From positions 1-49,918 of the forward strand of contig ONIQ01000021.1 of NCBI GenBank assembly GCA_900317925.1: a DNA stretch of 49,918 bases. The letters are read 5' to 3'. This DNA is from an uncultured Bacteroidales bacterium. GTDB lineage: Bacteria > Bacteroidota > Bacteroidia > Bacteroidales > UBA932. This document shows, piece after piece, positions 1 to 49,918 of this stretch; within the stretch, counting starts at the first letter, position 1; the number at the start of each line of letters is the position of its first letter. Both the position numbers and the translations under genes were made by a program. Below the pieces are notes generated by a model. The model saw nothing but the letters and a program-made list of their open reading frames with translations. It was not told where the DNA came from and ran no database searches.

Positions 1-2
1 AA

Positions 3-452
3 AACAGTATTAAAAGGAAATTTACTTTTTCCATCACTGCCAGTAACGGTAAAACCATCCGTCGCCACGGAGCTTCCAACGGTATTATCCTTCCGTCCGG
101 AGGACATTACGAATTGCGGGCCAACCTGGAAACGGCCAACAATGATTTTTACCTGTATTATGCGCACATTTTCTATTACGTGGATGGCGGAACGCCCTTG
201 AAGCCGCGTGATGCAACGGTAGATGCCTATCCGGATGGAAGTCTCTACTACGGCTATCCGGGCAATAACTATGAATATTGCTGGAGTATTCCTTGGGGAA
301 CAGACAGCGGACGTCTGTCAATGGATGCTCCTTATAACCAGGATATTGTGATTACGCGTATCGTCCTTCGGGGCTTCCACGGTACGCTTGAGGATGCCGG
401 CGGTGATATCGGCTTCGGTAACGGCGGCCTTAATGACGGAGGAGGACTATGA
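3..452 (+). CDS. C-terminal part of an unknown, probably surface-exposed protein (5' end outside window)
   Basis: The frame is open from the left edge of the window, so the start codon lies upstream; the visible part is about 149 residues. It is rich in Tyr, Asn, Gly and Asp, and ends in a Gly/Asp-rich tail with repeated GG motifs, typical of secreted beta-rich proteins of Bacteroidales. I recognise no catalytic motif or named domain. The TGA stop overlaps the ATG of the following lipoprotein gene (ATGATG at 449-454), so the two are probably co-transcribed and translationally coupled. A role in the cell envelope, with its lipoprotein neighbour, is inference from context only. Confidence 0.7.
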   Translation, partial: NSIKRKFTFSITASNGKTIRRHGASNGIILPSGGHYELRANLETANNDFYLYYAHIFYYVDGGTPLKPRDATVDAYPDGSLYYGYPGNNYEYCWSIPWGTDSGRLSMDAPYNQDIVITRIVLRGFHGTLEDAGGDIGFGNGGLNDGGGL

Positions 453-2347
453 TGAAAGCTGTGCTCAAATATATCTTGCCCTTTGTTCTGCTAAGTGTTT
501 CTTGCGCCAAGGAGCCGGAACAGACGGCGGACCCCGCGCCCGTCAAGAAAACGGTGCATTATCGGGCCTCGGTTGAGGCCGACCCTGGTACCCGTGCCAC
601 GGTGAATGAGAACATGAAGTATGTGTTTGAGGCTGGCGACAGGGTGTATCTGGAAAGTGAGGGCGGAGAGATTTATGGCTTTCTGTCGTTGTCTAAGGAA
701 AGCGATGCGGGAACTTCTTTGGCTCTTTTTGAAGGCGATCTTACCTGCCAGGAGGGCTTTTCCCCTTTGGCTGATACCCCTGTCACTTTGGTTCTGGTGG
801 GAGTTGCCGATGAACTTCATCCCGTCTCCGGGGGGAAACTGAGTGCGGCGGATTATGGTAACAAAAGTGCCGAATCTCTGGGCGAGGCTGTGCGGCGATT
901 AAGTCATTTTACGGCCTCCGGTAAGTTCGGAGACTTGCGCTTCACACTCACTCAGCAGTCTTCCTTTGTAGTGTTCTGTTTGCAGTTTGACGAGGAACGT
1001 GTTTCGGCGGGCGATGTGTTTTCGGTTACCTTGTATAATGATTATTCTTCGGAAACTCAAACATCTCTATTCTCCGGGTCTTTTCCCGTGAAGGCTGCAG
1101 ATGGTGACATGGAGATTTCCTGGGTTACTGCGTTCGAAGGCGGAACCGCGGTGAGTGGTGCCAAGGTCGTGGTAAGCAAAGCAGAGGAGGCCCCTGTTAT
1201 CTTGCCGATGAATGACCAGACTTTGGCTGCAAGTAGCTACTATACTTTTCAACGTCCCACATTCATGCGGGATTACTTGACCGTTGAGGCTATTGATGGT
1301 CCGACGAAGGTTACTTTTAACAAAGCGACGAATAATGGCATTCAATACAGTCTGGACGGTTATGACTGGAAGAACTACACCAGTGCGGTAACGCTATACA
1401 ATGACGGGGACAAGATTTATTTTCGCGGCAAGGGGACCAATTACCAGCAGACGGGGAATAGTGGAATTCTCACTGCTGACAAAGCAAGCTATGTGTACGG
1501 AGATCTCATGTTTCTCATGTGTGATGAAAAGTACAAGGTCAAGAAGGAGATTGAGGCGGATTTTGCCTTCCAGCGGGCTTTTTATAAGGCAAGTTGGCTG
1601 CAGCTTCATTCGGAGAAAAAACTGAAACTGTCGGCTACCACCCTCAGTACGGGTTGTTATTTTGAAATGTTCAGAGGCTGCACTGGAATTACCTCTCTGG
1701 AGAATCTGGAAATGCCTGGCAGTGGTGTCTCTCTTGTCAATCGCTGCTTTGATTCCATGTTCCTGGAGTGTTCGGGCATTACCGCCATTCCGCAAGGCTT
1801 CCTTCCCTGGACCCAGCTGGCCTTTGCCTGCTACCGGAAAATGTTTGAGGGTTGCTCTAAGCTGGCTACAATCCCGTCCGACCTTCTTCCTGCGCTCACG
1901 CTGGCCAAGGCTTGTTACCTCCGTATGTTCTTTGGATGCTCCAGCTTAACGGTAGCTCCGGATTTGCTGGCAACCACGCCTGCTCCGGCCTGCTACTTTG
2001 CCATATTCAGGAACTGCACGAATATTAGCTATGTCAAGTGCCTGATGGTACTTTCCGCTGAACAACGAATTGTCTACTCGAATCCCAATGATAAAGTGTA
2101 TGATAATACGGCTGATCCGCCTGCCGATAATTTGGAAATCTGGGATATGATTAGCTCCTGGAGTGTTTTTAACAAGTGGCTCGTTACGACGAATAACCAA
2201 CCCTTAAATAACAAGTCCACGAGTGTGTTTGTCAAGAATCCTGGTATGGAGTATTGGAGAAAGAATAATCCCCCTGGTTACAGTAGTGTTAACTGGATGG
2301 GTGTTGTTCCCGGGGAGTGGAATATGAAAAACGATGGAGAAGAATAG
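449..2347 (+). CDS. Large lipoprotein with fimbrillin-like N-terminal part and C-terminal 'MFxGC' leucine-rich-type repeats
   Basis: The protein has 632 residues. It begins with a lipoprotein signal peptide: a hydrophobic stretch, then the lipobox LSVSC with Cys19. The N-terminal half resembles the beta-sandwich region of Bacteroidales fimbrillin-like proteins (a TRATV segment, then 'FEAGDRVYL'). The second half contains at least five related units around residues 407, 437, 465, 493 and 519, each with (M/I)F-x-x-C-(T/S) followed by a Pro-containing turn, 26-30 residues apart. These look like BspA/DUF285-type repeats common in rumen and gut Bacteroidales. Export to the outer membrane surface and a binding or adhesion role are inferred. 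The start ATG at 449 is preceded by GGAGGA; the ATG at 452 is an equally possible start. A strong terminator follows the gene. Confidence 0.85.
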   Translation: MMKAVLKYILPFVLLSVSCAKEPEQTADPAPVKKTVHYRASVEADPGTRATVNENMKYVFEAGDRVYLESEGGEIYGFLSLSKESDAGTSLALFEGDLTCQEGFSPLADTPVTLVLVGVADELHPVSGGKLSAADYGNKSAESLGEAVRRLSHFTASGKFGDLRFTLTQQSSFVVFCLQFDEERVSAGDVFSVTLYNDYSSETQTSLFSGSFPVKAADGDMEISWVTAFEGGTAVSGAKVVVSKAEEAPVILPMNDQTLAASSYYTFQRPTFMRDYLTVEAIDGPTKVTFNKATNNGIQYSLDGYDWKNYTSAVTLYNDGDKIYFRGKGTNYQQTGNSGILTADKASYVYGDLMFLMCDEKYKVKKEIEADFAFQRAFYKASWLQLHSEKKLKLSATTLSTGCYFEMFRGCTGITSLENLEMPGSGVSLVNRCFDSMFLECSGITAIPQGFLPWTQLAFACYRKMFEGCSKLATIPSDLLPALTLAKACYLRMFFGCSSLTVAPDLLATTPAPACYFAIFRNCTNISYVKCLMVLSAEQRIVYSNPNDKVYDNTADPPADNLEIWDMISSWSVFNKWLVTTNNQPLNNKSTSVFVKNPGMEYWRKNNPPGYSSVNWMGVVPGEWNMKNDGEE

Positions 2348-2372
2348 CAACTAATAACCACCATATACCCCC

Positions 2373-2399
2373 GGCCTCTCTTCGGAGAGGCCTTTTTTT
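2373..2399 (+). terminator. Intrinsic terminator of the lipoprotein operon
   Basis: There is a perfect 8-bp stem, GGCCTCTC (2373-2380) and GAGAGGCC (2385-2392), closed by a TTCG tetraloop and followed by seven T residues. It lies 26 bp after the lipoprotein stop codon. Confidence 0.93.
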
Positions 2400-2420
2400 G
2401 CAAACCTCAAATTTTGTGCT

Positions 2421-2675
2421 ATGCAAGTGACCACCATCTCCGCCTTCCGGGCCAACATCAAGCAGTACTACGACAATGTGCTCCTCACGGAGGAACCGCT
2501 CATCATAACCAAAGGAGACACGGGGGCGGTTCTCATCCCGCTCCGGGAGTACAATGCCATGCAGCGCAGGCTGGAAATCCTTGGTAACTCATCGGTTATG
2601 AAGGATATCCGGGAAGGCGTCCGGCAGATGGCCGCCGGGCAACTGATAGAGGTAACAGATATTGACGCACTATGA
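2421..2675 (+). CDS. Phd/YefM-family antitoxin
   Basis: The 84-residue protein matches the Phd/YefM (prevent-host-death) antitoxin family. The N-terminus reads as 'TTISAFRANIKQYYDNV', followed by 'PLIITKGDTGAVLIPLREYNAM', the hallmark DNA-binding/dimerisation half. A helical C-terminal tail rich in Ala, Gln and Asp would wrap and neutralise the toxin. Family members repress their own operon and block a RelE/YoeB-type mRNA-cleaving toxin. The stop codon overlaps the ATG of the next ORF (2672-2675), the normal antitoxin-toxin arrangement, but that toxin gene is truncated here. This antitoxin may therefore be an orphan that no longer neutralises a cognate partner. Confidence 0.9.
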   Translation: MQVTTISAFRANIKQYYDNVLLTEEPLIITKGDTGAVLIPLREYNAMQRRLEILGNSSVMKDIREGVRQMAAGQLIEVTDIDAL

Positions 2676-2920
2676 AACTGTACCTGAGCCCTAAGGCCCA
2701 ATACCAATATCAGTGCCTGAAGGGCCGGAGCGTGCCGTATGCAGAGCAGGTAAAGACGCTTCTTGATAGCAGCGGATTAAATGTACCCCCTGTATCACTT
2801 TCAAATGTACCGGGCATATCAGAATCAAATGTACCACCTGCCGGTGTTAACCGGTGCCAGCTGCGGTTAGGCAGGAACTTCAAATCGGTTGCTTTAAGTT
2901 TGACAGTAAGCATCCGATAA
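2672..2920 (+). pseudogene. Truncated RelE/YoeB-like toxin fused to insertion-sequence end
   Basis: The ORF starts in the ATGA overlap with the antitoxin gene. Its first roughly 36 residues ('MKLYLSPKAQYQYQ...EQVKTLLD') have the beta-strand/helix start of a RelE/YoeB/Txe-type mRNA interferase. From about position 2779 the coding sequence becomes three copies of AAATGTACC spaced 24 bp apart, translated as repeated 'NVPP' or 'NVPG'. That is transposon-end sequence, not toxin. The catalytic C-terminal half of the toxin is absent, so the product should be inactive. The toxin assignment rests on gene order and the first residues only. Confidence 0.7.
2779..2835. mobile_element. Remnant of an IS21-like terminal repeat region
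   Basis: AAATGTACC occurs at 2779-2787, 2803-2811 and 2827-2835, an exact 24-bp period, with TATCA between copies. Regularly spaced multiple terminal repeats of this kind, which bind the IstA transposase, are characteristic of IS21-family element ends, and AAATGTACC-type repeats are familiar from Bacteroidota members. No istA or istB gene is present nearby, so only one end remains. It interrupts the toxin gene. Confidence 0.55.
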
Positions 2921-3196
2921 ACCACGTCTATTAGGACTGCCTGGTAGTGGCTACCTTTGCATCAAAGACTTATTAGCCATGATGACAAAGGAAGAGGTCG
3001 CCCAGATATGCACCCAAACAGGGAGACGATACCGCCGGCGAGTTCCTACAATTGGTATCAGGAGGATCTTTTCTTCCCAATCCCATAAAGCCTGCCAGAT
3101 CAAGGAGCGGAAAACATGCGAAAGAGCTTTCATACGCTCTCAGGAGTGGTGCGGAATAAGATTGGTGGGGACCCGATGAACGGTGACGTATACATT
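2906..3196 (+). mobile_element. Decayed IS66-family element (left end plus pieces of orf1 and tnpB)
   Basis: The segment from GTAAG at 2906 into ATGATGACAAAGG at 2979 looks like the left end and leader of Bacteroidales IS66 elements. 'MMTKEEV' at 2979 is the usual start of the small IS66 orf1 product. A second piece in another frame from 3034 reads 'AGEFLQLVSGGSFLPNP', another orf1 region. A third frame from 3117 reads 'MRKSFHTLSGVVRNKIGG' and then 'DPMNGDVYI', the conserved core of IS66 TnpB. The three pieces are compressed into about 220 bp, so large internal deletions have removed most of the element, including the whole DDE transposase. It cannot move by itself. Confidence 0.75.
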
Positions 3197-3300
3197 CTAG
3201 CCATACTCCAGGCTCGCTCTAAGCATACTCTAAGCTGCTTCTAGCCATACTCTAGGCTCGCTCCAGGCTTACTCAATGAGTATGGGTAGAGTATGGGTGA
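3197..3300. repeat. Array of 11-bp units, seven direct then two inverted
   Basis: Consecutive 11-mers from 3197 are CTAGCCATACT, CCAGGCTCGCT, CTAAGCATACT, CTAAGCTGCTT, CTAGCCATACT, CTAGGCTCGCT and CCAGGCTTACT (ending at 3273). After a 5-bp spacer come AGTATGGGTAG (3279-3289) and AGTATGGGTGA (3290-3300), the same motif on the opposite strand. The higher-order period is 22 and 44 bp (units 1 and 5 are identical). Function unknown. The period of about one helical turn suggests phased protein binding or a structured RNA. Confidence 0.8.
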
Positions 3301-3334
3301 GGTGAGAGTGAAGGGAGGAAAAATTAATAGCGCC

Positions 3335-4204
3335 ATGGATCAGTTTACGCCCAACTGCTACGTGGAGGTGGGCACTTCCGGCATTCTGGCAAAAATCGAG
3401 GCTCTGCGCATGTACAGAGGGGTGATGCGACCCTATCCGCACCCCCGGTCCGAAGAGTACATTACCGGCCTTGCCGCCTTCCGCGGCAAACGGACCGGTT
3501 ACGGCGGATTATTCACTTCCGACAATCCGGTCTACATCTATGGCGACCTCATGAGCCTGGTCTGTGATGCGAACTATGAACCCCTGCGTTCCCTTACTGC
3601 GACGAATGCCTTCAAGGAATCCTTCAAGGGCCGGACAAATATCGATATTGACCCGGAAAAGGAGCTTGTTCTGTCGGCGGAGACGGTGGGCACATCCGGC
3701 TACTTGTCCATGTTTGAAGGGTGTACCAGCCTTACTGCTCCCCCGGATATGAGCAAGATGAAAACCGTAGAATCGGGCAATTGGAATTCCGGAACCAACG
3801 GCGACGGCAATGCACAAAAAACGTATGGAGGATGCCTGAATATGTTCAAGGGCTGCACCTCCCTCACGTCTCTTCCCGACTTGTCCGGTCTGCAGACCGT
3901 TGAAGGCTACGGCATGTACAGAATGTTCTTTCAATGTACCGGTCTCACTTCCGTCCCGGCGGGTCTGTTAAGTGGTGTGACCCAGTTCGAGCAAGGCAGC
4001 TTCTTCGGGATGTTCGAGAGCTGTTCCTCGCTTACAAGCATCAGGTGTCTTGCCACCAATTCGAAAAGCATCAATGCCACGGACAAGTGGCTGCAAAACG
4101 CCAAAAATACTGCTGAGTGTACTTTTTACAAGAAGGCAGGTGCCGTATGGAAAACCGGCACCAACGGCATCCCCGACAAGTGGAATGTTGTGGAAGTGGA
4201 CTGA
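3335..4204 (+). CDS. 5'-truncated, apparently chimeric 'MFxGC'-repeat protein
   Basis: The ORF can begin at 3293 or at ATG 3335; 3335 is preferred because GGAGGA lies at 3314-3319 and the upstream codons fall in the repeat array. From about 3520 onward it is a paralogue of the lipoprotein at 449-2347: 'VYIYGDLMSLVCDANY' matches 'YVYGDLMFLMCDEKY', and the units MFEGCTS, MFKGCTS, MFFQCTG and MFESCSS follow. It has no signal peptide and no fimbrillin-like region. The first roughly 50 residues ('MDQFTPNCYVEV...PYPHPRSEEYI') instead resemble the C-terminal end of PIG-L/LmbE deacetylases. It is probably a recombination product and may not be expressed or exported. The stop lies 5 bp from the convergent mnmA stop. 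Confidence 0.65.
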   Translation: MDQFTPNCYVEVGTSGILAKIEALRMYRGVMRPYPHPRSEEYITGLAAFRGKRTGYGGLFTSDNPVYIYGDLMSLVCDANYEPLRSLTATNAFKESFKGRTNIDIDPEKELVLSAETVGTSGYLSMFEGCTSLTAPPDMSKMKTVESGNWNSGTNGDGNAQKTYGGCLNMFKGCTSLTSLPDLSGLQTVEGYGMYRMFFQCTGLTSVPAGLLSGVTQFEQGSFFGMFESCSSLTSIRCLATNSKSINATDKWLQNAKNTAECTFYKKAGAVWKTGTNGIPDKWNVVEVD

Positions 4205-4209
4205 TTCCC

Positions 4210-5577
4210 TTATGCCGAAATAACCCCGCTGGCGAGGACTTCGTCGCCGTCGTAGAGGGCGGCGAACTGACCGGGGGTGATGCCCCGCTGGGGCTCGTCG
4301 AAGAGGACGAACAGGCCGTTTTCACGGCAGAAGACCCAGGCGTCCTGAAGAGGCTGGCGATACCGGATGCGGACCCGGTAACGGCGCATCCCGCCAGGGG
4401 CCGGAAGACCGCCGGGACGGACTTCGTGTATTTCTTCCGGCAAAATACGCAAACAGCTACGTGACAATCCTTTATGCGTATGGCCCTCCCCCACGTAAAT
4501 CCGGTTGGAGGGAATGTCTGTAGCCAGGACGAACAGGCTGTCCTTGTGCCCGCCGATATTCAGTCCCTTGCGCTGCCCTACCGTATAGAACTGGGCCCCT
4601 TCATGGACACCCACGATCTTTCCGTAAGGGTTTTCTTTCCAGCGGGTCTTGCGGACATGCTTCTTTCCGCTGCGATAGGTTTCCGGCTCAAAGGAAATGT
4701 CGTAATGCAGCGGGGTGGCAAGCAGGGCCAGGTCCTCGTCCGTCAGGCCGTTCAGCCGGTCCGGGTCATAGACGTTGCGGGCCGCCGCGGCCGAGCATTT
4801 ATCTTCTGAAATATAGCTGGTTACGGGATGGAAATCCGTCCCGTCCGCCACCAGCGAAGAGAGCATTCCCATCTGGCGGATATATAGCGGATCGGACGCA
4901 TAATATGCGTCATAGACCTCGACCACCTCTCCTTCCACGCTCTTGAGTTTCTGCTGCAGGAAGACCGGCAAGTCCACCTTCCCCACGAAACAAATGCCTT
5001 GGGAGTCCTTTTTGTCGGCCGACGGCAAGTCGGCTTCGGCCGCCAGGGCCCGTACCTCCTTCTTGAGCAGGTGACCGATGGGGAACATCGCCTTGGAAAG
5101 CTGGTCCTGGTTGAGTTGGCACAGGAAATAGCTCTGGTCCTTGCCCGGGTCCACCCCCGCCAGCAGACGGTAGGAGCCGTCCGCAGCCTGCTCCCGGCGG
5201 CAGTAGTGGCCGGTGGCCACGCAATCGGCCCCCAGACGGGCGGCGGCCTTCAGGAAGGCGTCGAACTTGATTTCCCGATTGCAGAGGACATCGGGATTGG
5301 GCGTGCGGCCGCGGGCATATTCATCGAACATGTAATCCACCACGCGGGCCCGGTACTCCTTGCTCAAGTCCACGAAATAGAACGGAATGCCGATTTTGCG
5401 GGCCACCATCTCGGCCACGAAGCGGTCTTCTTCCCACTCGCAGTCACCATGCAGGGTCCCTTCCGTATCGTGCCAGTTCTGCATGAACATGGCAAAAACA
5501 TCGTAGCCCTGCTGCTTAAGCAGCAAAGCCGCGACGGAAGAATCCACACCTCCGGATAAACCAACGCATATTTTCAT
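4210..5577 (-). CDS. mnmA: tRNA-specific 2-thiouridylase MnmA (with unusual insertion)
   Basis: MnmA transfers sulfur to U34 of tRNA-Lys, -Glu and -Gln in the cytoplasm, using ATP to adenylate the base. The N-terminal PP-loop SGGVDSS (residues 8-14), the first catalytic cysteine in 'PNPDVLCNREIKF', the second in 'SQGICFVGK', and 'YTVGQRKGLNIGG' in the central domain are all present. ATG 5577 is chosen because the protein then starts exactly at 'MKICVGLSGG'; the longer frame to 5622 would run through the promoter. At 455 residues it is clearly longer than the usual 360-380. The excess is a block of roughly 90 residues between 'EGEVVEV' and 'GKIVGVHEGAQF'. The gene is divergent from cdd. Confidence 0.93.
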   Translation of the reverse strand: MKICVGLSGGVDSSVAALLLKQQGYDVFAMFMQNWHDTEGTLHGDCEWEEDRFVAEMVARKIGIPFYFVDLSKEYRARVVDYMFDEYARGRTPNPDVLCNREIKFDAFLKAAARLGADCVATGHYCRREQAADGSYRLLAGVDPGKDQSYFLCQLNQDQLSKAMFPIGHLLKKEVRALAAEADLPSADKKDSQGICFVGKVDLPVFLQQKLKSVEGEVVEVYDAYYASDPLYIRQMGMLSSLVADGTDFHPVTSYISEDKCSAAAARNVYDPDRLNGLTDEDLALLATPLHYDISFEPETYRSGKKHVRKTRWKENPYGKIVGVHEGAQFYTVGQRKGLNIGGHKDSLFVLATDIPSNRIYVGEGHTHKGLSRSCLRILPEEIHEVRPGGLPAPGGMRRYRVRIRYRQPLQDAWVFCRENGLFVLFDEPQRGITPGQFAALYDGDEVLASGVISA

Positions 5578-5602
5578 CAGGATTCCGTTCCTAATATTGG
5601 TG

Positions 5603-5630
5603 CAAATATAGATAAAAAACACTATATTTG
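5603..5630. promoter_or_regulatory. Divergent -7 elements for mnmA (minus) and cdd (plus)
   Basis: Plus strand: TATATTTG at 5623-5630 fits the Bacteroidota -7 consensus TAnnTTTG, 26 bp before the cdd ATG. Minus strand: the same octamer TATATTTG reads from 5610 to 5603, 25 bp before the mnmA ATG. The -33 elements are weak for both (TTGG at 5597-5600 with a long spacer for cdd). Confidence 0.6.
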
Positions 5631-5656
5631 TAAGAATTCAATAACGGAAAAAGAAG

Positions 5657-6142
5657 ATGAGAAACACGAATTGGGTTATACGCTACCGCGAATACGATTC
5701 CCTGGAAGAACTTGATCCCAAGGACCGGGCCCTTACCGAGGCTGCCATCGAGGCACAGAAGACTTCGTATGCCCCTTATTCTCAGTTTAACGTGGGGGCA
5801 GCCGTCCGCCTGGAGGACGGGACGGTGGTGAAGGGTTCCAACCAGGAAAACGCCGCCTCTCCGGCCGGACTGTGCGCCGAACGGACCGCCATGTTCGCCG
5901 CCAGCGCCCAGCATCCCGGCCTGGCCATGGAAAGCATCGCCATCGCCGGCGGCCACCGCTATACCATCACCGGACAACCGGTAAGTCCGTGCGGTTCCTG
6001 CCGCCAGGTCATGTCTGAGTATCAACGAAAATCGGGCGTTCCCATGTCCATCATCCTGTACGGGAAAGACAAGATCAAGGTATTTGACCGCGTGGAGGAT
6101 ATCCTCCCCTTCATTTTTGATTCGTTGGAAACGGAGAAGTAG
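5657..6142 (+). CDS. cdd: Cytidine deaminase
   Basis: This 161-residue enzyme deaminates cytidine and deoxycytidine to the uridine forms in pyrimidine salvage. The zinc site is visible as 'CAERTA' (Cys plus catalytic Glu) and 'PCGSCRQ' (two Cys), the tetrameric all-cysteine type of bacterial Cdd. 'YAPYSQFNVGAA' is the substrate-binding strand. The length is slightly above the usual 130-140 because of an N-terminal extension. It is first in an operon: the ABC exporter gene begins 3 bp after its stop. The start follows a Bacteroidota -7 box and a purine-rich stretch (AAAAAGAAG). Confidence 0.95.
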   Translation: MRNTNWVIRYREYDSLEELDPKDRALTEAAIEAQKTSYAPYSQFNVGAAVRLEDGTVVKGSNQENAASPAGLCAERTAMFAASAQHPGLAMESIAIAGGHRYTITGQPVSPCGSCRQVMSEYQRKSGVPMSIILYGKDKIKVFDRVEDILPFIFDSLETEK

Positions 6143-6145
6143 CTT

Positions 6146-7981
6146 ATGAAGGAATTCTGGCAAATCATGCTGCGCTATGTGGCACCTTATAAACGGTTCC
6201 TGGGCGGGGCCGTCATCATGAACATTCTGTCGGCTGTCCTGAACATTTTCTCGTTCGCCCTCATCATCCCCATGCTCAAAATCCTGTTCGGCCTGGAGCA
6301 GGGAGCCTATGAGTTCATCCCCTGGGATGCCGCCGGAACGGACCTGATGGCGAAACTCACCAACAACTCGTATTACTATGTGACCGAGTTCTCACAGACC
6401 ATCGGCGCCTCCAAGGTTCTCCTGCTGCTCTGCCTCTTCGTGAGCGTGACCACCATCCTCAAGACCGCCTGCTATTTCGGCGCGTCGGCCGTGATGATTC
6501 CCATCCGCACCGGTGTTGTGAAGGATATCCGCATGGAGATTTACAACAAGATCCTGAGCCTTCCCATCGGCTTTTTCTCCGAAGAGAAGAAGGGCGACAT
6601 CATCGCCCGCATGAGCGGTGATGTGCAGGAAGTGGAGAATTCCATCACCAGTTCCATCGAGGTCCTGATCAAGAACCCCATCCTGATTATCTTCTATTTC
6701 GGCACCCTGCTCTTTATCAGCTGGCAACTGACGCTGTTCACCATCCTCTTCGTTCCCGTCATGGGCTGGATCATGGGCGTCATCGGCAAACAGCTCAAGC
6801 GCGGCTCGCTGGAAGCCCAGTCGCTCTGGAGCGACACCATGTCGCAGGTAGAGGAAACCCTGGGCGGCCTGCGCATCATCAAGGCCTTCAACGCCGAGAA
6901 AGGCATGTCCGGCCGCTTCGACGGGGTTACCGGGGCCATGCGGCGCAAGCTGAACCGCGTCACCATCCGCCAGGCTTCTGCTCACCCGGTGAGCGAGTGT
7001 CTGGGCACCATCATGATCTGCATCGTCCTCTGGTTCGGCGGCACGCTCATCCTCTCGGACAACGCGCCCATCGACGCACCGACCTTTATCTACTACATGG
7101 TCATCCTGTACAGCGTCATCAACCCGCTCAAGGAATTCTCCAAAGCCAGTTACGCCATCCCGAAAGGACTCGCTTCCATGGAACGCATCAACAAGATCCT
7201 GGAAGCGGACAATTCCATCCAGGAGCCCGTGCAGCCGGCCAAACTGGATGGTTTCCGCGAGAAAATCAGCTTCCGCGATGTCAGTTTCCGCTACAACGAC
7301 AGCCGGCAGATCCTGTTCGATATCGATCTGGACATCGAAAAAGGGAAAACCGTCGCGATCGTGGGCGAATCGGGTGCCGGCAAATCCACGCTGGTGGACC
7401 TGATTCCGCGGTTCTATGATCCCACGAAGGGGAAGATTACCATCGACGGGACCGATATCCGCAGCTTCCGTTCGGCCGACCTGCGGTCCATGATGGGCAT
7501 CGTGAACCAGGAGCCCATCCTCTTCAACGATACCATTTTCAACAACATTGCCTTCGGCGTGGAGGATGCCACCATGGAACAGGTGGTAGAGGCGGCCAAG
7601 GTTGCCAACGCGCACGAATTCATCATGGAGAAGGAAGAAGGCTACCAGACCAATATCGGCGACCGGGGCGTCAAGCTTTCGGGAGGCCAGCGGCAGCGGC
7701 TTTCCATTGCACGCGCCATCCTCAAAAACCCGCCCATTCTCATCCTGGACGAGGCAACGGCATCGCTGGATACGGAATCGGAACGCATCGTGCAGGAAGC
7801 GCTGGACCACTTGATGTCCACCCGCACCACCATTGCCATCGCCCACCGGCTTTCCACCATCAAGAATGCCGACGAGATCATCGTCATGAAAGAGGGCCGC
7901 ATCGTGGAACGCGGCCGCCACGACGAGCTGCTGGCACTGGATGGCTATTACAAGAAACTTCACGACATGCAAGCCCTGTAA
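6146..7981 (+). CDS. MsbA-like ABC exporter (fused membrane and ATPase domains)
   Basis: The protein has 611 residues. The N-terminal ~340 residues form a six-helix ABC exporter membrane domain (hydrophobic segments near residues 20-45, 85-115, 170-205 and 285-325). The C-terminal nucleotide-binding domain has Walker A GESGAGKST (near residue 407), the signature LSGGQRQR (near 512), Walker B ILILDEAT (near 533) and the switch histidine in 'IAIAHRLST'. It acts as a homodimer in the inner membrane. Similarity in architecture to MsbA suggests lipid A or another lipid as substrate, consistent with waaA elsewhere in the window, but substrate specificity cannot be read from the sequence. It is 3 bp after cdd and 3 bp before the CBM9-like gene. 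Confidence 0.9.
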   Translation: MKEFWQIMLRYVAPYKRFLGGAVIMNILSAVLNIFSFALIIPMLKILFGLEQGAYEFIPWDAAGTDLMAKLTNNSYYYVTEFSQTIGASKVLLLLCLFVSVTTILKTACYFGASAVMIPIRTGVVKDIRMEIYNKILSLPIGFFSEEKKGDIIARMSGDVQEVENSITSSIEVLIKNPILIIFYFGTLLFISWQLTLFTILFVPVMGWIMGVIGKQLKRGSLEAQSLWSDTMSQVEETLGGLRIIKAFNAEKGMSGRFDGVTGAMRRKLNRVTIRQASAHPVSECLGTIMICIVLWFGGTLILSDNAPIDAPTFIYYMVILYSVINPLKEFSKASYAIPKGLASMERINKILEADNSIQEPVQPAKLDGFREKISFRDVSFRYNDSRQILFDIDLDIEKGKTVAIVGESGAGKSTLVDLIPRFYDPTKGKITIDGTDIRSFRSADLRSMMGIVNQEPILFNDTIFNNIAFGVEDATMEQVVEAAKVANAHEFIMEKEEGYQTNIGDRGVKLSGGQRQRLSIARAILKNPPILILDEATASLDTESERIVQEALDHLMSTRTTIAIAHRLSTIKNADEIIVMKEGRIVERGRHDELLALDGYYKKLHDMQAL

Positions 7982-7984
7982 GTT

Positions 7985-8641
7985 ATGAATACGGTCAAAC
8001 GCATCAAGATTCCCTATATCGAAGGACTGGAGCAGCTTTCCTGTTCGGAACTGGACCTGGCGCTGGAACGCACCGGCAGCAAGTTCGCCGTAAATGAGAA
8101 CAACTGGCCCGCCGCATTTCCCTATGGTCCGGACTGCAACGGCGTCATTGCCCGGAGCAAGGAGCACCTGGCTATTGCCTACCATGTGCGCGGGCTGGAT
8201 ATCCGGGGCGTGGAACTGGAAGACAACGGGAATACCTGGGAGGATAGCTGCTGCGAGTTTTTCGTCACGCATCCCTTCGACGGAACGTATTACAATTTCG
8301 AGTTGAACTGCATCGGTACCCTGCTGGCCGCCAAACGGACCAGCCGGACGGAGAAAGTGATGTTCACCCCCGACCAACTGGCGCAGGTAACGCGGTTCAC
8401 CACCTTCCCCCACCAGGCCGTGGAATCCTCCGGAAAGATCTTCAGCTGGACCGCCGCCCTGCTCATCCCCTTCCGCCTGATTGGCATCGACCCGGCCGCC
8501 CTGCCGGTAAGCCTGCGGGGGAATTTCTACAAATGCGGAGACAAAACAGCGCATCCCCACTACCTGAGCTGGAATCCCATCAAGACTCCGAAACCGGATT
8601 TCCATCGGCCCGAATTTTTTGGAGAATTGCTTATTCACTGA
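7985..8641 (+). CDS. CBM9-like (carbohydrate-binding family 9-like) protein
   Basis: This 218-residue protein lacks a signal peptide. The body resembles the CBM9-like beta-sandwich found as a stand-alone protein in Bacteroidota: 'YHVRGLDIRGVELEDNGNTWEDSCCEFFV', read in two parts, carries the acidic segment typical of that fold. Further along are 'YYNFELNCIGT' and a C-terminal 'NFYKCGDKTAHPHYLSWNPI'. The role is unknown; related domains bind sugars or phospho-sugars. It sits in a tight operon (3 bp after the exporter, 4 bp before the VanZ-like gene), suggesting co-expression with envelope functions. No catalytic residues can be identified. Confidence 0.75.
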   Translation: MNTVKRIKIPYIEGLEQLSCSELDLALERTGSKFAVNENNWPAAFPYGPDCNGVIARSKEHLAIAYHVRGLDIRGVELEDNGNTWEDSCCEFFVTHPFDGTYYNFELNCIGTLLAAKRTSRTEKVMFTPDQLAQVTRFTTFPHQAVESSGKIFSWTAALLIPFRLIGIDPAALPVSLRGNFYKCGDKTAHPHYLSWNPIKTPKPDFHRPEFFGELLIH

Positions 8642-8645
8642 TTCC

Positions 8646-9041
8646 ATGGACCACAACAACCGCATTCTGGCTCGGATCTTTCTGGTCGTTTATCTCGGCT
8701 TGATTGCTTTCGCCTGCTTCGGACATTTTGACAAACTGCCCGAGATGAATCCCTATTTCCTGGGCATCCCCAAAGACAAGGTGGTTCATTTCATCATGTT
8801 CTTTCCCCTGCCCTTCCTGATGTGGCTGGCTTTTGACAAATATACCAGCAAGACATGGCATTCCCTGCTGTTCATCATCGGCGCCTTCCTGACCGGATGC
8901 GTGATTGCCGCAGCCACAGAAGTAGGCCAGTACTATACCGGATACCGGTCGGCCGACTCCCTGGACTTCTTTGCCGATGCCCTGGCCATGGCCATCTGTT
9001 CCCTTTTGGTTTTTATACTCGACATTTCCAAACAAAAATGA
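8646..9041 (+). CDS. VanZ-like integral membrane protein
   Basis: This 131-residue protein has about four hydrophobic segments: 'IFLVVYLGLIAFACFG', 'VVHFIMFFPLPFLMWLA', 'LLFIIGAFLTGCVIAAATE' and 'ALAMAICSLLVFIL'. The conserved VanZ features are DKVVHF before the second helix, ATEVGQYYTGYRSADSLDF between the third and fourth, and D-A-L-A in the last. VanZ relatives are small membrane proteins of unclear biochemical role; the founding member gives modest teicoplanin resistance. ATG 8646 is used because the upstream in-frame codons overlap the preceding gene. The TGA overlaps the next ATG (9038-9041). Confidence 0.85.
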   Translation: MDHNNRILARIFLVVYLGLIAFACFGHFDKLPEMNPYFLGIPKDKVVHFIMFFPLPFLMWLAFDKYTSKTWHSLLFIIGAFLTGCVIAAATEVGQYYTGYRSADSLDFFADALAMAICSLLVFILDISKQK

Positions 9042-12040
9042 GATATCTTGTTTCCTGCTTTCTGCTGCTGGCAGGCACAGTCCTTTCCGCCCAAAGTCCC
9101 CGCGAATTCAACGCCACCTGCGATACCCTGCAAGTCCGCTTGCAAGAACGGACCACCGTATTGAGCCGCATCAAGCTGGAAAAGGTTTCACAGCACGGAG
9201 GCGATATCCTGAATTTCCGTTTCTCCCGCGAACTGGCCGACTATCCCTGGCGGGCCGAAGACCTGGACTGGTTCCGCTCCCAGCTGGCCTCCGCCCTGCC
9301 CGATGCCTATAAGGATCACACGGTCGGACGCATCCTCTGCAAGGATATGCCGCTGGAAGACCTGGTGGTAAAGGTTGAGCGGAAAGCCGACTACCGGTCT
9401 TCCGAGCATCCCTTCGTAGAGGAAGAAGGCGGCATGATTTTCCGCAAAGGCCTTACCGGGCGAAACATTGCTCTCTGGCAGAGCCATGGCCGGTATTACG
9501 AGCAGAAAACTGCCCGTTGGGAGTGGCAGCGCGCCCCGGTTCTGCGGACGGTAGAAGATCTGTACACCCAAAGCTACGTGGTTCCCTTCCTGATGCCCAT
9601 GCTGGAAAACGCCGGCGCCTATGTCATGACGCCCCGCGAGCGCGACCCGCAAGTGTACGAATGCGTTACGGATAACGACCGGGCTTTTGACGAGCCGCGG
9701 GAAGGCCTGCTGCGCCGCAGCGGTACCTATTCCGAGACCGGTCGTTGGGAGGATGCCGGAGAGGGCTTTGCCGATGTGAAGCCGTTCTATGTCCTGGACG
9801 AGAATCCCTTCACGATGGGAACGGCCCGCCAGGCGGCCTGCGAGCGCAAAGGCGAAGCATCCGCCACGGCCCGATGGACAGCCGACATCCCCGAACGCGG
9901 CGAATATGCCGTCTATGTTTCCTATAAAACCACGCCGTACAGCACACCTTCGGCCCATTATACCGTCCACCATCTGGGCGGAGAGCAGTCCTTCATCGTC
10001 AACCAGCAAAAAGGCGGCGGGACCTGGATTTACCTGGGTACCTTCCCCTTTGATCCGGATCACGAAGGCTATGTAGAATTGGACAATGCCGTTCCCGCCG
10101 GACGCCACTTCGACCGGCATTACATGGTTACGGCCGATGCCGTCCGCTTTGGCGGCGGAATGGGAAAGATCGCGCGCGGCCAGGCCGATGCCGACATCGC
10201 CACCTACGAAACCTCCGGCCTCCCCTCCTTTACGGAAGGGGCCCTGTACTGGATGCAATGGGCCGGTGTGGATACCACGGTTACCCGAACCCATGAGCGG
10301 GACGATTACGTAGAGGATTACGGGGACCGCGGCGCCTGGGTACAGATGATGTCCGGCGGCTCCCGGGTGAACCCGAAGATGGAAGGGAAAGGCATCCCGT
10401 TCGACCTCACCCTCGCCTTCCACACCGATGCCGGGACCACCCCGAACGATTCCATCATCGGCACCCTTTCCATCTACACCCGCTTGTGCGACGGAGAGAA
10501 AAAATATCCCAACGGCGAGGACCGCATGCTGGGCCGTGTACTGGCCGATGATGTCCAGACCGCCATCGTGGACGACATCCGCCGCATCCACGAACCCAAC
10601 TGGAGCCGTCGCCAGCTATGGGACCGTTCCTATAGCGAGTCCCGCACCACCGGCGTGCCCGGCATGCTGCTGGAGTTGCTTTCCCACCAGAATTTTGCCG
10701 ATATGAAATACGGCCTGGACCCGATGTTCCGATTCACCGTTAGCCGTGCCATTTATAAAGGAATGCTGAAGTTCCTGAGCAAACGCTACGGCTTTGACTA
10801 CGTGGTCCAACCCCTCCCGATACGAGATTTCGCCGCCGAGCTGGACAGCAACATCGTCACCCTTCGCTGGCGGCCCACGGACGATCCGGCCGAACCGACA
10901 GCCAAACCGACCGGCTACTTGCTGCAGACGCGTCTGGGCGACGGTGCCTTCGACAACGGGACCGTGATCGACCCGTACGAGAGCAACGGCTTCCAGAACG
11001 TTTGTTTCTCCATCCAGCCCGGACAGCTGTACAGCTGGCGGATCATCGCCTTCAACGAGGGCGGCAAGAGTTTCCCGTCCGAGGTGCTCTGCGCCGGCCG
11101 GCCCGTCCGGAGCAATGGCTACTTGGTAACGGTGGTGAACGATTTCGACCGCGTCGGTCCTCCTGCCTGGTTCGACAGCCCGGATCATGCCGGCTTTGAC
11201 GGCAAACTCGACAATGGTGTCCCCTACAATTATGACATCAGTTATATTGGTGAACAATACCAGATCCGGCGCAACCTGCCCTGGCTGGACGACGACAATC
11301 CCGGTTTCGGCGCCTCCTATACCGATAAGGCAGGTGTCGTGGTGCCCGGCAATACCTTCGATTTCGTCCGCATCCACGGACAGGCCCTGATGGCCGCCGG
11401 TTACCCGTTCTGCTCGGCCAGCCGCGACGCTTTCAGCGCCGGTTATGCCCGGAACGCCAAGGCCCTGGATATCCTCTGCGGGAAACAGGTGACGACGCCC
11501 TCCGGCCGTCCCGGGGCAGTGCCGTCCAAGTATCAGGTTTTCCCCGAGGACTTCCAGAAGGCCATCCGGGCGTTCACGCAGGACGGCGGTCATGTACTGG
11601 TTTCGGGTTCCAACATCGGAACCGATCTGTGGGATCAGGTTTATCCCGGCGGGGCCGACAGCCTGTATCAGGCCCAGGCGCGCCAGTTTGCCAAAGAAGT
11701 CCTTGGCTACCAATGGCTTACGAATTATGCCGATATCCAGGGTAACGTCCGCTTCCTTCCGGGCGGTCCCCTTGCCGGGAAGGCCTTTGCCTACCTGCGT
11801 GGCGACGATGGCGTTTCCTGGGGCGCCGGCACCGTGGACGGCCTCTCCCCCGCCTCCGACAAGGCGCAGATCTTCCTGCGCTTCTCCCAGAACAGCATCC
11901 CGGCCGGTATCGTCTTTGACGGTAACGGATACAAGGCCGCCAGCATCGGTTTTCCTCTTGAGACGATTGACAATGAGCGAGATATGCAGCGTGTATTTAC
12001 TACAATCTTAACGTATTTCCGCCGCGAAGCGGCACAATAG
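9038..12040 (+). CDS. Secreted golvesin-C/amidase-type protein ('xanthan lyase'-like) with Fn3 and C-terminal domain
   Basis: The protein has 1000 residues with a Sec signal peptide ('RYLVSCFLLLAGTVLSAQ', ending near residue 19). Roughly: residues 140-210 look like the first half of an Amidase_3 fold ('WQSHGRYYE', 'LMPMLENAGAYVMTPRERD'). Residues 268-378 form a golvesin-C-like beta domain ('GEYAVYVSYKTTP', 'GGGTWIYLGTF'). Residues 455-580 resume the amidase fold, with 'FHTDAG' and 'GMLLELLSHQNF' in the places of the zinc His and catalytic Glu. Residues 600-690 are fibronectin type III-like, and the C-terminus has a 'GGHVLVSGSNIGTDLWD' segment. Such proteins are annotated as xanthan lyases, but the visible motifs suggest cell-wall amide cleavage. 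The start is fixed by the signal peptide and the ATGA overlap. Confidence 0.8.
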   Translation: MRYLVSCFLLLAGTVLSAQSPREFNATCDTLQVRLQERTTVLSRIKLEKVSQHGGDILNFRFSRELADYPWRAEDLDWFRSQLASALPDAYKDHTVGRILCKDMPLEDLVVKVERKADYRSSEHPFVEEEGGMIFRKGLTGRNIALWQSHGRYYEQKTARWEWQRAPVLRTVEDLYTQSYVVPFLMPMLENAGAYVMTPRERDPQVYECVTDNDRAFDEPREGLLRRSGTYSETGRWEDAGEGFADVKPFYVLDENPFTMGTARQAACERKGEASATARWTADIPERGEYAVYVSYKTTPYSTPSAHYTVHHLGGEQSFIVNQQKGGGTWIYLGTFPFDPDHEGYVELDNAVPAGRHFDRHYMVTADAVRFGGGMGKIARGQADADIATYETSGLPSFTEGALYWMQWAGVDTTVTRTHERDDYVEDYGDRGAWVQMMSGGSRVNPKMEGKGIPFDLTLAFHTDAGTTPNDSIIGTLSIYTRLCDGEKKYPNGEDRMLGRVLADDVQTAIVDDIRRIHEPNWSRRQLWDRSYSESRTTGVPGMLLELLSHQNFADMKYGLDPMFRFTVSRAIYKGMLKFLSKRYGFDYVVQPLPIRDFAAELDSNIVTLRWRPTDDPAEPTAKPTGYLLQTRLGDGAFDNGTVIDPYESNGFQNVCFSIQPGQLYSWRIIAFNEGGKSFPSEVLCAGRPVRSNGYLVTVVNDFDRVGPPAWFDSPDHAGFDGKLDNGVPYNYDISYIGEQYQIRRNLPWLDDDNPGFGASYTDKAGVVVPGNTFDFVRIHGQALMAAGYPFCSASRDAFSAGYARNAKALDILCGKQVTTPSGRPGAVPSKYQVFPEDFQKAIRAFTQDGGHVLVSGSNIGTDLWDQVYPGGADSLYQAQARQFAKEVLGYQWLTNYADIQGNVRFLPGGPLAGKAFAYLRGDDGVSWGAGTVDGLSPASDKAQIFLRFSQNSIPAGIVFDGNGYKAASIGFPLETIDNERDMQRVFTTILTYFRREAAQ

Positions 12041-12048
12041 CCAATCTT

Positions 12049-13239
12049 ATGATGCTCTCAGAAAGGGCACGCGTGATGCCCAACTCGCCCATCCGCAAAC
12101 TGGTCCCCTTTGCCGATGACGCCAAGCGCCGGGGCATCAAGGTCTTCCACTTGAATATCGGCCAGCCGGACATCCCTACCCCCCAATGTGCCCTGGATGC
12201 GTTGCACCGCATCGACCGTACCATTCTGGACTATAGTCCCTCACAGGGGATCCTCTCCCTCCGGGAAGCCCTGGTCCGCTATTATGCCGGTTTCGGCATC
12301 CACCTGACACCGGAAGAGATTCTGGTAACGACAGGCGGCTCCGAAGCCGTGCTGTTCGCCTTCCTGTGCCTGCTGGATCCGGGCGACGAGATCATCGTCA
12401 CCGAGCCTTTCTATGCCAATTACAAAACCATGGCGCTGGCCTGCGGCGCAACGGTGAAAACCGTTCATACCGATATCCGGGAAGGATTCCGCCTGCCGGA
12501 TGTGGAAGCATTCGAGGCCCTGGTCTCCCCGCGCACCAAGGCCATCCTCATCTGCAATCCCAACAATCCTACCGGCTACCTGTACACCCGGGAGGAGATG
12601 CTGCGCCTGCGCGACATTGTCCGGCAGCACAACCTGGTGCTCATCTCGGATGAGGTTTACCGGGAGTTTGTCTATAGCGACGAGCCGTACCTCTCCGCGA
12701 TGAACCTGGAAGGGATTGAAGATCAGGTCATTCTGGTCGATTCCGTATCCAAGCGATACTCTGAGTGCGGCATTCGGATCGGGGCCCTGGTAACGCATAA
12801 CAAGGAGTTCTATGCAGCTGCGATGAAACTTGCTCAGGCACGCCTGAGCCCGCCCCTGCTGGGCCAACTCGTGGCTGAGGCATCCATTGATGTGCCCCAG
12901 AGTTACCTGAAAGGCGTATATGACGAGTATCTCGCCCGACGAGACTTCCTTATGGAAGGGCTCCGGCAGATTCCCGGCGTGATGGCACCCAAGCCCGGCG
13001 GTGCGTTCTATGCGATGGTGGAACTTCCGGTAGAGGATGCCGAAGATTTCTGCAAATGGTGTCTGACGGATTTCTCCTGGGAGGGAAAGACCGTAATGAT
13101 GGCTCCAGGCGCCGGTTTCTACGCTACTCCGGGTGCCGGTCGCAACCAGGTCCGCATGGCCTACGTTCTGGAGAAAAAAGAACTTGCCGAGGCACTCATC
13201 GTGCTCGGCAAAGCCCTCCAGGCGTACAACGCCCGCTAG
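12049..13239 (+). CDS. Pyridoxal-phosphate aminotransferase, class I/II (aspartate aminotransferase-like)
   Basis: This 396-residue protein has the fold type I features: 'TTGGSEAVLFAF' (PLP phosphate binding), 'CNPNNPTGYLYT', 'ISDEVYREFVY' (Asp and Tyr contacting PLP) and the Schiff-base lysine in 'DSVSKRYSECGIRIG'. A conserved Arg in 'NQVRMAYVL' near the C-terminus would bind the substrate carboxylate. It transfers amino groups between an amino acid and a 2-oxoacid; the exact pair cannot be told. It is the last gene of the cdd operon, 8 bp after the previous stop. ATG 12049 and ATG 12052 are both possible starts. The stop codon abuts the 3' end of a convergent tRNA-Gly gene. Confidence 0.92.
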   Translation: MMLSERARVMPNSPIRKLVPFADDAKRRGIKVFHLNIGQPDIPTPQCALDALHRIDRTILDYSPSQGILSLREALVRYYAGFGIHLTPEEILVTTGGSEAVLFAFLCLLDPGDEIIVTEPFYANYKTMALACGATVKTVHTDIREGFRLPDVEAFEALVSPRTKAILICNPNNPTGYLYTREEMLRLRDIVRQHNLVLISDEVYREFVYSDEPYLSAMNLEGIEDQVILVDSVSKRYSECGIRIGALVTHNKEFYAAAMKLAQARLSPPLLGQLVAEASIDVPQSYLKGVYDEYLARRDFLMEGLRQIPGVMAPKPGGAFYAMVELPVEDAEDFCKWCLTDFSWEGKTVMMAPGAGFYATPGAGRNQVRMAYVLEKKELAEALIVLGKALQAYNAR

Positions 13240-13312
13240 AGCGGAATACGAGGTTCGAACTCGCGACCTTCGGCTTGGGAAGCCAACGCTCTACCAACTG
13301 AGCTAATTCCGC
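13240..13312 (-). tRNA. tRNA-Gly (anticodon CCC)
   Basis: The minus strand folds into a full cloverleaf: acceptor GCGGAAT/ATTCCGC, D stem GCTC/GAGC, anticodon stem TTGGC/GCCGA with loop TTCCCAA (anticodon CCC), and T arm GCGAG-TTCGAAC-CTCGT. It decodes GGG. The 3' CCA is not encoded and position 73 is U. Its 3' end directly abuts the stop codon of the aminotransferase gene on the other strand. Confidence 0.95.
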
Positions 13313-13318
13313 ATGACA

Positions 13319-13350
13319 CAAAGGTACGAATACTAATTTTGATTTCCAAG
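13319..13350 (-). promoter_or_regulatory. Promoter of tRNA-Gly
   Basis: On the minus strand TACCTTTG (13326-13319) matches TAnnTTTG, and CTTG (13350-13347) sits 20 bp upstream as a near -33 element. The expected start point is at or next to the tRNA 5' end. It overlaps the divergent promoter of the alarmone synthetase gene. Confidence 0.65.
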
Positions 13351-13368
13351 AATATATTCATATATTTG
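13338..13368 (+). promoter_or_regulatory. Promoter of the alarmone synthetase operon, probably leaderless
   Basis: TTTG at 13338-13341, a 19-bp spacer and TATATTTG at 13361-13368 form a full consensus Bacteroidota promoter. The ATG at 13375 is only 6 bp after the -7 box, so the transcript should begin at or within a few bases of the start codon and have no ribosome binding site. Confidence 0.75.
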
Positions 13369-13374
13369 TGAGTT

Positions 13375-14430
13375 ATGAGTGCATTAGACCCGCATTGTGA
13401 AGCGATTATGGACGAATACCGGAGCCTGCTGCCCCGGTTCGAAGAAGTTCGAAAAACCGTCCATCGTACCATCAAACAGACCCTCGACGACGCGGGCCTG
13501 TTGGTTGCTGCCATTGAATCCCGCGTCAAGACGGAATCCTCGCTGGAAGGGAAACTTGAACTGAAAGGGTCCAAATATCAGAGCCTAAAGGATCTGACAG
13601 ACATTCTGGGCCTGCGTGTGATTACCTTCTATATTGATGATGTGGACAAAGTGGCTTCCGCCCTGGAACGCTTGTTCGTCATCGACTGGGAAAACTCCAT
13701 CGACAAACGCAAGGCACATGAAATCGACAGTTTCGGCTACCTTTCCCTGCACTACATCTGCTCCCTTCCGGACTTTCCCTATCGGTTCGAAGTCCAGATG
13801 CGCACCCTGCTGCAACACGCCTGGGCCAATATGAACCACGATACCGGCTACAAGAGCGGCGTGGAGATTCCCATCCGGTACAGACGATCCATGAGCCGCC
13901 TGGCCGGCATGCTGGAACTGGTGGATGAAGAATTCAGCAAGATGCGCACGGAACTGACGGATTACCGGCGGCAGGTCCAGGCCCTCGTGGCCTCCGGCAA
14001 CCTGGACGAGGTCCCGCTGGATGGTGACACCTTCCGCAGTTACCTGGAACTGAAGCCCTTCCTGGCCCTTAACAGACGGATCGCCGCTGTTAACCAGGCA
14101 GAAATACAGGAGGTTCCGCTCATGCCTTACCTGGTCGTACTCAAAGGCCTTGGATTCAAGACGCTGGGCGACATCAACCGCTTCATCAAAGAATATGGCG
14201 ACGCCGCCTACCAGATAGCCACCTACCAGATTGGCCTGACCGACCTGGATATCATTTCCTCTTCCCTTGCACCTCAGGACCTTTGCATCGCCTATATCCT
14301 GAAGAGCGGCGGCGGAAAGGCCGGTGTCCGCATGATGTTTGACGCCCTGGGAGGCACACACGAAGCCAACGAAGCCATGGCCGAATTCCTGGTGGAACAG
14401 GCCAAATCACTTCCCTTTATGAACCAATAA
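13375..14430 (+). CDS. RelA/SpoT-type (p)ppGpp synthetase without hydrolase domain (small alarmone synthetase-like)
   Basis: This 351-residue protein has the RelA/SpoT synthetase fold in its first ~220 residues. 'KLELKGSKYQSLKDL' and 'DILGLRVITFY' carry the ATP and GTP contacts, and the catalytic Glu-Gln pair is in 'RFEVQMRTLLQHAWA', followed by 'MNHDTGYKS'. It would transfer pyrophosphate from ATP to GDP or GTP. There is no N-terminal HD hydrolase and no TGS or ACT domain. The extra ~130-residue C-terminal part is helical and unrecognised, making it longer than typical small synthetases (200-260). A separate HD hydrolase-like gene follows after 4 bp. The start is fixed by the upstream promoter. 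Confidence 0.9.
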   Translation: MSALDPHCEAIMDEYRSLLPRFEEVRKTVHRTIKQTLDDAGLLVAAIESRVKTESSLEGKLELKGSKYQSLKDLTDILGLRVITFYIDDVDKVASALERLFVIDWENSIDKRKAHEIDSFGYLSLHYICSLPDFPYRFEVQMRTLLQHAWANMNHDTGYKSGVEIPIRYRRSMSRLAGMLELVDEEFSKMRTELTDYRRQVQALVASGNLDEVPLDGDTFRSYLELKPFLALNRRIAAVNQAEIQEVPLMPYLVVLKGLGFKTLGDINRFIKEYGDAAYQIATYQIGLTDLDIISSSLAPQDLCIAYILKSGGGKAGVRMMFDALGGTHEANEAMAEFLVEQAKSLPFMNQ

Positions 14431-14434
14431 TACT

Positions 14435-15010
14435 ATGGCCAATAAGCCACTTGACACACAGCTCGTTGACCGGGCCATCCTGTTCGCGGTAAAAGCCCAT
14501 TCCGGCACCGAACGCCGGGGCAAGGGTTTCCCGTATGTTATCCATCCCATGGAGGCGATGGCCATCGTCGCCACCATTACTCCGGACCCTGAGTTGCTGG
14601 CTGCAGCGGCCCTGCACGATACCGTAGAAGACACGGATATCACGCTGGATGTCCTGCGCGCCGAATTCGGCGAACGTGTGGCCAAGCTGGTGGCCGATGA
14701 GAGCGATGTCTTTACCGAGGGGAAAAGCGAGGAAGAGACCTGGCATCAACGCAAAAAGGCAGCCATCGACCGGCTGGCCCGCGCACCGCACGATGCCAAG
14801 ATTGTAGCACTCGGCGACAAGTTGTCTAATATGCGGGCCATCGCCCGGGACTATGCGGCCCAGGGAGATGCGCTTTGGAACATTTTCCACGCGAAAGATC
14901 CCAAAGATCATGAGTGGCATTACCGTGGCCTGGCCGACGCCTTGCGGGAATTGCAGGACACACCGGCTTTCCAGGAATTCGAACAGTTAATCAACCAAGT
15001 ATTTGCATGA
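14435..15010 (+). CDS. HD-domain protein of the RelA/SpoT hydrolase type (small alarmone hydrolase-like)
   Basis: This 191-residue protein carries all metal-binding motifs of the SpoT/MESH1 hydrolase fold: 'GKGFPYVIHPMEA' (His), 'ALHDTVEDT' (His-Asp and the ED pair) and 'ALGDKLSNMRAI' (Asp and Asn). It is predicted to remove the 3'-pyrophosphate of ppGpp with Mn2+. Placed 4 bp after a synthetase-only protein, it looks like the hydrolase half of a split Rel system or the antidote to the synthetase. Its TGA overlaps the ATG of the next gene. Substrate specificity (ppGpp versus adenylated alarmones) cannot be judged from motifs. Confidence 0.88.
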   Translation: MANKPLDTQLVDRAILFAVKAHSGTERRGKGFPYVIHPMEAMAIVATITPDPELLAAAALHDTVEDTDITLDVLRAEFGERVAKLVADESDVFTEGKSEEETWHQRKKAAIDRLARAPHDAKIVALGDKLSNMRAIARDYAAQGDALWNIFHAKDPKDHEWHYRGLADALRELQDTPAFQEFEQLINQVFA

Positions 15011-15840
15011 TGGAAGCCATTAAAATATCCCTGGACGATTACGTCCTTTCCGGCGGTGGAGCCAACGGAGAAAGTTTTGACCACAAGACCGACCCGTCGG
15101 TCATGCTGAAACTCTATTTCCCCGGGAAAATCCAGCAGCCGCTGGACGAGATGATGGTTGCCCGCAAGGTTTATGCAGCCGGCATCCCTACCCCGGAACC
15201 GGGCGAATACGTCGTTACCGAGGACGGACGTTACGGCATCCGTTTCAAACGAATCATAGGCAAGAAATCCTATGCCCGCGCTACTTCAGACAATCCGGAG
15301 AAGGTGCAGGAATATGCCGAAGAATTTGCCCAGATGTGCCGGGATCTGCACCAGATCCATGTGGACACCACCCAGTTTGAAAATGTCAAGGACCGCTACT
15401 TCCGTCTCTTGAAGGAGAGTCCCTTCTTCATCCCGACGGAAAAGGAGCACCTGGCCCGCTTTATCGCAGACGTACCCGATTCCGATACGGCTATCCACGG
15501 TGACCTGCAATACGGGAACGCCATTTTCACTGGCGACCAAAAATATTTCATCGACCTGGGCGATTTCTGCTACGGGAATCCCCTCTTCGACGTTGCGATG
15601 GTGTATTTGTGCTGCGTGCTTTCTAATGAAGCCTTCATCCAGGAAGCCTTCCACATGCCCAAATCCCTGTCCACCAAATTCTGGCAGTGTTTTGCGCCGG
15701 CCTATTTCGGGAAAGATAAGACGCTGGCCGAAATTGAAGAGCTGATTGCTCCGTATGCCGGTCTGAAGACCCTTATCGTTGAGCGCGATACCCTCCGTCC
15801 GATGCCGGAATTCCGCGCTTGCCTCACCCATATTCTGTAA
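15007..15840 (+). CDS. Aminoglycoside phosphotransferase-fold kinase (TIGR02172-like)
   Basis: This 277-residue protein has the kinase-like phosphotransferase fold. The catalytic loop is 'IHGDLQYGNAIF' (HGD plus Asn), and the metal-binding motif is 'FIDLGDFCYGNPLFDVA'. An N-terminal lobe with 'SVMLKLYFPGK' holds the likely ATP-contacting Lys. It resembles a family of uncharacterised APH-fold proteins in Bacteroidota and Firmicutes whose substrate is unknown; true antibiotic resistance is unlikely from context. ATG 15007 overlaps the preceding stop (ATGA). The upstream in-frame extension overlaps the HD gene and is rejected. The antiporter gene starts 4 bp downstream. Confidence 0.82.
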   Translation: MMEAIKISLDDYVLSGGGANGESFDHKTDPSVMLKLYFPGKIQQPLDEMMVARKVYAAGIPTPEPGEYVVTEDGRYGIRFKRIIGKKSYARATSDNPEKVQEYAEEFAQMCRDLHQIHVDTTQFENVKDRYFRLLKESPFFIPTEKEHLARFIADVPDSDTAIHGDLQYGNAIFTGDQKYFIDLGDFCYGNPLFDVAMVYLCCVLSNEAFIQEAFHMPKSLSTKFWQCFAPAYFGKDKTLAEIEELIAPYAGLKTLIVERDTLRPMPEFRACLTHIL

Positions 15841-15844
15841 GCCG

Positions 15845-17311
15845 ATGATCCTGTCCATCTTCTCCATTCCGCTGCTGGCAGACAACCTGATTCTTCCGAT
15901 TTCGATTCTGCTGGTCATTGCCATCCTCTTTACCAAGGTTGGCACGCGGTTTGGTGTCCCCGTCATGCTCATCTTCCTATTGCTGGGCATGCTGGCGGGA
16001 CCGGATGGTATTGGATTATCCGTCAAAAACCTGCACCTGGCCGAATTCCTCGGGCATCTGGCCATGACAATCATCCTGCTGACCGGCGGTCTGGAGACTT
16101 CTCTTGAAGAGACCCGGCCGGTTCAGAAACCGGCCATCGTCCTTTCTTCTCTGGGCGTTCTGATTACCATCGTGGCCCTGGGATTTTTCTCATTCTATGT
16201 CCTGGGTCCCAAGATCGGCGGCGTAGGGGCCACCCTCATTGGATGTATCCTGCTGGGTGCGGTGCTTTCTTCGACCGATTCCGCCAGCATTTTCTCCATT
16301 CTCCGAAGCCGCCGTCTGCAGTTGCGGGAGAATCTGGGACCGATGCTGGAGTTCGAATCCGGTAGTAATGACCCGATGGCTTACGTGGTTACCCTCATGC
16401 TGGTTAAGACCATCGCAGACAGCGCATCCCTCGGACTCGGCTTGCTCTACCTGTTGCTGCAGGTTGCCCTGGGCGCTTTCATCGGGTATGGCGTAGGGAA
16501 AATCAGCGTCAAACTGCTGGAGAAGGTAAAACTTACGAATAGTTCCCTCTATGCCATCTTGATTCTGAGCCTGGCCTTCTTGTCCGACGGCCTGGCATCA
16601 GCCTTCAATGGCAACGGCCTCCTGGCCCTTTACCTTACCGCCATCATCATTGGCAACTCCTCCATGCCAGCCAAACGGGATGTGTTGAAGTTTTTTGACA
16701 GCATCACCTGGTTGTGCCAGTTGCTCATGTTCTTGATGCTGGGCCTGCTGGCCCGGCCTTCTGAAATGGGCGATGTCTTCCTTCCCGCCCTGATGGTCGG
16801 CCTATTCTTGATTTTTGTCGCCCGTCCGTTGGGTGTCTTCCTGAGCCTCCTCCCGTTCAAGGGATTTTCTACTCGTGCCAAGCTGTTTACTTCCTGGGTG
16901 GGCCTGAAAGGAGCCGGTCCCATCCTCTTCGCCCTGGCCCCCGTACTGGCCGGCCTGGAAGGATCCAACACGATTTTCAACATCGTGTTCCTGGTAACGA
17001 TTCTATCCCTTGTCATACAGGGAAGTTCCCTGTCCTGGGTTGCCAGGAAGCTGGATCTTTGCATCGATGAAGATCCTGTCGTAGAGACCTTCGGCATGGA
17101 GGTTCCGGAAGAGATGGGTATGCTGCGGGACCACATCGTCTCGGATGACGACCTGGTCATGGGAAGGACCCTCCGCGACCTGCACCTCCCCCATGGCATC
17201 CGGGTGATCATGGTCCGGCGTGCCGAAAAGTATATCGTCCCCCACGGCAGTTTGGAGCTGAAAACAGGTGACCGGCTGGTCATTATCATGGGAGACACCG
17301 AAGAAGATTAA
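15845..17311 (+). CDS. Potassium/proton antiporter, NhaP2/CPA1 type, with C-terminal TrkA-C domain
   Basis: The 488-residue inner-membrane protein has about 12 hydrophobic helices over residues 8-400. CPA1/NhaP signature segments include 'GMLAGPDGIGL', 'GAVLSSTDSASIFSIL' and 'FESGSNDPMAYV'; the acidic residues in these helices bind the exchanged cations. Residues ~415-488 form a TrkA-C (RCK_C) domain ('GRTLRDLHLPHGIRVIMVRR' and 'LKTGDRLVIIMG'), which senses nucleotides or ions and gates transport. It exports K+ (or Na+) in exchange for H+. ATG 15845 is used because the longer frame overlaps the kinase gene. Confidence 0.9.
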   Translation: MILSIFSIPLLADNLILPISILLVIAILFTKVGTRFGVPVMLIFLLLGMLAGPDGIGLSVKNLHLAEFLGHLAMTIILLTGGLETSLEETRPVQKPAIVLSSLGVLITIVALGFFSFYVLGPKIGGVGATLIGCILLGAVLSSTDSASIFSILRSRRLQLRENLGPMLEFESGSNDPMAYVVTLMLVKTIADSASLGLGLLYLLLQVALGAFIGYGVGKISVKLLEKVKLTNSSLYAILILSLAFLSDGLASAFNGNGLLALYLTAIIIGNSSMPAKRDVLKFFDSITWLCQLLMFLMLGLLARPSEMGDVFLPALMVGLFLIFVARPLGVFLSLLPFKGFSTRAKLFTSWVGLKGAGPILFALAPVLAGLEGSNTIFNIVFLVTILSLVIQGSSLSWVARKLDLCIDEDPVVETFGMEVPEEMGMLRDHIVSDDDLVMGRTLRDLHLPHGIRVIMVRRAEKYIVPHGSLELKTGDRLVIIMGDTEED

Positions 17312-17331
17312 CGCGTTTTTTTTATAGCGAT

Positions 17332-17742
17332 ATGACAGAACGACATTTATTACTTCAGAACGACGTTCGACAAATTCCGCAGCTGGCCGACTTTGTCGAA
17401 ACCATCGCGCAGGAGAGTCATCTGGACCAGGCATTGGCCATGACCCTGAATCTGGCGTTGGAAGAAGCCGTCACCAATGTAATTATGTACGCTTATCCGA
17501 AAGGGTCTCAAGGTCTGGTTGATCTGGAAGCCATTGTGCGGAAAGACAGCCTGGTGTTCATCCTTTCCGATAGCGGCAAACCCTTTGACCCGACTGCAGC
17601 ACCCAAGGCGGATATCTCGCTGGATGTTGAAGAACGTCCCATTGGCGGACTCGGCATCTACATGGTCATGAATATCATGGACAGCGTAGCTTACCGTCGG
17701 GAAAATGACAGAAACATCCTCACCATGACAAAAAAAATCTAA
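17332..17742 (+). CDS. RsbW-like serine kinase/anti-sigma regulatory ATPase
   Basis: This 136-residue protein has the GHKL ATPase fold of RsbW/SpoIIAB. The N box is 'LALEEAVTNVIMYAYP', the G1 box 'LSDSGKPFDP', and the G2 box 'IGGLGIYMV'. Family members phosphorylate a STAS-domain antagonist and bind a partner such as a sigma factor. The next gene (4 bp downstream) is exactly such a STAS protein, so the two form a partner-switching pair. Bacteroidota lack classical sigma-B, so the target is unknown. The gene starts 20 bp after the antiporter and is probably in the same transcript. Confidence 0.88.
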   Translation: MTERHLLLQNDVRQIPQLADFVETIAQESHLDQALAMTLNLALEEAVTNVIMYAYPKGSQGLVDLEAIVRKDSLVFILSDSGKPFDPTAAPKADISLDVEERPIGGLGIYMVMNIMDSVAYRRENDRNILTMTKKI

Positions 17743-17746
17743 CGAT

Positions 17747-18052
17747 ATGGAAATCAAGCTTACCCAACAAGACAACATCACGACGGCCCATCTGATTGGC
17801 CGCCTGGACACCCCTGCTTCCCAGGAAATCAGTCAGAATATGGATGAATTACAGGCTGCAGCAGCCCATACACTCATTCTGGACTGCTCCGAACTGGAGT
17901 ATATTTCCAGTTCGGGTCTGCGTATTTTCCTTACCCTCCGCAAGACCGCTGCTTCGAAGGGCGGGAAAGTCATCATCAAGAGCATCTCACCGGTAATCCG
18001 GCAAGTCTTCATGATGACGGGGTTCTTAAACCTGTTTGAAATCCAGAACTAA
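17747..18052 (+). CDS. STAS-domain anti-sigma factor antagonist (RsbV/SpoIIAA-like)
   Basis: This 101-residue single STAS domain has the conserved phosphorylatable serine region 'CSELEYISSSGLRIFL', as in SpoIIAA and RsbV. It would be phosphorylated by the preceding RsbW-like kinase and, when dephosphorylated, bind the kinase and release its target. A PP2C-type phosphatase, needed to complete the switch, is not in the window. The stop codon overlaps the argH stop codon on the opposite strand by 4 bp (18049-18052), so the two transcripts converge. Confidence 0.9.
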   Translation: MEIKLTQQDNITTAHLIGRLDTPASQEISQNMDELQAAAAHTLILDCSELEYISSSGLRIFLTLRKTAASKGGKVIIKSISPVIRQVFMMTGFLNLFEIQN

Positions 18053-19386
18053 CCCAGCAGTGTACGCTCCGCTTCTTCTACGCGGGCGAAGGTAAACCCA
18101 GACACAATCGCTTCCATCCTGGAGGCGATTGCGTCGTTACAGAGGTTCCCCAACGAACCTTCGTGCGTGTGGTGAAGGGTACCGTGGTACGCAAATGTGC
18201 CATTCTGGACGGCGGCACCCACCTGCCGGTATGCATCCCGGAAGGGAACGCCTTGGGAGACCAGGTGGTTCACTTCCTCCACGGTAAAGGCCAGCTTGTA
18301 CTTGGGATCCTCCATCAGACCTTCTGTAACCTTCATATTCTCAATGGCATAGGCCGTGATATCCAGCACCTCGTCCATCTCGTCGAAGAGCGGGAGGAAG
18401 ACTTCCTTGATGAGTTGCATGTCGCGGAAATAGCCGGACGGCAGATTCCCTGTAATAAGCCGGATGCTGTTCGGAACGCCCTGGATCTTGTTGCAGTGGG
18501 CGCGGATCAGTTCGAACACATCGGGATTCTTCTTATGCGGCATGATGCTGGAGCCCGTGGTCAGGGAATCCGGCAACTTGATGAAACCGAAGTTCTGGCT
18601 GTTGTACAGGCAGGCGTCCATGGCCAGGCGGCCGATGGTCTCGGCCAGGGAAGCATAGGCGAAGGAGATGGCCCGTTCCGTCTTGCCGCGGCCCATCTGG
18701 GCGTAAACACTGTTGTAATTGAGTCCGTCAAAGCCCAGCAGGCGCGTAGTCATGGACCGGTCCAGCGGAGCGGAAGACCCATATCCGGCAGCCGCTCCCA
18801 GCGGATTGCGGTTGGCCACTTTCCAGGCGGCCTGCATCAGTTCCATGTCGTCGGTCAGGCTCTCGGCATAAGCGCCCATCCACAAGCCGAAAGACGAAGG
18901 CATGGCCACCTGCAGGTGGGTATAACCCGGCATCAGGACATTCTTGTATCGCTCACTCCCCTGCTGCAAGACAGCAAAGAGGTGCTGCATCTTTTCCACC
19001 GTCCGGCGAATCCGTGCGCGGGAGAAAAGTTTCACATCCACCATCACCTGGTCGTTGCGCGAGCGGCCCGTATGCACCTTTTTCCCCAGATCGCCCAAAG
19101 CGCGGGTCAGCAGGAATTCCACCTGCGAATGCACGTCTTCCACATCCGGATCGATGGTGAAACGGCCCTCGGCCGCCTCGCGGTAAATCTTCCGCAATTC
19201 CGCCAGCAGCACCGGAAGCTCGTCCGATCCCAGCAAGCCTACCTTTTCCAGCATGGTGATGTGCGCCATCGTTCCCAACACGTCGAAGGGTGCCAGATAC
19301 AAATCCATCTCCCGATCGTGTCCGACCGTGAATTTTTCGATTTTCGCATCGATGGAAAATCCTTTGTCCCAGAGTTTATTTGCCAT
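18049..19386 (-). CDS. argH: Argininosuccinate lyase
   Basis: This 445-residue cytoplasmic enzyme splits argininosuccinate into arginine and fumarate, the last step of arginine synthesis. It belongs to the fumarase/aspartase superfamily: the signature loop 'GSSIMPHKKNPD' carries the catalytic serine, and 'HTGRSRNDQV' and 'PGYTHLQVAMP' are the other conserved active-site segments. Length is normal. It is the last gene of the arg operon, but is separated from argE by a GH106 gene whose 3' end overlaps the argH start by 11 bp (19376-19386). That suggests translational coupling. Confidence 0.96.
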   Translation of the reverse strand: MANKLWDKGFSIDAKIEKFTVGHDREMDLYLAPFDVLGTMAHITMLEKVGLLGSDELPVLLAELRKIYREAAEGRFTIDPDVEDVHSQVEFLLTRALGDLGKKVHTGRSRNDQVMVDVKLFSRARIRRTVEKMQHLFAVLQQGSERYKNVLMPGYTHLQVAMPSSFGLWMGAYAESLTDDMELMQAAWKVANRNPLGAAAGYGSSAPLDRSMTTRLLGFDGLNYNSVYAQMGRGKTERAISFAYASLAETIGRLAMDACLYNSQNFGFIKLPDSLTTGSSIMPHKKNPDVFELIRAHCNKIQGVPNSIRLITGNLPSGYFRDMQLIKEVFLPLFDEMDEVLDITAYAIENMKVTEGLMEDPKYKLAFTVEEVNHLVSQGVPFRDAYRQVGAAVQNGTFAYHGTLHHTHEGSLGNLCNDAIASRMEAIVSGFTFARVEEAERTLLG

Positions 19387-22300
19387 AATAACCGATCAGT
19401 TTTACAGGACCCAGCAGGCCGGACGGAAGGAGTTTGTCGCCGGCATTGTAGAAACGCCGTACACGGGTCACAGGAGCCGTTCCCGGCTGTCTGTCGCCAA
19501 TCATCCGGTTCACCCAGAGGTTCGTAACATTTACTTCTATTGTATTTTCGCCTTCTTTCAGCCAGGGCAGCAGGTCCGGGCTCTCGAAGGGGGCGCGCCA
19601 TAGCACGCCGGCATTGTGTCCATTCACAATCAATTCCGCCATCACATGCACCGTTCCCAGGTGGATCCGGGCCTCTTTCAACGCGTCCAGGGCCCCTGCC
19701 GGCACCCTAAAGGCCGAGCGATAATGCGCGGTACCCGAGAAATAGCGAACCACCGGATCGCTGTTGGTGGTCCAGTCGTTCAACTGCGAGAAGGTCTCCA
19801 AGGCCTTTTCGCCGCCTTTCTGGTCAAAGGCAACATCCCACCATCGATCCAGGGTCAGCACCGCTGCGGACCGATAGGCCGGTTTCGCTTCCGGAATGGG
19901 CAGGGGTTCATCGGTCAGCACAAAGAAGCAGGCATCACCCGCATTCATTGACACTTCCACTTCCTTGCCTCCACCCGGCAACCGGACCATTTCGCCCGTT
20001 TCGGCATTGAAGAGGGCGGCGTGGCGCGCCCCTTCACGGAAGGTAGCCGTTCCCTGCCAGGCCTTCCCGGTGAAATTGGCCAGCCAATAGATCTGGCCCT
20101 CCGGAACGGTCCTGTGCACAAACTGGATGCCTGTCAGGGTTGCGTCGTGGCCCCGCTTGTTGCGTGCCACCTGTCCACCGAAAAGGAAGCCCTCATCGCC
20201 CGTTGAAGGACCGGACAAGGACAGGTCCGGACCGATCCCGCGTTCTTTCAGCAGGGAGGGCAGTTCCTTCTCATAGCAGACCGGAATCCCCTGCCCCTTC
20301 AGGGCTTCTATACGCGTCCTCATCTGCGCAGACATATAACGCCTGCAGTTTCCGCCCAGTACCAGTACCCGATAGCGCTGACCGCTGTCGGTAACCAGGG
20401 TTCCCCCTTCCGGACGAACCTGGTTCAAAACCACATCCGGATTGGCATAATCGAAACTATAGCCTGCCGGTATCTTCGGCAGGAAGGAAAGATATTCGCC
20501 GCCATACTCGGCGGTGGCATTGGTATCTTCCCCATAGAATAGCAAGATATCCGCCACATTGCGGCCCGCCTGCATCATCGCACAACTGCGGGCAAGATAG
20601 TCCGTCCACAGGCGGGCATAAGGGGCCCAGGTTTCGTTCCGGTGGAACCACTGCCCGTAACGGAACAGGCCCAGTCCGGGAAGATAATCGTCCGATGGCT
20701 GAGATGCGCTGTCGTGGATCACAAAGCGGTTCAATCCACTGGCCAGCGCGATATCCGCAATCCGCTTGATATTGCCCGGATGGTAGGTATAGGCACACTT
20801 GTCATCTCCATTGACGGTAAAAGATTCCGCCGCTACCAGGTTCTGGCCGTAAATGTGGGCCACGGAGGCACTCTCACGGATATCGGACAGGGCTGAGCCC
20901 AGCATCGAACCGGAGGGGCTGTCCGTCATCCAGATGGCCGACATGGGCACCGTCGCTTTCTTTTTCACGTCCATGCCGTCCGCCACCATGGCGCGTCCGG
21001 ACTCGTGAGATTCGATATAGGTGCCCTTCATGCCATAGGCGGCGATCAACTCGTTGAGGCGCTGGTAATTTTCTGCAAAAAGTTCTCCCAGGGTCTGGCG
21101 CCAGTCGGCGAGGAAGCGTTCACTCCGCTCGGCACTGTCGATGATTTCACCGGCCAGCACCGGCAGCCAGGGCTGCAAGGCGTAACCGCGACGGGCCAGG
21201 AACTCCTCCGGCAGATGGGCCGACCAAGTAGCGGGTCCGGCTTCATAACTATCCACCAGCATGTGCGTGATGCCCCGCTCGCCCAGCAGTCCGCCGGCGG
21301 CTTCCTTATACAAGTTTATATATTGCCGGAAATACCGCTCCCATGCGCCCTTATCCATTTTATCGACCTCCAATCCGGTCGCATTGGGGGAAGCGGGATG
21401 ATTCATTTTCCCGGTCAGCGAAGCGCCAAAACGGTAGATGCGCCAACGGCCGGCCGGCAGGGAGCAGACCAACCTTCCGTCAGGTGTAAGATTGTCACTC
21501 AGGTCCAGCACGTCTCCGGGAGCCGCAAACGAATCGGAGGCAGCCGTCTCGGTCGGATAACGGTTGAAGTCGTAGCACAGGGCGAATTCAGCCTTTTCCT
21601 CGACATGCTCCACCTTGCAGACGGTATGGAGAGAAAGATCCTGCACATGGGGCCCGCAAACCCGGAAATAACGCGCCTTGGTGGGCGGGATGTTCATCGT
21701 CGTAAAGTCCTGGGGCGATTTCGGGATGCGCAGAAGGGTTGTCCAGTCCTTCCCGTTGTCGCTGACTTGTAATTCATTGGGGCCATCCGGCGATCCCGTA
21801 CGCGGGCGGATGCCGGTAGGAAGGCTGCGGAGGGTAAAGGAGCGGACCAGGGTCTTGCGCGGGAAGGTCACGGTAACCGACTGCTCCCCATCGCGGGAAA
21901 CCACGGCACCCAGTTCTTCCCGGGTCTTTTCGGCCTCCGGCAATTTGACTGCAATCACAGCCACATCATACCCATAGGAAGGGGCTGGAAGCGGCTCGTG
22001 ACGGACAGGGATATCCTGATACGGGCCGGTCACCAGCGTGAGCGCGGGCAGGGAAAGATTTATCGAACCGCCTTGAACTTCAACCGTTTGCCATTCCAGT
22101 TTTTTCATGGCATCTTCGGGGCTTACCCACGGACCGCCTGTGCTGCTCCAGCCCGGAGCGCTGGCCACCGTCATCTCCATTCCCAACGAATCGGCCAGTT
22201 GAACCGCATAGCGGAAGGCTTCTTTCCAGGAATCGGACAGATAGGGCCGCTTGAACGGGGCGGCTTTGGGCATGTTCACCCCGCCGGCATCGAACTGATG

Positions 22301-22504
22301 GAAACCCGCGATGCCCATTTCATCCATCCAAAGCAGGTCTTTCCGGATGCCGTCCAGGGTCACTTCCCCGTCCATCCAATGCCACCAGACATAGGGACGG
22401 GCAGTCCGGGCCGGTTCCCGGAAATCGTTGACCAGTTTGGATCCGTCGTCAGGAGAGGCCGTCATGAGCACGGCCAGCAGAGAAATCAATAAAGTCGCGT
22501 TCAT
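19376..22504 (-). CDS. Secreted glycoside hydrolase, GH106 alpha-L-rhamnosidase-like
   Basis: The protein has 1042 residues with a signal peptide ('LLISLLAVLMTAS'), so it is exported to the periplasm or surface. It has the GH106 layout: N-terminal 'RPYVWWHWMDGEVTLDGI' and 'MGIAGFHQFDAGGVNMP', then 'TVASAPGWSSTGGPWV', a mid-region 'YIESHESGR', and a C-terminal beta-sandwich ('GNLWVNR'-type segment 'NVTNLWVNRMIGDRQPG'). GH106 enzymes remove terminal L-rhamnose from plant pectin or glycoconjugates. No SusC/D partner is nearby. Its position between argE and argH is unexpected. Specificity for rhamnose is inferred from family resemblance only. Confidence 0.85.
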   Translation of the reverse strand: MNATLLISLLAVLMTASPDDGSKLVNDFREPARTARPYVWWHWMDGEVTLDGIRKDLLWMDEMGIAGFHQFDAGGVNMPKAAPFKRPYLSDSWKEAFRYAVQLADSLGMEMTVASAPGWSSTGGPWVSPEDAMKKLEWQTVEVQGGSINLSLPALTLVTGPYQDIPVRHEPLPAPSYGYDVAVIAVKLPEAEKTREELGAVVSRDGEQSVTVTFPRKTLVRSFTLRSLPTGIRPRTGSPDGPNELQVSDNGKDWTTLLRIPKSPQDFTTMNIPPTKARYFRVCGPHVQDLSLHTVCKVEHVEEKAEFALCYDFNRYPTETAASDSFAAPGDVLDLSDNLTPDGRLVCSLPAGRWRIYRFGASLTGKMNHPASPNATGLEVDKMDKGAWERYFRQYINLYKEAAGGLLGERGITHMLVDSYEAGPATWSAHLPEEFLARRGYALQPWLPVLAGEIIDSAERSERFLADWRQTLGELFAENYQRLNELIAAYGMKGTYIESHESGRAMVADGMDVKKKATVPMSAIWMTDSPSGSMLGSALSDIRESASVAHIYGQNLVAAESFTVNGDDKCAYTYHPGNIKRIADIALASGLNRFVIHDSASQPSDDYLPGLGLFRYGQWFHRNETWAPYARLWTDYLARSCAMMQAGRNVADILLFYGEDTNATAEYGGEYLSFLPKIPAGYSFDYANPDVVLNQVRPEGGTLVTDSGQRYRVLVLGGNCRRYMSAQMRTRIEALKGQGIPVCYEKELPSLLKERGIGPDLSLSGPSTGDEGFLFGGQVARNKRGHDATLTGIQFVHRTVPEGQIYWLANFTGKAWQGTATFREGARHAALFNAETGEMVRLPGGGKEVEVSMNAGDACFFVLTDEPLPIPEAKPAYRSAAVLTLDRWWDVAFDQKGGEKALETFSQLNDWTTNSDPVVRYFSGTAHYRSAFRVPAGALDALKEARIHLGTVHVMAELIVNGHNAGVLWRAPFESPDLLPWLKEGENTIEVNVTNLWVNRMIGDRQPGTAPVTRVRRFYNAGDKLLPSGLLGPVKLIGYYGK

Positions 22505-22528
22505 GACCCAAAAATAAGAAAAAACCGC

Positions 22529-23539
22529 CTATAATGCAAGCCCGTCCAACAGGGCGACGTAGGTCTTGATACCCGCCTCGATCTCACTGATACGGATGTA
22601 TTCGTCGGCCGTATGGGAACGGGCCGAATCGCCGGGACCGATCTTCAACGTGGTGAACGGACAGAGGGCCTGGTTGCTGGTTGTGGGAGAATTGAAGCAG
22701 GTCAGTCCCAGGGCAAGTCCCCGCTGCACCACCGGGTGCGTCTGCGGGATGAACGAAGCATTGATGTGGGTGGAACGCTCCTTCACATCACTTTTCAGGC
22801 CCGCTTTCACCCTATCCAGGACTTCCAAATTAGAATACCTGCCCTTGGAACGGACATCCACCACAAAGGTGCAGGTGTCCGGAACCACGTTGTGCTGGGT
22901 GCCGGCCGAAATCATGGTTACACTCAGTTTTACCTGATCCAGCGGCTGGCTGCGAAGCCATTCAATGTCTTCCATCGCCTTGTACAAGGCATTCACGCCT
23001 TCTTCGCGGGCCGCGTGGCCACTTACGCCGTGGGCCGTGCAGTCCAAGACCATCAGACCGGTTTCGGAAACCGCCATCTGCATTTTCGTCGGTTCTCCGA
23101 TGATGCCCAGGTCCACCTTCCCCAGCTCCGGAAGCAGAAGGTCGATCCCGCCTCCTTTTCCGCAAATCTCTTCCTCGGCCGTAGCGCTGAAAATGAGCCG
23201 ATAAGGCTGCGGTTTCGCAGACAGTTCACGGTAAGCTGCCAGCAGGGCCACAAGCGAGCCGCCATCGTCATTCGACCCCAGCCCATAGAGGGTATCGCCC
23301 TCCAATGTGGGACAGAACGGATCACGGGTATAGCCGGAAGACGGTTTTACCGTATCGATATGGGCATTCAGCAGAAGTGTTTTCTCCGTGGTTCCGGGGG
23401 TCTCGCACCAGAGGTTGTTCCCCAACCGGTGCACCGGCAGACCCTGGCCGCGCATCCACGCTTCCAGGAGATCGGCGGCGGGACCTTCCTCGCGACTGAA
23501 CGAAGGAGTCGCGATGAGTTGTTTCAGCAGGTCTATCAT
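22529..23539 (-). CDS. argE: N-acyl-ornithine/citrulline deacylase, M20 family (ArgE-like)
   Basis: This 336-residue M20 metallopeptidase-fold enzyme removes the N-acyl group (acetyl, or more likely succinyl here) in arginine synthesis; with an ArgF'-type transcarbamylase the substrate would be N-acylcitrulline. Metal ligands and catalytic residues are seen in 'LLNAHIDTVKP' (His, Asp), 'GLGSNDDGGSL' (bridging Asp), 'SATAEEEICGKGG' (catalytic Glu pair) and a C-terminal 'HTADEYIRISE' (His). The start overlaps the end of argB by 4 bp (23536-23539). The GH106 gene follows after 24 bp. Confidence 0.9.
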   Translation of the reverse strand: MIDLLKQLIATPSFSREEGPAADLLEAWMRGQGLPVHRLGNNLWCETPGTTEKTLLLNAHIDTVKPSSGYTRDPFCPTLEGDTLYGLGSNDDGGSLVALLAAYRELSAKPQPYRLIFSATAEEEICGKGGGIDLLLPELGKVDLGIIGEPTKMQMAVSETGLMVLDCTAHGVSGHAAREEGVNALYKAMEDIEWLRSQPLDQVKLSVTMISAGTQHNVVPDTCTFVVDVRSKGRYSNLEVLDRVKAGLKSDVKERSTHINASFIPQTHPVVQRGLALGLTCFNSPTTSNQALCPFTTLKIGPGDSARSHTADEYIRISEIEAGIKTYVALLDGLAL

Positions 23540-24288
23540 TGAATCAGGGTTCCGGGGTTCTTAAGGTCGTATTTGGCGATGCGAACCGCGCCCACACCGG
23601 CTTTCACGGCCGCCAGGGCATTGGTAATCTTCGGGAGGATACCGCCGGTCAGGGCACCGGTCGTCTTCAAGGTTTCGAACGAGGCGGCGTCGATTTGCGG
23701 AATCACCGTTCCGGAAGCGTCCAGCACGCCTTCCAGGTCGAAGCAGAAGGTCAGCGTCACGTCAAATTGTCCGGCCAGTGCTGTTGCAACGGTCGAGGCG
23801 ATGGTATCGGCATTGGTATTCAGCAGGCTGCCCTTTCCATCATAGGTAAGCGGGCTCACCACCGGCACGAAGCCGGAAGACAGCAGCGAAGCGAGCAAAT
23901 CGGCATTCACGCCGTCCACATCGCCCACAAAACCGTAGTCGATGCCGTTCACGGGGGGACGTTTGTGCGAGCGGACCAGGGCGCCGTCGGCCCCGCATAG
24001 GCCGATGGCATTTACGCCCAGGGCCTGCAACTGCGCCACCAGGCGCTTGTTTACCAGACCGGCATAGACCATGGTCACCACTTCCAGGGTGGCCGCATCG
24101 GTAATCCGGCGGCCTTCCACCATCTGGACAGGGATCCCCAGCTTGCCGGCCAGGGCCGTCGCTTCCCGACCGCCACCGTGTACCAGGACCTTGGGCCCTT
24201 CCATCGCGGCAAAGCCCTTCAGCAGGGCCTGCAGCTGGACGGGGTCCTCGGCCACCTGGCCACCCACCTTGACTACCTGTACTTTCAT
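23536..24288 (-). CDS. argB: N-acylglutamate kinase
   Basis: This 250-residue amino-acid kinase-fold protein phosphorylates N-acetyl- or N-succinylglutamate, step two of the cyclic or linear arginine pathway. Motifs: 'MKVQVVKVGGQVAED' (phosphate-binding Lys and GG), 'LVHGGGREATALAGKLGIP' and 'EGRRITDAATLEVVTMVYAG' (acylglutamate site). The nucleotide region 'NTNADTIASTVATALAG' is near the C-terminus. It lacks the N-terminal helix that confers arginine feedback inhibition in hexameric kinases. It overlaps argE and argF' by 4 bp each. Confidence 0.94.
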   Translation of the reverse strand: MKVQVVKVGGQVAEDPVQLQALLKGFAAMEGPKVLVHGGGREATALAGKLGIPVQMVEGRRITDAATLEVVTMVYAGLVNKRLVAQLQALGVNAIGLCGADGALVRSHKRPPVNGIDYGFVGDVDGVNADLLASLLSSGFVPVVSPLTYDGKGSLLNTNADTIASTVATALAGQFDVTLTFCFDLEGVLDASGTVIPQIDAASFETLKTTGALTGGILPKITNALAAVKAGVGAVRIAKYDLKNPGTLIQ

Positions 24289-25247
24289 AAGCTTTCCAGC
24301 ATGCGTTTCAGCACCACCTGGGCCGACACCACGCGGTTGGCGGCTTCGGGGATGACGATACTCTGCGGCGAATCAATGACCTCGTCCGCAACAATCATAT
24401 TGCGCCGGACGGGCAGGCAATGCATGAAATAGGCATTGTCGGTTACGGCCATCTGGCGGGCGGAAACCGTCCAGGAACGGTCCTTGGACAGGATTTTCCC
24501 ATATTCTTTATAGGAAGACCAGTTCTTGGCGTAGATGAAATCGGCGCCTTCGAAGGCCTTCATCTGATCGTACTCGACCCGGGCGTTCCCTACGAATTCG
24601 GGAGCCAGTTCATAGCCTTCCGGCTGCGTGATGACGAAGTCCACGTCGGCGGCATTCATCCATTCGGCGAAGGAGTTCGGGACGGCCTGGGGAAGGGCGT
24701 TCGGATGCGGAGCCCAGCTCAGAACCACCTTCGGACGCTTCTTGGAAGATGCTTTCTTCTGCCAGTACTCGTCGATGGTGATGAGGTCCGCAAACGCCTG
24801 GCAAGGGTGCACCGTGGCCGATTCCAGGGAGATAACCGGCTTGCCGGAATACTCGATGAACTGCTTCAGGATGGTCTCGCCATAGTCAAATTCGCGGTTT
24901 TCGAAACGCGCAAAGGAGCGCACGCCGATGATGTCGCAGTAGCTGCCGATCACCGGGATGGCTTCGCGCAAGTGTTCGGGCTTGTCACCGTCCATGATGA
25001 CGCCCATCTCCGTTTCCAGTTTCCAGCTGTCGGCACCCACATTCAGGACGATGGCGTTCATGCCCAGGTTCAGGGCCGCCTTCTGGCTGCTCAACCGGGT
25101 GCGCAGGCTGCTGTTGAAGAAAATAAAGATGGCCGTCTTGTTCTTGCCCAGTTCCTGGTTGGCAAAGGGAGCGGCCTTGACCTGGCGGGCCTCGGCGAGG
25201 GCCGCTTTCAGGTCACCGATATCGGATACGTGAAGAAATTGTTTCAT
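24285..25247 (-). CDS. argF': N-succinylornithine transcarbamylase (ArgF')
   Basis: This 320-residue enzyme transfers the carbamoyl group to N-acylornithine, giving N-acylcitrulline. Family motifs: the carbamoyl-phosphate loop 'FFNSSLRTRLSSQ', 'HPCQAFADL' and 'FMHCLPVRRNM'. These are the variant loops of the AOTCase/SOTCase branch, not ordinary OTCase. Residue 90 is Pro ('MDGDKPEH', counted from ATG 25247). Published work on Bacteroides fragilis SOTCase and Xanthomonas AOTCase identified this position (Pro versus Glu) as deciding succinyl versus acetyl substrate, so this enzyme is predicted to use N-succinylornithine. It sits 6 bp after argD. Confidence 0.93.
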   Translation of the reverse strand: MKQFLHVSDIGDLKAALAEARQVKAAPFANQELGKNKTAIFIFFNSSLRTRLSSQKAALNLGMNAIVLNVGADSWKLETEMGVIMDGDKPEHLREAIPVIGSYCDIIGVRSFARFENREFDYGETILKQFIEYSGKPVISLESATVHPCQAFADLITIDEYWQKKASSKKRPKVVLSWAPHPNALPQAVPNSFAEWMNAADVDFVITQPEGYELAPEFVGNARVEYDQMKAFEGADFIYAKNWSSYKEYGKILSKDRSWTVSARQMAVTDNAYFMHCLPVRRNMIVADEVIDSPQSIVIPEAANRVVSAQVVLKRMLESL

Positions 25248-25253
25248 AATGGA

Positions 25254-26381
25254 TTACGCGTTCAATACCTCTTTCAGGGCCTGTACAAAAATGGCAGCAT
25301 CGTCCACGCTCAGCACCAGCGGCGCCAGCAGGCGGATCATCGACGTACCCGATACGCCCGTAAAGATGTGTTTTTCAAAGAGCAGCTTTTTGCGGATATC
25401 CGCCACCGGCTGCGTAAATTCGATGCCCAGCATGAGACCCTCGCCGCGCACCTCTTTGATCAGCGGGGAAGCGGGGATGTTGGCTTTCAGCCAGGCTCCG
25501 GTGCGGCTTACATTCTCCAGCAGGTTCTCTTTCCGGATGATGTCCAGCACCGCATGCGCCCCTGCCATGGCCAGATAATTCCCGCCGAAGGTCGTTCCCA
25601 GCATGCCTTTGGTAGCCTGGAACTGCGGTGAGATGAGCACACCGCCAATCGGGAAACCGTTGGCCATGCCCTTCGCCACCGATACCAGATCGGGAACGAT
25701 CCCGGATTTCTGGTGGGCAAAGAACCAGCCCGTACGGCCATAGCCGCACTGTACCTCGTCCATGATGAGGACGGTACCGTATTTCGTGCACAGGGTACGC
25801 AGGCCCTGCAGGAATTCATCCGTCGCGATGCGGATGCCGCCCACGCCCTGGATCGCCTCCAGAATGACAGCGGCCACATCGCCCCCGCGAAGCTCCCGCT
25901 CTACGCTGTCCAGATCGTTCAGCGTGGCAAAAGCCACCTTGTGGTGGGCATTGAAGGGAGCCTGGATCTTGGGGTTGTCCGTCACGGCAACGGCGCCCGA
26001 GGTGCGGCCGTGGAAGGCTCCGTGGAAGGCCACAACCTTGTCCCGTCCGGTATGGAAGGAAGCCAGTTTGAGGGCGTTTTCGTTGGCCTCGGCGCCGGAA
26101 TTCACCAGGAAGAGGCTCCAGTCCTCGTAGCCGCAGGCTTCGCCCAATTTACGGGCCAGGCCCTCCTGCAAGGGGTTGTGGACACTGTTGGAATAGAACC
26201 CGATCTTGTCCAACTGGTCTTTCAGGGCTGCCACATAGTCGGGGTGGGCGTGACCGACGGAAATCACCGCGTGACCACCGTACAGGTCCAGGTATTCCTG
26301 CCCCTTATCGTCCCACACCCGGCATCCTTTCGCGCGCACGGGCGCAACATCGAATAAAGAATATACGTCAAATAAATTCAT
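25254..26381 (-). CDS. argD: N-acylornithine aminotransferase
   Basis: This 375-residue class III PLP aminotransferase converts N-acylglutamate semialdehyde to N-acylornithine with glutamate as donor. Motifs: 'YLDLYGGHAVISVGHAHP', 'NSGAEANENALKLA', 'FHGAFHGRTSGAVAVTD', 'LIMDEVQCGYGRTG' (Asp and Gln contacting PLP) and the Schiff-base Lys in 'SVAKGMANGFPIGG'. Length is normal for ArgD. It lies 12 bp after argC and 6 bp before argF'. Confidence 0.95.
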   Translation of the reverse strand: MNLFDVYSLFDVAPVRAKGCRVWDDKGQEYLDLYGGHAVISVGHAHPDYVAALKDQLDKIGFYSNSVHNPLQEGLARKLGEACGYEDWSLFLVNSGAEANENALKLASFHTGRDKVVAFHGAFHGRTSGAVAVTDNPKIQAPFNAHHKVAFATLNDLDSVERELRGGDVAAVILEAIQGVGGIRIATDEFLQGLRTLCTKYGTVLIMDEVQCGYGRTGWFFAHQKSGIVPDLVSVAKGMANGFPIGGVLISPQFQATKGMLGTTFGGNYLAMAGAHAVLDIIRKENLLENVSRTGAWLKANIPASPLIKEVRGEGLMLGIEFTQPVADIRKKLLFEKHIFTGVSGTSMIRLLAPLVLSVDDAAIFVQALKEVLNA

Positions 26382-26393
26382 GGTTTCTATCTC

Positions 26394-27356
26394 TTAAAAA
26401 GCCGAAGCCTTCAACTGGAGTCCGGTCCTTTCCGGGAGTCCGAACAGCAGGTTCATGTTCTGCAGCGCCTGGCCGGACGCTCCCTTCAGCAAGTTATCGA
26501 TGACGGAGCAGATCAGCAGCCGTCCGCCATGCTTCTCCAGCGACAAAAGGCACTTGTTGGTGTTCACGACCTGCTTCAGGTCCACGGCCCCCGGGTACAC
26601 GAAGGTAAACGCGGCATCCTTGTAAAAGTCTTGATACAAGGCGAATGCCTCTTCCTGCGCAAGGGTGCAATCGAGGTGGGCGGTGGCCAGGATGCCCCGG
26701 GCAAAATCGCCCCGGACCGGCACAAAGTCCAGTGTCTCGGCATAAGAAGGCTGCAGGGCCTTCAAATTGCGGTTAATTTCCAGCAGGTGCTGATGCTCAA
26801 AGGCTTTATAGACCGAAAGATTATCGTTTCTCCAGCTGAAATGGGTCGTGGGACCGGGTTTGACACCGGCTCCCGTAGAGCCCGTCACAGCCGTTACGCT
26901 GATTTCGCCGTTCAACAGACCGGCGGCAGCCAGCGGCAAAAGCGCCAGTTGGATGGCCGTGGCGAAGCAGCCCGGATTGGCAATGAGGTCGGCCCCGGCG
27001 ATGCGGTTGCGCTGCCACTCGGGCAGGCCGTACACATAGCCCTGGCTCTGGTCCCGGAAATCCTGGGCCAGATCGATGACCTTCAGTCCGGCCGGACGCG
27101 GATGCTCCGCCCAGAAAGCGCTGCTTTTCCCATGACCTGAGCAAAGGAAGACCACATCGACCGCGGTCAAATCCGCTTCTTCACAGAAGACCAGGTCCGT
27201 TTCCCCGAACAGGCCCGAATGGACGGCCCACACCGGATTTCCGGCGTTACTGGAACTCTGGGCAAAGACGATCTGCACCTGCGGATGGTTGATCAGCAAA
27301 CGGATCAATTCACCGGCCGTGTAGCCGGCCGCACCGATGATTCCGACCCGGATCAT
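26394..27356 (-). CDS. argC: N-acylglutamyl-phosphate reductase
   Basis: This 320-residue protein reduces N-acylglutamyl phosphate to the semialdehyde with NADPH. The Rossmann start is 'VGIIGAAGYTAGELIRLL'. The catalytic cysteine is in 'LIANPGCFATAIQLALLPL', and the active-site histidine region is 'TAHLDCTL' and nearby. Length matches the ArgC type. Its ATG overlaps the argG stop by 4 bp (27353-27356). Confidence 0.95.
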   Translation of the reverse strand: MIRVGIIGAAGYTAGELIRLLINHPQVQIVFAQSSSNAGNPVWAVHSGLFGETDLVFCEEADLTAVDVVFLCSGHGKSSAFWAEHPRPAGLKVIDLAQDFRDQSQGYVYGLPEWQRNRIAGADLIANPGCFATAIQLALLPLAAAGLLNGEISVTAVTGSTGAGVKPGPTTHFSWRNDNLSVYKAFEHQHLLEINRNLKALQPSYAETLDFVPVRGDFARGILATAHLDCTLAQEEAFALYQDFYKDAAFTFVYPGAVDLKQVVNTNKCLLSLEKHGGRLLICSVIDNLLKGASGQALQNMNLLFGLPERTGLQLKASAF

Positions 27357-28570
27357 AGGGCGTTCTCAATTTCGTTGCCTTCTTCCGTATGGTTGGCATA
27401 ATAGACGCGAAGCGGCGTGCTCATGACCTTGATGAAGCCCTTGGCATCTTCGCTGGTCCAGCCCTTCTGCATCTCGCCATACTCGCCCAGTTTGGTCTTC
27501 ACGAGGTCGTCCTTGCTGTCCACACCCACGGTTTCAAAGCCGTAAGGCCGCAGCTGCAGGGTCACGGTACCGTTCACGTTGCGCTGGCTCTCCTCGAGCA
27601 TCGCCTCGATATCGCGCATAACCGGCTCCAGGTACTGGCTCTCGTGCAGGAACATGCCGTACCAGTTGGCCACCTGGTCTTTCCAGTACTGCTGCCACTT
27701 GCTCAGGGTAAATTTCTCCAGGAACTTGTGGGCGGCGATGATCAGCATCGGGGCGGCCGCCTCGAAGCCCACGCGGCCCTTGATGCCGATGATGGTATCG
27801 CCCACGTGCATGTCGCGCCCGATTCCGTACGGAGCGGCAAGGGATTCGATTTTGCGGATGGCCGCCACCTTATCGGTAAAGGCTTCCCCGTTCACAGCCG
27901 TGATTTCTCCTTTCTGGAAGGTGATGGCCAGGGTTTCGCTCCCCTGCTTGGTCACCTGCTTCAGGTACGCGCTTTCCGGAAGTCCCTGCTTGGAATCCAG
28001 GATTTCGCCACCGCAGATGGACGTACCCCACAGACCTACATTATAGGAATATTTCAGTTTGGTAAAATCAGCAAAATAGCCGTGCTGGTTCAGGTAATCC
28101 ACCTCGTACTGGCGAGTCAGTGCCATGTCGCGGGTAAGCGTGATGATCTCCATGTCCGGAGCCATCACCAGGAAGGTCATATCGAAACGGACCTGATCGT
28201 TGCCGGCACCCGTAGAACCGTGTGCGATAGCGTTCGCACCCACTTTCTTGGCATAGCGGACAATCGCCATCGCCTGGAAAATCCGTTCGCTGGAAACCGA
28301 AATCGGATAGGTTCCATTCCGCAGGACATTGCCCGCAATCATGTATTTGAGGCTCTTGGAATAGTACTCCTGGGTTACGTCCAGGGTCACATACTCCTTG
28401 GCGCCCAGCTTGTACGCATTTTCTTCGTTGGCCTTCAGCTGTTCCTTGCTGAAACCGCCCGTATCGGCACATGCCGCATATACTTCATAACCTTTTTCTT
28501 TCGCCAGGTACATCACCGTGAAAGAGGTATCCAGTCCGCCGCTGAATGCGACTACTACTTTTTTTGCCAT
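27353..28570 (-). CDS. argG: Argininosuccinate synthase
   Basis: This 405-residue ATP-dependent enzyme joins citrulline and aspartate. The N-type ATP pyrophosphatase loop is 'AFSGGLDTSFTVMYL' at residues 8-22. 'AHGSTGAGNDQVRF' is the conserved citrulline/aspartate-binding segment. The C-terminus ('GKLGEYGEMQ'-type 'KTKLGEYGEMQKGW') matches Bacteroidota homologues. It is 12 bp after the GNAT gene and overlaps argC by 4 bp, so it is firmly inside the operon. Confidence 0.95.
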   Translation of the reverse strand: MAKKVVVAFSGGLDTSFTVMYLAKEKGYEVYAACADTGGFSKEQLKANEENAYKLGAKEYVTLDVTQEYYSKSLKYMIAGNVLRNGTYPISVSSERIFQAMAIVRYAKKVGANAIAHGSTGAGNDQVRFDMTFLVMAPDMEIITLTRDMALTRQYEVDYLNQHGYFADFTKLKYSYNVGLWGTSICGGEILDSKQGLPESAYLKQVTKQGSETLAITFQKGEITAVNGEAFTDKVAAIRKIESLAAPYGIGRDMHVGDTIIGIKGRVGFEAAAPMLIIAAHKFLEKFTLSKWQQYWKDQVANWYGMFLHESQYLEPVMRDIEAMLEESQRNVNGTVTLQLRPYGFETVGVDSKDDLVKTKLGEYGEMQKGWTSEDAKGFIKVMSTPLRVYYANHTEEGNEIENAL

Positions 28571-28582
28571 ATCTATTTCTTT

Positions 28583-29209
28583 TTATTTTTCGGGATGATG
28601 AACAAGGGACCGCAGTTTCATCCAGAGGTTCAGCGGCTGATCGTGAATCTCGGACTCGGTGGCTTCATGATGCTTAGCGGGATCGTAGAGCATGCCCGTG
28701 CAAAGGCAGCGCGTATAATTGTTGCGCAGCAGCACATCGTAATTCACGCAGCTCTCGCAACCCTTCCAGAAGGTCGGATCGTCCGTCAGTTCGGAGAAAG
28801 TCACGGGCACATAGCCCAGTTCCGTATTGATTTTCATCACCGCCAGTCCCGTGGTGAGACCGAAAATCTTTGCATTGGGGAAACGTTGGCGGGACAACTC
28901 GAAAGCTTTGTGTTTGATTTTCTTGGCCAGGCCTCGCTGACGATATTCGGGTTTTACGATCAGGCCGGAATTGGCAACAAACTCTTCATGTCCCCAACTC
29001 TCGATGTAACAGAAACCCGCGAAATCGTCACCGCACATGGCGATAACGGCCTTCCCCTCCTGTATCTTGCTCGCCACATACTCCGGACGGCGCTTGGCAA
29101 TGCCGGTTCCGCGTACCTTCGCTGCATCCTCAATGGTCTTTAAGATCTCATCCACATACTTAAGGTGCTTTTCCGTTGCCACCTCAACCGTAATAATCTC
29201 TTCTTCCAT
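28583..29209 (-). CDS. GNAT acyltransferase, probable N-acylglutamate synthase of the arg operon
   Basis: This 208-residue protein has a GNAT core: 'FVANSGLIVKPEYRQRGLAKKIK' read in two parts contains the acyl-CoA pyrophosphate-binding loop (YRQRGLAKKI). Its position directly after argR and before argG, with no other argA or argJ in the cluster, points to the first step, acylation of glutamate. If the transcarbamylase is succinyl-specific, this enzyme should use succinyl-CoA. A Cys-rich C-terminal part ('GCESCVNYDVLL', 'RCLCTGMLYDPAKH') is not typical of classical ArgA. Function is inferred from context plus fold. Confidence 0.8.
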   Translation of the reverse strand: MEEEIITVEVATEKHLKYVDEILKTIEDAAKVRGTGIAKRRPEYVASKIQEGKAVIAMCGDDFAGFCYIESWGHEEFVANSGLIVKPEYRQRGLAKKIKHKAFELSRQRFPNAKIFGLTTGLAVMKINTELGYVPVTFSELTDDPTFWKGCESCVNYDVLLRNNYTRCLCTGMLYDPAKHHEATESEIHDQPLNLWMKLRSLVHHPEK

Positions 29210-29241
29210 AATATAATAAGATGTTTAATCCTTATAAAAAA

Positions 29242-29712
29242 TTACCGGATGTATTTGCTCCGGATATCGGGAAACAGGGAAGCAAGCCCGTTCAGGACGG
29301 CATCCTGAGGCGTCCTTTCCCGCAGGATAGCCAGGACCGTATCGTCGCCGGCAATGGTGCCGATAATCTGAACCACGGCGCCCGAATCCAGGAAAGAGGC
29401 CACCATACTGGCATGACCGGGATGGGTCTTCAACACCGCCAGGTTACCGGAGAACTGCACGCTAAGAACACTGGAAGTCATATTGATCTGCGTCGTCGGG
29501 GCGGGGTTCGCCGATGCATGGAGGCGGAACAGATAATCGGTTCCATCATGCACTTTGATAATACCCAGCTCTTTCAAATCACGGGACAGCGTGGCTTGAG
29601 CCACGATAAAGCCTTCTTTTTCCAACAGGGATTGCAATTCCTCCTGATTGGCGATGTTTTCGCGTCGGACCAAACTCCGGATGACACTCTGTCTTTCCGA
29701 TTTCCCTTTCAT
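29242..29712 (-). CDS. argR: Arginine repressor
   Basis: This 156-residue transcription factor has an N-terminal winged helix ('RQSVIRSLVRRENIANQEEL', 'VAQATLSRDLKELGIIKV'; SRDL is the recognition helix) and a C-terminal hexamerisation/arginine-binding domain ('GHASMVASFLDS', 'IIGTIAGDDTVL' with the paired Asp that bind arginine). With arginine bound it represses arg genes. It is the first gene of the operon. Its promoter contains two ARG boxes, so it should repress itself and all downstream arg genes. The GNAT gene follows after 32 bp. Confidence 0.95.
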   Translation of the reverse strand: MKGKSERQSVIRSLVRRENIANQEELQSLLEKEGFIVAQATLSRDLKELGIIKVHDGTDYLFRLHASANPAPTTQINMTSSVLSVQFSGNLAVLKTHPGHASMVASFLDSGAVVQIIGTIAGDDTVLAILRERTPQDAVLNGLASLFPDIRSKYIR

Positions 29713-29719
29713 TTGCTTT

Positions 29720-29733
29720 TGTATTTTTATTCA
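29720..29733 (-). promoter_or_regulatory. ARG box 1 (ArgR operator)
   Basis: On the minus strand the sequence is TGAATAAAAATACA, which matches the enterobacterial ARG-box core TGAATwwwwATTCA at 13 of 14 positions. It lies in the argR leader just downstream of the predicted start point. Confidence 0.7.
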
Positions 29734-29744
29734 ATCTTTCGCTG

Positions 29745-29776
29745 CAAAGATAGGGGATTTTTGAATAAATATCAAA
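29745..29776 (-). promoter_or_regulatory. argR operon promoter
   Basis: On the minus strand TTTG (29776-29773), a 20-bp spacer and TATCTTTG (29752-29745) match the Bacteroidota -33/-7 consensus exactly. The expected start is near 29738, giving a leader of about 25 nt before the argR ATG at 29712. Confidence 0.8.
29762..29775 (+). promoter_or_regulatory. ARG box 2 (ArgR operator)
   Basis: TGAATAAATATCAA matches TGAATwwwwATTCA at 12 of 14 positions and overlaps the -33 element of the argR promoter. Its centre is 42 bp (four helical turns) from the centre of ARG box 1, so both boxes face the same side of the DNA. Confidence 0.65.
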
Positions 29777-29785
29777 TATTTTTTG

Positions 29786-29822
29786 AAAAAAAGTAGGCAG
29801 TCGTCTCCCGACGGCCGCCTAC
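29786..29822 (-). terminator. Intrinsic terminator of the candidate small RNA
   Basis: Outer stem GTAGGC/GCCTAC (29793-29798 with 29817-29822), inner stem CGTC/GACG with a TCCC loop, then seven T on the minus strand (29792-29786). It insulates the argR promoter from upstream minus-strand transcription, including from pcrA. Confidence 0.85.
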
Positions 29823-29857
29823 CCACTTAACCTAAACTTAAACTATGAAAAACTTCA
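29786..29857 (-). ncRNA. Candidate small RNA between pcrA and argR
   Basis: A consensus promoter (29892-29862), a short transcribed region and an intrinsic terminator (29822-29786) together define a minus-strand transcript of about 70 nt with no meaningful ORF. The 5' half is A/T-rich (TAGTTTAAGTTTAGGTTAAG near its middle) and the 3' half is the terminator hairpin. It ends 10 bp before the argR -33 box. A relationship to a described Bacteroidales RNA family is possible but cannot be tested here. Confidence 0.55.
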
Positions 29858-29861
29858 AGTG

Positions 29862-29892
29862 CAAATATAGCGATTATTTCGAAAAATACAAA
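29862..29892 (-). promoter_or_regulatory. Promoter of the candidate small RNA
   Basis: On the minus strand TTTG (29892-29889), a 19-bp spacer and TATATTTG (29869-29862) give a perfect Bacteroidota promoter. There is no start codon of a conserved gene downstream before the terminator. Confidence 0.75.
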
Positions 29893-29934
29893 TTATTTTC
29901 AAGATTCTTATCCGGATGCACGGCAACTTCCTGT

Positions 29935-30057
29935 GGACGTCCGGCCTGTTTGTCCGAACCGGGCCGTCATAGCTCCGTTTCCGGACAAGATAAGTCGTTT
30001 TTTGTCCCATGAGCTTCAAAATTGCAGAATTTGGACAATAATAGCCGTTCTGTGTCC
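29935..30057. repeat. Cluster of GGAC...GTCC inverted repeats at about 50-bp spacing
   Basis: Three units begin with GGAC and end in (G)TTnTnTGTCC or similar: 29935-29955, 29983-30007 and 30033-30057. The last two are both 25 bp, start GGACAA, share internal ATA and CGTT, and are 50 bp apart. A fourth inverted pair, GTCCG/CGGAC, spans 29952-29986. The rest of 29900-30148 shows no gene; this is the only structure seen. Function unknown. Confidence 0.6.
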
Positions 30058-30148
30058 CAAGGTTACCCTTTCCAGTATTTCCCGAAGATGCAACGCTCCA
30101 GAACGCTTCCGACCTTGTCCAGCACTACCCGCATAGAATCAGACTCAT

Positions 30149-32623
30149 TTAATCTTCTATCCGCATTTTGGCGTATTTCAGCAGGAGGATTTTCTCGCCA
30201 TATTTTTCAAAGACGATACGGGCCTTGGACTCCAGGACGGTAGCACCATTGATTTCCAAAATCTTACCGCGGCCGAAACGGTCGTGCGTGATGGTCTGGC
30301 CGGCGCGGAACTTATCCGGCGAATCCGGAACGAAGTTCTCCTCCTTGGGCGGAAGCGGACGGGCTGAAGGGGCCGCCATCGGACGGGCTGAAGGGGCTGC
30401 CGTCGGACGGACAGGCATGACGGAAGCCGGGCGCCGTTCGGTACGGGCTTCGCCGGAGGCGCCCCACGGCGAAGAACCAACGGGCTTTGCCTTGGTACGG
30501 TAGCCGTAGCCGCCAAAGCCGCCAAAGGCGGGGGCGTCGTCGTCCTCGTCCTCCTCTTCCCTGCGCCGGAGCGGATTGGCCACATACTGCGCATCGATTT
30601 CCCGCAGGAAACGGCTGGGAGCATTGCTCTCGTGCTTGCCGTTGCGCATCCGGGTCTGGGCATAGGAAAGGTCCACCGTCTTCTTGGCCCGCGTGATGGC
30701 CACGTAGAACAGCCGGCGTTCCTCTTCCAGTTCGGCCGGTCCCAGCATCATGCCCCCGGACGGGAAAAGGTTTTCCTCCATGCCCGCCACAAAGACATAC
30801 GGGAATTCCAGACCCTTGGCGGAATGGACGGTCATCAAGGTGATCTTGTTGGATGCGTCTTTCTCTTCATCTTCCGAAAGGTCCACGTTGCTCAACAGGG
30901 AGATATCTTCCAGGAAGACATCCAGCGTAACCACCGGCAGATCCTCGTCGCTTACCTCCGTTACGTTTTCGTCGGCGAGCATCTCCTCGCGGATTTCCTC
31001 GCGTCGGTCTTCCACGAACACCGCCACGCTGTTCAGCAATTCCTCCACGTTGGCGGCGCGGGCCTGTCCTTCGATGGACGTGTCGGACTTGAAAGAGGCC
31101 AGCAGGGCGGACTGGTCCGCCAGCCTGCGTGCCAGCACATCGGCCGGGTCCGATTTTACCCGCTGCGCAACGGCATCGATCATCGTGCAGAATGCCTTCA
31201 GGTGTTCTACAGCCGCGTTTTTCAGCCCGAAGGCCTCCAGACCGTCGTGATAGACCGCCTTAAACAAAGAGGTCCCGAAGGAACGGGCCGCCGCTTCGAG
31301 GGCCGTCATCGTGGTACCGCCGATTCCGCGGGCAGGTTTGTTGACGATGCGTTTGAAGGACTCGTCATCGTTCACGTTCACCGCCAGCTTGAAATAGGCC
31401 ATCATGTCCTTCACCTCGGCCCGGTCGAAGAAGGCGTTGCCCGAATAGATCCGGTACGGCAGGTTGCGTTTGCGCAGCGCCTCTTCCAGGGCGCGCGATT
31501 GAGAGTTGGTCCGGTACAGAATGGCAAAATCCTGATACTGTGCACGTTCCTCCTGCATCCGCGCAATGATTTTGGAGACGATGAGCAGGGCCTCCTCCGA
31601 TTCGGTATAAGCCCGGATCAGATGGAGTTTCTCGCCCTCCTCGCCTACCGCGTAGCACTTCTTCGGGATGCGTCCTTCGTTCTTGGCAATCAGCGAGTTG
31701 GCAGCATTCACGATGTTTTGGGTAGAGCGGTAGTTCCGCTCCAGGCGAAACACCTTGCAGCCGGGATAGTCCCGCTTAAAATTGAGGATATTCTCGATCT
31801 TGGCCCCGCGGAAGGCGTAGATGGACTGGCTGTCGTCGCCCACCACGCAGATGTTGTCGTGTCCCTTCGGATTCGTCTTTTCGTTGCGCGTCAGGCGCCG
31901 CAGGATGATGTACTGGGCGTAATTCGTATCCTGGTACTCATCCACGAGGATATGGTCGAACCGGCCGGCGATTTCCAGGCAATGCTGCGGAAACCTGGCC
32001 AGCAGGATGTTCATATTCAGCAGGATATCGTCAAAATCCATCACCCCGGCCTGCTTGCACTTGGTGCAGTACAGGGCGTAGATTTCATGCAGCCTCGGCC
32101 GTTTGGCATGCAGGTCCTTCATCATCACGTCTGCATTGGCCCGGTAGGCATCGGGCGTGACCAGGTTGTTCTTGGCCATGGAGATGCGTCCCTGCACTTC
32201 TTTGGGTTTATAGACCTTGTCGTCCAGATTCAGTTCCTTGATGCAGGCTTTCACCGCGCTCACCGAATCCGACTGGTCATAGATGGTGAAGGAGGACGGA
32301 TACCCCAGGTCCTGGGCATATTCACGCAGGAACCTTATAAATATAGAATGAAAGGTGCCCATATAGAGCCGCCGGGCCTTGCGTTCCCCGACCATGGCGG
32401 CAATACGTTCCTTCATTTCCGTGGCTGCCTTTTTGGTAAAAGTCAGGGCCATGACCCTTCCCGGATCACCGCCTTTTTCCAGCAGGTAGGCAATCCGGCT
32501 GGTCAAAACCCGTGTCTTTCCCGATCCGGCCCCGGCTACAATCAGTACCGGCCCGTCCAGGCAGGAGACAGCATCTTGCTGTTCACTGTTCAATCCCTCT
32601 AAAATCGCACTAATGTTTGCCAT
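30149..32623 (-). CDS. pcrA: UvrD/PcrA-family ATP-dependent DNA helicase
   Basis: This 824-residue superfamily 1A helicase unwinds DNA in repair and replication-fork maintenance. Motifs in order: Q motif 'LNSEQQDAV', Walker A 'VAGAGSGKTRVLTSR', Ia 'ALTFTKKAATEM', II 'DHILVDEYQDTN', III 'VGDDSQSIYAFRGA', IV 'LERNYRST', V 'TLMTVHSAKGLEF', VI 'EERRLFYVAITRAKK'. The C-terminal ~150 residues are low-complexity (repeated 'APSARP'), ending in the tudor-like 'GQTITHDRFGRGKILEI'. ATG 32623 is used; the upstream TTG lies within a -7-like sequence. Whether it is PcrA or UvrD by function cannot be told. Confidence 0.93.
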   Translation of the reverse strand: MANISAILEGLNSEQQDAVSCLDGPVLIVAGAGSGKTRVLTSRIAYLLEKGGDPGRVMALTFTKKAATEMKERIAAMVGERKARRLYMGTFHSIFIRFLREYAQDLGYPSSFTIYDQSDSVSAVKACIKELNLDDKVYKPKEVQGRISMAKNNLVTPDAYRANADVMMKDLHAKRPRLHEIYALYCTKCKQAGVMDFDDILLNMNILLARFPQHCLEIAGRFDHILVDEYQDTNYAQYIILRRLTRNEKTNPKGHDNICVVGDDSQSIYAFRGAKIENILNFKRDYPGCKVFRLERNYRSTQNIVNAANSLIAKNEGRIPKKCYAVGEEGEKLHLIRAYTESEEALLIVSKIIARMQEERAQYQDFAILYRTNSQSRALEEALRKRNLPYRIYSGNAFFDRAEVKDMMAYFKLAVNVNDDESFKRIVNKPARGIGGTTMTALEAAARSFGTSLFKAVYHDGLEAFGLKNAAVEHLKAFCTMIDAVAQRVKSDPADVLARRLADQSALLASFKSDTSIEGQARAANVEELLNSVAVFVEDRREEIREEMLADENVTEVSDEDLPVVTLDVFLEDISLLSNVDLSEDEEKDASNKITLMTVHSAKGLEFPYVFVAGMEENLFPSGGMMLGPAELEEERRLFYVAITRAKKTVDLSYAQTRMRNGKHESNAPSRFLREIDAQYVANPLRRREEEDEDDDAPAFGGFGGYGYRTKAKPVGSSPWGASGEARTERRPASVMPVRPTAAPSARPMAAPSARPLPPKEENFVPDSPDKFRAGQTITHDRFGRGKILEINGATVLESKARIVFEKYGEKILLLKYAKMRIED

Positions 32624-32698
32624 AACATGCAAAAATACGGAAAAAAATCACTATCTTCGCGCGGTATTTTTAAAGTACTCTAAATATTTTTAAATATA

Positions 32699-33319
32699 AT
32701 GTCAAACAGCATCCATCTTAAACGAGGTCTGGACATCCCCATCAGCGGAATTGCCAGCCTCAAAGCCAGTCCGGTTGCCGCAGACGTTATCGCCATCAAA
32801 CCCACTGATTTCAAGGGACTTCTCCCGCGTCTGCTGGTGAAGGAAGGCGACCGCGTCCTGGCGGGTTCTCCGGTCCTGGCCGACAAGAACTGCCCCGACA
32901 TCCTGGTCTGCTCACCCGTGAGCGGTACGGTCCAGGCTGTTGTCCGGGGCGAAAAGAGAAAACTGCTTGCCGTGGTCGTGAAAGCGGACGAGCAGCGGGA
33001 GTATGTGGACTTCGGCGTGAAGAATGTGGAGACATTGAGCACCGACGAGGTGCGCGAGGCCATCCTCGCCAGCGGCCTGTGGCCGTCCCTCATCCAGCGC
33101 CCCTACGGCATCATCGCCAATCCGTCCCTGAAGCCGAAGGCCATTTTCATGTCGGCTTTCAACACCGCCCCGCTTGCTGCCGATACCGACTTCGTCCTCG
33201 GAAGCGAGATGTCCGCCATCCAGGCCGGTCTCATCGCTCTCGGTAAACTGACCGAAGGCGGTGTCCACGTCTGCATCGATGGCGACAAGGCCGCCAGCAC
33301 CCCTTTCCAAACCAGATGA
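32699..33319 (+). CDS. nqrA: NqrA, N-terminal fragment (frame interrupted)
   Basis: The first 206 residues of the Na+-translocating NADH:quinone reductase subunit A are clear: 'IHLKRGLDIPISG', 'KPTDFKGLLPRLLVKEGD', 'SPVSGTVQAVVRGEKRKLL', 'LIQRPYGIIANP', 'AIFMSAFNTAPLA', 'GGVHVCIDGDKAA'. NqrA is a hydrophilic subunit at the cytoplasmic side and takes part in quinone binding. The frame ends at TGA 33317-33319, right where the family's conserved 'GPHPAGNVG' segment should begin. The rest of NqrA continues in another frame at about 33374. This is either a real gene disruption or a local sequence or assembly error. Confidence 0.85.
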   Translation: MSNSIHLKRGLDIPISGIASLKASPVAADVIAIKPTDFKGLLPRLLVKEGDRVLAGSPVLADKNCPDILVCSPVSGTVQAVVRGEKRKLLAVVVKADEQREYVDFGVKNVETLSTDEVREAILASGLWPSLIQRPYGIIANPSLKPKAIFMSAFNTAPLAADTDFVLGSEMSAIQAGLIALGKLTEGGVHVCIDGDKAASTPFQTR

Positions 33320-33325
33320 GCCGCA

Positions 33326-34015
33326 GTGCTTGCCTTCGTGGCGATGGTGGCGGCGTTGACCGCCACCTTGTACGTCTGGACCATCTCCCCGCTGATGGCC
33401 GCCGCCATCGGCAAACTTTTCCTCACCGGCAAGGTCCAGTTGGACCGCAAGGTGGCCGTCACCGGTCCCGTTGCCGTGAATCCGGCTTATGTCGAGGCGC
33501 TTCCGGGCATTCCGATGAAGGCGCTCTCCGCATTCTATGACAATTCCAAGGCGGATGTCCGCTTTGTCAGCGGCGATGCCCTCAGCGGCACCTCCGTGGG
33601 CGAAGACGGCTATCTGGGCTGGTTCGACAACCAGGTCACCCTCCTGCACGAAGGTACGGAGCGCGAGATCCTGGGCTGGGCCAAACCGTTCCGCTTCAAC
33701 CAGTTCTCTTCTTCACGCGCCTATTTCTCCTGGCTGTGCCCGAAGAAACAATATGCGATGGATACCAACTTCCACGGCGGCCCGCGCGCCTTCGTCGTTT
33801 CCGACGTTTATGGCAAGGTGCTCCCGATGGACATCTTCCCGGTCTATCTGGCCAAGGCCTGCCTGGCCGGTGACATCGACAAGATGGAGAAGTTCGGCAT
33901 CTACGAAGTCCTTCCCGAGGACCTGGCCCTGTGCGAGTTCGTCGATCCGTCGAAGAATGAAATCCAGGACATGATCCAGAAGGGTATCAACCTGATGATC
34001 AAAGAAATGGCATAA
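33326..34015 (+). CDS. nqrA: NqrA, C-terminal fragment
   Basis: From about 33374 the frame encodes the remaining half of NqrA: 'VWTISPLMAAAIGKLFLTGK', 'VAVTGPVAVNPAYVEALPG', 'FRFNQFSSSRAYFSWLCPKK' and 'LPMDIFPVYLAKACLAGD', ending 'LMIKEMA'. The roughly 63 bp before it (33311-33373) do not code for any NqrA segment in any frame, and about 30 conserved residues are missing. A GTG at 33326 and an ATG at 33344 exist, but there is no ribosome binding site, so independent translation is doubtful. nqrB starts 14 bp downstream. Confidence 0.8.
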   Translation: MLAFVAMVAALTATLYVWTISPLMAAAIGKLFLTGKVQLDRKVAVTGPVAVNPAYVEALPGIPMKALSAFYDNSKADVRFVSGDALSGTSVGEDGYLGWFDNQVTLLHEGTEREILGWAKPFRFNQFSSSRAYFSWLCPKKQYAMDTNFHGGPRAFVVSDVYGKVLPMDIFPVYLAKACLAGDIDKMEKFGIYEVLPEDLALCEFVDPSKNEIQDMIQKGINLMIKEMA

Positions 34016-34029
34016 AACAGACAATCGTT

Positions 34030-35154
34030 ATGGAAGAAAATAAACAGAAATTCGGATTCCTTCACTCGACTGTCGATGCCTTCGACACCTTCCTTCGCGT
34101 CCCGGGCACCGTTACCCGCAAGGGTGCGCATGTGCGCGATGCGATCGACCTGAAAAGGGTGATGATCCTCGTCGTGATCGCCCTCGTCCCCGCCGCCCTG
34201 TTCGGCATGTGGAACGTCGGCTACCAGCACAACCTGGCCACCGGCACCGAAGCCGGCTTCCTGGCCACCTTCTTCTACGGCTTCCTGCGGGTGCTTCCGC
34301 TCTTCGTCGTATCCTATGTAGTGGGACTCGCCATCGAGTTCGCCGGCGCCCAGATCAAGGGCGAGGAAGTGAACGAGGGCTACCTCGTTTCCGGTTTCCT
34401 CATCCCGCTGATCGTCCCCGTGGACACGCCGCTGTGGATGCTGGCCATCGCAGTTGCCTTCGCCGTGGTTTTCGGCAAGGAGGTCTTCGGCGGTACCGGC
34501 ATGAACTTCCTGAACCCGGCCCTGCTGACCCGCGCCTTCCTGTTCTTCTCCTATCCTTCCAAGATGTCCGGTTCCGAAACCTGGATCCATCTGGGCAAGG
34601 ATACGATGGTGGACGGAGCAACCGGCGCCACGCCGCTTTCCTTCATCGGTGACGGTTTCAACGCCCTCACGGATGCCGGTGTACAGTATGGCACCTCCTT
34701 CCTGGACTTCTTCCTGGGAACCATCCCGGGCAGTGTGGGCGAGACTTCCGTCGTGGCCATCCTCATCGGTGCGGTGATCCTGATCTGGACCGGCGTGGCC
34801 AGCTGGAAAATCATGTGCTCCTCCGTGCTGGGCGCCCTGCTGGTGGGCTGGATTGCCAACCTGACCGGTGCCTGCGATATTCCGGCTTACTATCATCTGG
34901 TACTGGGCGGCTTCGCCTTCGGTACCGTCTTCATGGCCACCGACCCCGTCACCTCGGCCCAGACCGAAACCGGCAAGTGGATCTACGGCTTCCTGATTGG
35001 CGCCCTCTGCGTGACCGTGCGTCTGTGGAATCCGGGTTATCCGGAAGGCATGATGCTCGCCATCCTGCTCATGAACTGCTTCGCCCCGCTCATCGACCAC
35101 TATGTCACCGACATCGCCGTGAGCCGCCGGGCCAGGAAATTCAACGTCGCTTAA
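34030..35154 (+). CDS. nqrB: Na+-translocating NADH:quinone reductase subunit B
   Basis: This 374-residue membrane subunit has about ten helices and binds FMN covalently through a threonine. The attachment segment is 'DGATGATPLSF' with Thr201 in the SGAT-like position. Family segments 'GTVTRKGAHVRDAIDLKRVM', 'FGKEVFGGTGMNFLNPALL', 'ATDPVTSAQTETGKWIYG' and 'VRLWNPGYPEGMMLAILLMN' are present. It carries part of the Na+ pathway and the quinone site. It is third in the reading order of the operon after the two nqrA fragments and is intact. Confidence 0.95.
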   Translation: MEENKQKFGFLHSTVDAFDTFLRVPGTVTRKGAHVRDAIDLKRVMILVVIALVPAALFGMWNVGYQHNLATGTEAGFLATFFYGFLRVLPLFVVSYVVGLAIEFAGAQIKGEEVNEGYLVSGFLIPLIVPVDTPLWMLAIAVAFAVVFGKEVFGGTGMNFLNPALLTRAFLFFSYPSKMSGSETWIHLGKDTMVDGATGATPLSFIGDGFNALTDAGVQYGTSFLDFFLGTIPGSVGETSVVAILIGAVILIWTGVASWKIMCSSVLGALLVGWIANLTGACDIPAYYHLVLGGFAFGTVFMATDPVTSAQTETGKWIYGFLIGALCVTVRLWNPGYPEGMMLAILLMNCFAPLIDHYVTDIAVSRRARKFNVA

Positions 35155-35166
35155 ATAGAAAGAGGT

Positions 35167-35931
35167 ATGAATACGAACAATAACCTTTATACGGTCATTT
35201 ATACGGCCATCATCGTAGCGGTGGTGGCGGCGATTCTCGCCTTCGTTTCCCAGTCCCTCAAGAGCAAGCAGGAAGCCAACGAAAAGGCCGACACCATCTC
35301 CCAGATGATGACCGCCTCCGGCTTCGGCACCAAGGCCGATTTCCAGAAAATGGGCAACGCTGCCGTGCTGCAGAAGTATGCGGATGAGATTGAAAAGGCC
35401 TATACCGTCAATGTCCAGGGCGACAAGGTCACCGACCTTCCTTTGGACAAAGTGTACAGCCCTTCCGAACTGAAGAAGCAGAATTACAACATCAAGGGTT
35501 CCGCCGAGCCGGAACTTCCCGTCTTTGTGTTCAAGAACGGCATTACCGTCGTTCCCGTTTATGGCGCAGGCCTCTGGGGTCCCATCTGGGGCTATATTGC
35601 TTTTGAAATCGGCCAGGACGGTACTCCCGTCATCAAAGGCGCCTATTTCGACCACGAAAGCGAAACGGCCGGCCTGGGCTCCCGCATCAAGGATGATCCT
35701 GCCTTCCAGGCCAAGTTCCAGGGCGAGATTCCCTGCTTCGGTGCCGAGAACGTCTTCGCCATCGTCAAGGGTGGCTCGCCGAAGAACGCCGACGGCACAG
35801 AGGTCATGGACAACCAGATCGATGCCATTACCGGTGCCACGATGACCTCCCAGGGTCTGGACGCCGCCATCGACACCTGGCTGGGTGCCTATTCCAATCA
35901 TTTCCTGAAGTTTAGCGCAGAGGAGGAATAA
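35167..35931 (+). CDS. nqrC: Na+-translocating NADH:quinone reductase subunit C
   Basis: This 254-residue subunit has a single N-terminal membrane helix ('VIYTAIIVAVVAAILAFV') and a large periplasmic FMN-binding domain. The FMN attachment motif 'DAITGATMTSQGL' carries Thr225, as in other NqrC proteins. 'GAGLWGPIWGYIAFE' and 'HESETAGLGSRI' are conserved. It passes electrons between the B/D/E core and NqrB. nqrD starts 3 bp downstream. Confidence 0.95.
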   Translation: MNTNNNLYTVIYTAIIVAVVAAILAFVSQSLKSKQEANEKADTISQMMTASGFGTKADFQKMGNAAVLQKYADEIEKAYTVNVQGDKVTDLPLDKVYSPSELKKQNYNIKGSAEPELPVFVFKNGITVVPVYGAGLWGPIWGYIAFEIGQDGTPVIKGAYFDHESETAGLGSRIKDDPAFQAKFQGEIPCFGAENVFAIVKGGSPKNADGTEVMDNQIDAITGATMTSQGLDAAIDTWLGAYSNHFLKFSAEEE

Positions 35932-35934
35932 GCC

Positions 35935-36549
35935 ATGGATGCAAAATTGAAAGAAACCATTCTGAACCCTATTTTCAAGGGGAACCCCATCACCGTCCTG
36001 GTGCTGGGTATCTGCTCCTCGCTGGCCGTTACGGTCACGCTGAAAGGAGCGCTGGTCATGGCCCTCTCTGTCATTGCAGTCTGCGGCATTTCCAGCCTGA
36101 TTCTCTCCCTGCTCCGGAATACCATTCCGGGCCGGGTCCGCATCATCGTCCAGCTCGTCGTCGTGGCCATGATGGTGATTCTGGTGGATCAGATCCTGAA
36201 ATCCTTCGAGGCTACGTACGCCATTGACAAGCAGTTGAGCGTGTACATCGGCCTTATCATCACCAACTGTATCGTCATGGGCCGCATCGAGGCCTTCGCC
36301 CTGGGCAACAAGCCCTGGCCTTCGTTCCTCGACGGCGTCGCCAACGGTGCCGGTTATGGGATGATCCTCATCATCGTCGCGTTCTTCCGCGAGCTGCTGG
36401 GAAGCGGCACCCTTTTCGGTGTCGATATCCTGGGCCGCCTGGGCTACGTGACCAACAACCTCGTTATCCTGCCCCCGTTCGCCCTCATCCTGCTGGGATG
36501 CATCGTCTGGGTGCAGCGTTCCATCCAGAAAGACCTTCAGGAAAAATAA
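35935..36549 (+). CDS. nqrD: Na+-translocating NADH:quinone reductase subunit D
   Basis: This 204-residue integral membrane subunit has six predicted helices. Conserved cysteines in 'LVLGICSSLAVT' and 'LIITNCIVMGRIEAFA' are those that, with NqrE, hold an intramembrane iron centre. 'FREFLGSGTLFG'-type sequence is seen as 'FFRELLGSGTLFGVDI'. It pairs with NqrE in a pseudo-symmetric core. Confidence 0.95.
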   Translation: MDAKLKETILNPIFKGNPITVLVLGICSSLAVTVTLKGALVMALSVIAVCGISSLILSLLRNTIPGRVRIIVQLVVVAMMVILVDQILKSFEATYAIDKQLSVYIGLIITNCIVMGRIEAFALGNKPWPSFLDGVANGAGYGMILIIVAFFRELLGSGTLFGVDILGRLGYVTNNLVILPPFALILLGCIVWVQRSIQKDLQEK

Positions 36550-36561
36550 AAGACACGCCCT

Positions 36562-37158
36562 ATGGAATATCTTAGCTTATTCGTCAAGTCCATCTTTGTG
36601 GACAATATGATTTTCGCTTACTTCCTGGGAATGTGTTCGTTCCTGGCGGTATCGAAAAATGTGAAGACGGCTTCCGGCCTGGGCGTCGCGGTCATCTTCG
36701 TACTTCTGGTTACCCTTCCCATCAACTACCTGCTCAACGAGTATGTCCTGAAGCCGGATGCCCTGATCCCCGGAGTGGACCTGAGTTTCCTCAGCTTCAT
36801 CATCTTCATTGCGGTTATCGCCGCCATCGTGCAGGTTGTGGAAATGGTGGTGGAGAAGTTCTCCCCCTCCCTCTACGCATCCCTGGGTATCTTCCTGCCG
36901 CTGATTGCGGTGAATTGTGCCATTCTGGGCGGTTCCCTCTTCATGCAGCAGAAAGATTTCGCCAACGTAGGTGAGGCCACCGTTTACGCCCTGGGCAGCG
37001 GCCTGGGCTGGTTCCTGGCCATCGTAGGCCTGGCAGCCATCCGCGAGCGGCTCCAGTACGCCAACGTTCCCGCCCCGCTGAAAGGCCTGGGTATTACGTT
37101 CATCACTGTCGGTCTGATGGGTATCGCCTTCATGACCTTCATGGGTATTACCTTATAA
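36562..37158 (+). CDS. nqrE: Na+-translocating NADH:quinone reductase subunit E
   Basis: This 198-residue integral membrane subunit is homologous to NqrD and RnfA. Motifs '[20 protein letters not shown]' and '[20 protein letters not shown]' contain the two conserved cysteines for the membrane iron centre, and '[20 protein letters not shown]' is typical. It begins 12 bp after nqrD and lies 16 bp before nqrF, with AGGAGGA at 37161-37167 as a good ribosome binding site for nqrF. Confidence 0.96.
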
Positions 37159-37174
37159 TAGAGGAGGAAGCACT

Positions 37175-38446
37175 ATGGTAAATACTATTTTCAGCGCGGT
37201 TGCGACCATTCTTGTCGTCACGCTTATCCTGGTTGCCCTCCTGCTGGTAATCAAGGCCAAACTTACCCCGTCCGGGAATGTTACCCTGGACATCAACAAT
37301 GGCAAGAAGATGCTGGACGTCCCGCAGGGCGGTGACCTGATGCACACCCTGGCCGACCAGGGCATCTTCCTTCCCTCCGCTTGCGGCGGCAAGGCCAACT
37401 GCGGCCAGTGCAAGGTCCGCGTCCTGGAAGGCGGCGGCGAAATCCTCCCCACCGAGACCGGTTTCTTCTCCCGCAAACAGATCAAGGACAACTGGCGCCT
37501 CGGCTGCCAGGTCAAGATCAAGGACAACCTCAAGGTCGAGGTTCCCGAGTCTGCCCTGAGCGTGAAGAAACTGGAATGCGAAGTCATCTCCAACAAGAAC
37601 GTGGCTACCTTCATCAAGGAATTCACGGTCAAGCTCCCCGAGGGCGAGGACATCGAATTCAAGTCCGGCGAATACATCCAGATCGACATTCCCGAGTATG
37701 ATATCGACTTCCACGACATCGATGTGGATCCCATCTACAAGGCCGACTGGGAGAAATACGGTTTCTTCGACATCAAGTACAAGAATACCGTTCCTACGGT
37801 CCGTGCCTACTCGATGGCTTCCTATCCGGCCGAGAAGAACGTCATCAAACTCAACGTCCGTATCGCCACGCCTCCGTTCGACCGCAGCCAGCCGAAGGGC
37901 GTCTTCAAAATGCTGCCGGTTCCTCCGGGCATCTCCTCGTCCTATGTCTTCACCCGCAAGCCGGGCGACAAGGTGACCATTTCCGGCCCTTACGGCGAGT
38001 TCCTCCTCCCGGAGAACGATCCCGAGGATATGGAATACGTATTCGTGGGCGGCGGCGCCGGTATGGCTCCGCTCCGCAGCCACATCATGCACCTGTTCAA
38101 GACGCTCAAAACCAAGCGGCAGGTTCACTTCTTCTATGGCGCCCGCGCCCTGGTGGAAGCCTTCTACCTCGAAGACTTTGCCGAAATCGAGAAGGAGTTC
38201 CCGAACTTCCACTTCGTCCTGGCCCTGGACCGTCCGGATCCGGCAGCCGATGCCGCCGGCGTCAAGTACACCCCCGGCTTCGTACACAATGTCATGAACG
38301 AGACCTACCTCAAGAACCACGAGGCTCCCGAGGACATCAAGTACTTCATGTGCGGTCCTCCGATGATGGTAGCTTCCGTCAACAACCTGCTCGACAGCCT
38401 CGGCGTAGCTCCTGAGAGCATTCTGTACGATAACTTCGGTGCGTAA
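37175..38446 (+). CDS. nqrF: Na+-translocating NADH:quinone reductase subunit F
   Basis: This 423-residue subunit admits electrons from NADH. An N-terminal membrane helix ('ILVVTLILVALLLVI') anchors it. A 2Fe-2S ferredoxin domain follows, with Cys70, Cys76, Cys79 and Cys111. The FAD site is 'RAYSMASYP', and the NADH-binding domain has 'GPYGEFLLP', 'FVGGGAGMAPLRSH', 'FYGAR' and 'MCGPPMMVASV'. All cofactor residues are intact, so the catalytic entry of the complex should work even though nqrA is disrupted. Confidence 0.96.
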   Translation: MVNTIFSAVATILVVTLILVALLLVIKAKLTPSGNVTLDINNGKKMLDVPQGGDLMHTLADQGIFLPSACGGKANCGQCKVRVLEGGGEILPTETGFFSRKQIKDNWRLGCQVKIKDNLKVEVPESALSVKKLECEVISNKNVATFIKEFTVKLPEGEDIEFKSGEYIQIDIPEYDIDFHDIDVDPIYKADWEKYGFFDIKYKNTVPTVRAYSMASYPAEKNVIKLNVRIATPPFDRSQPKGVFKMLPVPPGISSSYVFTRKPGDKVTISGPYGEFLLPENDPEDMEYVFVGGGAGMAPLRSHIMHLFKTLKTKRQVHFFYGARALVEAFYLEDFAEIEKEFPNFHFVLALDRPDPAADAAGVKYTPGFVHNVMNETYLKNHEAPEDIKYFMCGPPMMVASVNNLLDSLGVAPESILYDNFGA

Positions 38447-38452
38447 TTTCCT

Positions 38453-39532
38453 ATGAAGATTGTCTGTATCATCCAGGCCCTGGTGATGGGCGGTGCGGAA
38501 CGGCAGCTCTTCGGGCTGGCCGTCCAGCTGAAAGAAAAAGGCCACGACGTATCTGTCATGACCTACCGCAAAGGGGATTTCTTCCGGTCCTATCTGGAAG
38601 AGAACCATGTCCCCGTCATCAGCCTGGAAGGTACGGGCAGCAATATCAAACTGGTTAAGGCAATGGCGGCATATTTCCGCGACGAGCGGGTCGATGCCGT
38701 CATTTCCTTTGTAACCGGTCCCAATACCAAGACCTGCATGGCCAAGATGCTATATCCGGGCTTCAAACTGGTGGTTTCGGAACGTAATTTCAACACCTCC
38801 TATCACCTGTACGACCGGTGGCGTTTTCTCTTCTACCGAAAAGCCGACCGCATCATCACCAACAGCTATGCACAGGCCGATTTTATCCGCCGCCACTTCC
38901 CCGCCCAGGCAGCAAAACTGGGAACCATCGTCAATTTTGTCGATTTGGAGAAATACCATCCGGCGGCCGATTCCGGTTCCGGTCCGCAGACCTACCGGAT
39001 TGTATCCACAGCCCGCGTGTCCAAGCGGAAAAACCTGTCAGCCCTCATTTATGCCGTCGCACATGCCCGCCAGGCAGGTTACGATGTACGGGCCGATTGG
39101 TACGGCTGTGTTAAAGACACCCAGTACCTGGCTTTCTGCCAGTCGGAAATTGCCCGTCTGGGCCTGAACGGCCTGGTGGAAGTACATCCGGAAACACAGG
39201 ATGTAGCGTCGGCCTATCGCAAGGCCGATATCTGCTGCCTGCCCAGTTACTACGAGGGCACGCCCAATGCCCTCATCGAGGCCATGGCCTGCGGCCTTCC
39301 CGCCTTCGTCAGCGATGTGAGCGATAACGTCCGCTACTGTATCGATGGACGGAACGGATTCACCTTCAATCCGGCCGACAACGATTCCGTGGCTGCCGCC
39401 CTTATGAAACTCTTAGCCCTGGGCAAAGACGGGCTCAAGGCGTTTGGCAAAGAAAGCCGCCGCATAGCCGAAGAAAAGCTCAGCAAGGAGCGCTTCATCG
39501 GCGAATGGCTGGATGTTCTGGAAAAACTGTAA
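38453..39532 (+). CDS. Glycosyltransferase, family 4 (GT-B fold)
   Basis: This 359-residue cytoplasmic or peripheral membrane enzyme has the N-terminal 'QALVMGGAERQLFGLAVQLKEKGH' loop (read in two parts) and the C-terminal GT4 donor-binding motif 'LPSYYEGTPNALIEAMACGLP' (read in two parts), with the E-x7-E pair. It probably transfers a sugar from a nucleotide donor in surface polysaccharide or lipopolysaccharide synthesis. Donor and acceptor cannot be told. It lies 6 bp after nqrF but is functionally unrelated; it may share the transcript. Its stop is 3 bp from the convergent DUF47 gene. Confidence 0.88.
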   Translation: MKIVCIIQALVMGGAERQLFGLAVQLKEKGHDVSVMTYRKGDFFRSYLEENHVPVISLEGTGSNIKLVKAMAAYFRDERVDAVISFVTGPNTKTCMAKMLYPGFKLVVSERNFNTSYHLYDRWRFLFYRKADRIITNSYAQADFIRRHFPAQAAKLGTIVNFVDLEKYHPAADSGSGPQTYRIVSTARVSKRKNLSALIYAVAHARQAGYDVRADWYGCVKDTQYLAFCQSEIARLGLNGLVEVHPETQDVASAYRKADICCLPSYYEGTPNALIEAMACGLPAFVSDVSDNVRYCIDGRNGFTFNPADNDSVAAALMKLLALGKDGLKAFGKESRRIAEEKLSKERFIGEWLDVLEKL

Positions 39533-39535
39533 TTC

Positions 39536-40165
39536 CTACTCGTTATACCGGAGAAGAATCCGGCGAACCGTATCGGATACGACCTTGGCATTGTCCGTGG
39601 ACGTTTCCAATACTTCTGCAATATTCTTATACTTAATCAGTTCCCGGACATCTTCCTCGTGCTGGAAGATATAGCCCACATAGTCTTCATAGGCGTCGTC
39701 CGCCGCGTGTTCCAGTTCGGTTACCCGCTCACACTGGAGGGAAATGGCTGAATAATGCTTGGGGATATCGGCCAGGTAATTCATCATCTCACGCAAAGCG
39801 TCCGCCTGGTATTTCACCAATTGGGACAGTTCCCGCAACTGAGGGTCGATTTTGTGCGGAAGGTAAATCAGAATGGCCTTCGCCACGTCTTTGACCACAT
39901 CCAGGCAGTCATCCATCTCTATTGCCAGCGACTGGAGGTCCGCCTTGCTCGTCCGGACCATCCAGCCATCGGTCAGCTGCCCCAGAAATTCGGTCAGCAG
40001 GGCATCTCCCTGTACTTCGCATGCTTTGATTTCGCGTTCAGCCCGCTTCCAATCTTCTTCCGACTCATACTTCATCATCTCTACCAGAGCCGCAGATGTC
40101 TGACACAAGAAGGCGGCTTGCTGCGAGAAGATTGGAATCAGTTTTTTTCTCTTTAAAAAAAACAT
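39536..40165 (-). CDS. DUF47/PhoU-like (TIGR00153-type) phosphate transport regulator
   Basis: This 209-residue all-helical protein resembles the DUF47/TIGR00153 family related to PhoU. Features are 'AAFLCQTSAALVEMM', 'IKACEVQGDALLTEF', 'LQSLAIEMDDCLDVVKDVAK' (metal-binding E/D-x-x-D helix) and 'VTELEHAADDAYEDYVGYIF' (second metal site). These proteins bind Fe or Zn clusters and regulate Pit-type phosphate transporters, which usually lie next door. No pit gene is visible here. The TAA-type stop is convergent with the glycosyltransferase gene. Confidence 0.85.
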   Translation of the reverse strand: MFFLKRKKLIPIFSQQAAFLCQTSAALVEMMKYESEEDWKRAEREIKACEVQGDALLTEFLGQLTDGWMVRTSKADLQSLAIEMDDCLDVVKDVAKAILIYLPHKIDPQLRELSQLVKYQADALREMMNYLADIPKHYSAISLQCERVTELEHAADDAYEDYVGYIFQHEEDVRELIKYKNIAEVLETSTDNAKVVSDTVRRILLRYNE

Positions 40166-40289
40166 AACCCTAAATAATTAGCGTTCAAATTTAACGCCTT
40201 TTTTGGGACATTTCACCACATAATCAAAAAAAAGATATAATCTTTTCGCAAGTTTTTTTCGAAACCGCGGATATACAGTGCCAAGACGT

Positions 40290-40297
40290 TAGTTTTG
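40290..40297 (+). promoter_or_regulatory. -7 element for the fimbrillin-anchor-like lipoprotein gene
   Basis: TAGTTTTG fits TAnnTTTG and lies 28 bp before ATG 40326; no -33 TTTG at proper spacing is seen. On the other strand TAAATTTG (40193-40186) is a -7-like element for the DUF47 gene. The rest of 40166-40325 is A/T-rich without other recognisable features. Confidence 0.4.
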
Positions 40298-40325
40298 CAT
40301 TCGGTTACCCTGTTGATGACAAGAT

Positions 40326-42212
40326 ATGCGACAGCTTCAAAACCTCATCCACTGCACCGGGAAGGGAAAACAGATTCCTTTCACCCTTTCTGTTACACCC
40401 ATCCACTCTGGACGGGACAGGCGGCGTCTGCCTCCGACTATTGTGCTTTCTTTATTCCTGTTCTTCCTTCCCGGATGCTCGGATGAAAAGGTCCCCGATT
40501 CTCCTGTAGAAACGGTTTCCCTCCATTTGAAAAGCGCCGGCGGCCTGCCGATCCGCCACCTGGATATCTTCTTTTTCAACGACGATGCGCTCGCGCGTCT
40601 GGATGCGTACCAACACATCCCCTGGACCGGCGAGTCAACCGTCCGCTGCGCTTCTACGGCCGGTGCCAAGCGGATTGTCGTCCTGGCCAACGAGGCATCG
40701 GACAAGTTGGTCTGGTCCGATGTACATTCCTACGAAGGACTCCGCAACCACCTGTCCGACTTGCGGAAAGAAGATCCGGAGCATCCACTGATGAGCGGCG
40801 CGGCGAGCCTTCCCGTCGGATATGACCGGAAAGCGTCCATTGTGCTGGAGCCTCTGTTGAGCCGCGTGGAACTCCGTTCCCTTCGCTGTGACTTTTCCGG
40901 CCGATCCTATGAAGGGGAGACACTGAAAGAGGTCAAAGTCTATCTGATCAATGTCAGTGGCTCCTGCGAGACGACACGGGAAGACAGTTTCCCTTTGACG
41001 GATGTGCTGAACCAGGGACGGCTGGATGACCGTCTGAACGAAGAGATGATGCATCCGGAGATGCTGCAGCAATCCCTTCCCTCAGAAGTGGGGACGAACG
41101 TCACGACACCCGGCATCAGCCTGTACTGCTACCCGAACGGGACCCTCCGGGAAGGTACCGGGCGGCCCTTTACCCGCCTGGTGGTGGAAGGAAAGATTAT
41201 GGGGAAGACCTATTATTATCCGGTGAACCTGCCGGGAATGGAACGGAATACCCGCTACCAGATAGACCTGACCCTCACGCGCCTGGGCACCACCGATCCG
41301 GATGTAGCAGCCGAAGGCGGAATGGTCACGGTCCGGTGCGAAGCCGCCCCCTGGACGGAAAAGAAACCCGCCACCATCCTGTTTCGGATGGGGAACGGTG
41401 TCACCAAGGCACTCAACCCGAAAGAAGACGTCGTTAACGATATCAACCTCTTCGTTTTCAATCAATACGGGGTATTGGAGGCCTGTACCTATTCCCCCTC
41501 TGCCGAAGCGGAAGTGGATCTTTTCACGGGAGAGAAGTACGATGTTTACGCAACCGGGAATATCGGTTACGCCATCAGCGGCATCCGCACCATCGATGAT
41601 CTGTTCGAAAAACGGTATTACCTGATCTATCCGGACGAATACCGGACCGGCATCCCCATGAGCACGCATCTGGACGGCTTCCAGATAGACAGTACCCGCA
41701 CGTGCACGCTCCCCCTTGAGCGGATGATGGGGAAAATCACCCTGGAAATGGACCGCACCGGCCTGGACAAAGACGTGCGCATCCTGGTACGGCAGGTCAG
41801 CATCGGGAACAGCCCGCGGTCGGCCACCCTTTTCGGGCGCAGCAAGGCCCGTACGCGCCAGGACGTGTTCCCGAAAGGATTCACGCGAGGGGTCTATGAG
41901 TCCGATGCCCTGAACATCGACAAAGAACTGGGGCACAGTTGGGACCTGTCCCTATACCTGTTGGAAAACATGCAGGGAGACGAACTGAACGAACTCTGCC
42001 CCTACGTGGAATGGCAAGCGGAGTACTACTCCCCCACCTGGCATACCAAAGCCGGGAAGTACCTGATTTACAGGTTCTATCTGCAAGACGAAGGAGAATA
42101 CAGCATTGAGCGGAACTGCCACTACCACTATACCATCCGTCCCAAGGGAGACGGCCTTCAGGCCCGGGACAACTGGCAGCTGGACCGCAGTGCCCTGGAA
42201 AGCGGTCCTTGA
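40326..42212 (+). CDS. Fimbrillin/Mfa2-like lipoprotein with two tandem domains (DUF4906-type)
   Basis: This 628-residue protein has a lipoprotein signal ('RRRLPPTIVLSLFLFFLPGC', Cys51) after an unusually long N-terminal region, so the true start may be later (for example GTG 40443), but ATG 40326 is the only ATG with a matching promoter. Two similar halves follow. The first has 'LDIFFFNDDALARLD' and 'AKRIVVLANEAS'; the second has 'DINLFVFNQYGVLEA' and 'EKYDVYATGNIGYAISG'. Both have the strand order of fimbrillin-anchor proteins (FimB/Mfa2). It is probably a surface adhesin or fimbrial anchor. No fimbrillin subunit gene is adjacent. Convergent with waaA, 5 bp apart. Confidence 0.8.
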   Translation: MRQLQNLIHCTGKGKQIPFTLSVTPIHSGRDRRRLPPTIVLSLFLFFLPGCSDEKVPDSPVETVSLHLKSAGGLPIRHLDIFFFNDDALARLDAYQHIPWTGESTVRCASTAGAKRIVVLANEASDKLVWSDVHSYEGLRNHLSDLRKEDPEHPLMSGAASLPVGYDRKASIVLEPLLSRVELRSLRCDFSGRSYEGETLKEVKVYLINVSGSCETTREDSFPLTDVLNQGRLDDRLNEEMMHPEMLQQSLPSEVGTNVTTPGISLYCYPNGTLREGTGRPFTRLVVEGKIMGKTYYYPVNLPGMERNTRYQIDLTLTRLGTTDPDVAAEGGMVTVRCEAAPWTEKKPATILFRMGNGVTKALNPKEDVVNDINLFVFNQYGVLEACTYSPSAEAEVDLFTGEKYDVYATGNIGYAISGIRTIDDLFEKRYYLIYPDEYRTGIPMSTHLDGFQIDSTRTCTLPLERMMGKITLEMDRTGLDKDVRILVRQVSIGNSPRSATLFGRSKARTRQDVFPKGFTRGVYESDALNIDKELGHSWDLSLYLLENMQGDELNELCPYVEWQAEYYSPTWHTKAGKYLIYRFYLQDEGEYSIERNCHYHYTIRPKGDGLQARDNWQLDRSALESGP

Positions 42213-42217
42213 TTCCC

Positions 42218-43411
42218 TTAGGCAAACAAGGCATCCAGGGTGGCCTGGGTCGCGCCCCGGTTTTCCTCGCAATAGGAACGGGCAAGGTCGCTTACCTGCT
42301 TCAGATAAGCCGGATCGGTGGTCAGGCGGTCATACCAGGCCCCGATTTCCGCCTCGGTGGCAAAAGCGAATCCGGCGCCCCGTTCCACCAAGATGACACA
42401 ATGGGGATTGTGTTTGATGCGCGGTCCCGTCGCAACCGGAAGGCCGTAAGCCGCCGGCTCAATGACCGAATGCGGTTCGTCCGTGGTAAAACCGGCCCCC
42501 ACATAGGCTGCAAATCCGTATCGATAGAGTTTGGAAAGGGTTCCCACCTTGTCCATAATCAGCACAGAAGCAGCCTGGAGCGCTTCTTCGCTGACTTGGC
42601 CGGCCTCTACCTGGGTGTACTGGACGCAGGGGACCCGCAAGAGGGAACGGATGGTCCGGATCTGCTCCGGAGCCGGTTCATGCGGGACCAGCAGGAACTT
42701 GTCGGAAGGATGCGCATTGGCCAGCGAGACCACCATTTCGTCATCGCGCCCCGGAGCCGTACTGCCCGCCACAAAGACCTTGCGGCCCTGGGCCCATCGC
42801 TCCACAATCTCATCCTTCCACGGGGTTGCCGCCAGGTCGCAGACCCGGTCGATTCGCGGGTTGCCGGTCCGGATGACATTCGGCACGCCGATGCGTTTCA
42901 TCACGCTGGCAGACAATTCGTTCTGGACCATAATCGCCCGGTAGGTCGTCCGGAGGGCTTTCCGGTACGGACGGGCATACCATTTCAAATAGGGCGTATC
43001 GGCCGGAATACGGGCCGAAATTACATAGGTATCCACCTTGCGGCGACGCAAGGCCGCCAGGAAGCAAAGCCAATACTCGCCCATGGAGAAAATGGCTTTT
43101 TCCGGGTGCACGGCCTTGACGAAACGGCGGGCGTTACCCGGCGTATCCAGAGGCAGATAGAAGACCCAGTCCGCCAAAGGCGTATCTTTCAGGGCCTCAT
43201 AGCCCGAGGGCGAAAAAAACGTCAGCAGAATCTTTTTCTGCGGATAGCGTCCGCGGACCTGCTCCACGACCGGACGGATCTCCTCGAACTCTCCATAGGA
43301 GGCCGTATGGAACCACAGGATTTCCTCCACACCCTTGCAGGCTTCCCGAATCCTGCGCATCTGACCCCGTCGTCCGAGGATGAACTTTTTCGCTTTTTCT
43401 ACTGCATACAT
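42218..43411 (-). CDS. waaA: 3-deoxy-D-manno-octulosonic acid (Kdo) transferase
   Basis: This 397-residue GT30 enzyme adds Kdo to lipid A precursor at the inner membrane. Seen: 'WFHTASYGEFEEIRPVVE' (the conserved Gly-Glu base region), 'GSTAPGRDDEMVV', 'LVPHEPAPEQI', 'DKVGTLSKLYRYGFAAYVG' and 'PHSVIEPAAYGLPVATGP' (CMP-Kdo site). The N-terminal membrane anchor is short compared with enterobacterial WaaA. Its start overlaps the 3' end of uvrA by 13 bp, so it is probably cotranscribed with uvrA. One gene would add one or two Kdo residues; the number cannot be told. Confidence 0.93.
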   Translation of the reverse strand: MYAVEKAKKFILGRRGQMRRIREACKGVEEILWFHTASYGEFEEIRPVVEQVRGRYPQKKILLTFFSPSGYEALKDTPLADWVFYLPLDTPGNARRFVKAVHPEKAIFSMGEYWLCFLAALRRRKVDTYVISARIPADTPYLKWYARPYRKALRTTYRAIMVQNELSASVMKRIGVPNVIRTGNPRIDRVCDLAATPWKDEIVERWAQGRKVFVAGSTAPGRDDEMVVSLANAHPSDKFLLVPHEPAPEQIRTIRSLLRVPCVQYTQVEAGQVSEEALQAASVLIMDKVGTLSKLYRYGFAAYVGAGFTTDEPHSVIEPAAYGLPVATGPRIKHNPHCVILVERGAGFAFATEAEIGAWYDRLTTDPAYLKQVSDLARSYCEENRGATQATLDALFA

Positions 43412-46239
43412 GGCTTCAAATATTCTGCTGTAAAGGTGTTTCCCCTGGCCACCAGTTCCTCCGGCGTCCCCGCAAAGACCAGTTCCCCACCCCGGTCACC
43501 CGCATCCGGGCCCAAGTCTAGGATCCAGTCGGCATTGCGGATCACATCCAGGTTATGCTCTACCACCACGACGGTATGGCCCTTCGCCAGCAGCACGTCA
43601 AAGGCCTTCAGCAGTTTCTCCACGTCGTAGAAATGCAGGCCTGTGGTGGGTTCATCGAACAGGAAGAGAATGTTTCCGCGACGGGAACCTTCCTCCCCGC
43701 TCATTGCCAGGAAATAAGCCAGTTTGATACGCTGGCTTTCGCCACCGGAAAGGGTACTGCTGCTCTGTCCCAGTTTGATATAGGAAAGTCCCACATCCAC
43801 CAGCGGTTGCAGGCGGGCAGCCACTTCGCGGGCCGCCGCCTCCTCCTGCGAGCCAAAGAAGGCGATCGCCTCTTCTACGCTCATATCCAGGATATCGTCG
43901 ATGTTCTTTCCCTTGTATCGGACCTCCAGGATGTCACTTTTGAACCGCTTTCCCCCACAGGCCTCGCAGACCATGGTCACATCGGCCATGAACTGCATGC
44001 CGATGTGCACGACGCCCTCTCCCTGGCATTCCGGGCAGCGCCCGCCATCCTGGTTGAACGAGAAAAACGAGGGGGTATAGCCGTTCATGCGCGCATAGGG
44101 CTGGTCGGAGAGCAACTTGCGGATGCTGTCATACACCTTCAAGTAGGTGACGGCATTGGAACGCGAACTCTTGCCGATGGGACTTTGATCTACGTATTCC
44201 ACCCGGCGGATGCGGTCCAGGTTACCGGAAAGCTTGCGGAACACGCCGGGCACATCGCCGGTTTCTTCCAGCTTGCGCCGGAGGGCCGGATAGAGGATAT
44301 CCCCCACCAGGGACGATTTCCCGCTGCCGCTCACGCCGCTTACCACCGTCAGCACCCCCAGGGGGAACTGAACGTCGATATCCTTGAGGTTGTGCTCCAT
44401 GGCACCTTCTATCTTGATGGCATAGTTCCACCCGCGACGCTGGCGGACAAAACGCGGCCGTGCACCCGTAAGATATTGCAGGGTAAGGGATTCCTTCAAC
44501 TCCGGAACGCCTTTCTGCAGGTTTCCGCGGAAGACCACCCGTCCCCCTTCGGAACCCGCTTTCGGTCCCATGTCGATCAGCAGGTCGGCCGCCCGCATCA
44601 TCTCCTCGTCGTGTTCCACCACCACCACGGTGTTGCCGATATCGCGCAGCCGCCGGAGCACTTCGATCAGGCGGGCGGTGTCCCGCGGATGCAGGCCGAT
44701 GCTGGGTTCGTCCAGGATATAGAGCGATCCCACCAGGGAACTTCCCAAGGCCGTCACCAGACTGATCCGCTGGCTTTCCCCGCCGGAAAGCGTGTTGCAA
44801 GGCCGGCTGAGGGTCAGGTACGACAGGCCCACATCGCGGATATACTGCAATCGGGAAACCACCTCTTCGATGGCCTTCCCCGCAATGGTCCGCTCGGCAT
44901 CGGTCAGCGACACCGAAGAGAAAAATGCCAGCAGTTCATCCACGTTCATATCCAGCAATTCTCCCAGGTTCCGTCCGCCCACCTTGACGTACAGGGCCTC
45001 CGCGCGCAGACGTGTCCCGTGACAGGCATGGCAGGTGGTCCGGCCGGAGAACCGGCTCAACATATATTTGTACTGGATTTTGTATCGGTTCGACTCCACC
45101 CACTCGAAAAACTCGGCAATCCCGACCAGGGAGTCATCATCCCCGGGCACGCTGTGGGCGTTCCAGATGGTATCGCGCTCCTGCTGCGTAAGGTTGCAGT
45201 AAGGTTCGAACGGGCGGATGCCATATTTCGGTGCCAGCCGGATCATGTGGTCGCGGAACCAGCTCATCTTCTCTCCCCGCCAGCAGGCGATGGCGCCGTC
45301 GTACAGGCTCTTGGATTTATCGGGCACCACCAGATCTTCGCTCACGCCGATGATCTTTCCCAAGCCGCCGCACACCGGGCAGGCTCCCAGGGGGCTGTTG
45401 AAGCTGAAGAGGTATTCATCGGGCTGTTTGAAGGCCATCCCGTCCATTTCCATGCGGTTCACGAAGGTAGATCGATCCGTCTCCCCTTCCCGCTGGACAT
45501 AGACTTTCCCGTTTCCGCGGGAATAGGCATCGGCCACGGAGGCTAGCACGCGGGCGCGCAAATCGTCCCATTCCTGGCCTTCCCGCACCTCGGGGACGCG
45601 GACGCGGTCGATCAGCAGGCAGACCCCCGCCGGATAGTCTCCCGTTTCGGCACGCTGCATCACTTCCTCGATGCGAAGCGGACCGGACGGTCCCATCAGA
45701 CGGGTATAGCCCTCCTCTTTCAAGGAGAGCATGAGTTCCACCTTGTCGGTCCGGTTGTCCCAGTCCAGGTCGGCCAGCAGGTAGGCCGTTCCGACGGGAG
45801 CCGCAGGCCCCAGCAGGCAGTCCACCACGTCCGAGAGGGTGTTGCATCGCACCTCCCGGCCACTTACCGGCGAATAGGTCCGGCCGATGCGGGCGAAGAT
45901 AATGCGCAGATAATCATATATTTCCGTCGTAGTTGCAACGGTCGAGCGCGGATTGCGCACGTTCACTTTCTGTTCGATGGCGATGGCCGGCGGGATTCCC
46001 TCGATGGACTCCACATCGGGTTTGGTCATCCGTCCGAGGAACTGGCGCGCATACGAAGAAAGGCTCTCCGCGAACCGGCGCTGCCCCTCGGCGAAAAGGG
46101 TATCAAAGGCCAGCGAGGATTTTCCCGATCCGGAGATGCCGGTGATTACCACCAGCTTCCCGCGGGGAATCTCCACGGTTATGTCTTTCAGGTTGTTTAC
46201 TTTCGCACCCCGGATCACAATATTGCCTTCAGTATCCAT
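43399..46239 (-). CDS. uvrA: Excinuclease ABC subunit A
   Basis: This 946-residue damage-recognition ATPase of nucleotide excision repair has two ABC ATPase modules. The first Walker A is '[20 protein letters not shown]' and the second '[17 protein letters not shown]'. Signatures '[12 protein letters not shown]' and '[12 protein letters not shown]' and two Walker B segments ('[14 protein letters not shown]', '[15 protein letters not shown]') follow. Zinc fingers are '[10 protein letters not shown]', '[10 protein letters not shown]' and '[10 protein letters not shown]...CEACGGKRF'. ATG 46239 is chosen because a promoter -7 box covers the upstream TTG. Confidence 0.96.
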
Positions 46240-46257
46240 TCCATTCAGAATAATGTG

Positions 46258-46288
46258 CAAAGATAAGGATTTTTAGCCGAATACCAAG
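46258..46288 (-). promoter_or_regulatory. uvrA promoter
   Basis: On the minus strand CTTG (46288-46285), a 19-bp spacer and TATCTTTG (46265-46258) give a near-perfect Bacteroidota promoter, with about 12 nt of leader to ATG 46239. Confidence 0.7.
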
Positions 46289-46313
46289 GCTCAGCCATTT
46301 TGACCCAAAAAGC

Positions 46314-46366
46314 GACAATTTGTCATAAATCATTGACTATTTGACAGTTACAGGTGACATTTTGTC
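46314..46366 (+). promoter_or_regulatory. Three phased activator-site candidates upstream of hsp20
   Basis: GACAATTTGTC (46314-46324), GACTATTTGAC (46335-46345) and GACATTTTGTC (46356-46366) are 11-bp sites whose centres are exactly 21 bp apart (two helical turns). The outer two are inverted repeats. They lie about 57-99 bp upstream of the predicted sigma-54 start, the place of enhancer-binding-protein sites. Confidence 0.65.
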
Positions 46367-46392
46367 GCCATTCCACCCCGTTATCGGCAAGC

Positions 46393-46406
46393 GGCACAGC
46401 CCTTGC
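46393..46406 (+). promoter_or_regulatory. Sigma-54 (RpoN)-type promoter of hsp20
   Basis: GGCACAGCCCTTGC has the invariant GG and GC separated by 10 bp, as in the -24/-12 consensus TGGCAC-N5-TTGC (here preceded by C, with GGCAC and TTGC intact). The start would be near 46418. A palindrome TCCGGAATTCCGGA (46424-46437) follows in the leader. Confidence 0.6.
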
Positions 46407-46502
46407 CATATCCTAAAGTGTCCTCCGGAATTCCGGAAGACCCGAAAGAGGCCGGCAGCCCTCACGTTAGAAGTATAATTAATTAATATAGGAGATTTGA
46501 TT

Positions 46503-46931
46503 ATGGTACCTACATGCAGAAACAACCAGTCTTGGTTACCCGATGTGTTCAACGATTTGTTCGACCGCAACTGGATGGAACGTGCCTCCGCCACCGCTCC
46601 GGCCATCAATGTGATGGAGAATGAAAACGGTTACGAACTGGAGCTGGCCGCTCCGGGCATGACCAAAGAAGACTTCAAGGTACGCCTCAACGACAACGGC
46701 GACCTGGTCATCGACATGGAGCACAAGACCAACAAGGAAGAGAAGAAAGACGGCCGCTACCTGCGCCGCGAGTTCCACTATGGCAAATTCGAGCAGACCA
46801 TGCTGCTGCCGGACGATGCCGAACGGGAGCAGATCAGCGCCAAGGTCGAAAACGGCATCCTGACCGTCGAGATTCCCAAGGTGAAGAAAGTTCACGTAGA
46901 TGAGGAGAAAAAATTCATCGAAGTGAAATAA
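46503..46931 (+). CDS. Small heat-shock protein, Hsp20 family
   Basis: This 142-residue ATP-independent chaperone has an alpha-crystallin domain (about residues 32-135) with 'NGYELELAAPGMTKEDFKV', the region 'EEKKDGRYLRREFHYGKFEQ' and the hallmark 'AKVENGILTVEIPKV'. The N-terminal arm is short. It binds unfolding proteins during heat or oxidative stress. ATG 46503 is used with AGGAGA at 46490-46495; the TTG at 46497 is a weaker start. It sits alone behind a long leader (about 85 nt) and a sigma-54-like promoter. Confidence 0.92.
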   Translation: MVPTCRNNQSWLPDVFNDLFDRNWMERASATAPAINVMENENGYELELAAPGMTKEDFKVRLNDNGDLVIDMEHKTNKEEKKDGRYLRREFHYGKFEQTMLLPDDAEREQISAKVENGILTVEIPKVKKVHVDEEKKFIEVK

Positions 46932-46947
46932 AATTAAGCAAAAAATG

Positions 46948-46978
46948 TTTGCAGGTTTCGAAATTATGCCTATCTTTG
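46948..46978 (+). promoter_or_regulatory. Promoter of tRNA-Asp
   Basis: TTTG (46948-46951), a 19-bp spacer and TATCTTTG (46971-46978) match the consensus exactly. The start is expected near 46985, about 30 nt before the tRNA. Confidence 0.8.
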
Positions 46979-47013
46979 CACTCGCAATCGACGGAAACGT
47001 CACCTGCAACACT

Positions 47014-47088
47014 GGTGCGGTAGTTCAGTTTGGTTAGAATACCGGCCTGTCACGCCGGGGGTCGCGAGTTCGAGCCTCGTCCGCACCG
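47014..47088 (+). tRNA. tRNA-Asp (anticodon GTC)
   Basis: Full cloverleaf: acceptor GGTGCGG/CCGCACC, D arm GTTC...GAAT, anticodon stem CCGGC/GCCGG with loop CTGTCAC (anticodon GTC), T arm GCGAG-TTCGAGC-CTCGT, discriminator G. CCA is not encoded. Confidence 0.95.
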
Positions 47089-47094
47089 CTTAAG

Positions 47095-47127
47095 GATGCC
47101 TTACAAGCAATTGTAGGGCATCTTTTT
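47095..47127 (+). terminator. Terminator after tRNA-Asp
   Basis: A 12-bp stem, GATGCCTTACAA with TTGTAGGGCATC (one G-T pair), with a GCAA loop and then five T. It lies 6 bp after the tRNA. Confidence 0.9.
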
Positions 47128-47139
47128 GTTTCAGTTTTC

Positions 47140-47171
47140 GATATAATTGACATTTTGATATAATTGACATT
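47140..47171. repeat. Short direct repeat GATATAATTGACATT, two copies
   Basis: Identical 15-mers at 47140-47154 and 47157-47171, 17 bp apart. The second runs up to the stop codon of the convergent ATPase gene. Function unknown. Confidence 0.8.
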
Positions 47172-48349
47172 CAATAGATAAAGCCGAACATCCAGATGGG
47201 AATGGAGTGGCCTGCGGCAAATTCCATATCGTCTTTTACGAGATATCCAACCTCGGCATCTTTGATTTGTTTCCCTTTTTTGTTCTTCCCTCCAACCTCA
47301 AAGGTAATGCCGTCAATCTCGAAATCGGAGATCTTGGAAGATGTGACTTTATGTACCTGCGAGGTCCAGGCCAGGAAGTTGGTCTCACGCATGTTGCCTG
47401 AGTCAATGATACCGTCTTCGGAAAGGGCAATGGCAATGTTGCTGTTGCCAAGATAAAGTTTCTCCACTTTCATCAGCAGATTGTCGCTGTGACCGGGTTC
47501 GTGCAGGGCGCCAAAAAGGCCGGATTTGGTGAGATACTCGATGTAATCAGGAACAATGTTGCGGCTGATGCCAAGGTCGCGGCCCAGCGTATCGTTGCTG
47601 GGCTTGTAAGGGACGCTCTTGGAAAGGATGTACATCAGTTTCTTCAGCTTGACTGCAGATGCAACAGTCATTTCCGCATAAGCAGGGATGTCGTTTTCCA
47701 CGGTGCTGAGGACGGCATTTTCAAGACGAATAGGGGCATCGCCCTCTTGGAAATAAGGATAGAAACCGGTTTTGCAGTAGTCTTTGTAGTAAACAAGGGG
47801 CCGATGTTCCCCGTATGGAAAGTCGATGCGCCCGTGCAGAATCTCGTCAAGTGAAGCTGCCTTCAACGACCAGCCATTACGAATATTAAGGTACTCGCGG
47901 AAGGACAAGCCGGGCATCGTGTATGGAATGGACCTGCGGCTGAGGTCGGCCTTGTTCCCTTTCTGGAGGGCAAGGAGCGAACTGCCGGAATAGATTACTT
48001 GAAGAAGCGGTATATCGTCGTATATGTTCTTGATTTCCGTTGACCAAGGCTTGTATTTATGGATTTCGTCAATGTAAAGGCGCTTTCCTCCAGCCTTGAA
48101 AAAAGACTGCGCCAAATCATAAAGGGTGTGGCCAGAGAAATAGATGTTGTCAGCAGTGACATAGAGGGTTTCCTCCAGGTTGTCGAACTTTTTGATATGC
48201 TGGAGGAGCATGGTGGATTTGCCGACACCTTTCTGCCCCATAATGCAGATGAGACGGTTGGACCAATTGATTTTGTCATGGAATTCTCTGACATAGTCCA
48301 TCGGGGTCAGGGAGAGTTTGAGGCGGAAAGTATTGTATAGCTGTTCCAT
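47171..48349 (-). CDS. AAA-family ATPase of the AAA_14/DUF4143 type
   Basis: This 392-residue protein has an N-terminal P-loop ATPase with Walker A 'MGQKGVGKSTMLL' (near residues 38-50) and Walker B 'KRLYIDEIHKYKPW'; sensor-like 'VIYSGSSLLAL' follows. The C-terminal part contains a winged-helix-like segment ('LGRDLGISRNIVPDYIEYL') and ends in a DUF4143-like nuclease-fold remnant ('DFEIDGITFEVGGKNKKGKQ'). Such proteins are abundant in Bacteroidales and archaea with no known role; they are often mobile or autoregulated. Two operator-like inverted repeats lie directly upstream. Confidence 0.85.
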   Translation of the reverse strand: MEQLYNTFRLKLSLTPMDYVREFHDKINWSNRLICIMGQKGVGKSTMLLQHIKKFDNLEETLYVTADNIYFSGHTLYDLAQSFFKAGGKRLYIDEIHKYKPWSTEIKNIYDDIPLLQVIYSGSSLLALQKGNKADLSRRSIPYTMPGLSFREYLNIRNGWSLKAASLDEILHGRIDFPYGEHRPLVYYKDYCKTGFYPYFQEGDAPIRLENAVLSTVENDIPAYAEMTVASAVKLKKLMYILSKSVPYKPSNDTLGRDLGISRNIVPDYIEYLTKSGLFGALHEPGHSDNLLMKVEKLYLGNSNIAIALSEDGIIDSGNMRETNFLAWTSQVHKVTSSKISDFEIDGITFEVGGKNKKGKQIKDAEVGYLVKDDMEFAAGHSIPIWMFGFIY

Positions 48350-48367
48350 ACGAGCTTATTTTTTTTG

Positions 48368-48431
48368 CAAATATAACACTTTGCACTGAAAATAGTGCGG
48401 TTATTTGTAAAAATCGCACAAAAAATAGTGC
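48368..48431 (-). promoter_or_regulatory. Promoter and two operator-like inverted repeats of the ATPase gene
   Basis: TATATTTG on the minus strand (48375-48368) is a -7 box 18 bp before the ATG. Upstream lie GCACTGAAAATAGTGC (48383-48398) and GCACAAAAAATAGTGC (48416-48431), two 16-bp inverted repeats 33 bp apart. The first covers the spacer/-33 region, so binding should repress. Confidence 0.65.
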
Positions 48432-48436
48432 AAGGC

Positions 48437-48493
48437 AAAAAAAATACTGGCCAGGTGGGCACTTATTGAACCCAGCCGCATTGGGCTGGCCAG
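48437..48493 (-). terminator. Likely terminator of the small-lipoprotein transcript
   Basis: On the minus strand the 8-mer CTGGCCAG (48493-48486) pairs with a second copy (48454-48447); the interior also contains CCCA/TGGG pairing. Eight T follow at 48444-48437. Confidence 0.6.
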
Positions 48494-48529
48494 CTGTGCT
48501 GGACTGCCGGATGCGGATGACCGCTTCCT

Positions 48530-48874
48530 CTATCGGCCCGAAACAATTAATGGCTCTGATTCCTGAGAGTTTGAAATCGGCTGGCCCTTTCTATAAATTG
48601 CGTTGTTCCACTCGCTCTCACCAATAAGGGTATTAGAGTCCTGAACTTTGAACATCACGATGAGGTTTTGACCGGCATCAGCGACGATGTGACCATTGTC
48701 CATCCTATATGATGCTGGAAGCTTCATGCCGAAGTAAGTTAATACGCAGGAGTTCTTTCCTACGAACTCGATTTGTTCGACTAAGCCGCCTCCATCACTC
48801 ACATAGGTGCCAGACACCCTGCTGCAGGATGCAAATAATACTATGGCAAGAAGGATTACAAGTATTCTTTTCAT
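48530..48874 (-). CDS. Small lipoprotein of unknown function
   Basis: This 114-residue protein has a typical lipoprotein signal: 'MKRILVILLAIVLFASC', Cys17 as the lipidation site. The mature ~98 residues ('SGTYVSDGGGLVEQIEFVGK', 'NGHIVADAGQNLIVMF') look like a small beta-rich domain, similar in style to the short 'toxin-immunity' or YcfL-like lipoproteins of Bacteroidales, but I do not recognise a family. It follows the unknown gene at 48903-49616 by 28 bp and ends before a likely terminator. It is probably exported to the outer membrane. Confidence 0.8.
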   Translation of the reverse strand: MKRILVILLAIVLFASCSRVSGTYVSDGGGLVEQIEFVGKNSCVLTYFGMKLPASYRMDNGHIVADAGQNLIVMFKVQDSNTLIGESEWNNAIYRKGQPISNSQESEPLIVSGR

Positions 48875-48902
48875 AATCGAATAAATAATTCTTATGCTAA
48901 AA

Positions 48903-49616
48903 CTAGAGCTCTCTCAAACTATACAGAAGGTCGTCGCGACGGTAAGCCCATTGACGGTCGCACGGCACTTTCTTCTCTTCGTCCTGGAAGACGTTTCGAC
49001 GGGTCTTGATTGTGGGCTTGCCATACTCGGGCGACTTGAAGTCTTTCCAGATAACTCGATTGGCCGTTCCGTCAATGCTGAATCCATTCAAGAAGAACTG
49101 AAGGTATGTGGAACGGTCATCGAACTTGGGTTCCGGTACTGTCTTGTAGCAGCCATCACCATATTCCTTACCGGTGAACCAGTAGACCCAACTGCCGTGT
49201 TCTCCCGCACGGCGGTCAAAGACTGCAAATTCCCTGATAAGTGCCGAAGCCCGGTATTGACCGCATGAATCTTCGAATGTTATATCGTATCCGGACCAAT
49301 GGGCATGGAGGGACATCATCGGAAACGGTGGCAGGTCCCTGCCGGGAAATCTACCGTTGCGGTGATAAACGATTGGGTCTTGAATCTGATTCTTAGACTC
49401 TTCTTCCTCGTAGTAATAGAACTCCACCGTGCGGATATAAATCTCATAATCATCCCCGACTTGCAAAAAGCCGCCGTACAGCATCTTCTGGGCAAGATGG
49501 TAGAACTCCGTTTTAAGAGCTAACTCCTTAGCCTCGATAGAACCGTCTCCTGCTCCACGGAATGCATACAGGCACTCTTTGAGTCCGTGGGTGGCTATGT
49601 ACTGTTCGTTGATCAT
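48903..49616 (-). CDS. Protein of unknown function
   Basis: This 237-residue protein has no signal peptide or membrane helix. It is rich in aromatic residues: 'YEIYIRTVEFYYYEEEE', 'SLHAHWSGYDITFEDSCG', 'GSWVYWFTGKEYGDGCYK'. A 'DPIVYHRNGRFP' segment and the mixed alpha/beta pattern vaguely recall alkyladenine-DNA-glycosylase-like folds, but this is not established. ATG 49616 is used; the upstream frame overlaps the deiminase gene. It lies 10 bp after that gene, so it is likely in the same operon. Confidence 0.7.
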   Translation of the reverse strand: MINEQYIATHGLKECLYAFRGAGDGSIEAKELALKTEFYHLAQKMLYGGFLQVGDDYEIYIRTVEFYYYEEEESKNQIQDPIVYHRNGRFPGRDLPPFPMMSLHAHWSGYDITFEDSCGQYRASALIREFAVFDRRAGEHGSWVYWFTGKEYGDGCYKTVPEPKFDDRSTYLQFFLNGFSIDGTANRVIWKDFKSPEYGKPTIKTRRNVFQDEEKKVPCDRQWAYRRDDLLYSLREL

Positions 49617-49626
49617 ATAGTAGTTT

Positions 49627-49918
49627 TTATGCTTCTTCTTTTGCCCACTCGTAAACATCGGCAAGGACATTCCATGTCACGCAATGGAGGGCACCGCCGT
49701 CGCGGGCCAGTTCTTCACATCCTTGCACCTGGATGACCTTGCAGTCCGGGTAGAACTGCTGTATCTGTTGCAGGGCCAGCGGGTCTTCCTTTGTGTGCAG
49801 GCCGGGTACAAAGATACAATTTTTTACGCGAAGGAAATTGAGGTAGGCCCATGATAGCTTGTTGAGCCTCGGGGTGTTAAACTCCAATTCATCGACAACG
49901 AAGTGCGGGGTAAGGGCC
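49627..49918 (-). CDS. Agmatine deiminase family protein (C-terminal part; 5' end outside window)
   Basis: The frame is open to the right edge, so the start lies beyond the window; about 96 residues are visible. 'LNKLSWAYLNFLRVKNCIFVPG' (read in two parts), 'DPLALQQIQQFYPDCKVIQV' and 'DGGALHCVTWNVLAD' match the C-terminal part of the peptidyl-arginine/agmatine deiminase (PAD_porph) family. The Gly-Gly-Ala-Leu-x-Cys motif contains the catalytic cysteine that attacks the guanidino carbon. It would release ammonia from agmatine, giving N-carbamoylputrescine. Confidence 0.85.
   Translation of the reverse strand, partial: ALTPHFVVDELEFNTPRLNKLSWAYLNFLRVKNCIFVPGLHTKEDPLALQQIQQFYPDCKVIQVQGCEELARDGGALHCVTWNVLADVYEWAKEEA

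Follow-up and report, generated by a model that had tools for sequence, protein, structure and literature searches.

The hsp20 gene studied here, from an uncultured Bacteroidales bacterium, is probably transcribed from a sigma-54 promoter that belongs to a class-wide chaperone regulon of the heat-shock type, with EBP2, an enhancer-binding protein (EBP), as the likely activator at GACAnnnTGTC sites. The promoter lies in a stretch of 49,918 nucleotides, referred to below as the window, and the same arrangement is found upstream of many chaperone genes in the class Bacteroidia. How chaperone genes are switched in this class, which is a major one in gut and aquatic settings, is poorly known. The sigma factor was proposed earlier; the present analysis contributes a site at which an activator probably binds, a rule of geometry that governs where this site may stand, and one conserved candidate regulator.

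The hsp20 promoter and its array of palindromic sites

The features of the hsp20 region, in window coordinates and with offsets counted from the predicted transcription start, are the following.

46258-46265, minus strand: TATCTTTG, sigma-A type -7 box of a divergent uvrA-like gene, outside the hsp20 promoter
46294-46304, plus strand: GCCATTTTGAC, putative fourth and weaker activator-site copy, centre at -119, 98 bp above the promoter element
46314-46324, plus strand: GACAATTTGTC, putative activator site, centre at 46319 (-99), 78 bp above the promoter element
46335-46345, plus strand: GACTATTTGAC, putative activator site, centre at 46340 (-78), 57 bp above the promoter element
46356-46366, plus strand: GACATTTTGTC, putative activator site, centre at 46361 (-57), 36 bp above the promoter element
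46392-46406, plus strand: CGGCACAGCCCTTGC (CGGCAC-AGCCC-TTGC), sigma-54 -24/-12 element, conserved before hsp20 in relatives
46418, plus strand: predicted transcription start, placed from the element, 12 bases past the -12 C
46420-46441, plus strand: 5' leader hairpin, an RNA fold that begins where the hsp20 mRNA is predicted to start
46503-46931, plus strand: hsp20 coding sequence, 142 aa (PF00011, E 2.7e-22)

A first-pass annotation of this DNA had described three sites exactly 21 bp apart, a GG-N10-GC promoter below them, and a palindromic leader. All three are present: the site centres stand at the 21-bp intervals, GG falls at 46393-46394 and GC at 46405-46406, and the leader palindrome is TCCGGAATTCCGGA at 46424-46437. 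The GCCATTTTGAC copy was not part of that description; it lies 20 bp farther up than GACAATTTGTC, giving spacings of 20, 21, and 21 bp for the four sites. The element of this genome starts with CGG rather than TGG. The sites have the character of a UAS, being palindromic, situated above the promoter, and conserved in relatives. The UAS of EBPs usually lie at about -80 to -200, and EBP sites as near as -45 are unusual. The hsp20 site centres run from -57 to -119, and the nearest site stands at -45 in many relatives.

The Hsp20 protein of the window is 61-69% identical to those of four or more relatives in its genus and family. The closest named record is the Bacteroidia MAG RUG14513 (L373), with an Hsp20 that is 98% identical, and the next ones include Candidatus Cryptobacteroides. 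L373 retains four such sites and the promoter, with a different spacer leading from the last site to the promoter. The divergent uvrA-like gene is on the minus strand with an ATG near 46239, both name and start being putative and taken from reading the sequence. A tRNA-Asp (gtc) gene lies just 3' of hsp20, at 47014-47089.

Two other modes of control were considered for hsp20 and rejected. The exact sigma-A type box TAnnTTTG is absent from the hsp20 strand between 46235 and 46510, where a single one-mismatch match occurs at 46492, which speaks against a sigma-A promoter. CIRCE control was rejected likewise, with no CIRCE-like sequence within five mismatches at hsp20 or groES; the contrast that the first-pass annotation drew with the HrcA scheme stands to that extent. 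That annotation had also named absence of rpoN as evidence against a sigma-54 reading. One rpoN, intact and with AID, CBD, and DBD domains, is encoded in the genome, which is 95% complete and spans 2.18 Mb in 75 contigs.

It is very improbable that hsp20 is transcribed by sigma-A or an ECF factor and that the GG-N10-GC match and the palindromes serve some other purpose. Chance alone yields many such strings: allowing one mismatch, TGGCACN5TTGC shows no enrichment in the genome (146 matches vs 176 for the control). Relatives, moreover, mostly carry A as the -12 base. Against this stand the missing exact TAnnTTTG box, mapped sigma-54 (SM4) starts published for the same kinds of genes (PMC9723704, as far as the available part of that paper goes), and the presence of the element far above shuffles, the G, G, and G of GG-N10-G being fixed by selection in the 133 scored elements described below. 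The GG-N10-GC element, the intact rpoN, the missing box, the conservation, and the published promoters at chaperone genes of the phylum together support the sigma-54 reading.

Could the array be an accident of an AT-rich intergenic stretch that holds similar 11-mers? Single sites are indeed not enriched genome-wide: single 11-mers at up to one mismatch gave 53 and 65 matches vs 55 and 48 for the control. The exact pair GACNNTTTGNC-N10-GACNNTTTGNC, by contrast, occurs in the 2.18-Mb genome only at hsp20, as the two overlapping pairs of the triple, and the next-best places carry two mismatches. Only the exact array stands out, because pairs at up to three mismatches (13 forward and 14 reverse) are not above the reversed control (26 and 24). 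A triple at 21-bp spacing whose sites match 6 or more of the 8 palindrome letters was found once in the window and in none of 200 shuffled windows. Strict tandem pairs, GACANNNTGTC-N9..11-GACANNNTGTC, gave no match in 395 genomes of the phylum, the own genome included; the search was too strict, since the middle window site is GACTATTTGAC. The conservation, the phasing, and the gene content of an unbiased search, all given below, also speak against an accident, which comparative data already contradict and which is scarcely credible.

The perfect sites listed for the genome number 10. Two are at hsp20 and five others were inspected: the ones before groES and a Clp-like gene are suitably spaced from a promoter, and two fall inside coding frames. 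The fifth, a perfect GACATTTTGTC (L010, G000:C14:3874-3884), lies about 100 bp before the start of a gene that we take to be secA-like, with no sigma-54 element seen at the usual distance. The genome also has a second hsp20 on contig C74 (L247, G000:C74:2000-3900), with a three-site array at -173, -153, and -131 from the ATG and a similar element at -106.

Conservation and helical phasing across the order

The first-pass annotation suggested looking for the site upstream of hsp20 in other genomes. For this comparison, 155 Bacteroidales hsp20 loci were taken from a larger set of matches, and 150 remained after five without a usable upstream region were dropped. An element was counted at a score of at least 16.5 of 18.5 and a site at a minimum of 6 of 8 palindrome letters. 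The element was found in 133 of the 150 upstream regions, vs fewer than 10 of 150 in shuffles, and was absent in 17. Among the 133 element-bearing promoters, 125 have sites and eight have none. After TTG these elements have A in 71% of cases and C in 17%, a departure from the GC that is canonical in other phyla.

The 330 GACAnnnTGTC sites in the 125 promoters are periodic, with a best period of 10.5 bp (8-14 bp scanned) and R 0.62, vs R 0.16 for the 77 sites of the reversed motif in the same order-wide set. Peaks stand at 24, 34/35, 45, 55/56, 65/66, 76/77, 86/87, and 97 bp above TGG. Taking only the nearest site, one per promoter, gives R 0.73 (n=125), and R 0.62 (n=84) once the 24-bp peak is left out. 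The p-values for phasing are not to be taken literally because the sequences are related; the evidence is the periodic peaks. In-phase sites, noted first for the window alone, are thus strongly supported and extend to the whole order. The window's own offsets (36, 57, 78, and 98) are about one to two bases off the mean phase.

A set of named near relatives, partly overlapping the order-wide set, behaves in the same way. It was fetched separately as 80 loci, from which two were removed because their upstream regions could not be used. The element is present in all 78 usable loci (5 expected), and the 78 promoters hold 255 sites with a best period of 10.4 and R 0.78; the reversed motif gave 50 sites and R 0.16. 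The phase of 2.9 agrees with that of 2.8 in the order-wide set.

The leader hairpin has a narrower distribution. Within the family, 76 of 78 leaders of relatives fold, 92% at -6 kcal/mol or below (mean z -1.1), and the first paired base lies at +1 to +4 in 71 of them; the sequences differ. Order-wide, only 20% of 111 leaders reach -6 kcal/mol. As a guess, the hairpin may stabilize the transcript.

A probable chaperone regulon and its candidate activator

A composite of site and element was searched for regardless of the downstream gene, as the exact pattern GACANNNTGTC-N12..14-TGGNAY-N5-TTG, with the reversed pattern as control. In 393 Bacteroidales genomes it gave 76 matches, in 65 of the genomes, vs three for the reversed pattern, and 61 of the 76 precede chaperone or protease genes. 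The downstream genes are HtpG (34), GroES/L (7), DnaK (6), Hsp20 (6), ClpB (4), Clp-like ATPase (2), and Lon (2); the remainder are thioredoxin (2), baeRF family 3 (2), ferritin (1), and others (7), with no ORF found in three cases. Gene labels came from short sequence patterns; for every named class except GroEL, one or more examples were confirmed with Pfam.

Across 395 genomes of the phylum, the composite is present in 39, including the own genome. Other orders of the class Bacteroidia have it in 35 of 92 genomes (reversed control 1), vs three of 297 outside the class, which is chance level (reversed control 4), so that the motif seems to be a trait of Bacteroidia as a class. The five other genomes of the order in this sample all lack it. 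The phylum search gave 41 matches, and the downstream gene was read for 31, i.e., 30 loci and the own groES; the 30 loci comprise HtpG (20), DnaK (8), the own Clp-like gene (1), and one without an ORF. The own genome has composites before groES-groEL on contig C46 and before a Clp-like ATPase gene on contig C37.

In a set of 104 composites, for which the search pattern itself fixes the distance from site to TGG at 23-25 bp, 70 have A as the base that follows TTG. No phasing was seen for the 45 extra sites above 80 non-hsp20 composites (R 0.19), a count that excludes six hsp20 loci and 18 near-identical ones (L270-L287), so the arrays look specific to hsp20. The other regulon genes have mostly one site.

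Outside the chaperone set, composites precede baeRF family 3 genes (release-factor-like, PF18845) at L208 and L221, which are possible new members of the stress regulon. Others precede a ferritin gene, a gene for a YfdX-domain lipoprotein, and two thioredoxin genes (L216, L218, L164, and L206). Proteins without a Pfam match lie behind composites at L231, L232, and L233, in genomes of one genus.

The genome encodes EBPs: PF00158 gives eight matches, two strong ones and six weak AAA matches. The strong match on contig C51 (L001 1093-2244, G000:C51) is a protein of 383 aa with an NtrC-type receiver and an AAA+ domain and no HTH_8, and may therefore activate without a DNA site. The other, EBP2, on contig C37, has 420 aa and the domains of a bEBP, AAA+ (PF00158) and HTH_8 (PF02954), with no sensor domain and about 126 residues between the AAA+ lid and HTH_8. 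Its HTH_8 is the only one in the genome. Judged by sequence, EBP2 is the likely reader of the sites and the best candidate for that role.

EBP2 is nearly universal in the order: at a threshold of E<=1e-80, 187 of 198 genomes have a match, one per genome. Among the matches listed, homologues are about 50-65% identical and mostly nearly full length. The SERTLYRK stretch of the recognition helix is the same in 10 proteins compared and in all those tails, 19 among 20, in which that part is visible. None of the NCBIfam equivalog models among the 25 matches listed for EBP2 reaches its cut-off; the pspF model scores 256.5 bits vs a cut-off of 443.55, which leaves EBP2 outside PspF. HTH_8 occurs exactly once in 19 of the 65 composite-bearing genomes, and in seven of these 19 (G000, G009, G081, G095, G126, G142, and G192) coordinates identify the sole copy as EBP2.

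The first-pass annotation proposed looking for a linked NtrC-type regulator. Such linkage fails at hsp20, the window being on contig C31 and EBP2 on C37, and holds for other chaperone genes. In the own genome, EBP2 is followed by lptE (PF04390), one further ORF, and the Clp-like gene with its composite. The Clp-like gene follows EBP2 in all three genomes of the window's genus that were examined (G000, G008, and G627), with a strict composite before it in two. Forty EBP2 neighbourhoods were hand-picked from the matches listed, including two that end at contig ends (L475 and L482); in 20 of them EBP2 is followed, at a distance of up to about 2.9 kb, by the start of groES or groEL. A groES start was found in nine of these 20, and seven of the nine have the element 65-78 bp before the ATG, with a site at offset 45 in four and at 34 in one, a count that lends weak support. 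No site within one mismatch was found on the EBP2 strand in its own locus, as autoregulation might show.

The fit between sites and protein is imperfect. EBP2 was not found at 1e-80 in G056, G099, and G141, which have phased sites, nor HTH_8 in G054 and G767, which have composites; G190 has neither sites nor EBP2 at 1e-80. The genomes with sites or composites may be incomplete, but G099 is given as 98%. These cases, together with the several HTH_8 proteins of many genomes, allow another account, in which the promoter is of the sigma-54 type and the sites bind a different factor. This could be a response regulator resembling RprY, a repressor, or some other EBP; EBP2 would then act elsewhere, on other genes, or would not need the sites. 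In its favor, the available part of a study in Porphyromonas gingivalis reports RprY as a repressor that binds the groES, clpB, and dnaK promoters and not that of htpG (PMC3646045). Yet htpG, unbound by RprY, is the commonest target of the composite (34 of 76), the window genome has one HTH_8 protein, EBP2 is linked to chaperone genes, and the sites share the helical phase of the sigma-54 element, which is what an activator in contact with it should show. A different factor at the sites is accordingly considered unlikely, and EBP2 is retained as the candidate activator in what follows.

Proposed mechanism and comparison with known systems

Sigma-54 RNA polymerase would bind at 46392-46406 and initiate near 46418. 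A dimeric activator of the Fis type (HTH_8), likely EBP2, would bind the GACAnnnTGTC palindromes, whose members presumably face the polymerase because they are placed in 10.5-bp steps. EBP2 dimers could then assemble on this side of the DNA and open the sigma-54 complex; cooperative binding by an EBP oligomer, as proposed in the first-pass annotation, is plausible from the spacing. With sites this close and phased, EBP2 could reach sigma-54 with little looping of the DNA, and its long linker may allow action from sites as near as -45. Protein stress presumably switches EBP2 on, and since EBP2 has no sensor domain, the signal probably arrives through its amount or a partner protein. Compared with htpG, dnaK, or groES, each preceded by a single site, hsp20 is perhaps controlled more steeply through its array.

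Because many chaperone genes of the class share this layout, a single master activator of their stress response is likely. In its fullest form, the proposal is that EBP2 controls the protein-quality-control regulon of Bacteroidia, reading GACAnnnTGTC at whole helical turns above sigma-54 promoters, acting face to face from close phased sites in a class-I-like manner, and filling the role that sigma-32 or HrcA has in other bacteria. We give this version even weight for and against.

Sigma-54 control of Bacteroidota chaperones is published (PMC9723704 and PMC12316311, both seen in part), and the novelty that the first-pass annotation implied for heat-shock control by RpoN in this phylum is reduced to that extent. 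In Flavobacterium psychrophilum, SM4 -24/-12 promoters with mapped starts were reported at groESL, lon, dnaK, grpE-dnaJ, htpG, and clpB, and an EBP-lptE operon (tags 0733-0732) with its own alternative-sigma (SM5) promoter lies near groES-groEL (0729-0728), according to the available part of the paper (PMC9723704). Both the promoters at chaperone genes and the EBP-lptE pair near groES-groEL resemble the situation here. The SM4 account differs in that its available part describes no activator site or phasing, does not have hsp20 in its table, and mentions three EBP-domain proteins with none assigned (PMC9723704). A 2025 survey of sigma-54 regulons likewise found a chaperone set that includes IbpA/Hsp20 enriched for sigma-54 promoters in Bacteroidota, using a promoter-matrix approach and, in the part available, neither an activator site nor an activator (PMC12316311). 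RprY is similar in that it acts, in one species of the phylum, at the promoters of groES, clpB, and dnaK; it differs as a repressor without htpG binding, and the available text gives no site motif (PMC3646045). Words beginning with Bacteroid- or Flavobacter- do not occur in the available part of a further paper (PMC3162934). Literature searches, with thin coverage of subscription journals, returned no paper with the site, the phasing, or an assigned activator, and an earlier report is possible.

Two better-known systems offer closer parallels in form. PspF is an AAA+ and HTH activator without an N-terminal sensor domain that serves sigma-54 promoters of the phage-shock stress response. EBP2 shares this architecture and a predicted role at sigma-54 stress promoters, and differs in the genes served, in the long linker before its HTH, and in scoring below the pspF cut-off. 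In class I activation by CRP-like proteins, sites lie close to the promoter and have to stay on the same helical face, at intervals of 10.5 bp; the likeness is one of geometry only, as the protein family and the sigma factor differ. Phased sites so near a sigma-54 promoter would widen the picture of how EBPs reach the polymerase.
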